Below are positions 1 through 64,000 of a stretch of DNA of 64,000 nt, piece by piece (position 1 is the first letter of the stretch; each line of letters starts with the position of its first letter). The DNA is taken from positions 62,001 through 126,000 of the forward strand of contig NZ_JARIBH010000019.1 in NCBI RefSeq assembly GCF_029264495.1, written 5' to 3'. The notes beneath the pieces were generated by a model. That model saw nothing but the letters and a program-made list of their open reading frames with translations, was not told the DNA's origin and searched no databases. A program made the position numbers and the translations under genes. Origin of the DNA: Peptacetobacter sp. (lineage in GTDB: Bacteria > Bacillota > Clostridia > Peptostreptococcales > Peptostreptococcaceae).

Positions 1-1
1 A

Positions 2-208
2 GCTCCATTAGATGATGTAAATGTTTATAGATTCGGTGAATTTTTAAAAGAATTATCTAATGAAACTCAATTTATAGCGGTTACTCATAGAAGAGGTACT
101 ATGGAAGCAGCTGAATATATATATGGAGTTACTATGCAAGAAAGAGCTATATCAAAAATAATAAGTTTAAAATTAAAAGAAGCAGAAGAATTTGCAGGTA
201 TAGTATAA
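2..208 (+). CDS. smc: Chromosome segregation ATPase SMC, C-terminal end (partial)
   Basis: Only the last 68 codons are present; the gene begins upstream of the window. The visible residues match the end of the SMC C-terminal ATPase lobe: APLDD (the segment just after Walker B), then VYRFGEFLKELS, the D-loop/H-loop stretch QFIAVTHRRGTMEAAE, and YGVTMQE. SMC is the coiled-coil ATPase of bacterial condensin and works with ScpA and ScpB, both encoded later in this window (38599-39880). The smc-ftsY order, with a 27-base gap to the ftsY start, is common in Firmicutes and suggests co-transcription. The reading frame starts at base 2. Confidence 0.93.
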   Translation, partial: APLDDVNVYRFGEFLKELSNETQFIAVTHRRGTMEAAEYIYGVTMQERAISKIISLKLKEAEEFAGIV

Positions 209-235
209 GAAATTTTAATTATGGAGGAGATAGAT

Positions 236-1519
236 TTGTTTAAAAAATTATTTGGCTTTGGAAAAAAGAAAGAAGAAGTAATTGAAAATGAAATCGTTGA
301 AAATGAAGAACTTTTAGAAGAATCAGAAATAGAAGAATCAGAAGAAGATTCAGTTAAAGAAGAACTTTTAGAAAAAACTATTTCAGAGAAAGTGCAAGAA
401 GAAACAACTTGTGAAGAAAATAAAACTGTAACAATTTCAGAAAAAGATATAAAATCTATAGAAGAAGATATGTTAGAAGAAGAAACTATAGAAGAAGAGT
501 TTAAATTAGAAAATGATATAGAAACAAATTGTACTGATGAAGAAGGTATGGAAGAAACTATAGAAGAAGAATTAAATGAAGGTAGAGAAAAACCAAGTTT
601 TGCAAAAGAAAGTTTATTTTCTAGATTAAAGCAAGGTTTAATAAAAGCAAAACAAGGAATAACAGATAGAATAGATGATGTTTTAAAATCTTATACAAGT
701 ATAGATGAAGATCTATTTGAAGACCTAGAAGAAGTTTTAATAACAGCAGATGTTGGTGTTAATACAACTATGGAAATAATAGAGGAATTAAATGATAGGG
801 TCAGAAAAAATAAAATAACTAATCCTATGGATGTAAGAGAAGAATTAAAAGGAATAGTAGAAGAGATACTATCAAAAGGTAATTCAAAATTAGACATAGA
901 AGCATCACCTTCTATAATAATAATGGTTGGTGTAAATGGAGTTGGAAAAACAACAACAATAGGTAAACTTGCTTTAAGATATAAATCAGAAGGTAAAAAA
1001 GTAATGTTAGCAGCAGCAGATACATTTAGAGCAGCAGCTACTGAACAACTTGATATATGGGCTAAAAGAACTAATACAGAAATAGTAAAACATCATGAAG
1101 GTGCAGATCCTGGAGCAGTAATATTTGATGCAATAAAAGCTGCTAAAGCTAGAAAAACAGACGTTCTTATATGTGATACAGCTGGTAGACTTCATAATAA
1201 ATCAAATTTAATGAATGAGTTAGGTAAAATATTTAAAATAATAGATAGAGAATATCCAGAAGCAAAAAAAGAAGTATTATTGGTTGTAGATGCTACTACT
1301 GGACAAAATGCAGTTGTTCAGGCAAAAAGTTTTAAAGAAGTTGCAGATATAACAGGAATAGTTCTTACTAAGCTTGATGGTACAGCAAAAGGTGGAGTTG
1401 TATTAGCTGTTAAATCAGAGGTAGATGTACCAGTTAAGCTTATAGGAGTTGGAGAAAAAGCAGAGGATCTTCAAGATTTTGATGCAAAAGCATTTACAGA
1501 TGCATTATTTGGCAATTAG
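236..1519 (+). CDS. ftsY: Signal recognition particle receptor FtsY
   Basis: FtsY is the SRP receptor GTPase that docks Ffh-ribosome complexes at the membrane. I place the start at TTG 236, because GGAGG at 223-227 lies 8 bases upstream; an in-frame ATG at 221 overlaps that ribosome binding site and is unlikely. The protein is then 427 residues. Residues 1 to about 120 form a very acidic, Glu-rich A domain. The N domain follows, then the G domain with G1 VNGVGKTTT near residue 230, DTAGR near 313 and TKLDG near 376. The ending LQDFDAKAFTDALFG is typical of the family. The neighbours smc, ylxM and ffh are the usual ones. Confidence 0.97.
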   Translation: MFKKLFGFGKKKEEVIENEIVENEELLEESEIEESEEDSVKEELLEKTISEKVQEETTCEENKTVTISEKDIKSIEEDMLEEETIEEEFKLENDIETNCTDEEGMEETIEEELNEGREKPSFAKESLFSRLKQGLIKAKQGITDRIDDVLKSYTSIDEDLFEDLEEVLITADVGVNTTMEIIEELNDRVRKNKITNPMDVREELKGIVEEILSKGNSKLDIEASPSIIIMVGVNGVGKTTTIGKLALRYKSEGKKVMLAAADTFRAAATEQLDIWAKRTNTEIVKHHEGADPGAVIFDAIKAAKARKTDVLICDTAGRLHNKSNLMNELGKIFKIIDREYPEAKKEVLLVVDATTGQNAVVQAKSFKEVADITGIVLTKLDGTAKGGVVLAVKSEVDVPVKLIGVGEKAEDLQDFDAKAFTDALFGN

Positions 1520-1573
1520 GTATAAATTAATTATTATTGTTGTATAAAAATGTCAAAATTTCAATAAAAACCG

Positions 1574-1602
1574 TTGACAATATAGGTCTTATAATATAAA
1601 AT
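1574..1602 (+). promoter_or_regulatory. Putative sigma-A promoter for ylxM-ffh-rpsP-khpA
   Basis: A consensus -35 TTGACA (1574-1579) is followed after 17 bases by TAAAAT (1597-1602). It lies in the 195-base gap between ftsY and ylxM, about 110 bases before the ylxM start. A short inverted repeat, GTAAAG/CTTTAC, lies just downstream at about 1614-1633. There is no clear terminator after ftsY, so read-through from smc-ftsY is also possible. Confidence 0.55.
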
Positions 1603-1714
1603 ACAATAGTAGTGTAAAGTAGTTAACCTTTACAGAGGGTAACTTTAGTAAAAGTTGTATTTTATATTTAAAACCTTATTCGTAAATTTAATAATTGTAA
1701 CAGGAAGTGAAAAA

Positions 1715-2083
1715 ATGAATTTGGAGAAGATGATAGAAGTTGGACAACTATTTGAGGTTTATAAAAATCTACTTACAGATAAACAAAAAGAAATAGTTTC
1801 ACTTTATTATGAAGAGGACTATTCATTAGGAGAAATAAGCGAAAATCTAAAAGTCTCAAGACAAGGTGTGTATGATACGCTTAAAAGATCTGAAAAAGTT
1901 ATGAAAGATTATGAACAAAAACTACATCTTTTATCAGAACTTCGAAAAAAAGAAGAATCTGTTAAAGTTATTAGAGAAAAAATTATTGACATTAAACAAG
2001 ATTTATTGCACAATATAGATTGTGTCGATTTAGTCCCTAAGCTAGATGAAATAGAAGACTTATGTAGGGGGATAATAGAATGA
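1715..2083 (+). CDS. ylxM: YlxM/p13 family DNA-binding protein linked to SRP
   Basis: A 122-residue helix-turn-helix protein of the YlxM (UPF0122) family, which is almost always encoded directly before ffh in Firmicutes. Work in streptococci indicates that the family modulates SRP and FtsY activity. The visible sigma-70 region 4-like HTH is in the segment LTDKQKEIVSLYYEEDYSL ... EISENLKVSRQGVYDTLKR (about residues 20-56). A charged, probably coiled-coil tail follows. I chose ATG 1715, with AGGAAG upstream, over an in-frame start at 1655 that would add a 20-residue hydrophobic stretch unlike the family. The stop codon overlaps the ffh start (ATGA), implying translational coupling. Confidence 0.9.
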   Translation: MNLEKMIEVGQLFEVYKNLLTDKQKEIVSLYYEEDYSLGEISENLKVSRQGVYDTLKRSEKVMKDYEQKLHLLSELRKKEESVKVIREKIIDIKQDLLHNIDCVDLVPKLDEIEDLCRGIIE

Positions 2084-3441
2084 TATTTGAAGGATTATCT
2101 GATAAATTACAAAATGCTTTTAGTAAGTTAAAATCAAAAGGAAAACTTACTGAAAAAGATGTAAAAGAGGTTATGAGAGAAGTTAAGCTTGCTTTATTAG
2201 AAGCGGATGTTAACTTCAAAGTAGTAAAAGATTTTATAAAAAAAGTACAGGAAAGATGTGTTGGTCAGGATGTTATGAAAAGTCTTACTCCGGGACAACA
2301 TGTAATAAAAATAGTAAATGAAGAGCTAACTGCTTTAATGGGTGATGTCCAAAGTAAAATAATGATATCATCAAAACCACCAACAGTTATAATGATGGTA
2401 GGTTTACAAGGGGCAGGTAAAACAACTACATCTGGTAAATTAGGCGGATACTTTAAAAAACAAGGGAAAAAACCTTTATTAGTTGCAGGCGATGTTTATA
2501 GACCAGCAGCTATAAAACAGTTACAAGTAGTTGGAGAAAAGCTAGATATACCTGTATTTTCAATGGGTGATAAAGAAAGCCCAGTAAATATAGCAAAAGC
2601 AGCATTAAGCCATGCTCAAAAAAATGGAAATGACATGGTTATAATAGATACAGCCGGTAGATTACACGTAGATGAAGCATTAATGAATGAACTTAAAGAT
2701 ATTAAATCTGAAGTAAAACCTCATGAGATACTTCTTACTGTAGATGCTATGACAGGACAGGATGCAGTTAACGTTGCAGAAAGTTTTAATGAAGCATTAG
2801 GTATAGATGGTGTAGTTCTTACTAAATTAGATGGTGATACAAGAGGTGGAGCAGCGTTATCAATAAGAGCTGTTACTAACAAACCTATTAAATTTATAGG
2901 TATGGGGGAAAAATTAGATGATTTAGAACCTTTCCATCCAGATAGAATGGCATCTAGAATACTTGGTATGGGAGATGTACTTAGTCTAATTGAAAAGGCA
3001 CAAGAAGCTGTAGATATTGAAAAAGCAAAAGAGCTTGAACAAAAATTAAAGAAACAAGAATTTGATTTTGAAGATTTATTGAGCCAGTTTGAACAATTAA
3101 AGAAAATGGGATCTATGGATAAAATATTAGGTATGATGCCTGGTATGGCTAATATGAAGAATCAAATAGGAGATGTAGATCTTAAGAATAATAAAGAAAT
3201 GAAACATAGTATGGCTATAATACAATCTATGACATTAGAAGAGAGAAGAAATCCTTCTATATTGAATGCTTCTAGAAAGAAAAGAATAGCTAAAGGAAGC
3301 GGAACAACAGTTCAAGAAGTAAACAGATTAATTAAACAGTTGAATGAAATGAAAAAAATGATGAAGATGTTTACTGGAATGACACAAGGCAAGGGTAAAA
3401 AGAAAAGGGGCGGTTTTGCCGGATTACCTTTTTTTAAATAA
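2080..3441 (+). CDS. ffh: Signal recognition particle protein Ffh
   Basis: Ffh is the SRP54 homologue. It binds the 4.5S/6S SRP RNA and signal peptides and, with FtsY, delivers nascent membrane proteins. At 453 residues it is of normal length. The order is N domain (1 to about 95), then G domain with GLQGAGKTTT near residue 107, DTAGR near 189 and TKLDGDTRGG near 247. From about residue 300 the methionine-rich M domain includes GMMPGMANM and ends in a basic, Gly-rich tail (KGKKKRGG). The start overlaps ylxM by 4 bases. rpsP follows after a short gap, as in many Firmicutes. Confidence 0.98.
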   Translation: MIFEGLSDKLQNAFSKLKSKGKLTEKDVKEVMREVKLALLEADVNFKVVKDFIKKVQERCVGQDVMKSLTPGQHVIKIVNEELTALMGDVQSKIMISSKPPTVIMMVGLQGAGKTTTSGKLGGYFKKQGKKPLLVAGDVYRPAAIKQLQVVGEKLDIPVFSMGDKESPVNIAKAALSHAQKNGNDMVIIDTAGRLHVDEALMNELKDIKSEVKPHEILLTVDAMTGQDAVNVAESFNEALGIDGVVLTKLDGDTRGGAALSIRAVTNKPIKFIGMGEKLDDLEPFHPDRMASRILGMGDVLSLIEKAQEAVDIEKAKELEQKLKKQEFDFEDLLSQFEQLKKMGSMDKILGMMPGMANMKNQIGDVDLKNNKEMKHSMAIIQSMTLEERRNPSILNASRKKRIAKGSGTTVQEVNRLIKQLNEMKKMMKMFTGMTQGKGKKKRGGFAGLPFFK

Positions 3442-3475
3442 TAAAAAATAGAAAAAATTTTCGGAGGTGGCTGTA

Positions 3476-3727
3476 ATGGCAGTTAAAATAAGATTAAAAA
3501 GAATGGGAGCAAACAAAAAACCTTTCTACAGAATAGTAGTAGCAGACTCTAGAGCTCCAAGAGATGGTAAATTTATAGAAGAAATAGGATACTACAATCC
3601 AGTAGTAGAACCAAAAGTATTAAAAATAAACAATGAAAGTGCTGAAAAATGGTTAGCTAATGGTGCTCAGCCAACAGAAACAGTTAAAAAATTATTAGAA
3701 CAGAACGGTGTTAAAACTTCTAAATAA
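3476..3727 (+). CDS. rpsP: 30S ribosomal protein S16
   Basis: An 83-residue S16 protein ([22 protein letters not shown], then [15 protein letters not shown]), an early-binding protein of the 30S body. I chose ATG 3476 because GGAGG (3463-3467) is 8 bases upstream; an in-frame GTG at 3467 lies inside that site and would add only three residues. It is 34 bases after ffh and 20 bases before khpA, so it is probably part of the ylxM-ffh operon. Confidence 0.97.
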
Positions 3728-3747
3728 TAAACAGGAGATGTAAAACT

Positions 3748-3978
3748 ATGATAAAAGAGCTAGTTGTAGATATAGCTAAGGCTCTAGTTGATAACCCCGA
3801 TGAAGTTGTAGTTAATGTTTCAGAAGAAAATGATGAAATTATATTAAAATTAACTGTTGCTTCAGATGATATGGGAAAAGTTATCGGGAAACAGGGAAGA
3901 ATAGCAAAAGCTATAAGAACTGTAGTTAGATCCGTTGCAAATAAAGAGAAAATAAAAGTATCTCTTGAAATAGTATAA
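3748..3978 (+). CDS. khpA: KH-domain RNA-binding protein KhpA
   Basis: A 76-residue single KH-domain protein with the GxxG loop GKQG (in MGKVIGKQGRIAKAIR). The family, formerly YlqC, is conserved between rpsP and rimM. In Gram-positive bacteria it forms an RNA-binding complex with KhpB/EloR that affects cell elongation and small-RNA interactions. A strong terminator follows immediately, so this is probably the last gene of the ylxM-ffh-rpsP-khpA unit. Confidence 0.94.
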   Translation: MIKELVVDIAKALVDNPDEVVVNVSEENDEIILKLTVASDDMGKVIGKQGRIAKAIRTVVRSVANKEKIKVSLEIV

Positions 3979-3981
3979 TTT

Positions 3982-4010
3982 GGATTAGGTCTTTTGGCCT
4001 AATCCTTTTT
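3982..4010 (+). terminator. Rho-independent terminator after khpA
   Basis: The stem GGATTAGGTC/GGCCTAATCC is 10 bp with one G-U pair and a TTTT loop, followed by five T. It separates khpA from rimM, which many Firmicutes co-transcribe. Confidence 0.88.
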
Positions 4011-4070
4011 AATAACTATAAATTGATTTATAATAGGACCTACAAAAATATTTTAACAAAGGTGGATATT

Positions 4071-4589
4071 ATGGCAAAAAAAATAACACATTTTAAAGTT
4101 GGAAAGATAGTTAAAACTCAAGGTCTTAAAGGAGATGTAAGAATCTATCCTACAACAGACGATATATACAGATTTGACTTTTTAGAAGAATTCTATGTTG
4201 GAAAAGATAGAGAAAATGCATGGGAAGTTGAAAATGTAAGATATAAAGGAAACCTTGTTATAATGAAAATAAAAGGTATAGATAAAGTCGAAGAAGCTGA
4301 AAAGCTTGTAGGTAAAGATATTTATGTATCTAGAGATGAATCTTTTGAACTTGAAGAAGGTGAATTCTTTATAGCAGATATGATTGGTATAGATGTATTT
4401 ACAGTTTCAGGTGAAAAAGTAGGAGTTTTAAAAGATGTACTTCAATATTCAGCTAATGATGTATACGTAATAAAAAATGAAGAAGGAAAAGAATACTTAA
4501 TACCGGCTGTTATGAAATTTGTTCCTGAAATAGATATAGAAGAAGGAAAAATGATAATAGACCCTATAAAAGGTATGCTTGAAGATTAG
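4071..4589 (+). CDS. rimM: 16S rRNA processing protein RimM
   Basis: RimM binds S19 and helps mature the 3' domain of the 30S subunit. The 172-residue protein has the N-terminal RimM barrel (HFKVGKIVKTQGLKGDVRIYP) and the C-terminal PRC barrel (FFIADMIGIDVF ... YLIPAVMKFVPEID). I chose ATG 4071, preceded by AAAGGTGG, over an in-frame ATG at 4023 that adds 16 non-conserved residues. A TATAAT at 4029-4034 just after the upstream terminator may be a weak promoter for rimM-trmD, but its -35 region is poor. trmD follows 8 bases later. Confidence 0.95.
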   Translation: MAKKITHFKVGKIVKTQGLKGDVRIYPTTDDIYRFDFLEEFYVGKDRENAWEVENVRYKGNLVIMKIKGIDKVEEAEKLVGKDIYVSRDESFELEEGEFFIADMIGIDVFTVSGEKVGVLKDVLQYSANDVYVIKNEEGKEYLIPAVMKFVPEIDIEEGKMIIDPIKGMLED

Positions 4590-4597
4590 GTGATACA

Positions 4598-5287
4598 ATG
4601 AGATTTCACATAATGACCTTATTTCCTGAAATATTTAACTCTTATATGAATGAAAGTATAATGAAAAGAGCTATTGAAAAAAAAATAATAGATTTTAAAG
4701 TATATAATATAAGAGATTTTTCGGAAAATAAGCACAAAAAAGTAGATGATTATCCATTTGGTGGTGGAGCTGGTATGGTAATGACTCCACAACCTATAAT
4801 AGATACATATAAATATATAGTAAAAGAAAATAATATAAAATCTCCAAGAGTTATTTACTTAACACCAAAAGGAAAAGTTCACTGTCAAGAAATTGCAAAA
4901 AAAATGGCGACTGAAGAAGATATAATACTTCTTTGTGGTCATTATGAAGGAATAGATCAAAGAGTGATAGATATGATAGTGACAGATGAAATATCTGTAG
5001 GAGATTATGTACTTACAGGTGGAGAGTTACCTGCACTTATAGTGATAGACTCTATCTCAAGGCTTATTCCAGGTGTCCTTGGTCAAAATGAATCATTTGA
5101 AGATGAGTCATTTGAAAATAATTTATTAGAATATCCTCAATACACTAGACCTAGAGTATATGAAGGAATAGAAGTTCCAGAAGTTTTATTATCTGGAAAT
5201 CATAAGAAAATAGATGAATGGAGAAAAGAAGAATCCATTAAAATAACAAAAGAAAGAAGACCAGATCTTCTAAAAAGAAATAAATAA
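4598..5287 (+). CDS. trmD: tRNA (guanine-N1-)-methyltransferase TrmD
   Basis: TrmD makes m1G37 in tRNAs with G at position 36, using S-adenosylmethionine, and prevents +1 frameshifting. The 229-residue protein starts MRFHIMTLFPEIF and has the trefoil-knot SAM site LCGHYEGIDQRVID followed by DEISVGDYVLTGGELPA, the family signature. The ending (WRKEESIKITKERRPDLL) is also typical. It is 8 bases after rimM and is followed by the rplS leader. Confidence 0.97.
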   Translation: MRFHIMTLFPEIFNSYMNESIMKRAIEKKIIDFKVYNIRDFSENKHKKVDDYPFGGGAGMVMTPQPIIDTYKYIVKENNIKSPRVIYLTPKGKVHCQEIAKKMATEEDIILLCGHYEGIDQRVIDMIVTDEISVGDYVLTGGELPALIVIDSISRLIPGVLGQNESFEDESFENNLLEYPQYTRPRVYEGIEVPEVLLSGNHKKIDEWRKEESIKITKERRPDLLKRNK

Positions 5288-5292
5288 AAAAC

Positions 5293-5321
5293 TTGTAAAT
5301 GAGTTTTTTTTATAGTATAAT
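5293..5321 (+). promoter_or_regulatory. Sigma-A promoter for rplS
   Basis: TTGTAA (5293-5298), a 17-base spacer and a perfect TATAAT (5316-5321), directly after trmD. The expected transcript start near 5328 would give a leader of about 70 bases in front of rplS. Confidence 0.7.
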
Positions 5322-5327
5322 ATAACT

Positions 5328-5394
5328 TGTCGATAATACGGGCGTTCCTCTGTGCACCGGTCAAGCATCAATGAACGTCTATGATTTTAGGAGG
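5328..5394 (+). ncRNA. Ribosomal protein L19 leader (candidate cis-regulatory RNA)
   Basis: The leader between the rplS promoter and the rplS ribosome binding site is more GC-rich than its surroundings. GGCGTTC (5341-5347) pairs with GAACGTC (5373-5379), a 7-bp stem with one G-U pair enclosing CTCTGTGCACCGG and following bases. Firmicutes are known to carry an L19 leader at this position that is thought to mediate autoregulation by L19. Membership is inferred from position and structure and was not confirmed with a covariance model. Confidence 0.6.
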
Positions 5395-5398
5395 AAAT

Positions 5399-5752
5399 AT
5401 GAACGAAATAATAAGAGCAATCGAAACTGAACAGTTAAAAAATGAAGTTCCTAACTTTGGACCTGGGGACACAGTAAAAGTACACGTTAGAATCGTGGAA
5501 GGTAAAAGAGAAAGAATACAGGTATTTGAAGGTGTAGTATTAAAAAGACAAGGTGGAGGAGCAAGAGAAACTTTCACTGTTAGAAAAATGTCTTTCAACT
5601 GTGGTGTAGAAAGAACTTTCCCAGTACATTCACCAAAACTAGAAAAAATAGAAGTAACTAGAAGAGGTAAAGTAAGAAGAGCTAAACTAGGATACTTAAG
5701 ATCTAGAGTAGGTAAAGCTGCTAAAGTTAAAGAAGCAAAAGGATATAAATAA
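5399..5752 (+). CDS. rplS: 50S ribosomal protein L19
   Basis: The 117-residue L19 protein lies at the 30S-50S interface. It shows the family pattern [20 protein letters not shown], then [13 protein letters not shown] and the C-terminal [20 protein letters not shown] ... [14 protein letters not shown]. The start is ATG 5399 with AGGAGG at 5389-5394; an upstream in-frame ATG at 5381 would place the ribosome binding site inside the gene. It has its own promoter, leader and terminator. Confidence 0.98.
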
Positions 5753-5776
5753 TATCTGATTTAATATGTAAGAACA

Positions 5777-5804
5777 GGGACTGATTAAATTATCAGTCCT
5801 TTTT
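5777..5804 (+). terminator. Rho-independent terminator after rplS
   Basis: GGACTGAT (5778-5785) pairs perfectly with ATCAGTCC (5792-5799), with a 6-base loop and five T. Confidence 0.9.
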
Positions 5805-5858
5805 CTATAAATAAGATAATTACAATTTATTTATAAAATAAAAATAAGGAGGATTAGT

Positions 5859-6752
5859 ATGAGAGATAATGAATATGATTATCTTACAGATGATAATCTT
5901 AATATAAACTGGTATCCTGGACATATGAAAAAAACGAAAGATCTTATGAAAGCTAATTTGAAATTAGTAGATGTAGTAGTAGAATTATTAGATTCAAGAA
6001 TACCATATAGTAGTAAAAATCCAGATATAGATGTATTGACTGCTGGAAAACCGAGAGTAGTACTTCTTAATAAAAGTGATATATCAGATAGATCAAAGCT
6101 GAATAAATGGATAAATTACTACAAAGAACAAGGGATAAAAGCTATTCCAATAGATGCGATGAAAGGTACAGGAGTTAATAAAATAATTGATGAATGTAAA
6201 AATGCAGTAAAGGATAAAATGGACTCTCTAAAAGAAAAGGGAAGAAAAGAAAGAGCTATAAGAATAATGATAGTTGGAGTTCCTAATGTAGGAAAATCTT
6301 CGTTAATAAATAAATTGACAGGAAGAAGAAGTACTCAAACAGGAGATAGACCAGGTGTTACTAAAGGTAAACAATGGGTAAAATTAAGAGGAAACTTAGA
6401 ATTATTAGATACACCAGGTATACTATGGCCAAAGTTTGAAGATCAAGATGTAGCATTAAATCTAGCTTTTACTAGAGCTATAAAAGACGAAATATTAGAT
6501 ATAGAAACTCTAGCATTAAGACTAATAGAAAAACTTATGATTATAGAGCCTGAAAAAATAAAGGCTAGATATAAACTTGAAACGCTTGGAGAATCTGGAA
6601 TAGAAACTATGGATATGATAGCTAAAAAAAGAGGCTTTATAACAGGTAGAAAAGAAATTGATTATACAAGAACTGCTACAACTGTGTTAAATGAATTTAG
6701 AACAGGAAAATTAGGAAATATAACTTTAGAAGTTCCAGAAGATATTAAATAA
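5859..6752 (+). CDS. rbgA: Ribosome biogenesis GTPase RbgA (YlqF)
   Basis: A circularly permuted GTPase needed for late 50S assembly. The 297-residue protein begins with the family motif NWYPGHMKKT. The G motifs come in permuted order: G4 NKSD (in VLLNKSDISD), G1 GVPNVGKSS, then G3 DTPG (LLDTPGILWPKF). The C-terminal helical domain binds RNA in the family. AAGGAGG precedes ATG 5859. Position after rplS is the usual Firmicute order; the gene appears to be a separate unit because a terminator lies on each side. Confidence 0.95.
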   Translation: MRDNEYDYLTDDNLNINWYPGHMKKTKDLMKANLKLVDVVVELLDSRIPYSSKNPDIDVLTAGKPRVVLLNKSDISDRSKLNKWINYYKEQGIKAIPIDAMKGTGVNKIIDECKNAVKDKMDSLKEKGRKERAIRIMIVGVPNVGKSSLINKLTGRRSTQTGDRPGVTKGKQWVKLRGNLELLDTPGILWPKFEDQDVALNLAFTRAIKDEILDIETLALRLIEKLMIIEPEKIKARYKLETLGESGIETMDMIAKKRGFITGRKEIDYTRTATTVLNEFRTGKLGNITLEVPEDIK

Positions 6753-6820
6753 TAAGAAATACTTTTATAAAATATAATAAAAAATATTTTTATAAAAGAA
6801 ACTCGAAATAAATAAGCTAT

Positions 6821-6867
6821 AAAAATAGAGTATGTTATAACGAAACATTATAATATACTCTATTTTT
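6821..6867. terminator. Strong terminator after rbgA
   Basis: AAAAATAGAGTAT (6821-6833) pairs perfectly with ATACTCTATTTTT (6855-6867), with further TTATAA pairing inside. The A-run and T-run flanking the stem would allow termination in either direction. Confidence 0.85.
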
Positions 6868-6960
6868 ATTATATAAATTTTAACAATAAAGATTTAATAT
6901 TCAATATGAGTATATAATATAACTAATTTAACTGTTGATATTTTATCAACAAAGTTTTTG

Positions 6961-6975
6961 ATTATTCAGAAAAAT
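6961..6975 (+). promoter_or_regulatory. Candidate CodY box upstream of the first brnQ
   Basis: Matches 12 of 15 positions of the CodY consensus AATTTTCWGAAAATT, with an intact CAGAAAA core. It ends 22 bases before the -35 hexamer of the promoter at 6998. CodY (encoded at 20426) represses branched-chain amino acid transporters in many Firmicutes. Confidence 0.45.
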
Positions 6976-6997
6976 GCCAAGATTTAGAAAAAATATC

Positions 6998-7026
6998 TTG
7001 ACACATAGAGAATATGAATATAAAAT
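6998..7026 (+). promoter_or_regulatory. Sigma-A promoter for the first brnQ
   Basis: TTGACA (6998-7003), a 17-base spacer, then TAAAAT (7021-7026). The expected start near 7033 leaves a leader of about 100 bases before ATG 7134. No T-box or riboswitch motif is visible in it. Confidence 0.6.
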
Positions 7027-7133
7027 AAAATTTGTAATGATAAAGAAAATATTGAACCTCGGGAAAATGTTTTCTAAAATTGTTTTAATTTATTTTAGGT
7101 CTAAAATGATCTTTATTTTGGGGAGGAGAACTT

Positions 7134-8435
7134 ATGATTAAGCAGAAAGGAAGTTATAAAGACATAATAGTATTTGGATTTGCATTATTTGCTATGTTTT
7201 TTGGAGCAGGTAATTTAATATTTCCACCATATCTAGGAATAATAACAGGTCCAGAATGGTTAAAAGCATTTGGGGGATTTACATTTGCAGATGCAGGACT
7301 AGCACTTTTAGCAGTTATGGCAACAGCTAAATATGATGGTGATGTTATAGAATTATTTAAAAGAGCAGGTGGAAAATTAGCAATAGTACTTGGATGTGCA
7401 GATATATTATGTATAGGGCCTTTTTTAGCAATACCAAGAACTGGAGCAACAACATATGAAATGGGAATAATGCCATTATTAGGCAATACAATACCAATAG
7501 CAGTATTTGCAGCGATATTTTTTATAATAACTTATATACTTACAATAAAACCATCTAAAGTTGTCGATATAGTAGGGCGGGTTTTAACACCAGCATTATT
7601 AATAGCACTTGCTGTTATAATAGTAAAAGGAGTTGTATCTCCACTTGGTCCAATAGTTAAAGAACCTATGATACAAGGAGTAGTAGGAGAAGGAATAGCA
7701 CAAGGATATCAAACAATGGATGCATTTGCAGCAATAGCATTAGCATCAGTACTTATAGTATCTCTTAATGAAAAAGGATATAATACTGTTGGATTGAAAT
7801 TAAAAGCGATAATAAAAGCTGGAGCATTAGCTTGTATAGGATTAGCACTTGTATATGGAGGGTTATGTTACTTAGGTGCGACTGTATCTAGTATGTATGG
7901 GGTAGAAGCACAACAATCTCAAGTTATAGTTAATATAACAGAAGGACTTTTAGGATATACAGGAAAAGCAATTCTTGCTGTATGTGTAGCACTAGCATGT
8001 TTAACAACATCAATAGGACTTACTTCTGCAACAGGACAATTCTTTGAAAAGCTAACAAATGGTAAATTAAAATATAAAACAGTAGTTCTTTGTGTTTGTG
8101 TATTTTCAGCATGTATGGCATCTATAGGTGTAGGAGGAATAATAAAAGTAGCAGGTCCAGTATTGAGCATAGTATATCCACCTACAATAGTATTAGTTAT
8201 TTTAGCATTTTTCAGTGAAAAAATAAAAAATGATAATGTGTACAAATTTACAGTATATACATCATTAGTAGTAAGTATACTTACTGTAATCCAAAGTTAT
8301 GGAGTAACAGTACCATTTTTAGATTACTTACCATTAAAAGAATTTGGATTTAATTGGGTAGTTCCAGTTATAATATTTGGAATAATAGGGTATTTTGTAC
8401 CAAGTAAAAATTTAAATATTGAAGTTGCTAATTAA
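7134..8435 (+). CDS. brnQ: Branched-chain amino acid transport protein BrnQ (copy 1)
   Basis: A 433-residue LIVCS-family carrier that imports Leu, Ile and Val with a cation (Na+ or H+) across the cytoplasmic membrane. The N terminus has the family signature FGFALFAMFFGAGNLIFPPYLG, and about 12 hydrophobic segments cover the chain. Typical stretches include GPFLAIPRTGATTYE, FLTIKPS-like KPSKVVDIVGRVLTPALL and LACLTTSIGLTSATGQ. GGGGAGGAG precedes ATG 7134. It is the first of three close homologues in tandem and is nearly identical to copy 2 over long stretches. Each copy has its own promoter and terminator. The CodY-like box upstream suggests repression when branched-chain amino acids are plentiful (inference). 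Confidence 0.95.
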   Translation: MIKQKGSYKDIIVFGFALFAMFFGAGNLIFPPYLGIITGPEWLKAFGGFTFADAGLALLAVMATAKYDGDVIELFKRAGGKLAIVLGCADILCIGPFLAIPRTGATTYEMGIMPLLGNTIPIAVFAAIFFIITYILTIKPSKVVDIVGRVLTPALLIALAVIIVKGVVSPLGPIVKEPMIQGVVGEGIAQGYQTMDAFAAIALASVLIVSLNEKGYNTVGLKLKAIIKAGALACIGLALVYGGLCYLGATVSSMYGVEAQQSQVIVNITEGLLGYTGKAILAVCVALACLTTSIGLTSATGQFFEKLTNGKLKYKTVVLCVCVFSACMASIGVGGIIKVAGPVLSIVYPPTIVLVILAFFSEKIKNDNVYKFTVYTSLVVSILTVIQSYGVTVPFLDYLPLKEFGFNWVVPVIIFGIIGYFVPSKNLNIEVAN

Positions 8436-8479
8436 TAAAAAAATTTATAATTTTAGAAAAAAATTAATAATATAGAATA

Positions 8480-8518
8480 AAAAGTCGAGTAATTTTTAAA
8501 AATTAACTCGACTTTTTT
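8480..8518 (+). terminator. Rho-independent terminator after the first brnQ
   Basis: AAAAGTCGAGT (8480-8490) pairs with ACTCGACTTTT (8506-8516); AATTTTT/AAAAATT extends the stem inward. A long T-run follows. Confidence 0.9.
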
Positions 8519-8929
8519 TAAATTAAAATAGGTTTATTTTTTAACGTATAAAAAAGCATATATAAAAATAAAAAAATGTATACAAAATAATATAAATATT
8601 AAAATATAAGAATAAAATATTGAAAATTCCGAAAAAAGAATAAAATATAATATAATTCTATAAATATAAAAAATAACTATATAAAAAAATAATTTTAAAT
8701 CTTAAAAAATGAGGATTTTATCTGAGCATATAAATATATTGAAAAATCTAAAAAAAGAAAAAAATAATTCATATAAATTTAAATGTATAAAAATCATATA
8801 ATATTTAAAATTACAGTATTTTATTTATAAAGAATAGCTAAATCTATAATAGATATATAATTAAGTGATAAATCTAAAACAAAAAAATACATCTGAAAAT
8901 TAGAAAAATTAAGACTATTTTTTATATTA
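8519..8929. other. AT-rich spacer between brnQ copies 1 and 2, no gene seen
   Basis: About 400 bases of very A-rich sequence (top strand) with no credible ribosome binding site plus ORF on either strand. A 61-codon open frame on the minus strand at 8821-9006 has no initiation signal and crosses the brnQ2 promoter, so I do not call it. A half CodY-like match with a perfect right half, CTGAAAATT, lies at 8887-8901 (4 mismatches overall), 28 bases before the next -35. Confidence 0.5.
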
Positions 8930-8958
8930 TTGACATATAAAAAACTCAAATATATAAT
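8930..8958 (+). promoter_or_regulatory. Consensus sigma-A promoter for the second brnQ
   Basis: TTGACA (8930-8935), exactly 17 bases, then TATAAT (8953-8958): a perfect match to the sigma-A consensus. Expected start near 8965, leaving a leader of about 105 bases before ATG 9072. Confidence 0.8.
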
Positions 8959-8985
8959 TAAAAACATGTTTAAAAGTTTATTTTC

Positions 8986-9010
8986 AAAAATTGCAAACGT
9001 TCGCAATTTT
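8986..9010. promoter_or_regulatory. Palindromic operator, matches CcpA cre consensus
   Basis: AAAATTGC (8987-8994) and GCAATTTT (9003-9010) are perfect inverted repeats around AAACGTTC. The inner 14 bases (8992-9005) match every fixed position of the cre consensus TGNAANCGNWNNCA. The site lies about 25-40 bases after the predicted start, where a bound repressor would act as a roadblock. CcpA itself is not in the window, so the regulator is inferred. A LacI-family protein with a similar operator is the main alternative. Confidence 0.6.
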
Positions 9011-9040
9011 ATTTATTTTATTTTTATAAGGAAAAATTAT

Positions 9041-9091
9041 ATGAGTGATTTACTCAAGGGGGAAAGTGAAAATGGAACAAAAAAGAAGTAG
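9041..9091 (+). CDS. Possible upstream mini-ORF overlapping the second brnQ
   Basis: A 16-codon frame, MSDLLKGESENGTKKK, starts at ATG 9041, 8 bases after AAGGA (9028-9032), and ends at TAG 9091, 20 bases inside brnQ2 in another frame. It contains a Leu pair encoded TTA-CTC; CTC is rare in this AT-rich coding style. It could couple or modulate translation of brnQ2, or be chance. There is no evidence of function beyond spacing and overlap. Confidence 0.3.
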   Translation: MSDLLKGESENGTKKK

Positions 9092-10349
9092 TAAGGATAT
9101 TATAGTCTTTGGATTCGCATTATTTGCTATGTTTTTTGGGGCAGGAAATTTAATATTTCCACCTTATCTAGGAATAATAACAGGTCCTAAATGGCTAGTA
9201 TCTTTTATAGGATTTACATTTGCAGATGCGGGTTTAGCGCTTTTGGCAGTTATGGCAGCTACAAAATTTGAAGGGGATCTTAATAAGATGTTCTCAAGAG
9301 CTGGCAAAAAATTAGGTATAGCAATTGGATGTGCAGATATATTATGTATAGGACCTTTATTAGCAATACCAAGAACTGGAGCAACAACATACGAAATGGG
9401 AATAATTCCTATATTTGGAGATAAAATACCAGTAGCGTTATTTTGTATAGTATTTTTTATACTTACATATATATTAACAATAAAACCATCAAAGGTTATA
9501 GATATAGTAGGACAGTTTTTAACACCAGCATTATTAATAGCTTTAGCAGTTATAATAGTAAAAGGTGTAATATCACCACTTGGACCAATAATAAAAGAAC
9601 CTATGATCCAGGGCGTGGTTGCAGAAGGAATAGCACAAGGATATCAAACAATGGATGCATTTGCAGCAATAGCATTAGCATCAGTACTTATAGTATCAAT
9701 GAATGAAAAAGGTTATCATTCAACAAGTGATAAACTTAAAGCTATATTAAAAGCAGGAGCATTAGCATGTGTAGGATTAGCACTTGTATATGGAGGATTA
9801 TGTTATTTAGGTGCAACAGTATCTTCATATAATGATATAAATGCAGTTCAGACACAGGTTATAGTTAATATAACTCAAGGATTACTTGGAAATGTAGGAA
9901 AAACTCTTTTAGCAATAGCAGTAGCATTAGCATGTTTAACAACATCAATAGGGCTTACATCTGCTACAGGTCAGTATTTTACAAATCTTACAAATGGAAA
10001 AATTTCATATGGAAAGATAGTAACAATAGTTTGTGTATTTTCAGCATGTATGGCATCTATAGGAGTTGGAGCTATAATTAAATTTGCATCACCAATATTA
10101 AGTATAGTATATCCACCTACAATAGTTCTGATAGTATTAGCTTTCTTTAATGAAAAAATAAAAAATGATAATGTGTATAAATTTGCTACATATATGTCTT
10201 TAATTATAAGTATATTGACAATATTACAAAGTTATGGAATAAATGTTCCTTTAATAAATTTACTTCCATTTGCAACTTTAGGATTTAACTGGGTTGTTCC
10301 TGTTATAATAGCAGGTATAGTTGGTAACTTTGTTAAAACAGAAGCTTAA
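9072..10349 (+). CDS. brnQ: Branched-chain amino acid transport protein BrnQ (copy 2)
   Basis: A 425-residue LIVCS-family branched-chain amino acid carrier, the closest relative of copy 1; long stretches are identical (for example EGIAQGYQTMDAFAAIALAS and LACLTTSIGLTSATGQ). I chose ATG 9072 with AAGGGGG at 9056-9062; an upstream in-frame GTG at 9045 would add nine residues and lacks its own site. It has a consensus promoter (8930), a cre-type palindrome in the leader and its own terminator, so its control probably differs from the other two copies. About 12 hydrophobic segments are visible. Recent tandem duplication explains the similarity. Confidence 0.95.
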   Translation: MEQKRSSKDIIVFGFALFAMFFGAGNLIFPPYLGIITGPKWLVSFIGFTFADAGLALLAVMAATKFEGDLNKMFSRAGKKLGIAIGCADILCIGPLLAIPRTGATTYEMGIIPIFGDKIPVALFCIVFFILTYILTIKPSKVIDIVGQFLTPALLIALAVIIVKGVISPLGPIIKEPMIQGVVAEGIAQGYQTMDAFAAIALASVLIVSMNEKGYHSTSDKLKAILKAGALACVGLALVYGGLCYLGATVSSYNDINAVQTQVIVNITQGLLGNVGKTLLAIAVALACLTTSIGLTSATGQYFTNLTNGKISYGKIVTIVCVFSACMASIGVGAIIKFASPILSIVYPPTIVLIVLAFFNEKIKNDNVYKFATYMSLIISILTILQSYGINVPLINLLPFATLGFNWVVPVIIAGIVGNFVKTEA

Positions 10350-10414
10350 ATTTAGATAATTAGTAATAAAAAAATTATATAGTATAATAAAAAAATAAAT
10401 AAAAGTAAAAATGT

Positions 10415-10447
10415 AAAAACGCTATATTTTAAAATATAGCGTTTTTT
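10415..10447. terminator. Terminator after the second brnQ
   Basis: AAAAACGCTATATTTT (10415-10430) is directly followed by its perfect complement (10431-10446), with a T-run after GCG. It is symmetrical and could work in both directions. Confidence 0.88.
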
Positions 10448-10455
10448 AAAATGTA

Positions 10456-10470
10456 AATTTTGTGAAAATT
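10456..10470 (+). promoter_or_regulatory. CodY box upstream of the third brnQ promoter
   Basis: Matches 14 of 15 positions of AATTTTCWGAAAATT (one C-to-G change at position 7). It ends 20 bases before the -35 at 10491. This is the best CodY match I found in the window. Confidence 0.65.
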
Positions 10471-10490
10471 TTATAAATTGAAAAAATATA

Positions 10491-10520
10491 TTGACATTTT
10501 TGCTTATCGAAATGTATAAT
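10491..10520 (+). promoter_or_regulatory. Sigma-A promoter for the third brnQ
   Basis: TTGACA (10491-10496), an 18-base spacer and TATAAT (10515-10520). Expected start near 10527. Confidence 0.75.
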
Positions 10521-10544
10521 AGAAGAAAGTTAAGGAATTATTTA

Positions 10545-10559
10545 AATTTTTAGAAAAAT
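10545..10559 (+). promoter_or_regulatory. Second CodY box in the third brnQ leader
   Basis: Matches 13 of 15 positions of the CodY consensus. It lies about 18-32 bases after the predicted transcript start, a roadblock position. Together with 10456-10470 it gives two sites flanking one promoter. Confidence 0.55.
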
Positions 10560-10615
10560 TAAAAAATAAAAAGAATTATTATTAACAGGAATTATGAATG
10601 GTGGAGGTGCCAAAA

Positions 10616-11890
10616 ATGGGTAAAGAAAAGGTAGAATTTAAAGATTTAATGGTAGTTGGATTTGCATTATTTGCAATGTTCTTTGGAGCAGGTAACTTAA
10701 TATTCCCACCTTATTTAGGAGTAGAAGCTGGATCTAGTTGGTTTACTGGATTTATCGGATTTCTATTTGCTGATGGTGGTTTAGCTTTATTAGCAGTTAT
10801 AGCGGCCACTAGATTTAAAGGCGATACATCAAAAATGTTTGATAGAGCTGGACATAAATTAAGTATAGTTTTAGGATCAGCTATAGTAATATGTATAGGA
10901 CCGCTTTTAGCAATACCAAGAACAGCGGCTACAACATATGAAATGGGTATATTACCTACAATAGGGCCGGGATTTAATAATATATTATTCTCAATAATAT
11001 TTTTCGCATTAACTTTAGTATTAACAATAAAACCATCAAAGGTTGTTGATATAGTAGGACAGTTTTTAACACCAGCATTATTGATAGCACTTGCTATACT
11101 TATTGTTAAAGGTATAATATCACCTCTTGGAGAGATAAGACCTGATTCATTAGTGCCAGCAGTGTTCTCTGAAGGTGTAAATCAGGGATATCAGACAATG
11201 GATACATTAGCAGCAACAGTATTCTCAACAATAGTAATAGTATCTATAATGGATAAAGGATATAAAGAAGAATCTCAAATGGTAAAAGCTACAATAGGAG
11301 CTGGAGCTATAGCAGTTATAGGAATGGGATTAGTATATGGTGGTCTTTGCTACTTAGGAGCAACAGTATCAACTAAATATGGAATGGATGTAGAACAGAC
11401 TGCATTAATAGTTTCTATAACAGAAGCTCTACTAGGTCAAACAGGAAAAGTTTTATTAGCTATAATCGTTGCACTAGCATGTTTAACAACATCAATAGGA
11501 TTAACTTCAGCAGCAGGAAGATATTTCTCAACTTTAACAAACGGAAAATTAAAATATGAACATATAGTAATAGGTGTATGTATATTCTCTGCAGTAGTAT
11601 CTAATTTTGGTGTTAGTACAATTATAAAATTCTCAGCACCAATATTAAGTATAGTATATCCAGCAACAATAACTTTAATAATACTATCATTATTTGGAAA
11701 TAAAATAAAAAATGATAATGTATTTATATGTGCAACATATATGGCATTAATAATAAGTGTACTTACAATAATGGGAGTTAAAGCGGTAGTAACTCTTCCA
11801 GGATATCAGTTTGGATTTAACTGGATTTTACCAGTAGTATTCGCTGCTATAATAGGAATTTTCATTCCTTCAAAAAATAAACAAGCCTAA
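10616..11890 (+). CDS. brnQ: Branched-chain amino acid transport protein BrnQ (copy 3)
   Basis: A 424-residue LIVCS carrier, clearly homologous to copies 1 and 2 but more diverged (for example RPDSLVPAVFSEGVNQGYQT in place of KEPMIQGVV). It keeps the N-terminal FALFAMFFGAGNLIFPPYLG signature and the ACLTTSIGLTSAAGR segment. I chose ATG 10616 with GGAGG at 10603-10607; the in-frame ATG at 10598 would put that site inside the gene. Two CodY boxes flank its promoter, making it the strongest candidate CodY target here. The divergence suggests an older duplication and perhaps a different substrate preference (inference). Confidence 0.94.
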   Translation: MGKEKVEFKDLMVVGFALFAMFFGAGNLIFPPYLGVEAGSSWFTGFIGFLFADGGLALLAVIAATRFKGDTSKMFDRAGHKLSIVLGSAIVICIGPLLAIPRTAATTYEMGILPTIGPGFNNILFSIIFFALTLVLTIKPSKVVDIVGQFLTPALLIALAILIVKGIISPLGEIRPDSLVPAVFSEGVNQGYQTMDTLAATVFSTIVIVSIMDKGYKEESQMVKATIGAGAIAVIGMGLVYGGLCYLGATVSTKYGMDVEQTALIVSITEALLGQTGKVLLAIIVALACLTTSIGLTSAAGRYFSTLTNGKLKYEHIVIGVCIFSAVVSNFGVSTIIKFSAPILSIVYPATITLIILSLFGNKIKNDNVFICATYMALIISVLTIMGVKAVVTLPGYQFGFNWILPVVFAAIIGIFIPSKNKQA

Positions 11891-11911
11891 CTTAAATATA
11901 TTTAATAAATA

Positions 11912-11946
11912 AAAGACCGTTAGTTTTTCTAACGGTCTTTTATTAT
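11912..11946 (+). terminator. Rho-independent terminator after the third brnQ
   Basis: AAAGACCGTTAG (11912-11923) pairs perfectly with CTAACGGTCTTT (11929-11940), with a TTTTT loop. Confidence 0.9.
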
Positions 11947-12069
11947 TATTTTTTTATCTATAAAAAATCTTATTTAGTTAATATGGAAATAGTATATTTT
12001 GATATAGAAGATGTATAAAAATCATTTTTACTGTATAATTATACTTATAATAATATGGAGGAATAATAT

Positions 12070-12837
12070 ATGAAAGATAAAAGTGTAAAAGAGATTAAAG
12101 AAATAGTAGATAATTTAAAAGAAGAAGAATATCTTGATTTTATAGAAAAATTAAAAGGCGATGAAAGAAAATCTGTAAACAAAATAGCTATCAGTTTAGC
12201 TAAAAAATTAGATAAAATAAGATTAGAAGAAGAGCGATTGGAAAGAATAAATAGCTTTGAAAATGAAGGATATGAAAAAGGATATACTTATATAGCAGGT
12301 GTAGATGAAGCAGGAAGAGGGCCTCTTGCGGGACCTGTTGTAGCTGCTGTAGTAGTATTTAAAAAAGGAACAAAAATAAAGGGAATAAATGATTCTAAAA
12401 AATTAAGTGAAGAAAAAAGAAATGAGTTATTTGATAAAATAAAAGAAGAAGCATTAGATTTTGGAATAGGAATAGTAAATAATGAAGAAATTGATGAATA
12501 TAATATATTAAATGCTACATATATGGCTATGAAAAAAGCATTAAATTGTTTAAAAAAAGAGCCAGATTATATTTTAGCAGATGCAGTTCATATTCCAGAT
12601 GTAGAAATAGAACAAAATTCTATAATAAAAGGAGATGCGAAATCCATATCAATAGCAGCAGCAAGTATTTTAGCTAAAGTAACAAGAGATTCTCTTATGT
12701 ATCAATATGATGAAATATATCCAGAATATGGCTTTGCACATCATAAAGGATATGGAACGGCAGAACACTATAAAGCAATAGATGAAAATGGAATAACTCC
12801 AATACATAGGAAAAGTTTTCTTAAAAATGTTCTTTAA
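12070..12837 (+). CDS. rnhB: Ribonuclease HII
   Basis: RNase HII cuts RNA in RNA-DNA hybrids and removes misincorporated ribonucleotides. The 255-residue protein has an N-terminal helical extension of about 75 residues, as in other Firmicute RNase HII proteins. The catalytic core is DEAGRGPLAGPVVAA, with further acidic residues in LADAV and AKVTRD, and the FAHHKGYGTAEH segment near the end. GGAGG precedes ATG 12070, and TATAAT at 12034-12039 may be the -10 of its promoter. Confidence 0.96.
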   Translation: MKDKSVKEIKEIVDNLKEEEYLDFIEKLKGDERKSVNKIAISLAKKLDKIRLEEERLERINSFENEGYEKGYTYIAGVDEAGRGPLAGPVVAAVVVFKKGTKIKGINDSKKLSEEKRNELFDKIKEEALDFGIGIVNNEEIDEYNILNATYMAMKKALNCLKKEPDYILADAVHIPDVEIEQNSIIKGDAKSISIAAASILAKVTRDSLMYQYDEIYPEYGFAHHKGYGTAEHYKAIDENGITPIHRKSFLKNVL

Positions 12838-12886
12838 AATTAATAAATTTTAAATATAAATAAAAGTTAATTTATGGGGGTAAAAA

Positions 12887-13903
12887 ATGGATTATAATGA
12901 AATGTTAAAAAATGCAAAAGAAAAATTAAATGGAAGTTGCAAAGTATGTAAAGTTTGTAATGGAGTAGCTTGTGCAGGAGAAGTGCCAGGTATGGGAGGA
13001 AAAGGAACTGGTCAAGCGTTTATAGAAAATATAAATGCTCTTGAAAAGGTCAAATTAAATATGAGGGTAATACACAATGTATCTAATCCAGACACAACTA
13101 TAGAATTATTTGGCAAAAAAATGGATGCACCAATATTTGCAGCACCAGTAACAGGTACAACTTTAAATATGGGTGGAAAATTAACAGAAAGAGAATATAT
13201 AGAGCCTGTTGTTGAAGGATGTTCAAATTCAGGAATATATGCAATGGTAGGAGATACGGCAGTAGATGCATTTCTTATAGAAAATTTAGATGTTTTAAAA
13301 TGCCATAATGGAAATGGAATAGTATTTATAAAACCTTGGGACAATGAAAACATAATAAAAAAAATAAAATTAGCTGAAGAAGCAGGAGCTTTTGCAGTAG
13401 GAGTTGATATAGATGCTTGTGGATTAGTCACTTTATCACTACATGGAAAACCAGTTCTTCCTAAAAATATAAATCAAATAAAAGAATTAGTAAACTCAAC
13501 AAAATTACCTTTTATATTAAAAGGAATAATGACTGTTGAAGATGCTCTTATGGCAGTTGAAGCTGGAGCAGATGCTATAGTAGTTTCAAATCATGGAGGA
13601 AGAGTATTAGATTTTACTCCAGGTTCAGCAGATGTACTTCCAGAAATAGCTAAAGCAGTAAAAGGTAAAATAAAAATACTTGCAGATGGAGGAATTAGAA
13701 CTGGTGTGGACGTTGAAAAAATGATTGCACTAGGAGCAGATGCAGTATTAATAGGTAGACCATTTGTAACAGCTTCATTTGGTGGTGCTACAGATGGGGT
13801 TGAGACATACATAAAAAAAATAAAATCAGAACTAGAAGGTGCAATGATTTTAACAGGATGTCAACAAATATCTGATATAGATGAAAAGGTTATATATAGA
13901 TAA
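12887..13903 (+). CDS. FMN-dependent alpha-hydroxyacid dehydrogenase family protein
   Basis: A 338-residue TIM-barrel flavoprotein of the lactate/glycolate oxidase family, which oxidises L-2-hydroxy acids with FMN. The catalytic loop VSNHGGRVLD and the FMN phosphate segments LADGGIRTG and LIGRPFV are clear. The N terminus is unusual: SCKVCKVCNGVACAGEVPGM has closely spaced cysteines (CxxCxxCxxxxC) before a glycine-rich stretch, not found in classical lactate oxidases. Clostridial members of the family share it as far as I recall. Substrate unknown. It lies between rnhB and an 80-residue unknown gene; GGGGG precedes the start. Confidence 0.85.
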   Translation: MDYNEMLKNAKEKLNGSCKVCKVCNGVACAGEVPGMGGKGTGQAFIENINALEKVKLNMRVIHNVSNPDTTIELFGKKMDAPIFAAPVTGTTLNMGGKLTEREYIEPVVEGCSNSGIYAMVGDTAVDAFLIENLDVLKCHNGNGIVFIKPWDNENIIKKIKLAEEAGAFAVGVDIDACGLVTLSLHGKPVLPKNINQIKELVNSTKLPFILKGIMTVEDALMAVEAGADAIVVSNHGGRVLDFTPGSADVLPEIAKAVKGKIKILADGGIRTGVDVEKMIALGADAVLIGRPFVTASFGGATDGVETYIKKIKSELEGAMILTGCQQISDIDEKVIYR

Positions 13904-13995
13904 AATTAAATTATAATAAAAATTAAAGAAAAAAGAGGTAAAAAAGATTTTAATATAGAATTATATAATAAGCAAATAAAAAAGGAGGGATTTCT

Positions 13996-14238
13996 ATGAC
14001 TGAAAGAAATTATGATACAGCCTTAAAAGAAATTGAAAAATTTGTTAAAGAAAGAGAAGAGATCATAAAATCTGCAGGAGACTGGATAGATAGATACATT
14101 GCAGATAGAGCCCTTCCTATGGAGCTAAAGGATAAATGTGCTGATTGGCAACAAGAATTAATAGATGTGTTAGAAGCACAAGTCCTAGAAGCAAAAGACT
14201 ATTATATCTGTGTAAAAGAAAAAATGGATCAGATGTAA
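13996..14238 (+). CDS. Hypothetical 80-residue protein
   Basis: I do not recognise this protein. It is 80 residues, soluble by composition, with no signal peptide or membrane segment. It is charged and probably mostly helical, with a central WIDRYIADRALPMELKDKCADW segment split by one proline and an ending rich in Glu, Ala and aromatic residues (EAKDYYICVKEKM). AAGGAGG lies 7 bases before ATG 13996, and a strong terminator follows, so it is very likely translated. It may be transcribed with the upstream flavoprotein gene (92-base gap). Confidence 0.75.
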   Translation: MTERNYDTALKEIEKFVKEREEIIKSAGDWIDRYIADRALPMELKDKCADWQQELIDVLEAQVLEAKDYYICVKEKMDQM

Positions 14239-14275
14239 GTTTTTAGCAAAATAATTCTACTTTAATATCAAAATC

Positions 14276-14316
14276 AAGCGGTCTGATGGAAAAATTAATT
14301 CATAGACCGCTTTTTA
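14276..14316. terminator. Terminator between convergent genes
   Basis: AAGCGGTCT (14276-14284) pairs with AGACCGCTT (14304-14312), with partial GATG/CAT pairing inside. A T-run follows on the + strand. The minus-strand gene ending at 14327 may also use it, though its T-run is weaker. Confidence 0.85.
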
Positions 14317-14326
14317 TTTTAACTAA

Positions 14327-14833
14327 TTATTCAGAAATATAACAATCAACTATTTCTCCAACATACATAGTATGAATATCTTCGGGATCAGAATAACATT
14401 CATTAAATAAATTATCTACTAAAAATTGAGATTCTTTTAAATCATTTTTAAATAATTTCTTACAAACAAAAACAAGTTTTGATTCTTCATAAGCAAATCC
14501 ATTTTCGATATCTATAAGATTTAAACCTTCTACATTCATTTTATCAATATCTCTTCCAGATTTTGTTCCAAGAAGAGAAAGTTGTTCCTTAAAATCATCT
14601 TTTAAAAATGTAAGTGTATAAAAATCGCTATTATCCATAAATTCTTTAGTATATCTACTTTGTCTAACATAAACAGTAGTAACATTTTTTCTCCAAAGAA
14701 CTCCCATTCCACCCCAACTTACAGTCATTGAATTGAAAGAATTTTTATCACCAGCCATTAAAAGAGCCCAGTCAGTATTTAAAAGTGTAAAAGGATTAAT
14801 GCTTAAATCTTTTAAATCTATTTTTTTTAACAT
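14327..14833 (-). CDS. Flavin reductase-like FMN-binding protein
   Basis: A 168-residue protein of the flavin reductase / FMN-binding split-barrel family. Members bind FMN and reduce flavin or act as small oxidoreductases. The N-terminal part, INPFTLLNTDWALLMAGD followed by NSMTVSWGGMGVLWRK, carries the characteristic Asn-x-Met-Thr-xx-Trp-Gly-Gly flavin-binding strand, then VYVRQSRYTKEFM and FTLTFL-type strand YTLTFLKDDF. The reverse-strand start ATG at 14833 has AGGAGG just upstream. Orientation opposes its neighbours, so it is a single-gene unit. The partner reaction is unknown; a link to the nearby FMN enzyme at 12887 is only a guess. Confidence 0.85.
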   Translation of the reverse strand: MLKKIDLKDLSINPFTLLNTDWALLMAGDKNSFNSMTVSWGGMGVLWRKNVTTVYVRQSRYTKEFMDNSDFYTLTFLKDDFKEQLSLLGTKSGRDIDKMNVEGLNLIDIENGFAYEESKLVFVCKKLFKNDLKESQFLVDNLFNECYSDPEDIHTMYVGEIVDCYISE

Positions 14834-14996
14834 AATAATAAAACCTCCTATTTTGATATATATATAATATTACAATTTTAAAAATTAAAAGTATATATAT
14901 ATTTTAAATATTTTAATAAAAAGTATAAAAAAAATATTTGTTGGAATAATAAATATAGAAATTATCTATAAAAATAATAGGAGGTTATATAGTTTT

Positions 14997-15344
14997 ATGA
15001 ATAATGTAGAAAAAGGAAGAATTGGAGAAAATATAGCACTCAAGTTTCTTATAGACAAAGGAGCAACTATATTAGAAAGAAATTATTGGAGTAAATTCGG
15101 TGAGATAGATATAATAGCATATTTTGATGCAACGGAAATAGTTTTTATAGAGGTTAAAAGCAGGACTAATTGTAAATATGGATATCCAGCTGAAGCAGTG
15201 GATATAAATAAACAAAATAAAATAAGAAAAACAGCTGAATATTACATAATGAGTAATTTTATAGAAGATGTATCAGTTAGATTTGATGTAATAGAAATTT
15301 ATATTAAAGATAGAAAAATTAAACATATAATAAATGCATTTTAA
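14997..15344 (+). CDS. yraN: YraN family putative endonuclease (UPF0102)
   Basis: A 115-residue protein of the YraN/UPF0102 family, which has a restriction-endonuclease-like fold. The visible core is GRIGENIALKFLIDKGATILERNYWSKFGEIDIIA, then VFIEVKSRT, that is the D...E-x-K nuclease pattern. Its biological role is unsettled. It is encoded between rnhB and comM in many Firmicutes. AGGAGG lies a little far from ATG 14997 (about 12 bases), but no better start exists. comM follows 21 bases later. Confidence 0.93.
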   Translation: MNNVEKGRIGENIALKFLIDKGATILERNYWSKFGEIDIIAYFDATEIVFIEVKSRTNCKYGYPAEAVDINKQNKIRKTAEYYIMSNFIEDVSVRFDVIEIYIKDRKIKHIINAF

Positions 15345-15365
15345 AATATTATAGGAGATGATTTT

Positions 15366-16925
15366 ATGATAAGTTCTATTAATTCAAGGAACATTATAGG
15401 AATAGACAGTTGTGATATAAAAGTTGAAGTCGATATAAGTAAAGGTATACCATCATTTAATATAGTAGGACTAGCAAGTACTGAAATAAAAGAAGCCAGA
15501 GAAAGAGTTAAATCTGCAATTATAAATAGTGGTTACAAATTCCCAAATGCTAGAATAGTTGTAAATTTATCACCAGCAGACATGAAAAAACAAGGCTCTT
15601 TTTTAGATTTACCAATAAGTCTTGGTATACTTAGTGAAAAAATACATATAAATAGAAAAGAATTAGAAAAATTAGTATTTGTTGGAGAACTTTCGCTAGA
15701 TGGTAGTGTAAAGTCGATAAAAGGGATACTACCAATAATAATAGGCGCAAAAGAAAATGGCTATAAAAAAGTATTTATTCCAAAAGATAACTTTTTTGAG
15801 TGTAGCTTTATAGATAATATAGAAATAATACCTGTAAAAACTTTAAAAGACTGTATATCTATAATAAATGGAAGTATAAAAAATTTAGAATTAGAAGAGA
15901 GAAAATCTGCTTTGCTAAGTGAAATAAATATAAATGAAGAAAAAGAAGAAGATATTGATTTTAGCGACATAAAAGGAAACTTATATTTAAAAAGATGTGC
16001 TGAAATATCTATGGCAGGCGGACATAATATGCTTATGATAGGACCACCAGGTTCTGGTAAGTCATTTATTGCAAAAAGAATGAATACTATATTACCTGAT
16101 ATGACAAAAGAAGAAATGTTAGAAGTTAGTAGAATTTATAGTGTATCATCAGATTCAATAGAAAGAAAAGGACTTATTGAGAAAAGGCCATTTAGATCTC
16201 CACATCATACATCAACAAGTATTTCTTTGATAGGAGGTGGTATAGATTCTAAAGCTGGTGAAGTTACTATGGCAAATAAAGGAATATTATTTTTAGATGA
16301 ACTAGCAGAATTTAATAGAAAAACACTAGAAGCATTAAGACAACCTATAGAAGATAGAAAGGTTAATGTTTCTAGATTAAAATACAGTATAACATATCCA
16401 AGTGATTTTATATTGGTAGCAGCTATGAATCCTTGTCCATGTGGATACTATAGGTCAGAAACAGAATGTAGATGTAGACAATACGAAATAGATAGATATT
16501 TAAATAAGATATCTGGACCATTATTAGATAGAATAGATATTTTCACAGAAGTGAAAACTATTTCATTTCAAGAATTAAATTCAAATGTAAAAAATGAAAC
16601 TTCTCATGAAATAAAAAAAAGAATAGAAAATGCTAGAAAAATACAAAGAGAAAGATTTAAAGGAGAATGTGGAAAATTAAATAGAGATATGAACAGTAAT
16701 GATATAGATGAGTTTTGTAAAATTGATGAAAAGACAAAAAATATATTAAAAATTATTTTTGAAAAATATAGATTGAGTAATAGAAGCTATACTAGGTTAT
16801 TGAAAGTTGCAAGAACTATAGCAGATTTAAATGAAAGAAAAAATATAGAAGAAAATGATATATTAGAAGCTTTTTCTATGAGAAAAGCTTATTATACTTA
16901 TTTTTCAAAAGGATATAATTTATAA
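15366..16925 (+). CDS. comM: ComM/YifB family Mg-chelatase-like AAA ATPase
   Basis: A 519-residue AAA+ ATPase of the ComM (YifB) family, a hexameric branch-migration helicase that aids integration of transformed DNA in proteobacteria. Residues 1 to about 170 are the Lon-like S5 fold domain (IDSCDIKVEVDISKGIPSFNIVGL). The ATPase core has Walker A GPPGSGKS near residue 221 and Walker B ILFLDELAEF. A CPCGYY ... CRC cysteine group (about residues 357-370), typical of the family, precedes the C-terminal lid domain. It sits directly before dprA, another DNA-uptake-related gene. Confidence 0.94.
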   Translation: MISSINSRNIIGIDSCDIKVEVDISKGIPSFNIVGLASTEIKEARERVKSAIINSGYKFPNARIVVNLSPADMKKQGSFLDLPISLGILSEKIHINRKELEKLVFVGELSLDGSVKSIKGILPIIIGAKENGYKKVFIPKDNFFECSFIDNIEIIPVKTLKDCISIINGSIKNLELEERKSALLSEININEEKEEDIDFSDIKGNLYLKRCAEISMAGGHNMLMIGPPGSGKSFIAKRMNTILPDMTKEEMLEVSRIYSVSSDSIERKGLIEKRPFRSPHHTSTSISLIGGGIDSKAGEVTMANKGILFLDELAEFNRKTLEALRQPIEDRKVNVSRLKYSITYPSDFILVAAMNPCPCGYYRSETECRCRQYEIDRYLNKISGPLLDRIDIFTEVKTISFQELNSNVKNETSHEIKKRIENARKIQRERFKGECGKLNRDMNSNDIDEFCKIDEKTKNILKIIFEKYRLSNRSYTRLLKVARTIADLNERKNIEENDILEAFSMRKAYYTYFSKGYNL

Positions 16926-16940
16926 AATGGAGGAATAATA

Positions 16941-18047
16941 ATGGATAAAAAAGATGTATACTTATGGTTATATGGTGTAGTTGGTTGTAGCAACCTTACT
17001 ATAGATAAAATAGAGAAACAAGTAATAAAAATTGAAGATATATTTGATTTTTCTAATGAAACAATATATAATTTTGAAAGTGTAAATGAGAAAATAAAAG
17101 AAAATATTATTAAATATAGAAAAAAGGTAACTATTGATGATTATAAAGAAATGCTTTATAAGAAAAAAGTTAAGTATTCTATAATATTAGATGAAGATTA
17201 TCCAAAAGATTTAAAGAACATATATGATGCACCAAAAGTCATTTTTTATAAAGGAGATATTTCAAATATTGGGAAAAATTTTTCTATTGGTGTAGTTGGT
17301 TCTAGAAAACCGACTGGATATGGAGTTGAATGTACAAAAAAAATAACAAGAGAACTTTCTGAATACGGTATAAATATAATCAGTGGTCTTGCTATAGGAA
17401 TAGATGCAATAAGCCATGAAACAGCATTATTGGGAAATGGAAAAACATTTGGTATCTTGGGTTCTGGAATAGATAATCCTCTTCCAAAGACAAATATTCG
17501 ACTTATGAATAAAATTGTCGAATCTGGAGGAGCAGTTATATCAGAACATGGAATAAACAAAAAGGTACTACCATATTATTTTGCTAAAAGAAACAGAATA
17601 ATAAGTGGATTGAGTGAAGGTGTTATTGTAATAGAAGCTGCAATAAAAAGTGGAGCATTGATAACAGCTGAGTTTGCAGCAGAGCAAGGAAGAACGGTTT
17701 TTGCTGTTCCAGGAAGTTTATTTTCTGAAAATAGTAGAGGTTGTCATAAACTAATTAAAGATGGAGCAAAATTAACAGAAAGTATAGATGATATTTTAGA
17801 GGAATTTGAAACATTTAAATTAAAAATAATAAAAAAAGATGAAAAATATGATAATATAAATATAAAATTAAGTGAATTTGAAAATATAGTTATTGATATT
17901 ATTAAAAAAAATGGTACTATAGATATTGATTCTTTATGTAGCCAATCAAAAATAGGTATTGAAAATGTAAATCCTATTATAGAAAAATTAAAACTGTATG
18001 GTCTTATTTTTGAAATAGAAAAAGGGGTGTACAGTATGAAAATATAA
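16941..18047 (+). CDS. dprA: DNA-processing protein DprA (Smf)
   Basis: DprA binds single-stranded DNA entering the cell and loads RecA during transformation; it is also widely kept in non-competent bacteria. The 368-residue protein has an N-terminal SAM-like helical region, then the Rossmann-fold domain with VVGSRKPTGYG and SGLAIGIDAISHETAL, followed by GSGIDNPLPKTN and KRNRIISGLSEGVIVIEAA. A C-terminal winged-helix DML1-like domain covers about residues 305-368. It is 15 bases after comM and 28 bases before topA, suggesting one operon. Confidence 0.95.
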   Translation: MDKKDVYLWLYGVVGCSNLTIDKIEKQVIKIEDIFDFSNETIYNFESVNEKIKENIIKYRKKVTIDDYKEMLYKKKVKYSIILDEDYPKDLKNIYDAPKVIFYKGDISNIGKNFSIGVVGSRKPTGYGVECTKKITRELSEYGINIISGLAIGIDAISHETALLGNGKTFGILGSGIDNPLPKTNIRLMNKIVESGGAVISEHGINKKVLPYYFAKRNRIISGLSEGVIVIEAAIKSGALITAEFAAEQGRTVFAVPGSLFSENSRGCHKLIKDGAKLTESIDDILEEFETFKLKIIKKDEKYDNINIKLSEFENIVIDIIKKNGTIDIDSLCSQSKIGIENVNPIIEKLKLYGLIFEIEKGVYSMKI

Positions 18048-18075
18048 GAAATAAATTATGATGGAGGTGTGTTTT

Positions 18076-20157
18076 TTGGCAAAAATATTAGTTATAGTGG
18101 AATCACCAGCAAAAGCTAAAACTATAGAAAAATTTCTTGGTAAAAGCCATTACACAGTAAAAGCATCTGTAGGACATGTTAGAGATCTTCCAAAAAGTAA
18201 ATTGGGTATAGATATAGAAAATAACTTTGAGCCAGGATATATAAATATAAGAGGAAAAGGTGACTTGATAAAAGATTTAAAAAAAGCGGCAAAAAAAGCT
18301 AGTAAAGTTTATCTTGCAACCGACCCCGATAGAGAAGGGGAAGCAATTTCTTGGCACTTAGAACATATACTAGGAATTGAAAATGATGAGGAATGTAGAA
18401 TAGAATTCAATGAAATAACAAAGGATGCAATAAGAAAAGCTATAAAAAATCCTAGAAAGATAAATTTAAATTTAGTAGATGCACAACAAGCAAGAAGAGT
18501 AATAGATAGACTTCTTGGTTATCAAATAAGTCCTGTACTTTGGCAGAAATTGAGAAAAGGTCTGAGTGCAGGTAGAGTACAGTCTGTTACAACAAAATTG
18601 ATATGTGATAGAGAAAAAGAAATAGATGCATTTATACCAGTTGAGTATTGGACAATAGACATTAAATCTGAAACTCAAAATAAAGATATTATAGATTTTA
18701 AATTAGTATCTAAAGATGGAGAAAAAATAGAAATAAAAAGCAAAGAAGAAGTAAATGATATATTAAGAATTATAGAAAATAAAGATTTACAAATCGAAAA
18801 AATAGAATCTAAAAAAAGAAAAAAATCAGCACCAAAACCTTTTACAACAAGTGTTCTTCAACAAGAAGGTGTTAATAAATTAGGATTCTCAACTAAGAAA
18901 ACAATGATGGTAGCACAGGAGTTGTATGAAGGAATTGATATAAAGGGAGAAGGAACAGTTGGTTTGATTTCTTATATAAGAACGGATTCAAATAGAATTT
19001 CTGAAGAAGCAAAAGAAAAAGCAGAAGTATTTATAAAAGAAAATTTAGGAGATGAATATTATAAAGAAGAAAAAAAATCTTCTAATAAAAAAAGTGCTAA
19101 AAAAGTACAAGATGCTCATGAAGCTATAAGACCTACATCTGTAGATAGAACTCCAGAAAGTATAAAAGATTCTTTAACTAAAGATCAATTTAAATTATAT
19201 AACTTAATTTGGAGAAGATTTGTAGCAAGTCAGATGAGTGAATCAGAATTTGAACTTATGAATGTAGAAAGTAAGATAGAAAATATTACTTTTAAAGCTA
19301 CAGGTTCAAAAATGATATTTGATGGATATACAAAAATATATAATTTCTATGGAAGAGAAGATAAAATACTTCCTGAAATATCAGAAAAAGATGTTCTTAA
19401 AGTAAATGAAATTTTACCAGAACAACATTTTACACAGCCACCAGCTAGATATACAGAAGCAAGCCTTGTTAAAACTTTAGAAGAATTAGGAATAGGTAGA
19501 CCAAGTACATATGCTCCAACGATAGCAACTATCTTAAATAGAGAATATGTTGAAAAAAATGCATCTAGTTTAAAACCAACTGAACTTGGTATATTAGTAA
19601 CAGAAATATTAGAAGCTAATTTTTCTAAATTAATGGACGTAGATTTTACTGCAAAACTTGAAAATCAGCTCGATACAATAGAAGAAGGAGAGGCTAATTG
19701 GAAAAATGTTGTAAAAGAATCTTATGAACCATTTGAAGAAGCTATAAAAGAAGCACTTGAAAATATAGAAAAGGTTAATATGGATGTTGAAACAGACGAA
19801 ATATGCGAATTGTGTGGATCTAATATGGTAATAAAATATGGTAGATTTGGAAAATTTATGGCATGTAAAAATTATCCTGAATGTAAAAATACAAAACCAA
19901 TAGTAAATAAAATAGGTGTTAAATGTCCTAAATGTAAAGAAGGAGAAATAATACTTAGAAAAAGTAAAAAAGGAAGAGCTTTTTATGGATGTAGTAAATA
20001 TCCAGATTGTGATTTTGTAGAGTGGAATAAGCCGGTAGAAGAAGTCTGTCCAGAATGTGGTTCTTATATGGTAGAAAAAATATCTAAAAAAGCAAGTAAG
20101 CATATTTGTTCTAATAAAGAATGTGGTTTTGAAAAAGAAATAGAAACTGAAAACTAA
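18076..20157 (+). CDS. topA: DNA topoisomerase I
   Basis: Type IA topoisomerase that relaxes negative supercoils. I start it at TTG 18076, because GGAGG (18063-18067) lies 8 bases upstream; the ATG codons at 18058 and 18061 precede or overlap that site. The 693-residue protein opens AKILVIVESPAKAKTIEKFLG (Toprim), with DPDREGEA near residue 82 and the catalytic tyrosine in ISYIRTDS near 300. From about residue 575 there are three four-cysteine zinc modules (CELC..., CPKC..., CPEC...). It follows dprA, as in most Firmicutes, and precedes codY. Confidence 0.97.
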   Translation: MAKILVIVESPAKAKTIEKFLGKSHYTVKASVGHVRDLPKSKLGIDIENNFEPGYINIRGKGDLIKDLKKAAKKASKVYLATDPDREGEAISWHLEHILGIENDEECRIEFNEITKDAIRKAIKNPRKINLNLVDAQQARRVIDRLLGYQISPVLWQKLRKGLSAGRVQSVTTKLICDREKEIDAFIPVEYWTIDIKSETQNKDIIDFKLVSKDGEKIEIKSKEEVNDILRIIENKDLQIEKIESKKRKKSAPKPFTTSVLQQEGVNKLGFSTKKTMMVAQELYEGIDIKGEGTVGLISYIRTDSNRISEEAKEKAEVFIKENLGDEYYKEEKKSSNKKSAKKVQDAHEAIRPTSVDRTPESIKDSLTKDQFKLYNLIWRRFVASQMSESEFELMNVESKIENITFKATGSKMIFDGYTKIYNFYGREDKILPEISEKDVLKVNEILPEQHFTQPPARYTEASLVKTLEELGIGRPSTYAPTIATILNREYVEKNASSLKPTELGILVTEILEANFSKLMDVDFTAKLENQLDTIEEGEANWKNVVKESYEPFEEAIKEALENIEKVNMDVETDEICELCGSNMVIKYGRFGKFMACKNYPECKNTKPIVNKIGVKCPKCKEGEIILRKSKKGRAFYGCSKYPDCDFVEWNKPVEEVCPECGSYMVEKISKKASKHICSNKECGFEKEIETEN

Positions 20158-20298
20158 GTATACTAAAAATTTTAATATATTGTGGAAAATTGAAAAAATT
20201 TTAGCAAAATACAAATAATTCCGAAATGAATTAAAATTAAAAATAGTATATAAAATAGTGAAAATTAAAAAAAATGCCAAAATTATATTGAAATCAAC

Positions 20299-20359
20299 TT
20301 GAAGTTATGATAATCTTTTTATAGAATAGTAGAAAAGTAGAGATTTTATGCGAAAATCT
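20299..20359 (+). promoter_or_regulatory. Candidate promoter and small hairpin upstream of codY
   Basis: The 268-base gap between topA and codY has a candidate promoter, TTGAAG (20299-20304), 17 bases, TAGAAT (20322-20327). A hairpin, AGATTTT (20341-20347) with AAAATCT (20353-20359), lies just after the expected start. I see no clear terminator after topA. A weak CodY-like match (4 mismatches) at 20183-20197 is not convincing. Confidence 0.4.
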
Positions 20360-20425
20360 AAAAGTTATTATATCAAACAGATTCATTTATTGAGTATAAA
20401 AGTTTGACAAGGAGATGAATTCAAT

Positions 20426-21211
20426 ATGGTAAGTGAATTATTACAAAAAACAAGAAAAATAAACAGAACATTACAGACTAGCGGTGGTAGCAATATATCA
20501 TTCAACCTACTTGCTGGTGTGTTAGGAGATGTTTTAGGTTCAAATACTTATATAATAAGTGCAAAAGGTAAAGTATTAGGTCTTCATTTAGCTAATGAAG
20601 AAGATAGTTCTGTAATAGAGGACGAAATAACAAAACAAAAATGGTTCCCAGAAGAATACACAAAAAATCTTCTAAAAATAGAAGATACTAAAGAAAATAT
20701 AACAGGTGAAGAAGCTTTAAAAATATTCCCATATGAACATGGTAGATTAGATAAAAAAACAGTTGTAGTGCCAATTCACGGAAGTGGAGAAAGATTAGGA
20801 ACACTAATAATAACTAGATACGAAAATGACTTTACAGATGAAGATTTAGTTGTTGCAGAATATTCAGCTACTGTTGTAGGATTAGAAATTTTAAGAGCTA
20901 TAAGCGAAGAAATGGAAGAAGAAATGAGAAAAAAAGCTGTTGTACAGATGGCTATAGGAACACTTTCATATTCTGAACTAGAAGCTGTTGAGCATATATT
21001 TGCGGAACTTGATGGAAAAGAAGGTCTTTTAGTAGCTAGTAAAATAGCTGATAGAGTTGGAATAACTAGATCAGTTATTGTAAATGCACTTAGAAAATTT
21101 GAAAGTGCAGGTGTTATAGAATCTAGATCTCTAGGAATGAAAGGAACACATATTAGAATATTAAATGATAAATTATTAGAAGAACTTTCTAAAACAAAAG
21201 AAAGTAGATAA
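20426..21211 (+). CDS. codY: Global nutrient-responsive repressor CodY
   Basis: CodY senses GTP and branched-chain amino acids and represses nutrient-acquisition genes in low-G+C Firmicutes. The 261-residue protein has an N-terminal GAF effector domain (about 1-155), a long linker helix and a C-terminal winged helix with the highly conserved recognition region [20 protein letters not shown] followed by [19 protein letters not shown]. Length matches the family. AAGGAG precedes ATG 20426. Its likely targets, the brnQ trio with CodY boxes, are about 9-14 kb upstream. Confidence 0.97.
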
Positions 21212-21252
21212 TAGATATTATCAAAAAAATATTTTATAATATAATAAATATT

Positions 21253-21283
21253 AGAGATATCATGTTATGATATCTCTTTTTTA
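21253..21283 (+). terminator. Rho-independent terminator after codY
   Basis: AGAGATATCAT (21253-21263) pairs perfectly with ATGATATCTCT (21267-21277), with a 3-base loop and a run of T. Confidence 0.9.
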
Positions 21284-21324
21284 TTGATAATAATATATTA
21301 TAATAAATTATAGAGGGTGATAAA

Positions 21325-22602
21325 ATGCAACCATTTGCAGATAGATTAAGACCGAATAAAATAGAAGATATGGTAGGTCAAAAGCATATAATAGGAAAAA
21401 ATAAGGTCATGAACAGAATAATAGAACGAGGAAATATTCCAAATATGATTTTTTATGGGCCTCCAGGAACGGGAAAAACAACACTTGCTAATATAATAGC
21501 TAATGTGACAGGTAAAAAATATGTTAAGTTAAATGCTGTAAATTGTGGTGTAAAAGAAATTAAAGAAGTTATAGAGTCCTCTAAAAGAGATTTATTTTCT
21601 TATAATGGGATAATTTTAATGTTAGATGAAATACAAGCATTAAATAGAAAGCAGCAACAGTCTTTATTAGAGGTTATAGAAGATGGTTCTGTTACATTAA
21701 TAGCAAGTACAGCAGATAATCCATATTTTGTTATATATAAAGCAATACTGAGTAGAAGCACAGTATTTGAGTTTAAACCAATAGAAAAAGAAGATATAGT
21801 AGAGGGATTAAAAAACTGTATAGAAAAATTAAAAGATAGTAAAACATATAAAATTAATATGGTAGAAGATGAAGCATTGTATCAAATAGCGAATATAAGT
21901 AATGGAGATATGAGAACAGCTATTAATAGATTAGAACTTGCATTCAATTTAGGAATAAATATATCAGATGCTACAGTCGATATAACTTTACAAAATGTTA
22001 TAGATAGTTCAATAGCAAAATCTGTTAACTATGATAGAAAAGGAGATGAAGGGTATTCAATACTATCGGCTTTTCATAAATCATTAAGAGGTTCTGATGT
22101 AGATGCATCTTTACATTACTTAGCGAGATTAATTAAGGCAGAGGATATACAAAATATAACGAGAAGACTTCTTTGTGTTGCTTCAGAAGATGTTGGATTA
22201 GCTGTTCCAAATGCAATAAGTATTGTATATGCATGTGTATCATCTGCACTTCAATTGGGATTTCCAGAAGCTAGACTTCCTTTAGCTCAAGCGACTATTT
22301 ATTTAGCACAATGTCCAAAGTCGAATTCTGTAATAAATGCTATCGATAAAGCTATCTATGATGTGGAAAATAATGAAATTGGAGAAATTCCAAATCATTT
22401 AAAAGATGCACATTATTCAGGTGCAGCGAAATTGGGAAGAGGTATAGAATATAAATATCCTCATAATTATAAAAATAATTGGGTAGATCAAGAATATTTA
22501 CCAAATTCTTTAAAAGATAGAAAATACTATATTCCAGGAGAAAATAAAAATGAAAGGGCATATAGTTCATATTGGAAGCAAGTTAAAGAAAATAGTAAGT
22601 AA
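21325..22602 (+). CDS. rarA: Replication-associated recombination protein RarA (MgsA)
   Basis: RarA/MgsA is an AAA+ ATPase related to clamp-loader subunits and eukaryotic WRNIP1; it acts at stalled replication forks. The 425-residue protein opens PFADRLRPNKIEDMVGQKHI and has Walker A FYGPPGTGKTTL near residue 46, Walker B ILMLDEIQALN, and sensor-1 LIASTADNPYF. The C-terminal part contains ASEDVGLAVPNA and the LGRGIEYKYPHNY stretch typical of the family's tetramerisation domain. It is flanked by the codY terminator and by iscR. Confidence 0.95.
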   Translation: MQPFADRLRPNKIEDMVGQKHIIGKNKVMNRIIERGNIPNMIFYGPPGTGKTTLANIIANVTGKKYVKLNAVNCGVKEIKEVIESSKRDLFSYNGIILMLDEIQALNRKQQQSLLEVIEDGSVTLIASTADNPYFVIYKAILSRSTVFEFKPIEKEDIVEGLKNCIEKLKDSKTYKINMVEDEALYQIANISNGDMRTAINRLELAFNLGINISDATVDITLQNVIDSSIAKSVNYDRKGDEGYSILSAFHKSLRGSDVDASLHYLARLIKAEDIQNITRRLLCVASEDVGLAVPNAISIVYACVSSALQLGFPEARLPLAQATIYLAQCPKSNSVINAIDKAIYDVENNEIGEIPNHLKDAHYSGAAKLGRGIEYKYPHNYKNNWVDQEYLPNSLKDRKYYIPGENKNERAYSSYWKQVKENSK

Positions 22603-22687
22603 AGATAATAAATAAAAATGTAAAGGATTATAAAGAAAAAATTAATAAATAATCGAGTACCTATAGAAAAAACTAATAAAAATAATC

Positions 22688-22742
22688 TTGACAAAATTAG
22701 TAGGATATAATATTATTAATTCATAGCAAATCAGTAGGAATT
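22688..22742 (+). promoter_or_regulatory. Promoter and candidate Rrf2/IscR operator for the isc genes
   Basis: TTGACA (22688-22693), 17 bases, TATTAT (22711-22716). AGTAGGA occurs twice (about 22698-22704 and 22732-22738), once in the spacer and once after the start. AATTC (22719-22723) and GAATT (22738-22742) form an inverted pair in the second region. This layout fits autoregulation by the Rrf2 protein encoded next, but the site was found by eye only. Confidence 0.45.
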
Positions 22743-22759
22743 AAAAAGAAGGTGATATA

Positions 22760-23194
22760 TTGAAACTTTCAACAAAAGGTAGATATGGTTTAAAAGCGAT
22801 GTTTGAACTAGCTATAAATTATGGTAAAGAACCAATATCTATAAAATATATATCTGATAAGCAAAATATATCAGAACGGTATTTAGAGCAAATATTTTCT
22901 AAGTTAAAAAAAGCAGGACTTATAAAAAGTATAAGAGGTGCACAAGGAGGATATTTTTTAGCGAAAGAACCAAATGATATATCAGTTGGAGATATTTTAA
23001 ATGTACTTGAAGGACCGATTACTATATCAGAATGTTTAAAAGAGGAAGGAAGTTGTAGTAATTCATCTAGGTGTGTAACAAGATTAGTTTGGAAGAAGAT
23101 GAAAGATGCTATAGATGAAGTTGTAAATACTACTTTTTTACAAGATATGGTAGATGATTGGAAAGCTCAAGATAAAGACAGATTTCTTATTTAA
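22760..23194 (+). CDS. iscR: Rrf2-family Fe-S cluster regulator (IscR-like)
   Basis: A 144-residue winged-helix regulator of the Rrf2 family. The N terminus MKLSTKGRYGLKAMFELA and the recognition region IRGAQGGYFLAK are typical. Three cysteines, C92, C99 and C105, match the spacing of the [2Fe-2S] ligands of IscR, so it probably senses cluster supply. The start is TTG 22760, with AAGGTG upstream; no better ATG exists. It heads iscS, iscU and mnmA, whose products make and use sulfur and Fe-S clusters. A CymR-like cysteine-metabolism role is the main alternative. Confidence 0.88.
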   Translation: MKLSTKGRYGLKAMFELAINYGKEPISIKYISDKQNISERYLEQIFSKLKKAGLIKSIRGAQGGYFLAKEPNDISVGDILNVLEGPITISECLKEEGSCSNSSRCVTRLVWKKMKDAIDEVVNTTFLQDMVDDWKAQDKDRFLI

Positions 23195-23340
23195 TTATAA
23201 AATAGATTATAAAATACAAATTCAAAAAAGTGATTAAATTTATAAATTTAGGATATAAATAAAATAAGAGAAAATTAGAAATTAAGTATTAAGTTAAAAT
23301 ATAGTTAAAAGTCTTAAAAGCAAGTGAAAGGGGAAAGATT

Positions 23341-24537
23341 ATGGAAAATAAAAGAATATATATGGATTACTCAGCAACAACACCAGTAAAAAAAGAAGTT
23401 ATAGATGAAATGCTTCCGTACTTTAATGAAGGATTTGGAAATGCATCAAGTTTTTATGATTATGGTCATGAAGCAAAAGATGCGTTAGAACTAGCAAGAA
23501 CTAGAGTAGCAAGTCTTATAAATGCTGATCCAAATGAAATATATTTTACAGCAGGTGGTTCAGAAAGTGATAACTGGGCAATAAAAGGGGTGGCATTTGA
23601 TTTACAAAGAAAAAATAAAGGTAATCATATAATAACATCTAAAATAGAACATCATGCTGTGTTACATACATGTGAATATCTAGAAAAAAACTTTGGCTTT
23701 GAAGTTACTTACTTAGATGTTGATGAAGAGGGAAAAGTAAGTCCAGAAGATTTAGAAAAAGCAATAAAAGATAACACAATACTAATAAGTATAATGTTTG
23801 CAAATAATGAAATTGGAACAATAGAACCAATAAAAGAATTAGTAGCAGTAGCAAAAAAACATAAAATATTATTCCATACTGATGCAGTACAGGCTGTTGG
23901 TAATATACCAGTAGATGTAAAAGACCTTGGAGTAGATATGGTTAGTATGTCTTCTCATAAGATATATGGACCTAAAGGTGTAGGAGCTTTATTTATAAGA
24001 AGAGGATTAAGATTTGATAATCTTGTACATGGTGGAGCTCAAGAAAAAAGAAGAAGAGCTGGTACAGAAAATATACCTGCAATAGTAGGGTATGGAAAAG
24101 CTGCAGAATTAGCAAAAGAAAATATGGAAAATCATGTAAAAGAACTTACAAGATTAAGAAATAAATTGATAGAAGGTATAAAAGAAAGAATACCATACAC
24201 AAGAATAAATGGTAGTTTAGAAGATAGACTTCCAGGAAATGTAAACTTTGCATTTAAATTTATAGAAGGTGAAGGAATATTATTACTTCTAAATCATGCA
24301 GGAATATCTGGTTCAAGTGGTTCTGCTTGTACATCTGGTTCATTAGATCCTTCACATGTACTTTTAGCGATTGGATTACCACATGAAATAGCTCATGGTT
24401 CATTAAGATTAACTGTTGGTGATTTTACGACAGATGAGGATATAGATTATATAATAGAAGTTTTACCAAAAGTAATAGAGAGATTAAGAAGTATGTCTCC
24501 TCTATATGAAGAAGCATTAAATAGTGAAAATAAATAA
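23341..24537 (+). CDS. iscS: Cysteine desulfurase IscS/NifS
   Basis: A PLP enzyme that takes sulfur from cysteine and passes it as persulfide to IscU and MnmA. The 398-residue protein opens RIYMDYSATTPVKKEV. K207 in SSHKIYGPKG is the expected PLP lysine, and the mobile persulfide loop SGSACTSGSLDPSHVL carries C330. HHAVLHT and HTDAVQAVG are further conserved stretches. GAAAGGGG precedes ATG 23341. The 146-base gap from iscR shows no terminator, so co-transcription is likely. Confidence 0.96.
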   Translation: MENKRIYMDYSATTPVKKEVIDEMLPYFNEGFGNASSFYDYGHEAKDALELARTRVASLINADPNEIYFTAGGSESDNWAIKGVAFDLQRKNKGNHIITSKIEHHAVLHTCEYLEKNFGFEVTYLDVDEEGKVSPEDLEKAIKDNTILISIMFANNEIGTIEPIKELVAVAKKHKILFHTDAVQAVGNIPVDVKDLGVDMVSMSSHKIYGPKGVGALFIRRGLRFDNLVHGGAQEKRRRAGTENIPAIVGYGKAAELAKENMENHVKELTRLRNKLIEGIKERIPYTRINGSLEDRLPGNVNFAFKFIEGEGILLLLNHAGISGSSGSACTSGSLDPSHVLLAIGLPHEIAHGSLRLTVGDFTTDEDIDYIIEVLPKVIERLRSMSPLYEEALNSENK

Positions 24538-24622
24538 TACATTAGTGTTATTTGATAAAATAAAAATAGTAAACAAGTTTAATAGATTAAAATAAAATTA
24601 TGAATTTTGGAGGAAATTAATT

Positions 24623-25063
24623 ATGCAATATAGTGATAAAGTTATGGATCATTTCATGAACCCTAGAAATATGGGAGCAATAGAAGATGCAAGTGGTGTA
24701 GGTGAAGTTGGAAATCCAACTTGTGGAGATATAATGAAAATATATCTTGATATAGAAGATGAAATAATAAAAGATGTAAAATTTAAAACATTTGGATGTG
24801 GTAGTGCAATAGCAAGTTCATCAATGGCTACAGAGATGATAAAAGGTAAAAGTATACATGAAGCACTTCAGTTAACAAACAAAGCTGTTGCAGAAGCTTT
24901 AGACGGTTTACCACCAGTTAAAATGCACTGTTCAGTTCTTGCAGAACAAGCAGTTAAAGCAGCTCTTATAGATTATGCTAAAAAACACGATATAGTAATT
25001 CCTGAGCTAGAAGGTTATGAAATAACAGATGCTCATGAGCATGAAGAAATAGAAGAAGACTAA
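24623..25063 (+). CDS. iscU: Fe-S cluster assembly scaffold IscU/NifU
   Basis: A 146-residue scaffold protein on which [2Fe-2S] clusters are built from IscS sulfur. The three cluster cysteines are C34 (NPTCGD), C59 (FGCGSA) and C103 (KMHCSVL). The LPPVK motif recognised by HscA-type chaperones is present just before C103. The protein ends in an acidic, His-containing tail (ITDAHEHEEIEED). It lies between iscS and mnmA, with 85 bases to iscS and 37 bases to mnmA. Confidence 0.95.
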   Translation: MQYSDKVMDHFMNPRNMGAIEDASGVGEVGNPTCGDIMKIYLDIEDEIIKDVKFKTFGCGSAIASSSMATEMIKGKSIHEALQLTNKAVAEALDGLPPVKMHCSVLAEQAVKAALIDYAKKHDIVIPELEGYEITDAHEHEEIEED

Positions 25064-25100
25064 CAAACAGAGCATATAAACTATAGAGGTGTTAAATAAT

Positions 25101-26180
25101 ATGAAAAAGAAAGTTATGTTAGGTATGAGTGGCGGAGTTGATAGCTCCGTCGCTGCATATCTTTTAAAAAAACAGGGTTATGATGTCATTGGTGTAAATA
25201 TGAGACTGTCTAATGATAAAACAGAAGAAGAAAAAAGAATGACAGAAGCAACAATAAGAGATGCAAAAAGTGTAGCAGATAAACTAGATATCCCCCTTCA
25301 TGTTTTAGATTTTCATAAAGAATTTAAAGAAAAAGTAATAGACAATTTTATAAAAGAATATTCAGAAGGAAGAACGCCAAATCCTTGTATTGTGTGTAAT
25401 AAATTTATAAAATTTGGTTTATTTTTTGATGTTGCAAAAAAATTTGACTGTGATTATGTTGCAACAGGACATTATGCTAGAGTTGTAAAAGATGAAAAAA
25501 CAGGAAGATTGATGCTTAAAAAAGGAAGTTCTGGGAAAAAAGATCAAACTTATAATTTATATAATATAAAGCAAGAACAATTATCTAGAATACTATTACC
25601 AATAGGATTATATGAAAAAGATGAAGTGAGAAGTATAGCAAAAGAAATTGGACTTGATGTACATAATAAAAAAGATAGTCAGGAAATATGCTTTATCAAA
25701 GATGATGATTATGTAAGGTATCTAAAAGAAAATTCAGATATAAATATAAAATCTGGAGATTTTGTTGAAAAAGATGGTAATAAAATAGGAAAACACAAAG
25801 GAATAATAAACTATACAATAGGTCAGAGAAAAGGACTTGGAATAGCATTTGGGAAACCAATGTTTGTAATAGATATAAATTCAAAGGACAATGTAGTTGT
25901 ATTAGGTGATAATGATGACTTATTTAAAAAAGAACTTATAATAAATAATGTAAATACTATACCATTTGATTTTGCAGATGTTGAAGAACCATTTACAGTT
26001 GAAGCAAAAGTTAGATATTCTGCTAAACCATCTATAGCTAAAATTTATAAAATTTCAGATAATAGTGCAAGAGTAGTGTTTGAAGAAAGTCAAAGAGCTA
26101 TAACAAAAGGACAATCACTAGTAATGTATGATGGTGATATGTTAGTTGGTGGCGGAATTATAGATGAGATAATAAAATAG
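25101..26180 (+). CDS. mnmA: tRNA-specific 2-thiouridylase MnmA
   Basis: MnmA adenylates and thiolates U34 of tRNAs for Lys, Glu and Gln, using sulfur relayed from IscS. The 359-residue protein has the PP-loop MSGGVDSSVAA at the N terminus, catalytic cysteine in NPCIVCNKFIKFG (about residues 94-98) and the second cysteine in SQEICFI near 196. INYTIGQRKGLG is also conserved. I chose ATG 25101 with GAGGTG (25086-25091) upstream over an in-frame GTG at 25089 inside that site. The iscS-iscU-mnmA order gives a direct functional chain. Confidence 0.97.
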   Translation: MKKKVMLGMSGGVDSSVAAYLLKKQGYDVIGVNMRLSNDKTEEEKRMTEATIRDAKSVADKLDIPLHVLDFHKEFKEKVIDNFIKEYSEGRTPNPCIVCNKFIKFGLFFDVAKKFDCDYVATGHYARVVKDEKTGRLMLKKGSSGKKDQTYNLYNIKQEQLSRILLPIGLYEKDEVRSIAKEIGLDVHNKKDSQEICFIKDDDYVRYLKENSDINIKSGDFVEKDGNKIGKHKGIINYTIGQRKGLGIAFGKPMFVIDINSKDNVVVLGDNDDLFKKELIINNVNTIPFDFADVEEPFTVEAKVRYSAKPSIAKIYKISDNSARVVFEESQRAITKGQSLVMYDGDMLVGGGIIDEIIK

Positions 26181-26234
26181 AGATTTGATTTATAATTTTT
26201 AAAATATATAATCTAATTTTAAGATATAAAAATC

Positions 26235-26263
26235 TTGAAAAAGATTTAAAAATTTAGTATTAT
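26235..26263 (+). promoter_or_regulatory. Sigma-A promoter for alaS T-box transcript
   Basis: TTGAAA (26235-26240), 17 bases, TATTAT (26258-26263). The expected start near 26270 is about 20 bases before the first T-box elements. Confidence 0.55.
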
Positions 26264-26290
26264 AGTAAATATATAAAAAGTAAAAATTTT

Positions 26291-26535
26291 GAAAATGCTA
26301 TGAAAAGAAGTAGTAGGCTTACTGATTTTGTACAGAGATAGGGAGTAGCTGAGAACCCTTCAAATAAGAAAGTTGAAGCAGTCTTGGAGCAGAAATTCTG
26401 AACTTTAAGTAGGAATTTACGTTAGTTACGTTAAGACTAAGGAATACCGGAGAATCAGATTTTAATCTGTAAATTAGGGTGGTACCGCGAATAATACTCG
26501 CCCCTATGTTAATACATAGGGAGCGAGTTTTTTTT
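26291..26535 (+). ncRNA. T-box riboswitch controlling alaS
   Basis: The leader carries the T-box core AGGGTGGTACCGCG (26476-26489), whose TGGT pairs with the ACCA end of uncharged tRNA. Stem I elements include AGTA near 26310 and GCTG near 26347. GAA-GCA (GCA at 26378-26380) followed by GTCTTGGAG fits a specifier loop with the alanine codon GCA. A GC-rich terminator stem, 26497-26509 with 26514-26527 (one bulged A), ends in eight T. Uncharged tRNA-Ala should favour the antiterminator and switch on alaS. Confidence 0.93.
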
Positions 26536-26565
26536 CGTAAAAAAATAAAATTGGAGGAAAATATT

Positions 26566-29202
26566 ATGGAAAAAATGGGATTAAACGAAATAAGAAGTAA
26601 ATTTTTAGAGTTCTTTAAAACTAAAGAACATTATGTAGGAGCTAGTTATCCTCTTGTGCCAAATAATGACAAGAGTTTACTATTAATAAATGCGGGAATG
26701 GCTCCACTTAAAAATTATTTTTCTGGAGTAGAAGCTCCACCAAAAAGTAGAATGGCAACTTGCCAAAAATGTATAAGAACTGGAGATATAGAAAATGTAG
26801 GTGTTACAGCTAGACATGCTACATTCTTTGAAATGCTAGGAAACTTTTCATTTGGAGATTATTTCAAAAGAGAGTCTTTATCTTGGGGATGGGAATTTGC
26901 TACTAAATGGTTAAATATACCAGAAGAAAAAATATGGGTTACTGTATATGAAGAAGATGACGAAGCATATGATATATGGTCAAAAGAAATGGGATTCCCT
27001 GAAGAAAGAATAGTTAGATTAGGTAAAGATGATAACTTCTGGGAAATAGGACTTGGACCATGTGGACCATGTTCAGAAATCTACTTTGATAGAGGTGAAG
27101 AATATGGCTGTGGATGTGCTGATTGTAAACCAGGATGTGATTGTGATAGATTCCTTGAATTCTGGAATCATGTATTTACTCAGTTCTCAAAAGAAGAAGA
27201 TGGTAGCTATAGTGAATTAGAAAATAAAAATATAGATACAGGTATGGGACTAGAAAGAATAGCTTGCATAATGCAAGGTGTAGATAACATATTTGAAGTT
27301 GATACAATACATTCAGTATTAGAAGCAGTTTCAAAAGTTGCAAACATAGAATATGGTAAAAATAAAGAAAATGATAAATCTATAAGAATTATAACTGATC
27401 ATATAAGAGCCGTATCATTCCTTATAGCAGATGGAGTTTTACCATCAAATGAAGGTAGAGGATATGTACTTAGAAGATTACTAAGAAGAGCTGCTAGACA
27501 TGGAAAACTTTTAGGAATAAAGGGAACATTCTTAGAAGGATTAGTTGATGATGTTATAAAAGTAAGTGGAGAAGCTTATAAAGAATTAGTTGAAAAACAA
27601 GATTATATTAAAAAAGTTATAAAAATAGAAGAAGAAAAATTCAATGAAACTATAGATCAAGGTATAGAAATGTTGAATTCTTATAAAGAAGAACTTAAAA
27701 AAGAAGGAAAAACAGTTCTTAATGGAGAAATAGCATTTAAACTTTATGATACATATGGATTCCCTCTAGATTTAACTGTAGAGATATTAAAAGAAGAAGG
27801 ACTTTCTGTAGATGAAAAAGAATTTGCAGAAGAAATGGAAAAACAAAAAGAAAGAGCAAGAACAGCTAGAGGAAATATGGATGGTGAAAGTTGGAAAGAA
27901 GATCCTCTTTCTAAAGAAGATAATGTATCATCTGAATTTGTAGGATATAAAGAATTAACAGGAGAAGGTAAAGTATTAGCTATAGTTGAAGATTCAGAAA
28001 TAGTTAACTCTGCAAAAGAAGGAAAAGAAGTTATAATAGTATTAGATAAAACTAATTTCTATCCAGAAGGTGGAGGACAAGCAGGAGATACTGGTATATT
28101 AAAAAATGAAAATGTCGTAGTATGTGTTAAAAATACTAAAAAAGGTCCAAATGGAAGTATAAAACATTTCGCAACAATAAAAGAAGGAGAATTAAAAGTT
28201 GGTGATACATTAACTTGTGAAGTAAATAGAGAAACAAGAATGGCTTGTGCAAGAAATCATACAGCTACACATTTACTACATAAAGCATTAAAAGAAGTTT
28301 TAGGAGATCATGCTAATCAGGCTGGTTCATTAGTTACAGCAGATAGACTAAGATTTGACTTTACTCACTTTGAAGCGGTTACAAAAGAAGAATTAAAAGA
28401 AATAGAAGAAAAAGTAAATAATGCTATATTTAATTCTTATGATGTTATTGCAGAAACAATGGATATAAATTCAGCTAAAGAAAAAGGTGCAGCAGCTTTA
28501 TTTGGTGAAAAATATGGAGATGAAGTAAGAGTTGTTACAATGGGTGATTACTCTATGGAACTTTGTGGTGGTGCACATCTTGCTAATACATCACAAGCAG
28601 GAATATTTAAAATATTATCAGAAAGTGGAGTAGCATCAGGAGTAAGAAGAATAGAAGCTATAACAGGAAAAGCAGTTTATGAATATATTAACAAAAAAGA
28701 TGAGTTAATATCAAAAGTTTGTGCTACAATAAAAGCAAAAGAAGAGGGATTATTACATAGAGTAGAAAATGTTTTAGAAGAAAACAAAGGATTAGAAAAA
28801 GAATTACATAATCTAAAAACTCAAATAAGTATGCAATCAGCAGATAGCGCTTTAGACTCAAAAATAGAAATAAATGGTGTAAACTTAGTTACTAATAAAT
28901 ATGAAAATATGGATATGAATACATTAAGAGATACAGCTGACAACTTAAGAGATAAAATGGAAACAGGTGTGGTTGTACTAGCTAATGTAGCAGATGGAAA
29001 ATTAAACTTTATTGTAACAGCAACTAAAGATGTTATAGAAAAAGGCATACATTCAGGAAATATAGTAAGAGAAGTTGCAAAAATAGCTGGAGGAAAAGGC
29101 GGTGGTAGACCTAATATGGCTCAAGCCGGCGCTACTGATATATCAAAAGTTGATGAAGCCTTAGATTATGCTAAAGAAGTTATAAAATCTCAAGTAAAAT
29201 AA
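26566..29202 (+). CDS. alaS: Alanyl-tRNA synthetase
   Basis: Class II synthetase that charges tRNA-Ala. The 878-residue protein has the catalytic domain at the N terminus (LNEIRSKFLEFF, RTGDIENVG, FFEMLGNFSFGDYFKRE), the tRNA recognition region, and the editing domain with zinc ligands in HTATHLLH near residue 564 and CGGAH near 666. The C-terminal DHHA1-type domain (GGKGGGRPNMAQAG) closes it. I chose ATG 26566 with GGAGG upstream; an in-frame start at 26479 lies inside the T-box. ireB follows 28 bases later. Confidence 0.98.
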   Translation: MEKMGLNEIRSKFLEFFKTKEHYVGASYPLVPNNDKSLLLINAGMAPLKNYFSGVEAPPKSRMATCQKCIRTGDIENVGVTARHATFFEMLGNFSFGDYFKRESLSWGWEFATKWLNIPEEKIWVTVYEEDDEAYDIWSKEMGFPEERIVRLGKDDNFWEIGLGPCGPCSEIYFDRGEEYGCGCADCKPGCDCDRFLEFWNHVFTQFSKEEDGSYSELENKNIDTGMGLERIACIMQGVDNIFEVDTIHSVLEAVSKVANIEYGKNKENDKSIRIITDHIRAVSFLIADGVLPSNEGRGYVLRRLLRRAARHGKLLGIKGTFLEGLVDDVIKVSGEAYKELVEKQDYIKKVIKIEEEKFNETIDQGIEMLNSYKEELKKEGKTVLNGEIAFKLYDTYGFPLDLTVEILKEEGLSVDEKEFAEEMEKQKERARTARGNMDGESWKEDPLSKEDNVSSEFVGYKELTGEGKVLAIVEDSEIVNSAKEGKEVIIVLDKTNFYPEGGGQAGDTGILKNENVVVCVKNTKKGPNGSIKHFATIKEGELKVGDTLTCEVNRETRMACARNHTATHLLHKALKEVLGDHANQAGSLVTADRLRFDFTHFEAVTKEELKEIEEKVNNAIFNSYDVIAETMDINSAKEKGAAALFGEKYGDEVRVVTMGDYSMELCGGAHLANTSQAGIFKILSESGVASGVRRIEAITGKAVYEYINKKDELISKVCATIKAKEEGLLHRVENVLEENKGLEKELHNLKTQISMQSADSALDSKIEINGVNLVTNKYENMDMNTLRDTADNLRDKMETGVVVLANVADGKLNFIVTATKDVIEKGIHSGNIVREVAKIAGGKGGGRPNMAQAGATDISKVDEALDYAKEVIKSQVK

Positions 29203-29230
29203 TTTCTCTAAAAAAGAGGAGGTTTTTGAA

Positions 29231-29494
29231 ATGAGTATGGATAATATGGATTTCACTATGAAATTTGAAGGAGCTCAGCAAGATAAAATGACAGTTGAAG
29301 AAGCAATGGAAATAGTTTATGAGGCTCTAAAAGAGAAAGGATATAACCCTGTAAATCAAATTATAGGGTATCTCCTTTCTGGAGACTCTAGTTATATAAC
29401 TAGTTATAATGATGCAAGAGGTGTTATAAGAAAATTTGAAAGAGATGAAATTCTTGAAGAAATTATAACTAAATATTTAAAAGAAAGTAGGTAG
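29231..29494 (+). CDS. ireB: IreB family regulatory phosphoprotein (DUF965)
   Basis: An 87-residue member of the IreB/UPF0297 family. In Enterococcus, IreB is a substrate of the Ser/Thr kinase IreK and affects cephalosporin resistance. The N-terminal segment MDFTMKFEG is followed by VEEAMEIVYEALKEKGYNPVNQIIGY and LLSGDSSYITSYNDAR, the conserved body of the family. The family is encoded between alaS and ruvX in most Firmicutes. AGAGGAGG precedes the start. The next gene begins 4 bases after the stop. Confidence 0.93.
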   Translation: MSMDNMDFTMKFEGAQQDKMTVEEAMEIVYEALKEKGYNPVNQIIGYLLSGDSSYITSYNDARGVIRKFERDEILEEIITKYLKESR

Positions 29495-29498
29495 GTGA

Positions 29499-31718
29499 AT
29501 GTTCAAGAAATTTATGTCAATACTTGCATCTCTATTTATAATTTTTAGTTCTACATTTGCAAATGTAAGTGCTGAACAAACAAAAGGAAAAGTTATATTT
29601 ATTAATATGAGTAGAACTAACCTTGAAAATATGATGAGTATAAAAGAAATTAAAATGCTCCTTGAAAAAGAAGGTTATGTTGGGTTAATGAATATAAAAG
29701 GAGATCAAGGTAATGATGATGCTAGAAGTTTAGCGACTATGGGTGCAACTGGAAGATCTACAATTGCAAAATTTGATGATAAAGATGCAGTTGATTTTAT
29801 AGAACCAAATAAAGTTCAGAAAAAAGAATATGAAACATCAACAGGAAAAAAAGCTAAAAAAATAGTAAATATGGAATCAAATAGAACCTTAAATGAAAAT
29901 ATAGAAAAAGGTGAATTTGAATCAACTCTTGGAGTAGTTGGACAGGTTCTATCAGAAAATGGATATAAAACATCAGTAATAGGAAATTCAGATTACAATG
30001 ATTATAACGGAAATCTTGTAAAAAATAGAAATATTGCATTTGCAGCTATGGATAATTTTGGGAGAATAGATGATGGAAATATAGAAAATATAAATATAAA
30101 AGATACATCTATGCCATTTGGAATATCTACTGATTACAAAAAATTAAAAGAAGATACAAAAAGATTATATAAAAATACTGATGCAATATATGTAGATTTA
30201 GGTGATACATATAGACTAGACGAATATAAAATGAACCTAAATAAAAATACATATGAGAAAATGAAATTTAGAACATATTCTAGAATAAATTCATATTTAA
30301 AAGAAGTATTTTCTATGATAAATGAAAAGGATACTGTTTATATAGTTAGTGCATTTCCAAGTAATTTAGATTATAGCAATAAAAAAAGATTTTCACCTAT
30401 TATAAAATATTCAAAATCAGAAAAAGGAAAAGGTCTTTTAACATCTCCTACAACTAGAAGAGATGGAATAGTTGCTAATATGGATATTGGTGTAGATATT
30501 CTTAATAATTTTGGATTATCTAATGAGATGATGCTTGGAAGAACTATGTCAAATATCAAAAAAGAAAATAATATAGAATTTCTTGAAAAAGAATATGAAA
30601 AAATAAACTCAATAGCTCTTATAAGAGCAGGTGTTGTAAATACATTTGTTGGAGTAGTATCTGCATCTTGGGTAGCAGGATTAGTAGCAGTATTAATTTC
30701 TAAAAGAATTCCTAAAAAATATAAAGGAAAAATATTTAATATACTTAAAGAGCTTATAAAATTTGGCATAATTATGCCATTATCATTTATGATAGCTCCA
30801 ATATTTAATTTTAGCGGACAAATTAGTATGTCTATATGTGTAATAGCTGTAACATTACTGATTTATATAGTATCAAAAACGTTATTCAAAGAAGATGACT
30901 TAAAACAAATGGGATTTATTGCGTTGGTGACAATACTTTTAATAGCAGTAGATGCTGTATTTGGAACATATCTTATGAAAAATAATATAATGAGTTACGA
31001 TGCTATGGTAGGTGCAAGATATTATGGTATAGGAAATGAATATGAAGGTGTTACAATAGGAAGTGCAGTATTTGCATTTGCAGTACTTTTATATTATAAA
31101 AAAATACCAAAACTATTATCAGCTGTAGCCTTTGTTATAATACTTATAACAAGTGCCTACCCATCAATGGGAGCCAATGTTGGTGGAGCAATTTCAGAAA
31201 GTGCAGCATATATGCTATTTATACTTCTTATGTATAATATAAAAGTTGATTGGAAGAAAGCTTTGGGTATAATAGTGGCTGTTGCGTGTGTAGTAATAGC
31301 ATTTGCTTTTATGGATATTTCTTCAGGAAGTCCATCTCATTTAGGTTTATTCGTTCAACAAATAATGCTAAATGGACCTGGTGAAGTAATTCTTATGTTT
31401 ACTAGAAAAATACAGATGAATGTGAAACTTGCTCAAACTAGTGTATGGGTTAATATATTAATAGCGGGTATAGTTATAATTGCATCGCTAATATTTAAAC
31501 CTAACAAACATTTCAGATTTATTGCAGAAAAATATCCAATAGTATTTAAAGGATTTATTGCATCTATGATAGGTTGCATAATAACTTTACTAGTAAATGA
31601 TTCAGGAATTGTTGCTGCATCAACAGCATCAATTTATATATTAATACCAGTTATGGTTATAAGTATAAATATGGTTTTAAAAGATAGTGATAAGGAGAAA
31701 ATAGATGCTGACAGGTAG
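29499..31718 (+). CDS. Uncharacterised polytopic membrane protein with large ectodomain
   Basis: I do not recognise a named family. The 739-residue protein has a signal-like segment ([25 protein letters not shown]), then a hydrophilic, presumably extracytoplasmic domain to about residue 370. That domain has [10 protein letters not shown] and a MGATGRST segment, faintly like alkaline-phosphatase-fold proteins, but no complete metal site. About ten membrane segments follow (about 375-735). Between them lie short conserved-looking polar loops: [12 protein letters not shown] (about 505), [13 protein letters not shown] (about 553) and [10 protein letters not shown] (about 698). It is the only unfamiliar gene in the ireB-ruvX cluster and overlaps ruvX by 14 bases, suggesting tight coupling. 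It could be an envelope enzyme or transporter. Confidence 0.85.
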
Positions 31719-32127
31719 AATAATGGGGCTTGATATAGGAGATAGAACAATTGGTGTTGCTGTAAGTGATCTTATGGGAATGACAGCTCAAGGTGTAAAA
31801 ACTATAAAAAGAACAAGCAAAAAAAATGATATAGATGAAATAAAAAATATAATAAAAGAAAAAAATGTTAATTTAATAGTGTCTGGTCTTCCTAAAAATA
31901 TGAACGGAACAGTTGGACCACAGGGAGAAAAAGTAAAAAAATTCTGTGAGCTAATAAAAGAAGAAATCGATATAGATATAGAATTTTGGGATGAAAGATT
32001 AACGACAGTTGCCGCAGAAAAAACACTTATAACAGCTGATGTAAGTAGAAAAAAAAGAAAAAATGTAATAGATATGATGGCAGCAGTTTTAATATTACAA
32101 GGATATTTAGATTATAAAGTTAAATAA
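31705..32127 (+). CDS. ruvX: Holliday junction resolvase-like YqgF/RuvX
   Basis: A 140-residue RNase H-fold protein of the RuvX/YqgF family, implicated in 16S rRNA 5' processing and proposed as a Holliday junction resolvase. The acidic core is visible as [18 protein letters not shown], then [11 protein letters not shown], and [11 protein letters not shown] near the end, with [14 protein letters not shown] at the C terminus. AAGGAG lies about 9 bases before ATG 31705, inside the end of the preceding gene. The alaS-ireB-ruvX set is conserved in Firmicutes. Confidence 0.95.
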
Positions 32128-32282
32128 TTTGAGTAGAATATAAAAAAATGGGTATAATAAAACTAAATGATAATTATTTAATTTTCATATGAAAGATATT
32201 AGTAAATAATAGAAAATAATTGTTATAATATAGTTTCTATTATATAATAAAAGTAAATAAAAAAGATATGAGGTGAATACAG

Positions 32283-32564
32283 ATGGAAGAAAATAAAATA
32301 AATGAAAATGTAGTAAACTTAATAGATGAAAATGGTGAAGAGGTAGCTTTTGAAATAATACTAACTCTTGAAGCTGAAGGAAAAGAATATGCAATATTAA
32401 TGCCTTTAGAAGACAATGAAAGTGAAGAAGCGTATATATATAGAATAGATGAAGATGAAGAAGGTGAAATGTTAGTACCTTTAGAAGATGATGAAGAATA
32501 TTCAAATGTTGTAGCAGTATATGAAGCTATAATGGAAGAAGAAGGACTTAATTTTGAAGAATAA
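32283..32564 (+). CDS. DUF1292 family acidic protein
   Basis: A 93-residue, strongly acidic protein of the DUF1292 (UPF0473) family. The family pattern is visible: INLIDENGEE-type opening VVNLIDENGEEVAFE, then LEAEGKEYAILMPLED and EEAYIYRIDEDEEGE. The function is unknown, although the gene sits in the alaS-ireB-ruvX-DUF1292-fur neighbourhood in many clostridia. The 155-base gap before it suggests a separate promoter, but I could not identify one with confidence. A strong terminator follows. Confidence 0.9.
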   Translation: MEENKINENVVNLIDENGEEVAFEIILTLEAEGKEYAILMPLEDNESEEAYIYRIDEDEEGEMLVPLEDDEEYSNVVAVYEAIMEEEGLNFEE

Positions 32565-32578
32565 TAAGTAAATGAGAT

Positions 32579-32619
32579 AATGCTGTAGTAGAAATTATTT
32601 CTATTACAGCATTTATTTT
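32579..32619 (+). terminator. Rho-independent terminator after the DUF1292 gene
   Basis: AATGCTGTA (32579-32587), TAGAAAT and their complements (to 32613) form a 16-bp stem with one mismatch, followed by a T-rich run. Confidence 0.85.
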
Positions 32620-32666
32620 AATTTTTAACTTAGACTGATTAATAAATGAGAAAAGGTGTGGTAAAT

Positions 32667-33122
32667 ATGAGCAATGGAATGGATCTTTTAAAAGAAAAAT
32701 TGAAAAAAACTGGTTTTAAGATTACACCACAGAGGAGAGCGATAATAGAAGTTCTACTTGAAAATAGATACTATCATCTTAGTAGCGAAGAGATATATGA
32801 TAAAGTTAGAGAGAGTTGTCCAGAAATAGGATTAGCAACAGTATACAGAACTATGCAGCTTTTAGATGAAATAGGAGCTATATCAAAGTTAAACTTAGAT
32901 GATGGTTGTATAAGATATGAAATAGACTTAGACAAAGAAGGACATAATCATCATCACTTAGTATGTTTAAACTGTGGTAAAATAATAGGCGTTGAAGAAG
33001 ATCTTTTAAAAGATATTGAAACAAAAATTCAAAAAAATTATAATTTCTTTGTACTTAATCATGATTTAAAATTTGATGGATATTGTGAAGACTGTTATAA
33101 AGAAATAAAAAAAAATAAATAA
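32667..33122 (+). CDS. fur: Fur-family metal-dependent repressor
   Basis: A 151-residue Fur-family regulator. The winged helix is KITPQRRAIIEVLLEN ... LATVYRTMQLL. The metal-binding part has HNHHHLVCLNCGK with C100 and C103, and a second pair C140/C143 near the end (YCEDC), so a structural Cys4 zinc site is intact. Regulatory-site histidines 93 and 95-97 are present. I chose ATG 32667 (AAGGTG upstream) over the in-frame ATG at 32646. Position in this cluster fits the iron regulator Fur of clostridia; PerR or Zur roles cannot be excluded from sequence alone. Confidence 0.88.
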   Translation: MSNGMDLLKEKLKKTGFKITPQRRAIIEVLLENRYYHLSSEEIYDKVRESCPEIGLATVYRTMQLLDEIGAISKLNLDDGCIRYEIDLDKEGHNHHHLVCLNCGKIIGVEEDLLKDIETKIQKNYNFFVLNHDLKFDGYCEDCYKEIKKNK

Positions 33123-33124
33123 AT

Positions 33125-33166
33125 AAAAAGCCAATAAATCTATTAATTGATTTATTGGCTTTTTTT
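33125..33166. terminator. Bidirectional terminator between fur and the convergent gene
   Basis: AAAAAGCCAATAAATC (33125-33140) pairs perfectly with GATTTATTGGCTTTTT (33149-33164). T-runs exist on both strands, serving fur and the reverse gene ending at 33165. Confidence 0.92.
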
Positions 33167-33902
33167 ATAAGAATTTCAACATTAAATGTATGGTTACTAT
33201 AAATAAAATAAGAATAATTAAATTTTCTATTATATTACTAAACTTACCTCCGACTTTTATATATCCTAAAGAAATCATATTTTTAGAAAAAGGATAAAAA
33301 ATAGCTACACCTTGTCTTGTAAACATATCACAAATTATATGAAGTAGATACATAAAACTGGATAAAAAAGCTAAAAATTCATAATCTATTAAAATAGATA
33401 TTGGTTTCATAATTAAGTAAACTATAATTACCATAAAAAAACTATGAGAAAAATTTCTATGTCTTAGCCAAGGAAATATTGAAAAAATAATAAATGGTAT
33501 TATAAAAGATAGATTTACTTTGGCTAAAAATAAAATTATCGATAATAAAAATAAAGTTCCTGTTATAAGAGCTTTTCTCATATTATAATGTGTTATTTTT
33601 TTTTCTAAAAAAATTATAGTGAAAAAAGTTATAAAGGCACTAATAAAAAAACTGCTACTAATCTTTATTGATACTAAAAAAATTGCTATATCCAAAAAAA
33701 ATAATATCAATTTATATAAAAATTTAGAAAAGTTTTTTTTCAAAATAATGCCAGAAATTATTGAATTAGATTTATCTAAATCAGGTAATGTAGAAAATAC
33801 AGCAGATGAAACAATAGTTGTAGGAATAATAGGCTGAGAAAAAATTAATGATAATTGTATTCCAGTTATTATACCGACAGCACAATGAGTTTTACCTCGC
33901 AT
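33165..33902 (-). CDS. YdjM-like membrane-bound metal-dependent hydrolase (DUF457)
   Basis: A 245-residue integral membrane protein of the YdjM/DUF457 family, annotated as putative membrane-bound metal-dependent hydrolases. The expected metal-site residues are present: His in GKTHCAVG at the N terminus, Asp pair in TLPDLDKS, His residues in RHRNFSHSF and His/Asp in LLHIICDMF. Six or so hydrophobic segments are visible. I start it at ATG 33902, where AGGAGGTG precedes; a further in-frame ATG at 33917 overlaps this region. It is the only reverse gene between ruvX and rnj. Its substrate is unknown. Confidence 0.85.
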   Translation of the reverse strand: MRGKTHCAVGIITGIQLSLIFSQPIIPTTIVSSAVFSTLPDLDKSNSIISGIILKKNFSKFLYKLILFFLDIAIFLVSIKISSSFFISAFITFFTIIFLEKKITHYNMRKALITGTLFLLSIILFLAKVNLSFIIPFIIFSIFPWLRHRNFSHSFFMVIIVYLIMKPISILIDYEFLAFLSSFMYLLHIICDMFTRQGVAIFYPFSKNMISLGYIKVGGKFSNIIENLIILILFIVTIHLMLKFL

Positions 33903-34120
33903 TTTACACCTCCTCAATCTTATAAAAAATATATTTTATTATATCATAATAACAAAATATATTGATTAAATATAAAAAGAATTGTGAAATAAATCTGAAT
34001 TTTTTAGAGATAAAAATTGTAAAGGAGTCTAAAACTATTGAAATTTAGAGATTTTAATTAGAAATATAAAAGTAAAGAATTCTTATAGTATAAATATATC
34101 TTATATTATATTTGAAACTG

Positions 34121-34129
34121 TGTTACAAT
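34121..34129 (+). promoter_or_regulatory. Candidate extended -10 promoter for rnj
   Basis: TG-T-TACAAT (34121-34129) is an extended -10 element; the -35 region is poor. Transcription from near 34136 would give a leader of about 285 bases. A TATAAT at 34337-34342 is an alternative start site closer to the gene. Confidence 0.4.
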
Positions 34130-34156
34130 AATATTAATTGGTAGGGTATCGTGAAG

Positions 34157-34310
34157 AATTATTAAAAATAATTTATATTGTACTAAACTTTTAAGGTGAG
34201 AAATAGAAAATTATATCGGAAATTTCTATTTAGTATAAAGTTTAAAAATTAGCATATAAATTGCATAAGTTTAATAAGAAGTAAATATATTTAATTTTTA
34301 AATATATATT
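34157..34310 (+). other. Structured leader region upstream of rnj
   Basis: The 500-base gap before rnj holds three predicted hairpins. The first is AATTATT/AATAATT (34157-34173). The second is nested: TAAACTTT (34184-34191) with AAAGTTTA (34237-34244), enclosing AAATAGAAA (34201-34209) with TTTCTATTT (34223-34231). The third is ATATTTAA/TTAAATAT near 34282-34310. No known riboswitch class is recognised and no ORF is present. It may be a 5' UTR cleaved or bound by RNase J (inference). Confidence 0.45.
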
Positions 34311-34423
34311 ATTTTTATGTAAATTAAAGTAAACGTTATAATAATTATTGCAAAATAAAATAATTGTTTTTCTGAATGAATTGAATAGAAAATAAAAAAA
34401 ATAAATAAAAGGAGATGATGTTA

Positions 34424-36091
34424 TTGTTAAAAAACGATGAACAGATAAAAGTCATTCCACTAGGTGGAATGAATGAAATAGGTAAAAACATGACAGTTAT
34501 CGAGTATAGAGACGAAATAATAATAATCGATGCAGGTCTTAGTTTTCCAGAAGATGAAATGCTAGGTATAGATATAGTTATACCAGATATAAGTTATTTA
34601 GTTAAAAACAGAGATAAAATAAAAGGTATATTTATAACGCATGGACACGAAGATCATATAGGAGGATTACCATACCTTTTAAAGAAGATAAATATACCAG
34701 TATACGGTTCTAGATTAAGTATGGGACTTTTAGAAGTTAAGCTTAAAGAACATAAATTAGAAAATGTTGAACTTCATGTAATAAAACCACGCCAAACAAT
34801 AAAACTTAGAAATATGGAAGTAGAATTTATAAAAACTACTCATAGTATACCAGATTCATACTCTATAGCAGTACATACAGACCAAGGTGTAATATTCCAT
34901 ACAGGTGATTTTAAAATAGATTTAACACCTATTGATGGAGATGTATTAGATTTTCGGAGAATATGCGAACTAAGTGAAGAAGGTGTAATTCTAATGCTTT
35001 CTGATAGTACTAATGCAGAAAGACCGGGATATACAAAATCTGAAAAAAAAGTAGGATTAGGATTAGATGATTTATTTACAAAAGCAGGAGATAGCAGAAT
35101 AATAGTAGCTACATTTGCATCTAATATACATAGATTACAACAGGTTGTAGATGCAGCAAAAAAACACAATAGAAAAGTGACTGTTTCTGGAAGATCTATG
35201 TTAAATGTTGTAAATGTTGCAAAAGAATTAGGATATCTTGATATAGAAGATGAAATGATAATTGACTTAAATGAATTAGGAAATTATGAGGATAAAGAAT
35301 TAGTAATAATAACTACTGGTTCTCAAGGAGAGCCTATGTCAGCACTTGCTAGAATGGCAAACTCTGAACATAAAAAAATAGAAATAAAGGAAGGCGATTT
35401 AGTAATAATATCAGCTCATCCGATACCAGGAAATGAAAAGTTAATATCTAAAGTTATAAACTTTTTACTTGAAAAAGGAGCAAATGTTGTATCTAGTGAT
35501 ATAGCAGATATTCATGTTTCTGGTCATGCTTGTCAACAGGAATTAAAATTAATGTTAAGGTTAGTAAAACCAAAATTCTTCCTACCAGCACATGGAGAAT
35601 ATAGAATGCTGAAAAAACATGCTGAACTTGCAAATAGTTTAGGTATAGAAAAAGAAAATATATTTGTTTTAAATAACGGAGATATATTAGAAGTAGGGAA
35701 AGAAAATGCTGCAATAAAAGGAAAAGTTGCTACAGGAAATATATTAGTCGATGGATTAGGTGTTGGAGATGTAGGAAATATAGTTCTTAGAGATAGAAAA
35801 CATCTTTCAGAAGATGGTCTTATGACAATAGTAGTTACAATTTCTAAAGAAGAAGGAAAAGTACTAGCAGGTCCAGATATAATATCTAGAGGTTTTGTAT
35901 ATGTAAGAGAATCAGAGGATCTTATGGATGGAGCAAAACAAATAGTAAGAAATGTTTTAAATGAATGTGAAGAACATAATATAAAAGAATGGGCTTATTT
36001 AAAAAATAGTATAAAAGAACAATTAAAAGAGTATCTTTATCAAAAAACAAAGAGAAATCCTATGATATTACCTATAATAATGGAAGTATAA
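34424..36091 (+). CDS. rnj: Ribonuclease J
   Basis: RNase J is a metallo-beta-lactamase/beta-CASP enzyme with endonuclease and 5'-3' exonuclease activity, central to mRNA decay and rRNA maturation in Firmicutes. The 555-residue protein has IPLGGMNEIGKNM at the start, the zinc motif THGHEDHIGG near residue 72, HTGDFKID and VSGHA in the beta-CASP region. A C-terminal domain with SRGFVYVRE follows. I prefer TTG 34424, which lies 9 bases after GGAG (34411-34414); the ATG codons at 34415 and 34418 are too close to that site. A single RNase J gene is visible; a second paralogue might exist elsewhere. Confidence 0.96.
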   Translation: MLKNDEQIKVIPLGGMNEIGKNMTVIEYRDEIIIIDAGLSFPEDEMLGIDIVIPDISYLVKNRDKIKGIFITHGHEDHIGGLPYLLKKINIPVYGSRLSMGLLEVKLKEHKLENVELHVIKPRQTIKLRNMEVEFIKTTHSIPDSYSIAVHTDQGVIFHTGDFKIDLTPIDGDVLDFRRICELSEEGVILMLSDSTNAERPGYTKSEKKVGLGLDDLFTKAGDSRIIVATFASNIHRLQQVVDAAKKHNRKVTVSGRSMLNVVNVAKELGYLDIEDEMIIDLNELGNYEDKELVIITTGSQGEPMSALARMANSEHKKIEIKEGDLVIISAHPIPGNEKLISKVINFLLEKGANVVSSDIADIHVSGHACQQELKLMLRLVKPKFFLPAHGEYRMLKKHAELANSLGIEKENIFVLNNGDILEVGKENAAIKGKVATGNILVDGLGVGDVGNIVLRDRKHLSEDGLMTIVVTISKEEGKVLAGPDIISRGFVYVRESEDLMDGAKQIVRNVLNECEEHNIKEWAYLKNSIKEQLKEYLYQKTKRNPMILPIIMEV

Positions 36092-36109
36092 AATTGAAAA
36101 TTAATAAAG

Positions 36110-36133
36110 AGCTGGATAATAGTCCAGCTTTTT
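36110..36133 (+). terminator. Terminator after rnj
   Basis: AGCTGGA (36110-36116) pairs with TCCAGCT (36123-36129), followed by TTTT. The 7-bp stem is short but GC-rich for this genome. The next gene's ribosome binding site starts 8 bases later, so read-through may occur. Confidence 0.7.
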
Positions 36134-36151
36134 AAAGTTAGGAGTATTAAA

Positions 36152-36343
36152 ATGAGAAAAAAAATAACATCAAAAACTAGATTAGGAGCAGCAGTTGGTT
36201 TTTTATTTCTTACAGTATCATGCATGTATGTATATTTTACAGGAATAGATAAATCTATTTTAACACTTATAAGTGCAGCTGGATGCTTAGGGGTATCAGT
36301 ATATGAATTGAAAAGAATATCAGATATGAAAAATAAAAATTAA
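36152..36343 (+). CDS. Small two-helix membrane protein, hypothetical
   Basis: A 63-residue protein I do not recognise. A basic start (MRKKITSKTR) leads into two hydrophobic segments, GAAVGFLFLTVSCMYVYF and ILTLISAAGCLGVSVYEL, and a short charged tail. It resembles small membrane-inserted helper proteins in size and layout. TTAGGAG precedes ATG 36152. It is 60 bases after rnj, separated by a modest terminator, and before the pgi promoter. Function cannot be inferred. Confidence 0.75.
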   Translation: MRKKITSKTRLGAAVGFLFLTVSCMYVYFTGIDKSILTLISAAGCLGVSVYELKRISDMKNKN

Positions 36344-36422
36344 AATTTTTAAAATTAAATACATAAAAATTTTTTTTGATTTTATAATATTTTTTTATAT
36401 ATTGATTAATAATAAAAATTAT

Positions 36423-36451
36423 ACTTTACGGGGATACAAAAATGGTATAAT
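36423..36451 (+). promoter_or_regulatory. Promoter for pgi
   Basis: An extended -10, TG-G-TATAAT (36443-36451), with a weak -35 around ACTTTA (36423-36428). The start codon is 72 bases downstream. Confidence 0.6.
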
Positions 36452-36522
36452 ATATTTTATATAAAGTGTATATATTTTAAAAGTAGGAAGACTATATAAA
36501 ATAAATACAAAGGAGAAAAGCT

Positions 36523-37797
36523 ATGATAAAATTTGATGTATCACACGCATGTAAAATGGAAGAAATATTAGCTCATCAGGATAGAGTAAATGCTCTTCAC
36601 AAAGAAATTGTAGAAAAAACTGGAACAGGAAATGATTTTCTTGGTTGGGTAGATTGGTATAAAAATTATGATAAAGATGAATTTAGCAAAATAAAAGAAA
36701 GTGCTAAATACATAAGAGAAAATTGTGATGTATTTCTTGTTTGCGGTATAGGAGGATCATATTTAGGTGCTCGTGCAGCTATAGAAATGATAAATGGTCT
36801 TTATGCAGACAAAAAACCAGAAATAATATTTATAGGAAACACATTCTCTTCTACATATGTATCTCAAGTAATGAAATATATAGAAGGAAAAGAAGTTTGT
36901 GTAAATGTAATATCTAAATCAGGAACAACAACAGAAACTGCTTTAGCTTTCCGTCTTTTAAAACAATTTATGGAAAATAAATATGGAAAAGAAGAAGCTA
37001 AAAATAGAATATTTGCAACAACAGATAAATCAAGAGGAACATTAAGAGCTATGTCTGATAAAGAAGGATATACTACTTTTGTAATTCCTGATGATATAGG
37101 TGGAAGATATTCTGTTATAACTCCTGTTGGTTTATTACCAATAGCAGTAGCAGGAATAGATATAGATGCAATGATGGAAGGTCTAGAAGAAGCTTATAAT
37201 GATTTTAAAGATCCAGATCTTAATAAAAACACTGCTTATGCATATGCAGTTGCAAGAAGAGTATTAGAAGAAAAAGGTAAATGTGCTGAAATGTTTGTAA
37301 GTTACGATCTTAATACATCAATGCTTGCAGAATGGTGGAAACAGTTATTTGCTGAATCAGAAGGAAAAGATGGAAAAGGAATATTACCATGTAGTGCAGT
37401 ATTTTCAACAGACCTTCATTCAGTAGGTCAGTTTATACAAGATGGTACTAAATGTTTATTTGAAACATTAGTATTATTTGAAAATCCAATAGAAGATGTT
37501 ATATTCCCTTCTGATGAAGAAAATATGGATGGAATGAACTACTTAGCTGGAAAAAATATAGATTGGATAAATAAAATGGCAATGCAAGGAACTCTTGATG
37601 CACATGAAAATACTGGAGGAGTACCAAATCTTTTAATAACAGTAGAAGATATGAGTGCAAAAAGCTTTGGATACTTATGTTATTTCTTCTTCAGAGCTTG
37701 TGCTATGACTTGTTATATGATAGATATAAATCCATTTAATCAGCCAGGAGTTGAAGTATACAAAAAGAATATGTTCAAACTTTTAGGTAAAAACTAA
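36523..37797 (+). CDS. pgi: Glucose-6-phosphate isomerase
   Basis: Interconverts glucose-6-phosphate and fructose-6-phosphate in glycolysis and gluconeogenesis. The 424-residue protein has the sugar-isomerase regions FLVCGIGGSYLGARAAIEM and VISKSGTTTETALAFRLL, then DDIGGRYSVITPVGLLPIAVAG. The catalytic region includes HSVGQFIQDG and a C-terminal LFNQPGVEV-type stretch, FNQPGVEVYKKN. It is somewhat shorter than the usual length of about 450 residues, though no motif is missing. AAGGAG precedes ATG 36523. It is a single-gene unit with its own promoter and terminator. Confidence 0.96.
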   Translation: MIKFDVSHACKMEEILAHQDRVNALHKEIVEKTGTGNDFLGWVDWYKNYDKDEFSKIKESAKYIRENCDVFLVCGIGGSYLGARAAIEMINGLYADKKPEIIFIGNTFSSTYVSQVMKYIEGKEVCVNVISKSGTTTETALAFRLLKQFMENKYGKEEAKNRIFATTDKSRGTLRAMSDKEGYTTFVIPDDIGGRYSVITPVGLLPIAVAGIDIDAMMEGLEEAYNDFKDPDLNKNTAYAYAVARRVLEEKGKCAEMFVSYDLNTSMLAEWWKQLFAESEGKDGKGILPCSAVFSTDLHSVGQFIQDGTKCLFETLVLFENPIEDVIFPSDEENMDGMNYLAGKNIDWINKMAMQGTLDAHENTGGVPNLLITVEDMSAKSFGYLCYFFFRACAMTCYMIDINPFNQPGVEVYKKNMFKLLGKN

Positions 37798-37816
37798 GAA
37801 ATTGACTAGATATATT

Positions 37817-37847
37817 AAAAGCTACAGATATAATCTGTAGCTTTTTT
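37817..37847 (+). terminator. Rho-independent terminator after pgi
   Basis: AAAAGCTACAGAT (37817-37829) pairs with ATCTGTAGCTTTT (37833-37845) around a 3-base loop, then a T-run. Confidence 0.92.
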
Positions 37848-37963
37848 ATTGTATAAAAATTATTATAAAAAAGAAATAAACTAAAAAAAGCCAATTTGCT
37901 AAATAATATCAGATTGGTTATAATATATAATAAAGAAAACTAATTTTGAAAGGAAAATAATTT

Positions 37964-38557
37964 ATGAATATAATACCATCTTTGATAGCTACAGCTGCAT
38001 CAATAGCAATAGCAATATCAGTCCATGAGTTTGGTCATGCATATTCTGCACATCTTTTAGGAGATGACACTGCAAAACTTACAGGAAGAATGACTTTAAA
38101 TCCATTAAAACATGTAGATCCAATAGGACTTTTAGCTTTGATAATATTTCGTATAGGTTGGGCTAAACCAGTACCAGTAAACCCTATGAATTATAAAAAT
38201 TATAAAATAGGGAATCTTATTGTTTCATTAGCAGGAATAGTATTTAATTTAATAACAGCGATAATATGTGCAATTATATATAGTAATTCGCAACTATATG
38301 GCGTACAACTGCTTACATATACATGTATAATATATAATATAGGATTTGCAGCATTTAATTTATTACCAATACCACCACTTGATGGATGGGGAATAATAGA
38401 AACATTCGTTCCATACAAATGGAACAATTACTTATACAAAATAGAAAGTGTGAGTGGAATAATATTAATAGTATTTATAATAACAGGTGCTTATAGAATA
38501 ATAATAAATCCTATTCACAGCTTATTTATTAATATAGTGCAAATGTTTATGTTTTAA
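37964..38557 (+). CDS. Site-2 protease family (M50) membrane metallopeptidase
   Basis: A 197-residue intramembrane zinc protease of the M50 rhomboid-unrelated site-2 type. The zinc motif is HEFGH (in SVHEFGHAYSAHLLGD) near residue 24. The second conserved motif, NLLPIPPLDGWG, carries the third ligand Asp. About five membrane segments are visible. The compact form without PDZ domain is common next to scpA in clostridia. The substrate is unknown. AAAGGAAAA precedes ATG 37964; scpA starts 41 bases after the stop. Confidence 0.93.
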   Translation: MNIIPSLIATAASIAIAISVHEFGHAYSAHLLGDDTAKLTGRMTLNPLKHVDPIGLLALIIFRIGWAKPVPVNPMNYKNYKIGNLIVSLAGIVFNLITAIICAIIYSNSQLYGVQLLTYTCIIYNIGFAAFNLLPIPPLDGWGIIETFVPYKWNNYLYKIESVSGIILIVFIITGAYRIIINPIHSLFINIVQMFMF

Positions 38558-38598
38558 TATATAATTTAGGTGTAAAAGATAGTTAAAAAGGAGATTAT

Positions 38599-39321
38599 AT
38601 GAAATATAATATACAATTAAAAGTATACGAAGGACCAATGGACCTTTTATATGATCTTGTAACAAAACAAAAAATAGACATAAAAGACATAGAAATATCG
38701 GAAATAACAAGACAATATTTAGATTACTTAGATGCATTAGAAGCAATGGATATGGAAATAACAAGTGACTTTATAACTATGGCTTCAAAACTTGTAGAAA
38801 TAAAATCTAGATATTTACTGTATATACAAAGAGAAGATGATATGGAAGAAGACCCAAGAATGGAACTTGTTGAAAGATTAGAAGAATATAAAAAATATAA
38901 GCAAATTTCAAAAGAAATAAAAGAAAAAGTAAATGAAGAACATGATAGATTTTTTAGAAAAAAAGAAGAATTTATTGTAGAAGATAAAATAAGTTTGGAG
39001 GATATTTCTATTTCCAAAATGTTAGAAATATTACCGAAGTTATTAAAAAATATAGAAAAAACAGAAGAGCATATAGAAGATGAACTTCTTAATAAAATTG
39101 TAAATAAAAAAATTATATCTGTTGAAGAAAAAATATTTTCTATAAGAGAAACTTTAAAAGAAAAAAATAAAATTAATTTTTTAGATACGATAGATAAAAC
39201 AAATAAAAGTGATATAATAGCTTCGTTTTTATCTATTTTAGAGTTGATAAAAGAAAAAGAAATTATCGTCACTCAAGATGAATTTTTTGAAGATATAATA
39301 ATTTTAAAAAGAATTGATTAA
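38599..39321 (+). CDS. scpA: Segregation and condensation protein A
   Basis: ScpA is the kleisin that bridges the SMC heads in bacterial condensin. The 240-residue protein opens with the family hallmark VYEGPMDLLYDLVTKQKIDIKDI, then TSDFITMASKLVEIKSRYLL, a charged middle and a C-terminal winged-helix part (DIIASFLSILELIKEKEI). It is followed after 28 bases by scpB. SMC itself ends at base 208 of this window. Confidence 0.95.
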   Translation: MKYNIQLKVYEGPMDLLYDLVTKQKIDIKDIEISEITRQYLDYLDALEAMDMEITSDFITMASKLVEIKSRYLLYIQREDDMEEDPRMELVERLEEYKKYKQISKEIKEKVNEEHDRFFRKKEEFIVEDKISLEDISISKMLEILPKLLKNIEKTEEHIEDELLNKIVNKKIISVEEKIFSIRETLKEKNKINFLDTIDKTNKSDIIASFLSILELIKEKEIIVTQDEFFEDIIILKRID

Positions 39322-39349
39322 ATAAAAATTAATTCTGAGGAGAACTAAT

Positions 39350-39880
39350 ATGAAGCGAGAAGATATAAAAAATATAATAGAAGCTATTATGTTCGCATAT
39401 GGAGAACCAATTACAATAAAAGAATTAAACTCTATTATAGATAAGGATTTATCACATAAAGAAATAGAGATTATGATGAATAACCTTATAAATGAATATA
39501 AAGAAAATAATAGAGGAATTCAGATTATTAGACTAGAAAATAAATATCAGATGTGTACAAATGAGAACTATTCAGATTATATAAAAATGGTTCTTGAACC
39601 CAAAAAGAAAAAAACACTTAGTCAAGCGACATTAGAAACATTGACAATAATAGCATATAAACAACCAGTTACAAAATTAGAGATAGAAAATATAAGAGGT
39701 GTAAAGTGCGATAAAGCTATAAAAACACTGCAAGATAATTCATTGATAATAGAAGCGGGAAGATTAAATAAAATAGGAAAACCTATAATATATAAAACTA
39801 GTGATGAGTTTTTGAAATTACTAAATATAGAATCTATAAATGAATTGCCTAAAGTAGAAGAAATAGAAAATAATATTTAG
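39350..39880 (+). CDS. scpB: Segregation and condensation protein B
   Basis: ScpB is a dimeric double winged-helix protein that binds ScpA. The 176-residue protein has the N-terminal domain (IIEAIMFAYGEPITIKEL) and the C-terminal hallmark LSQATLETLTIIAYKQPVTK, followed by IRGVKCDKAIKTLQDNSLI. GAGGAG precedes ATG 39350. The MarR-family gene starts 38 bases downstream, possibly in the same transcript. Confidence 0.95.
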   Translation: MKREDIKNIIEAIMFAYGEPITIKELNSIIDKDLSHKEIEIMMNNLINEYKENNRGIQIIRLENKYQMCTNENYSDYIKMVLEPKKKKTLSQATLETLTIIAYKQPVTKLEIENIRGVKCDKAIKTLQDNSLIIEAGRLNKIGKPIIYKTSDEFLKLLNIESINELPKVEEIENNI

Positions 39881-39918
39881 TTTTTATAAAAATATTCCTA
39901 AAAATGTGGAGGTAAAAA

Positions 39919-40359
39919 ATGAAAGATAGAGACTTATCAATTATACTACTTAAAAATATACATTTATTTCATAGTATAGTAAAAGTAATAGTAAATGAAC
40001 ACAATGAAACTAGAATACTTACAGAAAGACAATTTTTTGCACTTAAAAAAATGTCTGAATTAGACAAAATGGAGCTTAAAAATCTTAGTAAAGCTCTTCA
40101 TGTATCGACATCAAGTCTTTGTATACTTTTAAATAAACTAGTTGAACAAGGATATGTTTATAGAGAAGAAGATAGAAAAGATAGAAGAAATACTTTTTAT
40201 GGTATAACTGATAATGGAAAAGAAGTTCTTGAAAAAGAAAAAAATACTATTTTAGAAATTATCGATAGTAAAATAGGTAGTATAGAAGAAAGCAAAAAAG
40301 AAGATTTTTCTAATGCACTAGAATTAATATACGATACGTTAAAAGATACATTAAAATAA
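39919..40359 (+). CDS. MarR-family transcriptional regulator
   Basis: A 146-residue winged-helix regulator. The recognition region is LKNLSKALHVSTSSLCILLNKLVEQG, and the wing has the family hallmark EDRKDRRNTFYGITDNGKEVL. Terminal helices for dimerisation are visible on both sides. The ligand and target are unknown. It sits between scpB and a convergent sirtuin gene, with a shared terminator between the two. Binding to its own region or to the sirtuin or autolysin promoter would be a reasonable guess but nothing in the sequence shows it. Confidence 0.9.
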   Translation: MKDRDLSIILLKNIHLFHSIVKVIVNEHNETRILTERQFFALKKMSELDKMELKNLSKALHVSTSSLCILLNKLVEQGYVYREEDRKDRRNTFYGITDNGKEVLEKEKNTILEIIDSKIGSIEESKKEDFSNALELIYDTLKDTLK

Positions 40360-40361
40360 TA

Positions 40362-40390
40362 AAAAGCCTACTGAGTAAAGTAGGCTTTTA
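40362..40390. terminator. Bidirectional terminator
   Basis: AAAAGCCTAC (40362-40371) pairs with GTAGGCTTTT (40380-40389). A- and T-runs on both sides suit both the MarR gene and the convergent sirtuin gene. Confidence 0.88.
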
Positions 40391-40441
40391 TTATTTTGAT
40401 ATTAAAAACTTTTAAAAAAATAAAATATAAGATATTTATAA

Positions 40442-41182
40442 TTATTTTAAAATTGCTTCATTTAAAATTTCTCCTATAGGAGCATTTATTTTTAAAGAAA
40501 CCTTATTATCTAAAGAAGTTGAGCTTTTATTTATAATAACCAAATCTTTTCCCTTATAATAATTAATAAAACTAGCAGCTGGATAAACAACTAAAGAAGT
40601 GCCTCCAACTATTAATAAATCGGCATTTTTAATGGCAGTTATAGCACCATTTACAACATTATCATTAAGAGATTCTTCATATAAAACTACATCTGGTTTT
40701 ATAATAGAGCCACATTCATCGCATTTTGGAATGATTTCATCTGAATTTAAAATATAGTCTAAATCAAAAAATTTGTGACATTTTGTACAATAATTTCTTT
40801 GAACAGAACCATGTAGCTCAAATACATTTTTACTACCAGCCATTTGATGTAGACCATCGATATTTTGAGTGACAATAGCTTTTAATTTACCGATTTTTTC
40901 TAGATGTGCAAGTGCTTTATGAGCATTATTAGGTTTGGCATCTGTATACACTAACTTATCTTTATAAAATTCATAGAAATATTCTGGATATCTTACAAAA
41001 AATGAAAATGATACAACTTCTTCAGGTGAAAAATGTCTATTCAATTTTTGATTAAATAAACCATTAGAGCTTCTAAAATCTGGAATATTTGATTCAGTAG
41101 AAACGCCAGCACCTCCAAAAAATACAATATTATTGTGAGATTGTATTAAATCTTTTAATTTATTAATTTCTTTTTCATACAT
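40442..41182 (-). CDS. cobB: Sir2-family NAD-dependent protein deacylase
   Basis: A 246-residue sirtuin, which removes acyl groups from lysines using NAD. The NAD-binding start FFGGAGVSTESNIPDFRS (residues 21-38), TQNIDGLHQMAG and the catalytic histidine H124 in FELHGS are intact. The zinc site is complete with C132, C135, C154 and C157. GGTSLVVYPAA near the C terminus is also typical. Reverse-strand ATG at 41182 is preceded by AGGAG. A possible divergent promoter region of about 150 bases separates it from the autolysin gene. Confidence 0.95.
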   Translation of the reverse strand: MYEKEINKLKDLIQSHNNIVFFGGAGVSTESNIPDFRSSNGLFNQKLNRHFSPEEVVSFSFFVRYPEYFYEFYKDKLVYTDAKPNNAHKALAHLEKIGKLKAIVTQNIDGLHQMAGSKNVFELHGSVQRNYCTKCHKFFDLDYILNSDEIIPKCDECGSIIKPDVVLYEESLNDNVVNGAITAIKNADLLIVGGTSLVVYPAASFINYYKGKDLVIINKSSTSLDNKVSLKINAPIGEILNEAILK

Positions 41183-41332
41183 AAAATCATCTCCTAAATT
41201 ATTTATATTTTATACCAATATAATAATATAAATTTGCAAACTTGTCTAAAAGAGATATTCTTTACTTAGAGTATGCAAATGGATTATAATTATTATAAAT
41301 AGCTTAAAATAAAATTGAAGGGAGATTTAAAG

Positions 41333-42901
41333 ATGAAAAAAAGAACGATGGCTACAGCTTTTGCTATGATTCCAATGCTTGTATCTAATGCTAATGCGGA
41401 TACAACAAAAATTGGTGTAATTAGTTCAACATATTTAAATATAAGGTATTCACCTTCAACATCAGGAAAACTACAACTAGTGCTTAAAAAAAATGATAAA
41501 GTATCTATAATTGGAGAAAAAAATGGATGGTATAAAATAAAAACAAATTCTGGAAAAATAGGTTGGGCTATTTCAAAATATATAAAAGTAGAAAATAATA
41601 AAAAAATGCTTAGGACAAGTATAAAGAAAGTAGTTATAGCAGATGTATTAAATATTAGAAGTGGACCGAACACAACATATTCATCTATTGGAAAACTATA
41701 CAAAAATAACAAAGTAGAGGTTATTTCAGAATCTAATGGTTGGAGTAAAATAAAATTTGGTTCAAAAATAGGATATGTATCTTCTGAATATTTAAAAGAA
41801 CTAAGCAATGAAAATCATAATTTACCTCAAAGCACAAAAAAGACGATTCAAGAAGTAACATCGTCTATTTTAAATGTAAGAAATGGAGCAGGAGGAAAAT
41901 ATACAAAAATAGATACACTGCATAAAGGCGATTTAGTAACAGTGCATTCTGTTGATAATAATTGGGCTAAAATAGAATATAATGGTAAAAATGGATACGT
42001 TTCATCGATATATTTAAAATATGTATCCGATAAAGTAGAAGAAGATGAAAACATAAATAATGAATATGACAATTCAGATATTGTACCAGGGTCATATATT
42101 CAAAAAACAAAAAAAGAATATTCTTTAGATGATATGGTAGAAGTTCAATATATAAAAGGTCAAAATGGTGGAAATTTAATAACAAGAAGAAATATCAATA
42201 TTTTAGATAATGAATATACAAGTTTACTTTGCAGAACAAATCCAAAATCATATGACAAACCTACTAGAGATGAAATTAAATATTATATAGATCCAACAAA
42301 TTTCACATCTCATAAAGAAGGAATAATGCAGTTTGTTAGATTGGATAAATATACAGATTCAATATCAGCGAAATCTTTAAATAATTATTTTTCATCAAAA
42401 GGAAAGGATTGTATTTTCAATGGAAAAGGTCAAGCCTTTATAGATGCTGCAAAAAAATATGATATAGATGTAACATATTTTGTATCTCATGCAATGTGGG
42501 AGACAGGAAATGGGAAATCAAACCTTGCAAAAGGTCAACTAGTAAGTGTTGTAGATGGAATAGAATTAGATGAACCAATTATTGTATATAATTTCTTTGG
42601 AATTGGAGCTACTGATGGGAATGCACTTGAAGGTGGAAAAATTACAGCATACAAAAATGGATGGACATCTATTGAACGAGGAATAGATGGTGCTGCAAAA
42701 TGGATTTCTAAAACATATATACATAATTCAAAATATAATCAAAATACAGTATATAATATGAGATGGAGTTATGATTATAGTTGGCATCAATATGCAACCG
42801 ATGTAAATTGGGCAAATGGTATATCGAAAATGATGTCATCTCTTATTACAAGATATGGAAATGGGAAAGATTTATTAATAGATATACCAGAGTATAAATA
42901 A
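41333..42901 (+). CDS. Secreted SH3b-repeat N-acetylglucosaminidase (autolysin)
   Basis: A 522-residue exported cell-wall hydrolase. The signal peptide ends at about ANA-22. Three bacterial SH3 (SH3b) repeats follow, each opening with a LNIR/LNVR-type strand: about residues 24-88, 97-158 and 172-236 (YLNIRYSPSTSG, VLNIRSGPNTTYS, ILNVRNGAGGKYT). A linker leads to a C-terminal glucosaminidase domain (about 365-520), with the catalytic region YFVSHAMWETGNGKSNLAKG near residue 385 and VYNFFGIGATDG. It should cut peptidoglycan glycan strands during growth or separation. I chose ATG 41333 (GGGAG upstream) over an in-frame TTG at 41315. Confidence 0.93.
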   Translation: MKKRTMATAFAMIPMLVSNANADTTKIGVISSTYLNIRYSPSTSGKLQLVLKKNDKVSIIGEKNGWYKIKTNSGKIGWAISKYIKVENNKKMLRTSIKKVVIADVLNIRSGPNTTYSSIGKLYKNNKVEVISESNGWSKIKFGSKIGYVSSEYLKELSNENHNLPQSTKKTIQEVTSSILNVRNGAGGKYTKIDTLHKGDLVTVHSVDNNWAKIEYNGKNGYVSSIYLKYVSDKVEEDENINNEYDNSDIVPGSYIQKTKKEYSLDDMVEVQYIKGQNGGNLITRRNINILDNEYTSLLCRTNPKSYDKPTRDEIKYYIDPTNFTSHKEGIMQFVRLDKYTDSISAKSLNNYFSSKGKDCIFNGKGQAFIDAAKKYDIDVTYFVSHAMWETGNGKSNLAKGQLVSVVDGIELDEPIIVYNFFGIGATDGNALEGGKITAYKNGWTSIERGIDGAAKWISKTYIHNSKYNQNTVYNMRWSYDYSWHQYATDVNWANGISKMMSSLITRYGNGKDLLIDIPEYK

Positions 42902-42919
42902 CATATAAGATAAATTATA

Positions 42920-42951
42920 AAAATCATGTATTATATATGTACATGATTTTT
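42920..42951 (+). terminator. Terminator after the glucosaminidase gene
   Basis: AAAATCATGTA (42920-42930) pairs with TACATGATTTT (42940-42950), with a T-run. polC starts about 40 bases later, so polC has either a promoter overlapping this region or depends on read-through. Confidence 0.82.
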
Positions 42952-42991
42952 GTTTACTTAAGAAAAAGTGAAATTAACTAGGAGAGAAAAA

Positions 42992-45900
42992 TTGGAAAAT
43001 CTAAAAGAATGTATGATAAAAATGGATATAAATAACACTTCTTTAATGAATAAAATGGAGAATGTTTATATAAAAAAAGTTATTTATTTCAAAGAAAATA
43101 AGACGGTTTATTTTTATTTAACATCAAAAGATATAGTTTTATATGAACACTTAAGAAGAGTTCAAAGAGAAATAAAAGATAAAAATAAATATTTTAGAGA
43201 TATTAAGTTTAAAATAGAATATACAGGTTTTGAAAGAAAATCTGAGAAAGATATAATAAAAAAATATTGGGTTAATATAGTTTATATATTAAAACAACTT
43301 TGTCCATCAATAGCAGGATGGCAAAAAGATATTGAATATTTATGTATAGAACATAAATTAAAAATAAAAATCCCTAAAAGTATATTTTATAAGAGAATAA
43401 TGGAAAAAAATATAGTAAATATACTAAAACACACTATAAGTGAAGAGTTAGGTTTGGATTTAGAAATAGAAATAGAAAGTGCAATAGATGAAAAAATAGA
43501 TAAAGAAAAAATAGTAAATAAAATAGAAAGTGAATTTAATGAAAAAGTTCTAATTATAGAGAAAGAAAATAGAAATAGCAACAATGATATAGAAGAATCT
43601 GGATATGTTATAAAAGACGAAAAAGATGAAAATATGATTTATGGAGAAGATGTAAATTCTTTAACTGAAAAAATATCATCATTAGACAATAATTCTGGAA
43701 CTGTTGGAATAGAAGGAACTATTTTTAATATAGAAACAAAAGAACTTAGAAATGGTAAGATATTACTTATGATAATGATAACAGATTATACAAGTTCTAT
43801 AACTTGCAAACTATTTCTTACTGATACAAATAAAGATTGGGTTCTTAAAAAAATTAGCAAAGGAATGTATGTAAAAATAAAAGGAGACGTATTATATGAT
43901 ACATTCCAAAGAGAAATAAGTATGACAATAAGTGGAATAAGAAAAGAAGAACGAATAGAAAGAAAAGATTTATCTGATGAAAAAAGAGTTGAATTACATG
44001 CACATACACAGATGTCATCTATGGATGCAATATGCTCTGTAAAATCACTTATAGCTCGTGCAGCAAAATGGGGCCATAAGGCAATTGCAATAACAGATCA
44101 TGGTGTAGTACAGGGATTTCCAGATGCTATGAATGCTGCAAAGAAAGAAGGTATAAAAGTTTTATATGGAGTAGAGGGATATTTAACAGAAGATAATAAA
44201 GATGCTATAGAAGATGCAAATGATGAGTTATTATCTCAAGAATTTGTTGTATTTGACTTAGAAACAACAGGTTTTTCAAATATAAATGATAAAATAACAG
44301 AAATTGGGGCAGTAAAGATAAAAGATTTTAAGATAGTAGATAGATTTAGTGAATTAATAAATCCACAAAAAGATATATCATATAAAATACAAGAATTGAC
44401 GGGTATAACAAATGAAATGGTAAAAGATAAACCTACAATAGAAGAAATACTACCAAAATTTATGGAATTTGTAGGAGAAGATGTTTTAGTTGCTCATAAT
44501 GCAGATTTTGATACAGGGTTTATAATGCAAAAATGTATAGAACAAGGAATTGAATATAAAAATAAAAAGATAGATACATTGATGCTAGCTAGAATAATGT
44601 TGCCAAACTTAAAAAGATATAAGTTAGATAAAGTTGCAAAAGAAGTTGGTGTTCAGTTACTAAATCATCATAGAGCTGTTGACGATGCTGAAGCAACTGC
44701 AAATATTTTTATAAAATTCTTAGAAAGATTAAGAAAACAAGGGGTAGAAAAATTATCTGATGTAAATAAGGTTTTGGGAAAAGTAGATTATACGAAGTTA
44801 AAAGCACATCATATAACACTTATAGCAAAAAATCAAATTGGGATAAAAAATTTATATAAAATTGTTTCAGATGCACATATAGAACACTTCTATAGAAGTC
44901 CAAGAATTTTACAAAGTGTACTTGAAAAAAATAGAGAAGGAATTATAGTTGGCTCAGCTTGTGAAGCTGGGGTTGTTTATGAAGCAGCAAAAAAAAGATT
45001 ACCTAATAATGAAATGGAAAAAATAGTTGCTCCATATGATTATTTAGAAATAATGCCTATAGATAATAATAGGTTTATGATAGAAAATGGTGAAGTAAAA
45101 GATGAAGAAGAATTAAAAGAAATAAATAAAAGAATTGTAGAAGTAGCTAAAAAGTTTGGGAAAATACCTGTAGCTACTGGAGATGTACATTTTTTAGATA
45201 AGCATGATGCTATTTTGAGGAGAGTTTTAAAAGTGTCTCAAGGTTTTAAATTGGATGATGAAGAAACATACCTTCATTTCAGGACAACAGATGAGATGTT
45301 AGAAGAATTTTCTTATTTGGGAAAAGAATTAGCTTATGAAGTAGTGGTAAAAAATACAAATTTAATAGCTGATATGGTAGAAGATGTAAAACCTATTCCA
45401 GATGAAACATATCCACCGATAATAGAGGGATCTGATGTAGAACTTAGAGAAATGTGCTATAAAAAAGCTAGAGATATTTATGGAGATAAGTTGCCTGAAA
45501 TAGTTGAAAAAAGACTAGATAGAGAATTAAACTCTATAATAGGTAATGGATATGCTGTGATGTATATAATAGCACAAAAACTAGTTGCAAAGTCATTATC
45601 TGATGGATATTTAGTTGGATCTAGGGGGTCTGTTGGTTCATCGTTTGCCGCAACAATGAGTGATATAACAGAAGTTAATCCTCTTCCAGCACATTATGTT
45701 TGTCCAAATAAAAATTGCAAGTATTCATATTTTTATGAAATAGGAGAATGGGGATCTGGAATAGATTTACCGGATAAAATTTGTCCTAAGTGTGGAGAAA
45801 AACTTATAAAAAATGGACATGATATACCATTTGAAGTATTCTTAGGTTTTGAAGGGGATAAAGAACCAGATATAGACCTTAACTTTTCAGGATCTTATCA

Positions 45901-47290
45901 GCCTACAATTCATAAATATACAGAAGAACTTTTTGGAAAAGGACATGTATATAGAGCTGGAACAATAGGAACAGTAGCAGAAAAAACAGCTTTTGGTTAT
46001 GCAAAAAAATATGTAGAAGAAAGTGATATTTCTGTGCCAACGGCTGAAGTATATAGACTTGCAGAAGGGTGTACAGGAGTTAAAAGAACATCTGGACAGC
46101 ATCCAGGTGGGGTAATGGTTATACCAGATTATAAAGATGTTTTTGATTTTACTCCTATTCAATATCCAGCAAATGATGTTGACTGTGGTGTAATAACAAC
46201 GCATTTTGATTATCATTCTATAAGTGGGAGAATTTTAAAACTAGATATACTTGGACACGATGGACCTACAATTATAAGAATGCTTGAAGATATAACAGGA
46301 ATAACAATAACAGATATTCCATTAGATGATCCTGAAACTATGTCTTTATTTACATCAACAAAAGCATTAGGTGTAAAACCAGAAGACATCGATTGTGAAA
46401 TCGGATGCTTGGCTATTCCAGAATTTGGAACAAAATTTGTTAGACAAATGCTTTTAGATACAAAACCAACCACTTTTGCAGAACTTGTAAGAATATCAGG
46501 ATTATCACATGGTACTGATGTTTGGGTAAACAATGCACAAGATTTAGTGAAAGAAAATATTGTTGGATTAAAAGATGTTATATCGACAAGAGATGATATA
46601 ATGAACTATTTGATATTTAAAGGTCTTCCACCTAAAATGAGTTTTACAATAATGGAAAGTGTAAGAAAAGGTAGAGGTTTAAAACCTGAACATGAAAAAA
46701 CTATGAGAGAAAACAATGTACCAGAGTGGTATATAAATTCTTGTAAAAAAATTAAATATATGTTCCCTAAAGCACATGCTGTTGCGTATGTTATGACGTC
46801 TTTTAGATTGGCGTATTGTAAAGTACATTATCCTGAAGCTTTCTATGCCACATATTTTACAACAAAAGTAGAGGATTTTGATGCAGATCTTATAATAAAA
46901 GGATATGATGCAATAAAAGCAAAGAAAAAAGAAATAGAAGAATTAGGAAATGAAGCTACTCAAAAAGAAAAGGGTATGTATATTATCTTAGAAGTAGCAC
47001 AAGAAATGTATGCAAGGGGAATAAAAATAGCTCCAGTTGATATTTACAAATCATCTGCATCTGAGTTTGAAGTTGTAGAAAAAGGTCTTTTAAGACCACC
47101 AATGACAGCTCTTCAAGGAGTTGGAGAAAATGCTGCTATACATATTGAAGAAGAAAGAAAAAATGGTGAGTTTATTTCCAAAGAAGATTTTAGAAAAAGA
47201 ACAAAGATTTCTAGAACGGTTGTAGAAACTTTAGATAAACATGGAGCATTAGGAAATATGAGCGATAAAGACCAACTATCTTTATTTTAA
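42992..47290 (+). CDS. polC: DNA polymerase III PolC-type alpha subunit
   Basis: PolC is the main replicative polymerase of low-G+C Gram-positives, with built-in proofreading. I start at TTG 42992, 7 bases after AGGAG (42980-42984); an in-frame GTG at 42968 lies upstream of that site. The 1432-residue protein has an N-terminal domain, an OB fold (about 230-310), PHP domain (ELHAHTQMSSMDA near 333) and an inserted DEDD exonuclease (FDLETTGF near 419 to HHRAVDDAEAT). A four-cysteine zinc site (CPNKNC ... CPKC) lies near residue 905. The polymerase core with PDIDLNFSG near 958, then the finger and C-terminal regions, complete it. Confidence 0.97.
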   Translation: MENLKECMIKMDINNTSLMNKMENVYIKKVIYFKENKTVYFYLTSKDIVLYEHLRRVQREIKDKNKYFRDIKFKIEYTGFERKSEKDIIKKYWVNIVYILKQLCPSIAGWQKDIEYLCIEHKLKIKIPKSIFYKRIMEKNIVNILKHTISEELGLDLEIEIESAIDEKIDKEKIVNKIESEFNEKVLIIEKENRNSNNDIEESGYVIKDEKDENMIYGEDVNSLTEKISSLDNNSGTVGIEGTIFNIETKELRNGKILLMIMITDYTSSITCKLFLTDTNKDWVLKKISKGMYVKIKGDVLYDTFQREISMTISGIRKEERIERKDLSDEKRVELHAHTQMSSMDAICSVKSLIARAAKWGHKAIAITDHGVVQGFPDAMNAAKKEGIKVLYGVEGYLTEDNKDAIEDANDELLSQEFVVFDLETTGFSNINDKITEIGAVKIKDFKIVDRFSELINPQKDISYKIQELTGITNEMVKDKPTIEEILPKFMEFVGEDVLVAHNADFDTGFIMQKCIEQGIEYKNKKIDTLMLARIMLPNLKRYKLDKVAKEVGVQLLNHHRAVDDAEATANIFIKFLERLRKQGVEKLSDVNKVLGKVDYTKLKAHHITLIAKNQIGIKNLYKIVSDAHIEHFYRSPRILQSVLEKNREGIIVGSACEAGVVYEAAKKRLPNNEMEKIVAPYDYLEIMPIDNNRFMIENGEVKDEEELKEINKRIVEVAKKFGKIPVATGDVHFLDKHDAILRRVLKVSQGFKLDDEETYLHFRTTDEMLEEFSYLGKELAYEVVVKNTNLIADMVEDVKPIPDETYPPIIEGSDVELREMCYKKARDIYGDKLPEIVEKRLDRELNSIIGNGYAVMYIIAQKLVAKSLSDGYLVGSRGSVGSSFAATMSDITEVNPLPAHYVCPNKNCKYSYFYEIGEWGSGIDLPDKICPKCGEKLIKNGHDIPFEVFLGFEGDKEPDIDLNFSGSYQPTIHKYTEELFGKGHVYRAGTIGTVAEKTAFGYAKKYVEESDISVPTAEVYRLAEGCTGVKRTSGQHPGGVMVIPDYKDVFDFTPIQYPANDVDCGVITTHFDYHSISGRILKLDILGHDGPTIIRMLEDITGITITDIPLDDPETMSLFTSTKALGVKPEDIDCEIGCLAIPEFGTKFVRQMLLDTKPTTFAELVRISGLSHGTDVWVNNAQDLVKENIVGLKDVISTRDDIMNYLIFKGLPPKMSFTIMESVRKGRGLKPEHEKTMRENNVPEWYINSCKKIKYMFPKAHAVAYVMTSFRLAYCKVHYPEAFYATYFTTKVEDFDADLIIKGYDAIKAKKKEIEELGNEATQKEKGMYIILEVAQEMYARGIKIAPVDIYKSSASEFEVVEKGLLRPPMTALQGVGENAAIHIEEERKNGEFISKEDFRKRTKISRTVVETLDKHGALGNMSDKDQLSLF

Positions 47291-47307
47291 TTAATTATTG
47301 ACAAAAC

Positions 47308-47336
47308 TTGCAAATACAATAAATTTATGATAATAT
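47308..47336 (+). promoter_or_regulatory. Candidate promoter for the rimP-nusA-infB operon
   Basis: TTGCAA (47308-47313), 17 bases, TAATAT (47331-47336) with an extended -10 TG at 47328-47329. A TTGACA at 47298 has no well-spaced -10. Start expected near 47343, giving a leader with an attenuator. Confidence 0.5.
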
Positions 47337-47371
47337 ATAAATTAATACAGTTTATCTTTTACAGGGAAAGG

Positions 47372-47402
47372 AAGAGTGAGGCAGTGGTTCTCACTCTTTT
47401 TT
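47372..47402 (+). terminator. Attenuator-like terminator in the rimP leader
   Basis: AAGAGTGAG (47372-47380) pairs perfectly with CTCACTCTT (47390-47398) around GCAGTGGTT, then six T. It lies within the leader, 50 bases before rimP, and is preceded by the purine-rich run GGGAAAGGAAG. Comparable intrinsic terminators before the nusA operon are thought to provide feedback by NusA in Firmicutes. Confidence 0.82.
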
Positions 47403-47451
47403 ATGGAAAAAGAAAGAAAAAATTACAATTGAATAAGGAGGATAGATAATA

Positions 47452-47916
47452 ATGAGAAAAAATGAAATAGTTGCCAAAGTTGAAGAGTTTGTAACTGCTA
47501 TAACTGATGAAAAAGGCTTTGAAACAGTAGATGTAGAATATGTAAAAGAAGCAGGTCAGTATTATTTAAGAGTATATATAGATAAAGAAGGTGGTATATC
47601 TCTTAATGAATGTGAAGAAGTTAGTAGAGAACTAAGTCCAAAACTTGATGAAAATGACTTTATAGAAGAAAATTATTATCTAGAAGTATCTTCTCCAGGA
47701 ATTGATAGAGCACTAAAAAGAGATAAAGAGTTTGTAAAATACAAAGGTAGAGATGTAGAAATCAAACTTTATAAAGCTATTGATGGTGTTAAACAGTTTG
47801 AAGGGGAATTAGTAGGATTAGATGATGAAAATAATATAGTTGTTATAATAAATAATGAAGAAGTAAAATTTAATAGAAAGGATGTTGCAATTATAAGATT
47901 AGCTATAAAATTCTAA
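47452..47916 (+). CDS. rimP: Ribosome maturation factor RimP
   Basis: RimP helps build the 30S subunit by aiding S12 incorporation. The 154-residue protein has the N-terminal alpha-beta domain (FETVDVEYVKEAGQYYLRVYIDKEGGISL, split by helix) with the hallmark SSPGIDRALKRDKEF, then an Sm-like C-terminal barrel. AAGGAGG precedes ATG 47452. It is the first gene of the rimP-nusA-rnpM-ylxQ-infB cluster, 25 bases before nusA. Confidence 0.94.
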   Translation: MRKNEIVAKVEEFVTAITDEKGFETVDVEYVKEAGQYYLRVYIDKEGGISLNECEEVSRELSPKLDENDFIEENYYLEVSSPGIDRALKRDKEFVKYKGRDVEIKLYKAIDGVKQFEGELVGLDDENNIVVIINNEEVKFNRKDVAIIRLAIKF

Positions 47917-47941
47917 TTTTAGTAATGCACGAGGAGGAAAA

Positions 47942-49123
47942 ATGAATCAGGAGTTTTTAAACGCATTAAATGAAATCGTAGAAAACAAAGGTATAGACAA
48001 AGAAGTATTAATAGAAACTATAGAACAAGCTTTATTAACAGCTTATAAGAAAAACTTTGGACAGGCACAAAATGTAGAAGTTGAATTTGATAGAGAAAAT
48101 GGAGATATAAAAGTATACTCTACTAGAGAAGTAGTTGATGAATCTAACTATTATGATAGTTTCCTAGAAATAGAACTTACAGAAGCTAGAAAAATAAGTC
48201 CAAGTTATGAAATAGGTGACATAATAAGAAATGAAGTTACTCCAAGTAATTTTGGAAGAATAGCAGCACAGACAGCTAAACAAGTTGTTGTTCAGAGATT
48301 AAGAGAAGCAGAAAGAGAAATAGTATACAATGAATTTATGGAAAGAGAAAGTGAAATAGTAGATGGTGAAATAACTAGAGCTACTCCAAGCGTTGTATAT
48401 GTTGACCTTGGTAAAATAGAAGGTGTAATGACTCAAAGTGAAAAAATAGATAAAGAAGTATATAAAGAAGGACAAAGAATAAAAGTTTATGTTGTAGAAG
48501 TTAAAAAAGGAAGCAAAGGTCCTCAGATAATTATATCTAGAAGTAATCCAGGTCTTGTAAAAAGATTATTTGAATTAGAAGTTCCTGAAATTGAACAAGG
48601 TATAGTTCAGATAAAATCAATAGCAAGAGAAGCAGGTTCAAGAACAAAAATGGCAGTTAAATCATTAGATGAAAAAATAGATCCAATTGGTGCTTGTGTA
48701 GGACCAAAAGGTTCAAGAGTTAAAAACATAGTTGATGAACTTGGAGATGAAAAAATAGATATAATAAAATATAGTGATGATTATGCTGAATTTATATCAG
48801 CATCATTAAGTCCATCAAAAGTTGTTAAAGTAGATGTAAATGAAGATGAAAAATCAGCATTAGTAGTAGTTCCAGATTATCAGCTTTCATTAGCTATAGG
48901 TAAAGATGGACAAAATGCTAGATTAGCTGCAAAACTTACTGGATGGAAAATAGATATAAAAAGCGAATCTCAGTATGAAGAAGAATTAGCTAATGGAGTA
49001 TATGACAAAAAAGAAGAGTCAGAAATAAGTGATGAACTTAATGAATTTATTGATGAAGAAATATTTGAATCAGTAGAAGAAGATTTAAAATTCGATGAAA
49101 TAGAAGATAGTATAGAAGAATAA
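47942..49123 (+). CDS. nusA: Transcription termination/antitermination factor NusA
   Basis: NusA binds RNA polymerase, slows elongation and promotes hairpin-dependent pausing and termination. The 393-residue protein has an N-terminal RNAP-binding domain (about 1-125), S1 domain (about 130-200) and two KH domains (VGPKGSRVKNIVDELGDEKID region near 255; AIGKDGQNARLAAKLTGWKIDI near 320). A short acidic tail follows (SEISDELNEFIDEE), not the acidic repeats of E. coli NusA. GAGGAGG precedes ATG 47942. Confidence 0.97.
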   Translation: MNQEFLNALNEIVENKGIDKEVLIETIEQALLTAYKKNFGQAQNVEVEFDRENGDIKVYSTREVVDESNYYDSFLEIELTEARKISPSYEIGDIIRNEVTPSNFGRIAAQTAKQVVVQRLREAEREIVYNEFMERESEIVDGEITRATPSVVYVDLGKIEGVMTQSEKIDKEVYKEGQRIKVYVVEVKKGSKGPQIIISRSNPGLVKRLFELEVPEIEQGIVQIKSIAREAGSRTKMAVKSLDEKIDPIGACVGPKGSRVKNIVDELGDEKIDIIKYSDDYAEFISASLSPSKVVKVDVNEDEKSALVVVPDYQLSLAIGKDGQNARLAAKLTGWKIDIKSESQYEEELANGVYDKKEESEISDELNEFIDEEIFESVEEDLKFDEIEDSIEE

Positions 49124-49147
49124 TATATTAAATGAGGAGGGATGACT

Positions 49148-49420
49148 TTGCAGAAAGTAAAAAAAATACCTCAAAGAAAATGTATAGCATGTCAAGATAG
49201 AGATTCTAAAAAAGGTCTTATAAGAATTGTTAAAAATAAAGAGGGCGAAATATTTTTAGATCCAACAGGCAAAGCAAATGGAAGAGGGGCTTATATTTGT
49301 AAAAGTTCTGAATGTCTAAAAAAAGCTATAAAAAGCAAAGCACTAAATAGAGCTTTTAAAATGGAAGTACCAGATGAAATATATGAACGTTTACTTATGG
49401 AGTTAGAAAACAATGAATAA
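49148..49420 (+). CDS. rnpM: RNA-binding protein YlxR (RnpM)
   Basis: A 90-residue DUF448 family protein. In Bacillus it binds RNase P RNA and is renamed RnpM. The family pattern is complete: IPQRKCIACQ near the start, then LIRIV, DPTGKANGRGAYIC and a second cysteine pair region. I choose TTG 49148, which sits 7 bases after GGAGG (49136-49140); the ATG at 49142 is only one base from that site and would add two residues. It overlaps ylxQ by 8 bases. Confidence 0.92.
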   Translation: MQKVKKIPQRKCIACQDRDSKKGLIRIVKNKEGEIFLDPTGKANGRGAYICKSSECLKKAIKSKALNRAFKMEVPDEIYERLLMELENNE

Positions 49421-49730
49421 TACATCTAAGAAAAAAGTAATGTCTCTATTAGGTCTAGCTACTAGAGCTAGAAAAGTTGTATCTGGAGATGATACAACAC
49501 TTCAAGATTTAAAAAAAGGTAAAGTATTTTTAGTTATAGTTGCTACAGATGCATCAGATAATACTAAAAAGCTTTTTAGAGATAAATCATCTTTTAGAAA
49601 TATAAAGATGATAGAATATGGAACAAAAGAAGAAATAGGAAATGCAATCGGGAAATCTTTTAGAGCTGTTATAGGTGTAGAAGATAAAGGATTTGCAAAC
49701 AGGTTAGAAGAATTAATAGAAGAAATTTAA
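49413..49730 (+). CDS. ylxQ: L7Ae-family RNA-binding protein YlxQ
   Basis: A 105-residue L7Ae/L30e-like protein. It has [20 protein letters not shown] near the N terminus and [15 protein letters not shown] in the middle, the kink-turn-binding fold of the family. The physiological RNA target is not established. It lies between rnpM and infB, the standard Firmicute arrangement, and overlaps rnpM by 8 bases. infB starts 17 bases later. Confidence 0.92.
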
Positions 49731-49746
49731 TATAGGGGGTGGTCTT

Positions 49747-51678
49747 GTGACAACAAGCGTAAACCAATTAGCAGAAGAATTAAGAATATCAAGTGAAGAG
49801 TTAATAGAAAAATTAGCTGCTTATGATATAGAAGTATCAAGTGAAGATGACGTTCTTGAAGGAGAAGAATTTGAGCTTGCATATGAAATGATAAAAGAAG
49901 AAATAAGAGCTGAAAGAGGAAATGTAATATCAATTAATGGAAAAATAACTGTACAGGATTTAGCAAATGAAATGGATAAAACTGTATCAGAAGTAATAAA
50001 AGAACTTATGATGATGGGTACAATGGCTACAATAAATCAAGAAATAAGTTTTGAAATAGCTTCATTAGTTGCTACAAAATTCGGATTTGAACTTACTACA
50101 GTAGATGATACTGAAACAGAAGATGAAATAGAAAAATTAATGGAAATAGAAGAAGATAAAGAAGAAGATTTAAAACCTAGACCACCAGTAGTAACAGTTA
50201 TGGGACATGTTGACCATGGTAAAACTTCATTACTAGATGCAATAAGAAAGACAAATGTTACAAAAGGTGAAGCAGGGGGTATAACTCAGCATATAGGGGC
50301 TTCAGAAGTAAAAATAAATGGACAGAAAATAGTATTCCTAGATACTCCAGGACACGAAGCTTTCACATCTATGAGAGCAAGAGGTGCTCAGGTTACAGAT
50401 ATAGCAATATTAGTTGTTGCAGCAGATGATGGTATAATGCCACAGACTGTAGAAGCAATAAACCATGCAAAAGCAGCAGAAGTACCACTAATAGTAGCTA
50501 TAAATAAAATAGATAAAGAAGGAGCAAACCCAGATAGAGTAAAACAAGAACTTTCAGAACATGGACTTCTTGTAGAAGACTGGGGTGGAGATGTTATAGC
50601 AGTTCCAGTTTCAGCTAAGAAAAATGAAGGTATAGATCATTTATTAGAAATGGTTTTACTAGTTGCAGAAATGGAAGAATTAAAAGCAAATCCAGATAAA
50701 AGAGCTGTTGGTACAGTAATAGAAGCTCAGCTTGATAAAGGTAGAGGACCAGTTGCTACAGTACTTGTTCAAGGTGGTACTTTAAGAGTTGGAGATCCAA
50801 TAGTAGCAGGAGTTGCAAGTGGTAAAGTTAGAGCTATGATAAACTCAAAAGGAAAAAGAGTGAAAGTTGCAGGTCCTTCAACAGCTGTTGAAATACTTGG
50901 TCTTTCTGATGTTCCTCAGGGTGGAGACCAATTTGTAGAAGTAACAAGTGATAAAGTAGCTAGAAGTATAGCTGAAAAAAGACAACAGCAACAAAGAGAA
51001 GAAATGTTAAAATCAAGTCAGAGATTATCACTTGACGATCTATTCAACCAGATGAATGATGGATTAAAAGAACTTAATATAGTAATAAAAGCAGATGTTC
51101 AGGGTTCTGTTCAGGCAGTGAAACAGTCATTAGAAAGATTATCTAATGATGAAGTACAGGTTAAAGCAATACATGGTGGTGTTGGTGCTATAACAGAAAC
51201 AGATGTACTTCTAGCTGCAGCATCTAATGCTATAATAATAGGATTCAATGTTAGACCAGTATCAGGTGCAGAATCATTAGCTGAAAAAGAAAATGTAGAT
51301 ATGAGAACATATACAATAATATATAAAGCTATAGAAGATATACAGGCTGCTATGTGTGGTATGCTTGATCCAGATATAATAGATGAAGATACAGGTAAAG
51401 CAGAAATAAGAGAAACTTATAAAATATCTGGTGTAGGAACAGTTGCTGGATGTTATGTAACAAGTGGTAAAATATATAGAAATTCTAAAGCTAGAATAGT
51501 AAGAGATGGTATAATCGTACATGAATGTGAATTAGCTGCTCTTAGAAGATTCAAAGATGATGTAAAAGAAGTTGCAGAAGGATACGAATGCGGTATGAGT
51601 TTTGTAAACTATAACGATATAAAAGAAGGCGATATAGTTGAAGCTTATATAACTAAAGAAGTTGAAAGAACATTATAA
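49747..51678 (+). CDS. infB: Translation initiation factor IF-2
   Basis: IF-2 is the GTPase that places fMet-tRNA on the 30S subunit and promotes subunit joining. The 643-residue protein starts at GTG 49747 (GGGGG upstream). It has two IF2N modules (about 1-55 and 58-115), the G domain with [12 protein letters not shown] near residue 153, [17 protein letters not shown] and NKIDK, then domains II-IV. The N-terminal region is short compared with E. coli IF-2, as in many clostridia. rbfA follows after 92 bases. Confidence 0.97.
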
Positions 51679-51770
51679 GAAATGTTAAGATGTTTCTCTT
51701 AATTTTAGAGGATTAAACATATTTGAATCGGCTGTGAAATTAAAAATATAATAGGAAAGAGGTCGAAGAT

Positions 51771-52154
51771 ATGACATCATATAATAGAACAAGAAGAATA
51801 TCAGAAGAAATAAAAAAAATAATAGGACAAATGTTAATAAATGGAATAAAAGATCCTAGAATAACATCTATGATAAGTGTAACAGATGTTGATGTTACTA
51901 ATGATTTAAGATATGCATTTGTATATGTTAGTTTATTAGGTGGAAATGAAGAAGAATCTCTTGCTGGATTAAAAAGTGCAGCAGGCTATATAAGAAGAGA
52001 AGTTGGAAGAAAAGTAAAACTTAGATACATTCCAGAAATAGTATTTAAAATAGATGATTCTATAGAAAGAGGAATGTATATGGATAGTCTGATTAAAAAA
52101 GTTCAGGAAACTGATGCAGCAAACAGCGAAGAGGTAGAGGAAGATGAAGAATAA
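51771..52154 (+). CDS. rbfA: Ribosome-binding factor A
   Basis: RbfA binds 30S precursors and aids 16S 5'-end processing and cold adaptation. The 127-residue KH-like protein opens RTRRISEEIKKIIGQML and has IKDPRITSMISVTDVDVTND followed by AFVYVSLLG and LRYIPEIVFKIDDS. The acidic C-terminal tail (EEVEEDEE) overlaps the nrnA start by 11 bases, pointing to coupling. Confidence 0.95.
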   Translation: MTSYNRTRRISEEIKKIIGQMLINGIKDPRITSMISVTDVDVTNDLRYAFVYVSLLGGNEEESLAGLKSAAGYIRREVGRKVKLRYIPEIVFKIDDSIERGMYMDSLIKKVQETDAANSEEVEEDEE

Positions 52155-53148
52155 TTTTATTCAACAAATAGATAATGTGATAAAGTGCATTGAAGAAAAC
52201 AATGAATTTGTACTAACATCACATGTAAGTCCAGATGGAGATAATATTGGTTCTACATTGGGAATGCATAGATTTTTAAATAGTATTGGTAAAAAAGTAT
52301 ACTATGTTTTAGATGATGAGATTCCATCAAACTTAATATTCCTTAAAGATGATATAGAAAAATTGAATTCATCAGAATTTGACACTAAAAAAGACTATAT
52401 TCTAATATCTTTAGATTGTGGAGATGAAAAAAGAATTTGTACAAATGATGATATAAAAAAATATGCTAAAAAAAGAATTTGTATAGATCATCATGCTAGT
52501 AATGATGCTAGTTTTAGTGAAGTAAATTATATAGATAGTGAAGCATCATCTACATGTGAATTAGTATTTAATCTTATAAGAAGATATAGCGAGTTAAAAA
52601 CAACAGATTATATAGATGAAAAAATTGCAACAAGACTTTATGCAGGATTGTCAACAGATACTGGAAATTTCCAATATTCATCAACAAGTCCTGAAACATT
52701 TGAAATGGCAAAAATTCTTCTTGAGCATGGTGCTAAAAGAGATATGCTAATTCAAAAATTGTATCAAAGTAATTCTTTTAATTACTATAGATTACTTGGA
52801 GATGCATTAAATACATTAAAAGTAGAAAAAGCATCAACTGGAAAACTTGTTGCATCAATATCTGTATCTATAGATATGATGAAAAAACATTCTATAGGAT
52901 TTAATGAAATTGATGGACTAACAACATATACTAGAGATATAGAAAATGTAGAAGTAGGAATACTTCTAAAAGAAAAAAGAAAGGGCGAAATAAAAATAAG
53001 CCTACGTTCAAAAAATGATATAGATGTAAGCCAAATTGCTATGCAGTTTGGTGGAGGTGGACATATAAAAGCCGCTGGTTGCACAATCAATGATACTATT
53101 GAAAATGCCGAAAAAATTATAAAAGAGCGGGTTTTAAGGGCTTTTTAG
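52144..53148 (+). CDS. nrnA: DHH/DHHA1 phosphoesterase NrnA
   Basis: NrnA degrades short oligoribonucleotides and hydrolyses pAp and pGpG/pApA-type dinucleotides. The 334-residue protein has the catalytic motifs SHVSPDGDNIGS, ISLDCGD, the DHH motif IDHHASND, and LSTDTGNFQYS. The DHHA1 domain has the GGGGHIKAAGC signature near the C terminus. It overlaps rbfA by 11 bases, and truB starts 10 bases after its stop. The rbfA-nrnA-truB order is typical for clostridia. Confidence 0.94.
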   Translation: MKNNFIQQIDNVIKCIEENNEFVLTSHVSPDGDNIGSTLGMHRFLNSIGKKVYYVLDDEIPSNLIFLKDDIEKLNSSEFDTKKDYILISLDCGDEKRICTNDDIKKYAKKRICIDHHASNDASFSEVNYIDSEASSTCELVFNLIRRYSELKTTDYIDEKIATRLYAGLSTDTGNFQYSSTSPETFEMAKILLEHGAKRDMLIQKLYQSNSFNYYRLLGDALNTLKVEKASTGKLVASISVSIDMMKKHSIGFNEIDGLTTYTRDIENVEVGILLKEKRKGEIKISLRSKNDIDVSQIAMQFGGGGHIKAAGCTINDTIENAEKIIKERVLRAF

Positions 53149-53158
53149 GATTAACTAT

Positions 53159-54067
53159 ATGGATAAGATAATAAGTATTTTAAAACCTACTGGAATGACA
53201 TCAAATGATGTTGTTGGAAAAGCTAGAAAAATTTTAAAAATTAAAAAGATAGGACATACTGGAACATTAGATCCAGATGCTGCAGGAGTTCTCCCTATTT
53301 GTATAGGGAGAGCTACTAAAGTAAGTGAACTTATTTTAAATAAAGAAAAAGCATATATATGTGAACTAACTCTTGGTGCATCTACAGATACATACGATTC
53401 ATCTGGCGAAATAGTGTTTAGAGCAAAAGAAGACTTTGAATATAATGAAGAAGTAATAAAAAAAGCATTTGATTCTCAAAGAGGTGATATAGAACAATAT
53501 CCGCCAAAATACTCTGCTTTAAAAGTAAATGGGAAAAGAATGTGTGATTTAGTCAGAAGTGGTAGAGAAAATGAAATAGTTTTAAAACCTAGAAAAGTAA
53601 CTATTAAAAAACTTGATATTTTAGATATAAATAAAAATAAAGTTAGATTTTATGTAAAATGTTCTAAAGGTACATATATTAGAAGTATATGTAATGATAT
53701 AGGAGAAATCTTAGGTTGTGGAGGACATATGTCATTTTTACTTAGAGTTTCATCAGGTAAATTCAACTTAGAAAATTCAATAACATTAGATGAATTAGAA
53801 AAATATGTAGAAGATGGAACTGTAGAAGATTATACTTTTGACATTGATTATACTTTAGATTCATATCCTAAAATAGTATTAAAAGATAATGCTGTTAAAT
53901 ATTATTCTAATGGTGGGATTATAGAATCATATAGATTTAGTGAAAAACACTATACAGAAAAAGATGAATATGTAAGAGTTTATAGTTGCAGTAAATTTAT
54001 AGGAGTTGGAAAATTACTTAGAGAAAATGGAAAAGTTAGTGTGAAAAGTGATAAAATTTTTTCATAG
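53159..54067 (+). CDS. truB: tRNA pseudouridine(55) synthase TruB
   Basis: TruB makes pseudouridine 55 in the T-loop of nearly all tRNAs. The 302-residue protein starts DKIISILKPTGMTSNDVV and has the catalytic aspartate in HTGTLDPDAAGVLPICIGRATK near residue 39, split here by its own helix. YPPKYSALKVNGKRMCDLVRSG and CSKGTYIRSICNDIGE are further conserved parts. A C-terminal PUA-like domain completes it. The ribosome binding site is weak (TTAGGA). Confidence 0.95.
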   Translation: MDKIISILKPTGMTSNDVVGKARKILKIKKIGHTGTLDPDAAGVLPICIGRATKVSELILNKEKAYICELTLGASTDTYDSSGEIVFRAKEDFEYNEEVIKKAFDSQRGDIEQYPPKYSALKVNGKRMCDLVRSGRENEIVLKPRKVTIKKLDILDINKNKVRFYVKCSKGTYIRSICNDIGEILGCGGHMSFLLRVSSGKFNLENSITLDELEKYVEDGTVEDYTFDIDYTLDSYPKIVLKDNAVKYYSNGGIIESYRFSEKHYTEKDEYVRVYSCSKFIGVGKLLRENGKVSVKSDKIFS

Positions 54068-54134
54068 TCTATATAATGGACTTAGAATAAGTTAAATAAG
54101 CATATAATTCTATTAAAATTACTGGAGTATTAGT

Positions 54135-55055
54135 ATGAAAGTTATTAAAGCTATAAAAGATATAGATATTGAATATAAAACAGTTATAACAATAGGAAAT
54201 TTTGATGGTATACACAGAGGTCATAAAGTTCTTATTGAAAAAACTGTCGATTATGCTAAAGAAAAAGGTATTAAAAGTGCTGTTTTTACATTTTCAAATC
54301 ATCCAAGTAATTATTTTATTCATCAAAAGGTAAAGAAAATATTAGATGAAAAAGAAAAAGTGAAATTGATAGAAGAATTAGGCGTTGATTATTTAATAGA
54401 TATTCCATTTGATGAAGATATGACTAAAATATCTGCAAAAGATTTTGTTTTAGATATACTTAAAGAAAAAATCCATGTAGAAAAGATTGTTGTAGGGCAT
54501 GATTTTGAATTTGCTAAGAATAAAGAGGGAAATGCAAAATCTTTAAAAGAAATGGGATTAATTTATGGATTTGAAGTTGAAATAGTTAAGCCAATAAAAA
54601 TCAACAATATCAGAGTAAGTAGTACATATATAAGAGAATTAATATCTTCTGGACGTGTAGATGAAATAGCTGATTACTTAGGTAAAAATTATAGTATAGA
54701 AGGCGAAATAATACACGGAAAAGCAAATGGATCAAAAATGGGATTTCCCACAGCAAACATTAAATTAAAAGAAGGAATAATCATTCCTCAGAGCGGGATT
54801 TATGCAACAAAAGTAATACTAGATGGGAAAATTTATCTTGGTGCTACAAATGTTGGAAAAAATCCTACACTGAATGGAAAAGAGATTTCGATAGAAACAA
54901 ATATTTTAGATTTTAATGATAATATTTATGGGAAAATAGTAAAAGTTGAATTTTTAGAAAAGATAAGAGAAGAAAAAAAATTTAACTCACTAGAAGAGTT
55001 AAAAAATCAGATAAAAGTTGATACTGATTTTGTAAGAAAAAAATATATAAAATAA
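54135..55055 (+). CDS. ribF: Bifunctional riboflavin kinase/FAD synthetase RibF
   Basis: RibF phosphorylates riboflavin to FMN and adenylates FMN to FAD. The 306-residue protein has the nucleotidyltransferase motif TIGNFDGIHRGHKVLI near residue 20 and VVGHDFEFAKNKEGN, then SSTYIRELISSGRV. The C-terminal riboflavin kinase domain shows GKANGSKMGFPTANIKL and YATKVILDGKIYLGATNVGKNPT. The 67-base gap from truB has no terminator. The nearby FMN enzymes (12887, 14327) depend on this pathway. Confidence 0.95.
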   Translation: MKVIKAIKDIDIEYKTVITIGNFDGIHRGHKVLIEKTVDYAKEKGIKSAVFTFSNHPSNYFIHQKVKKILDEKEKVKLIEELGVDYLIDIPFDEDMTKISAKDFVLDILKEKIHVEKIVVGHDFEFAKNKEGNAKSLKEMGLIYGFEVEIVKPIKINNIRVSSTYIRELISSGRVDEIADYLGKNYSIEGEIIHGKANGSKMGFPTANIKLKEGIIIPQSGIYATKVILDGKIYLGATNVGKNPTLNGKEISIETNILDFNDNIYGKIVKVEFLEKIREEKKFNSLEELKNQIKVDTDFVRKKYIK

Positions 55056-55077
55056 ATATAAAAATTTAATAAAAAAT

Positions 55078-55106
55078 TTGCAAATATTTAAAAGATGTGT
55101 TAATAT
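55078..55106 (+). promoter_or_regulatory. Candidate promoter for rpsO
   Basis: TTGCAA (55078-55083), 17 bases, TAATAT (55101-55106) with extended -10 TG at 55098-55099. A TATAAT overlaps at 55104-55109. The leader to rpsO would be about 80 bases. Confidence 0.5.
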
Positions 55107-55117
55107 AATTAAGGTAA

Positions 55118-55190
55118 TTAACCCACACTCAGCAGTTGAATACTCCAATCACTGCTTGGTCAAGGGCGATTAAAAAATATACGGAGGATA
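55118..55190 (+). ncRNA. Candidate S15 autoregulatory leader
   Basis: The rpsO leader is GC-richer than its flanks and folds. AGCAGT (55131-55136) pairs with ACTGCT (55151-55156). CCC near 55122-55124 can pair with GGG near 55164-55166, flanked by ATT repeats. S15 is known to repress its own translation by binding such leaders in several bacterial groups, including Geobacillus. I could not test the fit to a specific class. Confidence 0.5.
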
Positions 55191-55195
55191 TACAA

Positions 55196-55456
55196 ATGAT
55201 AACAAACAAAGCAGAAATAATCAAAGAATTTGGAAGAAAAGAAGGAGATACTGGTTCTCCAGAAGTTCAGATAGCTATATTAACAGCTAGAATAAACGAA
55301 TTAAATGAACACTTAAAAGTTCATAAAAAAGACCACCACTCAAGAAGAGGTCTATTAAAAATGGTTGGTAAAAGAAGAAACTTACTTTCTTACTTAAAGA
55401 AAAACGATCTAGAAGGATACAGAGCGTTAATAGCAAAATTAGGTTTAAGAAAATAA
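55196..55456 (+). CDS. rpsO: 30S ribosomal protein S15
   Basis: An 86-residue S15 protein, which binds the 16S rRNA central domain. The sequence shows [17 protein letters not shown], then [26 protein letters not shown] chose ATG 55196, with GGAGG at 55183-55187; an upstream in-frame ATG-like start at 55136 would read the leader as protein. It has its own promoter, leader and terminator, as expected for an autoregulated gene. Confidence 0.98.
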
Positions 55457-55470
55457 TTTGTTTATCAGTA

Positions 55471-55500
55471 AAAAGCAGGTATATGATTACCTGCTTTTTT
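55471..55500 (+). terminator. Rho-independent terminator after rpsO
   Basis: AAAAGCAGGTA (55471-55481) pairs with TACCTGCTTTT (55488-55498) and runs into T. Confidence 0.92.
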
Positions 55501-55586
55501 CAAATACAAATAAATATAAAATATAAAAAGTAAAAGAAGTGTGCTTTTCTTTTTTAAAGTTTAGTAATAACTAAAGGAGGTATAAT

Positions 55587-56429
55587 ATGAATATTCAATT
55601 ATTATGCGATAGTCTATGTGATATACCGGAAGAAATAATAGAAAAACCTTATTTAGAGATTGTTCCTCTTACGGTAATGTTTGACAATAGAGAATTCAAA
55701 GACGGTATCGACATAAGTAAAGAAGAATTTTATGAAAGGGTAAAATCCACAGGAGAAATACCTAAGACTTCTCAAGCGACATATATAGATTTTAAAGAAG
55801 TTTTTGATAAGTATACTTCACAAGGCAAAAAAATCATATGTATAACAGGTTCTTCAAAATCATCAGGGACTTTCCAAAGTGCTAGTTTGGCTAAAGATGA
55901 TTGTAATGAAGGTGATATAGAAGTATTCGATACTTTAAATTTATCATTAGGAAGTGGTCAGTACGTTATAAAGGCATGTGAAATGTTAGAAGAAGGAAAA
56001 AGTTATGAAGAAATAATAGATGGACTTGAAACTATGAGAGAAAGTGTAAAACTATTATTTGTTCCATCAACACTTACATATTTACAAAAAAGTGGACGTG
56101 TTCCTAGTGCTACAGCTATGATAGGAAATCTTTTACATGTAAAACCATTATTTAATGTTGAAAATGGTGATATAAAAATGTTAGAAAAAATAAGAGGCTC
56201 TAAAAGAGTGCCTTCTATAATGGTTGATACATTAATAAAAATGAACAATGGTAATTTAGAAGATAAAATAGTTACTATAGGTTGTGGTTCTAACTATGAA
56301 GATGTAAAAGGTCTTGAAGAAGAAGTTAGAAAAAAAATAAAAGCTAGAAAAGTAATGTTTACTAGAGGTGGAGTATGTATTTGTTCACATACTGGACCTG
56401 ATATAATAGCATTGAGTAGCTCTATTTAA
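55587..56429 (+). CDS. DegV-family fatty-acid-binding protein
   Basis: A 280-residue DegV protein. The family binds fatty acids and, as FakB, presents them to the kinase FakA for incorporation into phospholipid. The visible core is IQLLCDSLCDIPEE, IVPLTVMFDNREFKDG, the fatty-acid phosphate region KTSQATYIDF and ITGSSKSSGTFQSA, then LTYLQKSGRVPS. Several paralogues are usual in clostridia, so whether this is a true FakB cannot be told. AAAGGAGG precedes ATG 55587. It sits between rpsO and pnp as an insertion. Confidence 0.92.
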   Translation: MNIQLLCDSLCDIPEEIIEKPYLEIVPLTVMFDNREFKDGIDISKEEFYERVKSTGEIPKTSQATYIDFKEVFDKYTSQGKKIICITGSSKSSGTFQSASLAKDDCNEGDIEVFDTLNLSLGSGQYVIKACEMLEEGKSYEEIIDGLETMRESVKLLFVPSTLTYLQKSGRVPSATAMIGNLLHVKPLFNVENGDIKMLEKIRGSKRVPSIMVDTLIKMNNGNLEDKIVTIGCGSNYEDVKGLEEEVRKKIKARKVMFTRGGVCICSHTGPDIIALSSSI

Positions 56430-56468
56430 AAAATTTATTTTTATTTCAATTTTAAAAAAATATATTTA

Positions 56469-56497
56469 TTGTAGAAGTAATATATTTTTGATAATAT
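56469..56497 (+). promoter_or_regulatory. Candidate promoter for pnp
   Basis: TTGTAG (56469-56474), 17 bases, TAATAT (56492-56497) with extended -10 TG at 56489-56490. It lies about 47 bases before ATG 56544. Confidence 0.5.
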
Positions 56498-56543
56498 ATT
56501 ATTGAAAAGAGTTAAACGGAAGAATTAGGAGGAAAAGTATATT

Positions 56544-58631
56544 ATGGTTGAACATAGAATATATACTACAGAATTTGCTGGAAGAGAGCTTTCTGTAGAA
56601 GTAGGAAAAATATGTGAAATGACTAATGGAAACTGTATAGTTAAGTATGGTGATAGTGTAGTCATGGTTAATACAACAAAATCAGCAGAACCTAGAGATG
56701 GAATAGATTTCTTCCCTCTAAGTGTTGATTATGAAGAAAAATTATATTCAGTAGGTAAAATACCTGGTGGATTCTTAAAAAGAGAAGGAAAACCTTCTGA
56801 AAAAGCGATATTAACATCAAGATTAATAGATAGACCAATAAGACCATTATTCCCAAAAGGATTTAGAAATGATGTTCAGGTAGTTGCAACTGTTCTTTCA
56901 GTAGATCAGGATTGTACACCAGATATAGTTGCTATGATAGGTTCATCAGTAGCACTTTCAATATCTGATATACCATTTAATGGTCCAACAGGATCTGTTT
57001 GTATAGGTTTAGTTGATGGAGAATTTGTAGTTAATCCTAATGCAGAACAGAGAGAAAAAAGCGAAATGCATTTAGTTGTATCAGGTACAAAAGATGCAAT
57101 AATGATGGTTGAAGCTGGTGCTCAAGAAGTTTCAGAAGATACAATGTTAAAAGCTATATTATTTGCTCATGAGCATATTAAAAAAATAGTTGAATTCATA
57201 GAAGAAATAGTGGCAGGTTCAGGAAAAGAAAAACAAGAAGTAAAATTATATCATGCTGATGAAGAAATAGAAAATCAGGTAAAAGAATTTGCTTCAGCTA
57301 AAATGAGAGAAGCTGTTAAAACTGTTGAAAAAATGGAAAGAATGGAAAATATGGACAAAGTTAAAGAAGAAACATTTGCCCATTTTGAAGAAGTTTTAGA
57401 AAACTTTGAAGAAGTAGCTGGAGATATAGAAGATGTATTACAAGCTATAATAAAAGATGAAGTAAGATCTTTAATATCAGACGAAGAAATAAGACCAGAT
57501 AACAGAAAATTTAATGAAATAAGACCTATATGGTGCGAAACTGGTATGATACCAAGAACTCATGGTTCAGCAATATTTACAAGAGGACAAACTCAGGTAA
57601 TGAACTTAGCGACATTAGGTGCTTTAGGAGATGTTCAAAAACTTGATGGACTAGATGAAGAAGAAAATAAAAGATATATGCATCATTACAATTTCCCAGC
57701 TTACTCAGTTGGTGAAGCTAGACCATCTAGAGGTCCAGGAAGAAGAGAAATAGGTCATGGTGCACTTGCAGAAAGAGCATTATTACCTGTAATACCATCT
57801 CAAGAAGATTTCCCATATGCAATTAGATTAGTTTCAGAAGTATTAAGCTCAAATGGTTCAACTTCTCAGGCAAGTGTTTGTGCATCAACACTTTCACTAC
57901 TTGATGCTGGTGTACCTATAAAAGATATGGTAGCTGGTATAGCTATGGGTCTTATAAAACATCATGATAAAGTAGTTGTACTTTCTGATATACAAGGAAT
58001 GGAAGACCATTTAGGAGATATGGACTTTAAAGTTGCTGGTACAGAACATGGTATAACAGCTATACAGATGGATATAAAAATAGATGGTATAGATGAAGAT
58101 ATCTTAAGAAGAGCTCTTGCACAAGCTAGAGAAGGTAGAATGCATATACTTGGAGAAATGAGAAAAGTAATATCTGAGCCAAGAGCAGAACTTTCTCCAT
58201 ATGCACCAAAAATAGAAAGAATGAATATAAATCCAGACAAAATAAAAGATGTAATAGGACCTGGTGGAAAAGTTATAACTAAAATAATAGATGAAACTGG
58301 TGTAAAAATAGACATCGAACAGACTGGTGAAGTTTATATAGCTGGTGTAGAAAAAGAAATGATAGAAAAAGCAAAAGAACTTATAAATAACATAGTTGCT
58401 GAAGCAGAAGTTGGAAAAGTATACACAGGAAAAGTAACTAGAATAATGAATTTTGGTGCTTTTATGGAAATACTTCCTGGAAAAGAAGGTCTACTTCATG
58501 TTTCTCAGATATCAAAAGAAAGAGTAAATAATGTTGAAGATGTTCTAAGTATAGGAGACGAATTAGAAGTTAAAGTAACTGAAATAGATGAAAAAGGAAG
58601 AATAAATCTTTCTAGAAAAGTTCTTTTATAA
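56544..58631 (+). CDS. pnp: Polyribonucleotide nucleotidyltransferase (PNPase)
   Basis: PNPase is the phosphorolytic 3'-5' exonuclease. At 695 residues it is complete. It has two RNase PH domains ([19 protein letters not shown]-type region early; [16 protein letters not shown] and [24 protein letters not shown] in the second), an all-alpha linker, a KH domain ([12 protein letters not shown] near 568) and an S1 domain ([20 protein letters not shown]). The C-terminal end lacks a long tail. AGGAGG precedes the start. RNase J, its usual partner in decay, is at 34424. Confidence 0.97.
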
Positions 58632-58653
58632 AATTAAATTACAAATAGAAAAT

Positions 58654-58687
58654 AAAGAGGGTGGATATAATCCATTCTCTTTTTTTA
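58654..58687 (+). terminator. Rho-independent terminator after pnp
   Basis: AAAGAGGGTGGAT (58654-58666) pairs with ATCCATTCTCTTT (58670-58682), including two G-U pairs and a 3-base loop, followed by T. Confidence 0.88.
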
Positions 58688-58802
58688 TTTTAAATATTAT
58701 AATTAAATGTATTAGATTAAATATTAAATAATGTTGGTTGATAATAATTAAAAGCTAAATTATAATTATATAATGGAGTTAATAAAATGTTTTGGAGGAG
58801 TT

Positions 58803-60050
58803 ATGTATAAAACAAAAAAATTAAAAAATGGATTGACTATTATAGCTGAGGAAATTCCATATTTAAAATCAATTGCTATGGGAGTATGGATTAAAGCTGG
58901 AATAAAAACAGAAGAAGGATATGTTGATGGAGTATCTCACTTTATAGAACATATGATGTTTAAAGGAACAAAAAGCAGAACATCTAAAAAACTGGTAGCA
59001 GAAATTGAAAACTTAGGTGGAGTAATCAATGCTTTTACAGGAAGAGAATGTACATGTTATTATGTTAGACTCCTTGATGAACATTTAGACAAAGGAATAG
59101 ATATCTTATCTGATATGATTTTGAACTCTAAATTTGATGAAAAAGATATTGAAAAAGAAAAGAGTGTAATTATTGAAGAATTAAAAATGTATGAAGATTC
59201 TCCTGAAGATTTAGCATATGATATACTACTTGAAAAAGTTTACAATAATAAAGGAATTGGGAAAAATATTCTAGGAAATAGAGAATCTATAAATAGCATG
59301 AATAGAAATTCTATTTTAGAATATTTCAAGAAATTTTATGTACCTAAAAATGCAGTAATATCTATATGTGGGAATTTCAACTTTGAAGATACTGTAGAAA
59401 AACTAGAGAAAAGTTTTTATAAATGGAATGGTGAAAAACCAGATTTTGAAAATGTACAAAATGAAATTTTTACACCTACAATTATAAAAAAAGAAAAAGA
59501 GTATGAGCAGACAAATTTAGCAATATGCTTTGAATGTAGTAATATAGGCTCTGATTCAAAAGATGTTTACACACTAGATATTATAAATAATATACTTGGA
59601 GGAAGTTCTACATCTAGATTATTCCAAAAAATTAGAGAAGATGAAGGATTAGTCTACTCAATATATTCAGAACAAGAGTTTTATCAAAATAAAGCTGAAT
59701 TAGGGATATATGCTAGTATGAGTTCGGAAAATTTAGAAGAAGTTTATAAATTAATAAAAAAAGAGATAAACTTGTTTAGAGAAAAGGGAATAACAGAAGA
59801 AGAACTTAAAAACTCAAAAGAACAATTAAAAGGTGAGTTTATGCTTGGAATGGAGAGCAATGAAAGTAGAATGGAAACTATTGGTAAATCAATGCTTATA
59901 ACTGGGAAAGTAGAAACTATGGAAGATGTCGTAAATGGACTAAATTCAATAACTATGGAGGATATAAATAGAGTTATTGATGAGGTAGTGAATATAAACA
60001 AAATGGGTGTTTGTGTAGTAGGAAAAAATATAGATTGTATAGAATTATAA
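58803..60050 (+). CDS. M16-family zinc peptidase
   Basis: A 415-residue pitrilysin-family peptidase similar to mitochondrial processing peptidase beta, sometimes called YmxG/MlpA in Firmicutes. The inverted zinc motif is HFIEH (residues 46-50), and the third ligand glutamate lies downstream in SVIIEELKMYEDSPED near 125. Two roughly equal halves follow the family fold (IGSDSKDVYTLDIINNILGGSSTSRLF in the second, split by helices). I chose ATG 58803, with GGAGGAG directly upstream, over an in-frame ATG at 58773. Position after pnp is usual. The substrate is unknown. Confidence 0.93.
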   Translation: MYKTKKLKNGLTIIAEEIPYLKSIAMGVWIKAGIKTEEGYVDGVSHFIEHMMFKGTKSRTSKKLVAEIENLGGVINAFTGRECTCYYVRLLDEHLDKGIDILSDMILNSKFDEKDIEKEKSVIIEELKMYEDSPEDLAYDILLEKVYNNKGIGKNILGNRESINSMNRNSILEYFKKFYVPKNAVISICGNFNFEDTVEKLEKSFYKWNGEKPDFENVQNEIFTPTIIKKEKEYEQTNLAICFECSNIGSDSKDVYTLDIINNILGGSSTSRLFQKIREDEGLVYSIYSEQEFYQNKAELGIYASMSSENLEEVYKLIKKEINLFREKGITEEELKNSKEQLKGEFMLGMESNESRMETIGKSMLITGKVETMEDVVNGLNSITMEDINRVIDEVVNINKMGVCVVGKNIDCIEL

Positions 60051-60104
60051 AAAATATTTCAAAATAAAAATAAGATAAAAACTATAGAATTATAAAAAAT
60101 ATTT
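60038..60104 (+). repeat. 22-base direct repeat at the end of the M16 gene
   Basis: A 22-base sequence at 60038-60059, covering the last codons and stop of the M16 gene, recurs exactly at 60083-60104, 45 bases later. It probably reflects a small local tandem duplication of the gene end. It carries no obvious hairpin of its own. Confidence 0.8.
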
Positions 60105-60145
60105 TTAAATTAATATGATATAGAAAGTAATTTTAGGAGGAAAAA

Positions 60146-61351
60146 ATGAATATAATAGTTCAGAAATTTGGTGGCACTTCAGTAGCTAATTTTGAAAAAA
60201 TGGCTGAAGTATGTGAAATAGTAAAAAAAACAAAAGAAAAAGGAAAAGATGTAGTTATGGTCGTATCAGCTATGGGTAGAAAAGGAGATCCATATGCTAC
60301 AGATACTTTATTAAGTTTACTTGGAGAAGTAACAGATAAACCAAATGATAGAGAAAAAGATATGCTGATGTCTTGTGGAGAAATAATATCTTCAACTCTT
60401 ATGGCAAGTATGCTTACAGCAAAGGGAATAGAAGCTGTTGCATTTACAGGAAAGCAAGCTGGAATGATGACAGATGGAGTTTATTCAAATGCGAAAATAA
60501 AAGATATAGAGCCAAATAGAATCAAAGATGAATTAGAAAAAGGAAAGGTAGTGGTTGTAGCAGGATTCCAAGGTGGAGATGATAAAGGAGATATAAATAC
60601 TCTTGGAAGAGGAGGTTCTGATACATCAGCAGTTGCACTTGGAAAGGCACTTAATTGTAAATATGTAGAAATTTATACTGATGTCGATGGAATAATGACT
60701 GCAGATCCTAGAGTAGAGCCTAATGCTAAAGTATTAGATTATATAGATTATGAAGAAGTATTCCAAATGGCAGATAAAGGTGCAAAAGTTATACATCCAA
60801 GAGCAGTTCAGATAGCAAAAGATGGAAACATAACTTTAGCTATAAAAAACACTTTAAACCCTAAACATGAAGGTACAAAAATTTGTTCAATGAAAGATGT
60901 TGAAAATAAAGGATTTGAATGTTGCTGTAAGCAAGAAAGATTTGCAGTAGCTAATAAAAAAGATATAGTTCAAGTTAAAATTAAAGCTAATGGAAATTTC
61001 ACAAAAATTTTATCTGAAATGGAAAAAGAAAATATAAGTATGGATATGATAAATTTCTTTATAGATGAGAAAGCATTTGTAATAGATAGAAAAGATGAGA
61101 AAAAATTAGAAAAAATATTAAAAGATAATAAAGCTGATTATAAAATAAAAACTAATTGTGCAAAAGTTACATTAATTGGTTCTTTTATGACCGGAATTCC
61201 TGGTGTAATGTCTAAAGTTGCAAAAGGATTTTCTGATGAAGGAATACCTCTTTTACAAACATCTGATTCAAATATGACAATATCTTGTTTAGTAGAAGAA
61301 AAATATATGGAAAGTGCGGTACATGCTATACACAATAAATTTTGTTGTTAA
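60146..61351 (+). CDS. lysC: Aspartokinase
   Basis: Aspartate kinase, the first step from aspartate to lysine, threonine, methionine and diaminopimelate. The 401-residue protein starts IVQKFGGTSVANFEKM and has the kinase motifs GRGGSDTSAVAL and YTDVDGIMTADPR. The C-terminal regulatory part has two ACT domains (about 260-401; VQVKIKANGNFTKIL and VTLIGSFMTGIPGVMSKV). AGGAGG precedes ATG 60146. No lysine riboswitch fits in the 95-base upstream gap. Feedback specificity cannot be told. In Bacillus the aspartokinase next to dipicolinate genes is DapG; no dipicolinate gene is adjacent here. Confidence 0.94.
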   Translation: MNIIVQKFGGTSVANFEKMAEVCEIVKKTKEKGKDVVMVVSAMGRKGDPYATDTLLSLLGEVTDKPNDREKDMLMSCGEIISSTLMASMLTAKGIEAVAFTGKQAGMMTDGVYSNAKIKDIEPNRIKDELEKGKVVVVAGFQGGDDKGDINTLGRGGSDTSAVALGKALNCKYVEIYTDVDGIMTADPRVEPNAKVLDYIDYEEVFQMADKGAKVIHPRAVQIAKDGNITLAIKNTLNPKHEGTKICSMKDVENKGFECCCKQERFAVANKKDIVQVKIKANGNFTKILSEMEKENISMDMINFFIDEKAFVIDRKDEKKLEKILKDNKADYKIKTNCAKVTLIGSFMTGIPGVMSKVAKGFSDEGIPLLQTSDSNMTISCLVEEKYMESAVHAIHNKFCC

Positions 61352-61362
61352 AATATGTAAAT

Positions 61363-61392
61363 TTGTTTAATAAGCAATATATATGATATAAT
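61363..61392 (+). promoter_or_regulatory. Candidate promoter for the ftsK gene
   Basis: TTGTTT (61363-61368), 18 bases, then TG-A-TATAAT (extended -10, TATAAT at 61387-61392). A second possible pair, TTGACT (61415-61420) and TACAAA (61438-61443), would give a very short leader. Confidence 0.5.
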
Positions 61393-61468
61393 AATAAGAT
61401 AACAATTTAAGTTATTGACTTTATAATTGCTTTAAATTACAAATATGAAAAGAAAAGGAGTGATATTT

Positions 61469-63940
61469 TTGGCGAGTTTAAAGAAAAAGAAAAAAAGAAA
61501 AAAGAAACAAAAAGTAAGATTTAACTCAGAATATCATAATCTTATAACTATATTTTTAGGTATATTCCTTTTATACAGTTTAAATTCTAACTCTATGGGA
61601 TGGATACCAGTATTTATGCAAAATTTATTTAAAGGAATATTTGGAGGACTTGCAATATTTGTTCCAATACTTCTTATAATAACTGGTATTTTAGGATTTA
61701 TGGATGGAAATGAATATATTTATCGACTTAGAAAAACAAAGGTATACTATTTAATTATTTTATTTTTATTTGTATTCTATGGTCTTTTCAATGCAAATAG
61801 TATAGTTATAGACAGTCCATTTAAACAGAGTATGATGACAGAAATAATACATCAAGGTGTAAATGGAAATGGATGTGGTCTTATATCCACAGTAATAGTT
61901 TATTATATGTGTAAAATATTTGGAACAGCAGGTGCTTGGTTAGTAAGTATTTTTGCATTGATAATAAGCATAGTATATATATCAGATATATCTGTAAAAG
62001 ATATGTTTATTAAGTTTAAGGAAACTAAAAATAGTGGTCTTTCTCCAAAAGAAAGGTTTGGAAAAATAAAAGATGCAGCACTTAATTTAGTGACAGATGA
62101 AGTTGATGAAATGGATGATAAGACTATGATTGCCAAAGAAGAGAAAAAAGGTGTCTTTGGAGGCATAAAAGAAAGACTAAAACATGATAACGAAAGTATA
62201 TCTCAAGAAGATGATGAATTCAATGATGACAAGACTATAAAAATAGTGGGATTCAATAAGGCTGAAGATGACTATTTAGAAATTCTTGAAGGAACTCAAA
62301 GTATGTCTGAACTAGATGTATTAAAAGAATTACAAAATCAAGAAAAGACTTTTGATAAAAAAGAAAAAATGGAAGATACTAATCCTTCGATGAGTAATTT
62401 TTCAATGAATAATAATGATATAAAGAATTATAATAGTCCTTTTGAAAAAGAAAAAAATGTAAATAAAATCTCTCCTTTAGAATCTACAATGTCATTTGAA
62501 ACTAAGGCAGATAATGAAAAATATAAAAATTATACTCTACCACCTGTAACACTTTTAAATAAAGTAAATAAAAAATCTAATGAAAATGTAAAAAAAGCTG
62601 TCATAAAAAATGCAGGTTTATTAGAAAAAACTCTTTCTGATTTTGGAGTAGATGCTTCTATAAGTCAAGTTACAGTAGGTCCTACAATAACTAGATATGA
62701 AGTACAACCTAAACCAGGTGTAAAGGTTAGTAAAATCGTAAATTTAACTGATGATATAGCACTAAGTTTAGCAGCAAGAAGTATAAGAATAGAAGCTCCT
62801 ATTCCTGGGAAAAATGCTATAGGAATAGAAGTTCCAAATGAAGAAACACAAATGGTTGGAATAAGAGAAATAATAGAAAGTCCAGAATTTAAAAACTTTA
62901 AATCACCATTAGCAATGGGACTTGGTAAAGATGTTTCTGGAAAAATATTTGTAAGTGACATAGCAAAAATGCCACATTTATTAATTGCAGGTTCAACAGG
63001 TTCAGGTAAAAGTGTATGTGTAAATACTCTTATAAATAGTATTATATTCAAAGCAAAACCTGATGAAGTAAAATTGCTTTTAATAGATCCTAAAGTTGTA
63101 GAGCTTTCTAATTATAATGGAATACCACATCTTCTTATACCAGTAGTAACAGATCCTTCAAAAGCTGCAAATGCTTTAAATTGGGCGGTTACAGAAATGA
63201 ATAGAAGATATAAGGCATTTAGCGATACAGGCTCAAGAGATATAAAAAGTTATAATGAAAAAGCTGAAGAAAAAATGCCTAGTATAGTAATTATAATAGA
63301 TGAGTTAGCAGACCTTATGATGACTAGTGCAAAAGAAGTAGAAGATTATATTTGTAGGTTAGCTCAGAAAGCAAGAGCAGCAGGTATGCATCTTGTAATA
63401 GCTACACAAAGACCTTCAGTAGATGTAATAACAGGTGTAATAAAAGCAAATATACCTTCAAGAATAGCATTTGCAGTATCATCTCAAACAGATTCTAGAA
63501 CAATTTTAGATATGGGAGGAGCAGAAAAACTTCTTGGAAAAGGAGATATGTTATTCTATCCTTTAGGTGCTGCAAAACCAGAAAGACTTCAGGGAGCTTT
63601 TATTTCTGAATCAGAACTTTCAAATGTAATAGACTATGTAAAATCACAATTTAAAGATGAAGAAGTTAAGTATGAAGAAGATATACTTGAAACTATTTCA
63701 TCAGTTAGAAATATTGAAGCTGATGATGCAGATGAATTACTTTCAGAAGCTATTGAATTTGTAGTAAATAATGGACAGGCTTCATCATCTATGTTACAAA
63801 GAAAATTTAAAATAGGATTTAATAGAGCTGCTAGAATGATTGATTCTATGGAAGAAAGAGGAATAGTAGGTCAAAATGAAGGTAGTAAACCTAGAAAAGT
63901 TCTTATATCTAAAGAACAATTAGAAGAAATGAAAAAATAA
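61469..63940 (+). CDS. ftsK: DNA translocase FtsK/SpoIIIE
   Basis: A hexameric ATPase that pumps DNA through the division septum. I start it at TTG 61469 because AAGGAG (61455-61460) lies 8 bases upstream; ATG 61445 is upstream of that site. The 823-residue protein has a very basic N terminus (LKKKKKRKKKQK), about four membrane segments (about 25-175), a variable linker and the motor domain with GSTGSGKSVC near residue 507. The C-terminal gamma winged helix (SSSMLQRKFKIGFNRAARMIDSMEE, split) recognises oriented chromosome sequences. Whether it acts as vegetative FtsK or sporulation SpoIIIE cannot be told from this window. Confidence 0.95.
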   Translation: MASLKKKKKRKKKQKVRFNSEYHNLITIFLGIFLLYSLNSNSMGWIPVFMQNLFKGIFGGLAIFVPILLIITGILGFMDGNEYIYRLRKTKVYYLIILFLFVFYGLFNANSIVIDSPFKQSMMTEIIHQGVNGNGCGLISTVIVYYMCKIFGTAGAWLVSIFALIISIVYISDISVKDMFIKFKETKNSGLSPKERFGKIKDAALNLVTDEVDEMDDKTMIAKEEKKGVFGGIKERLKHDNESISQEDDEFNDDKTIKIVGFNKAEDDYLEILEGTQSMSELDVLKELQNQEKTFDKKEKMEDTNPSMSNFSMNNNDIKNYNSPFEKEKNVNKISPLESTMSFETKADNEKYKNYTLPPVTLLNKVNKKSNENVKKAVIKNAGLLEKTLSDFGVDASISQVTVGPTITRYEVQPKPGVKVSKIVNLTDDIALSLAARSIRIEAPIPGKNAIGIEVPNEETQMVGIREIIESPEFKNFKSPLAMGLGKDVSGKIFVSDIAKMPHLLIAGSTGSGKSVCVNTLINSIIFKAKPDEVKLLLIDPKVVELSNYNGIPHLLIPVVTDPSKAANALNWAVTEMNRRYKAFSDTGSRDIKSYNEKAEEKMPSIVIIIDELADLMMTSAKEVEDYICRLAQKARAAGMHLVIATQRPSVDVITGVIKANIPSRIAFAVSSQTDSRTILDMGGAEKLLGKGDMLFYPLGAAKPERLQGAFISESELSNVIDYVKSQFKDEEVKYEEDILETISSVRNIEADDADELLSEAIEFVVNNGQASSSMLQRKFKIGFNRAARMIDSMEERGIVGQNEGSKPRKVLISKEQLEEMKK

Positions 63941-63951
63941 TATGATATAAA

Positions 63952-63983
63952 AATTAAGGTGGATATTATCATCCACCTTAATT
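63952..63983 (+). terminator. Hairpin after ftsK, possible terminator
   Basis: AATTAAGGTGGAT (63952-63964) pairs perfectly with ATCCACCTTAATT (63971-63983), but there is no T-run afterwards, so termination may be weak. An AAAGGAGAA ribosome binding site (63992-64000) ends the window, implying that the next gene starts just beyond it. Confidence 0.55.
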
Positions 63984-64000
63984 CTAAGTTGAAAGGAGAA

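Follow-up and report, generated by a model that had tools for sequence, protein, structure and literature searches.

What does a 739-residue membrane protein do between ireB and ruvX in a Peptacetobacter genome? The protein, which we call X, lies in a window of 64,000 nucleotides (the whole stretch of DNA that was analysed; Table 1) and matches no Pfam or NCBIfam family up to an E-value of 10, so that its description as uncharacterised in the first-pass annotation stands. The reading we prefer, with a probability of about one half, is that X is an outer-leaflet glycan polymerase or ligase of the GT-C_B type, which carries a pseudo-phosphatase domain and works in a SteAB-linked pathway for envelope glycans. 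SEDS peptidoglycan polymerases and O-antigen ligases belong to the GT-C_B structural group. The reading frame itself was called correctly: a gap of 4 bases separates it from the end of ireB (29494), and it runs 14 bases into ruvX, which starts at 31705 with the sequence AAGGAG just 5′ of the start. It is a real gene rather than a chance frame, since every one of 71 genomes from its own family has a homologue. The gene order at the locus is alaS, ireB, X, ruvX, a DUF1292 gene, a fur-like gene and an rnj-like gene, where alaS, fur and rnj are what we presume these genes to be from the look of their sequences. Further along, on the minus strand at 33165-33917, Pfam identifies a YdjM-family membrane protein, and a similar gene is found at the same place in 18 related loci. 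The signal peptide proposed for the N-terminus of X is probable, judging from the sequence and from a helix at residues 2-19 of an AlphaFold2 model in which pLDDT falls below 50 at residues 20-26, and it would be cut after the motif VSA. The earlier division of the protein into an ectodomain of some 340 residues and about ten membrane segments proved close: the two-part layout holds, with the ectodomain at residues 28-354 and with the number of segments raised to 11 by the model and hydropathy.

Table 1. Features of X and its flanking genes, with positions in the window (AF2, AlphaFold2; TM, transmembrane).
Feature	Position	Strand	Evidence
X (739-aa two-domain membrane protein)	29499..31718	+	ATG start; homologues; AF2 model
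ireB (87 aa), upstream neighbour in the window lineage	29231..29494	+	Pfam IreB, E 3.7e-35
ruvX, 14-base overlap with X	31705..32127	+	Pfam RuvX, E 3.1e-48
Probable signal peptide of X, aa 1-25	29499..29573	+	Sequence and model helix 2-19
Ectodomain of X, aa 28-354, alkaline-phosphatase-superfamily fold	29580..30560	+	VIA, hhalign, alignment columns
Membrane half of X, aa 358-739, 11 predicted TM helices, SEDS/WaaL-like (probable)	30570..31715	+	AF2, VIA, hydropathy and charges
Predicted outer loop of X, aa 500-517	30996..31049	+	R507, Y509, G510, N513, G517 in 136/136
Predicted outer loop of X, aa 555-563	31161..31187	+	P555, G558 in 136/136
Long predicted outer loop of X near the C-terminus, aa 606-649	31314..31445	+	D606 in 120/136, H614 in 136/136
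Predicted outer NDSG motif of X, aa 700-703	31596..31607	+	N700, D701, G703 in 136/136

Homologues of X were found in 85 of the 198 genomes of the order and, using a 74-sequence profile, in 237 of the 398 genomes sampled across the phylum, with two copies in Clostridioides difficile, yet the window member has neither a Pfam nor an NCBIfam model. A pattern scan derived from the alignment identified 505 relatives in a collection of genomes from 84,980 species; the best 80 were kept, corresponding to 79 distinct loci (L051-L129), and the titles of these best-scoring relatives are all Bacillota (Clostridioides, Romboutsia, Alkaliphilus, Thermoanaerobacter, Desulfotomaculum, Ammoniphilus and others). 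With L057, L061, L062, L077 and L128 dropped as near-duplicates or partials there were 79 sequences, 73 of which were aligned with the window protein (alignment A2). A scan of the same collection with peptides from a single sequence found no relatives, probably because the peptides chosen are poorly conserved. Judged from these homologues, X is a large, old family of Bacillota. Searches of Pfam, NCBIfam, PDB sequences and the open-licence literature gave no described family that joins an ectodomain of alkaline phosphatase (AP) fold to such a membrane core, nor did we recognise any paper in that literature as being on the X family. Several variants of the gene were seen along the way. The second C. 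difficile copy (at 8001-10178 in L060, L061 and L062) directly follows radA, disA, the c-di-AMP synthase gene, and a PIN-domain gene; tandem duplications of X occur in several Peptostreptococcaceae (L052, L055, L058, L065 and L076); and in one genome X is seemingly broken into two frames with stops (G022:C22:10924-13082).

A role in the envelope had originally been proposed for X from its coupling to ireB. We considered the neighbours of X in the 79 best-scoring named loci and in 40 phylum-wide loci, two counts that overlap as eight of the phylum loci appear to repeat named ones (L140=L100, L141=L098, L142=L099, L143=L107, L144=L112, L147=L103, L152=L121 and L158=L127). The ireB gene lies directly 5′ of X in 40 of the 79 named loci and in 2 of the 40 phylum-wide loci, and IreB is itself present in 116 of 119 phylum genomes, where its correlation with X is nil (phi 0.01). 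On these grounds we reject IreB as a general functional partner, and the argument from IreB to the envelope is not supported. An envelope role for X itself we judge likely, the informative partners being a GT4 glycosyltransferase and SteA. A GT4 gene directly flanks X, in the same orientation, in 26 of the 40 phylum loci (24 upstream, 2 downstream) and in 14 of the 79 named loci (8 upstream, 6 downstream), counts that refer to a cluster of neighbours built at low identity and so do not by themselves establish orthology; one of these neighbours matches Glycos_transf_1 with an E-value of 5.8e-41. GT4 is not adjacent to X in the window lineage. Another neighbour, seen in Alkaliphilus-type genomes (L085:10196-11152 and 17 other loci), is an aldo/keto reductase with 4Fe-4S motifs that lies 3′ of X, and before ruvX where ruvX is visible.

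For SteA we compared the presence of X with that of a match to the profile PF12555 in samples of genomes. Within the order, 82 of the 198 genomes have both, 3 have X only (G076, G087 and G098, all of one genus), 3 have SteA only (G139, G162 and G170, which are 91, 76 and 68% complete) and 110 have neither, for a phi of 0.94; the two order samples behind these figures appear to be the same 198 genomes, given their matching handles and counts. Without the 43 genomes that belong to the same family as the window, the counts are 39, 3, 3 and 110, with a phi of 0.90. Among 119 of the 398 phylum genomes in which X was sought, both occur in 78, X only in 4, SteA only in 2 and neither in 35 (phi 0.88), and the same list of X genomes gives a phi of 0.37 with Spo0A, which is found in 105 of the 119, and of -0.12 with Wzy_C (61 genomes). 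Spo0A and IreB are less variable and are thus imperfect controls. Against the link to SteA it counts that all these phi values come from raw genome numbers and ignore kinship, and that X occurs without SteA in four genomes of the phylum sample and in three of the order sample. This near one-to-one inheritance is a concrete, testable lead on clostridial SteAB, and hints at an undescribed surface-sugar pathway.

Four distinct loci (L103, L105, L107 and L129) have X divergent from an adjacent steA, and three of them also show SteB/MctB, GT2, Glycos_transf_4 and DUF3866 genes, while L129 ends at SteA. The contig of the window also carries that genome's steA cluster (L350:3457-8082; G000:C15), some 14-19 kb before the window starts. 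There, TlyA-like and RecN-like genes are followed by steA, steB, a GT2 gene, a WecA/MraY-like transferase gene (Glycos_transf_4) and a DUF3866 gene, in that order. Comparing the first residues of the proteins by eye shows the same order in L351 and L352, steA-steB-GT2-transferase in L353 and L355, and a cluster of similar genes without the GT2 in L354. Such clustering suggests that SteAB in these Clostridia belongs to a glycan pathway. According to PMC6705760 and PMC12977500, SteAB are cell-separation factors of Corynebacterineae; the latter notes that steA and steB are adjacent in some Clostridia, just 3′ of spo0A, a position from which it suggests a possible role in sporulation, and that the SteA pocket resembles the phosphonucleotide site of thiamine pyrophosphokinase. 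In a word search, "glycosyltransferase" was absent from PMC12977500 and PMC6705760 contained no word beginning with "glycosyl".

With an AlphaFold2 model of full-length X (mean pLDDT 92.8, pTM 0.89), both halves could be compared with known structures. The ectodomain has the fold of the AP superfamily, as VIA aligns it to the 2,3-bisphosphoglycerate-independent phosphoglycerate mutase iPGM (PDB ID: 5vpu) with a Z of 21.6 and an rmsd of 3.0 Å over 247 residues and to nucleotide pyrophosphatase (NPP) with a Z of 21.1, and Foldseek matches it, among others, to phosphopentomutase (E 2.1e-5) and to YejM/PbgA (PDB IDs: 6vat, E 2.3e-3; 6xlp, E 9.4e-3). At Pfam E-values up to 0.1, 33 distant members of the family matched SGSH_C (14), Metalloenzyme (5, the best at 4.1e-5), Phosphodiest (4) and Sulfatase (3). 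When X is aligned by hhalign to iPGM (29 of 30 sequences used), the C-terminal segment around D329 agrees with a P of 1.2e-8 and the N-terminal segment with a P of 0.002 (14% probability). The known roles of the iPGM residues orient the domain: the first metal Asp corresponds to S38 in the window protein (a column with N in 66, D in 59 and S in 6 of 136 sequences), the nucleophile Ser to D74 and the Asp-His pair to F286-P287, with Pro at 287 in 114 of the 136, and the last His is aligned to a gap. D236, which is invariant in all 136, is probably one metal Asp, going by its motif alone and not by the alignment; T319 and D329 are likewise invariant and R239 is present in 135. A two-metal site with a Ser, Thr or Cys nucleophile, as in an active AP enzyme, is not found in X. 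With most metal ligands and the nucleophile replaced, the ectodomain is best read as a pseudo-phosphatase and is probably a binder of anions; the AP-like fold with an incomplete metal site, hinted at in the first-pass annotation, is thus supported.

A degenerate domain of this kind might also make X a non-catalytic sensor or regulator of the envelope that works like PbgA/YejM: the ectodomain would bind an anionic lipid or glycan while the membrane half signals to partners, these being SteAB or, in the window lineage, IreB and its kinase. The largely lost metal ligands, the YejM/PbgA ectodomains among the Foldseek matches, the co-occurrence with the division regulator SteA and the adjacent ireB of the window lineage all agree with this, though we consider this main rival unlikely, as X is repeatedly paired with a GT4 enzyme, its outer-face polar residues (below) are kept more strictly than a pure sensor seems to need, and the transmembrane domain is N-terminal in PbgA, where X has its large transmembrane half at the C-terminus.

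For the membrane half, a model of residues 358-739 alone (pLDDT 94.4, pTM 0.93), hydropathy and loop charges are consistent with 11 helices, a C-terminus on the inner side and, at residues 609-649, an outer loop with amphipathic helices. Foldseek found nothing significant in the PDB (best E 0.057, an ABC transporter), and its top rows (ABC exporters and OCT1), with query TM-scores of about 0.10-0.19, were set aside as chance. When its top 1000 were re-aligned by VIA, the first eight entries were all RodA, FtsW or WaaL, with Z from 7.4 to 9.6 (PDB IDs: 6bar, a RodA, 9.6, 5.1 Å over 205 residues; 6bas, 9.0; 8bh1, 8.5; 6pl6, 8.2; 8p1u, 8.1; 6pl5, 7.9; 7tpg, WaaL, 7.6, 6.1 Å over 224 residues; 8tj3, a RodA, 7.4). 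The next entry was a GPCR (6.4), and lower rows contained designed proteins, PglB (5.0), AftA (4.9) and AftB (4.5). Helical proteins with a Z below about 13 may share only a common arrangement, and so a SEDS/WaaL-like (GT-C_B) fold is, on this model, probable only.

Profile comparison gave a weaker version of the same answer. X aligned by hhalign to Wzy_C scores 35.6 (P 8e-4, 301 columns), a weak signal that was kept in 3 of 5 random subsets of 18 of the 30 Wzy_C sequences and fell to background in the other 2 (24.3 and 22.3); with the 136-sequence alignment of X the score is 34.0 over 72 columns. The controls were MFS (18.4), MurJ (25.3), UbiA (13.7), GT4, reversed alignments (at most 23.8) and six clusters of polytopic neighbours, of which one was the UbiA set and the other five reached at most 19.0. 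SEDS gives 24.9, or 29.3 with the larger X alignment, which is near MurJ, while the known pair of SEDS and Wzy_C gives 63.1. X has no match to PF01098 (SEDS) up to an E-value of 10, and this family is absent from the Pfam families listed for the homologue sets A1 and A3; searches of PDB sequences with the whole X alignment or the transmembrane half were uninformative. The window genome has one SEDS protein and no Wzy_C protein in an assembly that is 94% complete.

In addition to the conserved residues in Table 1, R376 and K637 are invariant in the 136 sequences, and D485 (135), R636 (133) and E514 (133) nearly so; in the GIGNEYEG loop G512 is found in 134, and in the loop at 555-563 N560 in 125 and G562 in 132. 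The three polar loops that had been singled out as a possible active site are therefore conserved across homologues in the manner expected of one. R507-N513, P555-G558, H614, K637 and N700-D701 are predicted to lie outside, and R376 and D485 in or near helices. A survey of glycosyltransferases that use lipid diphosphates (PMC10920833) describes a clan GT-C1, made up of SEDS proteins, O-antigen ligases and some polymerases, whose conserved residues lie on the outer side, with an extended extracellular loop close to the C-terminus that bears some of them, and with one or two conserved Arg together with a conserved Asp, Glu or His. X fits this description: R507, Y509, N513, P555, H614, K637, N700 and D701 are predicted outside, the loop at 609-649 carries H614, R636 and K637, and R507, R636, H614 and D701 supply the Arg and acidic or His residues, by conservation rather than by spatial match to WaaL. 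The segment at 500-517 is also what hhalign pairs, weakly, with the R..N segment of Wzy_C. PMC10920833 also reports a match of WaaL to a model of GT126, an accepted clan member, at 5.3 Å over 192 residues; the match of modelled X with WaaL is similarly loose.

Conserved polar outer loops on a multi-helix core, in a context of cytoplasmic glycosyltransferases, could also mean that X serves to flip or transport a lipid-linked glycan, with no transfer of sugar. We find this other main rival rather improbable: Pfam models of MurJ and MFS do not match X, the hhalign scores for both are those of the controls above, MurJ-family proteins are abundant, in 35 of 36 sampled genomes, and the conserved polar residues are mostly in predicted outer loops instead of running through the membrane. 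That X transfers a phospho-group, like LtaS, EptA and the eukaryotic GPI-ethanolamine-phosphate transferases, with an AP domain active by another route, is very improbable given S38, D74, F286-P287 (mostly Pro at 287) and the gap opposite the last His, in spite of the strong match to the AP fold, the first metal Asp retained in 59 of 136 members and an LtaS (PDB ID: 2w8d) in the list from the PDB profile search (E 0.21).

The GT-C_B polymerase or ligase reading thus rests on the top VIA entries, the GT-C1-like architecture, the Wzy_C score, the adjacent GT4, the co-occurrence with SteA and the genes of the steA cluster, and against it stand the lack of a significant Foldseek match, the low Z, the fragile Wzy_C signal, a SEDS score near that of MurJ, the lack of an adjacent GT4 in the window lineage, and genomes that have X but lack SteA. 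In the pathway we propose, the two enzymes encoded beside steAB, the WecA/MraY-like transferase and GT2, would join with the GT4 that neighbours X in many lineages to build a glycan linked to undecaprenyl (pyro)phosphate in the cytoplasm, and a flippase would bring it to the outside. There R507, R636 and K637 of X might bind the diphosphate and H614 or D701 in the outer loops activate the acceptor, such that X either polymerises the glycan or passes it to an acceptor at the surface. The pseudo-phosphatase domain may hold or gate an anionic donor or acceptor through D236, T319, D329 and R239, and SteA and SteB would direct this reaction to where the cell divides. That X is catalytic, what its donor and acceptor are, which parts its residues play and that it acts at the septum are all inferred, and the full version, an undescribed undecaprenyl-linked envelope glycan of Clostridia and relatives that X assembles at the outer face under septal organisation by SteA and SteB, is put forward tentatively. 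If X is such an enzyme, this points to an envelope polymer that is absent from current descriptions of these bacteria, the SEDS/WaaL group gains a family, a GT-C_B family with a pseudo-phosphatase domain being new, and the clostridial SteAB system gains a function in glycan assembly.

X shares something with each of several known systems. The GPI-ethanolamine-phosphate transferases (PIGN/Mcd4) have an N-terminal segment, an AP ectodomain and a multi-helix C-terminal half, which is the domain order of X, but no PigN match is listed by Pfam for X and its metal site is lost. PbgA/YejM likewise places an extracytoplasmic AP-fold domain, with a site degenerate by analogy, on a membrane protein; there an N-terminal transmembrane domain is followed by the periplasmic domain, the reverse of X (AP at 28-354, transmembrane at 358-739), which on this ground does not belong with PbgA, and LPS is not expected in most of these Bacillota. 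The iPGM/alkaline phosphatase superfamily has the fold of the ectodomain and aligns at the C-terminal motif around D329, whereas X has other residues at the nucleophile and at most metal positions, and its domain is predicted to be extracellular and is fused to a membrane core. SEDS proteins (RodA/FtsW; PF01098; GT119), which act with a separate PBP partner, are the best VIA matches of the membrane half, but X falls outside PF01098, its hhalign scores with them are near background and its AP-fold domain is part of the same chain. The modelled X resembles the O-antigen ligase or Wzy_C superfamily (PF04932; GT121; WaaL, PDB ID: 7TPG) in the arrangement of its helices, in outer-face residues that are conserved, in an extended outer loop close to the C-terminus and in a weak collinear profile alignment that is not robust, and differs from it in having no match to PF04932, an N-terminal pseudo-phosphatase domain of about 330 residues and conserved motifs of its own.
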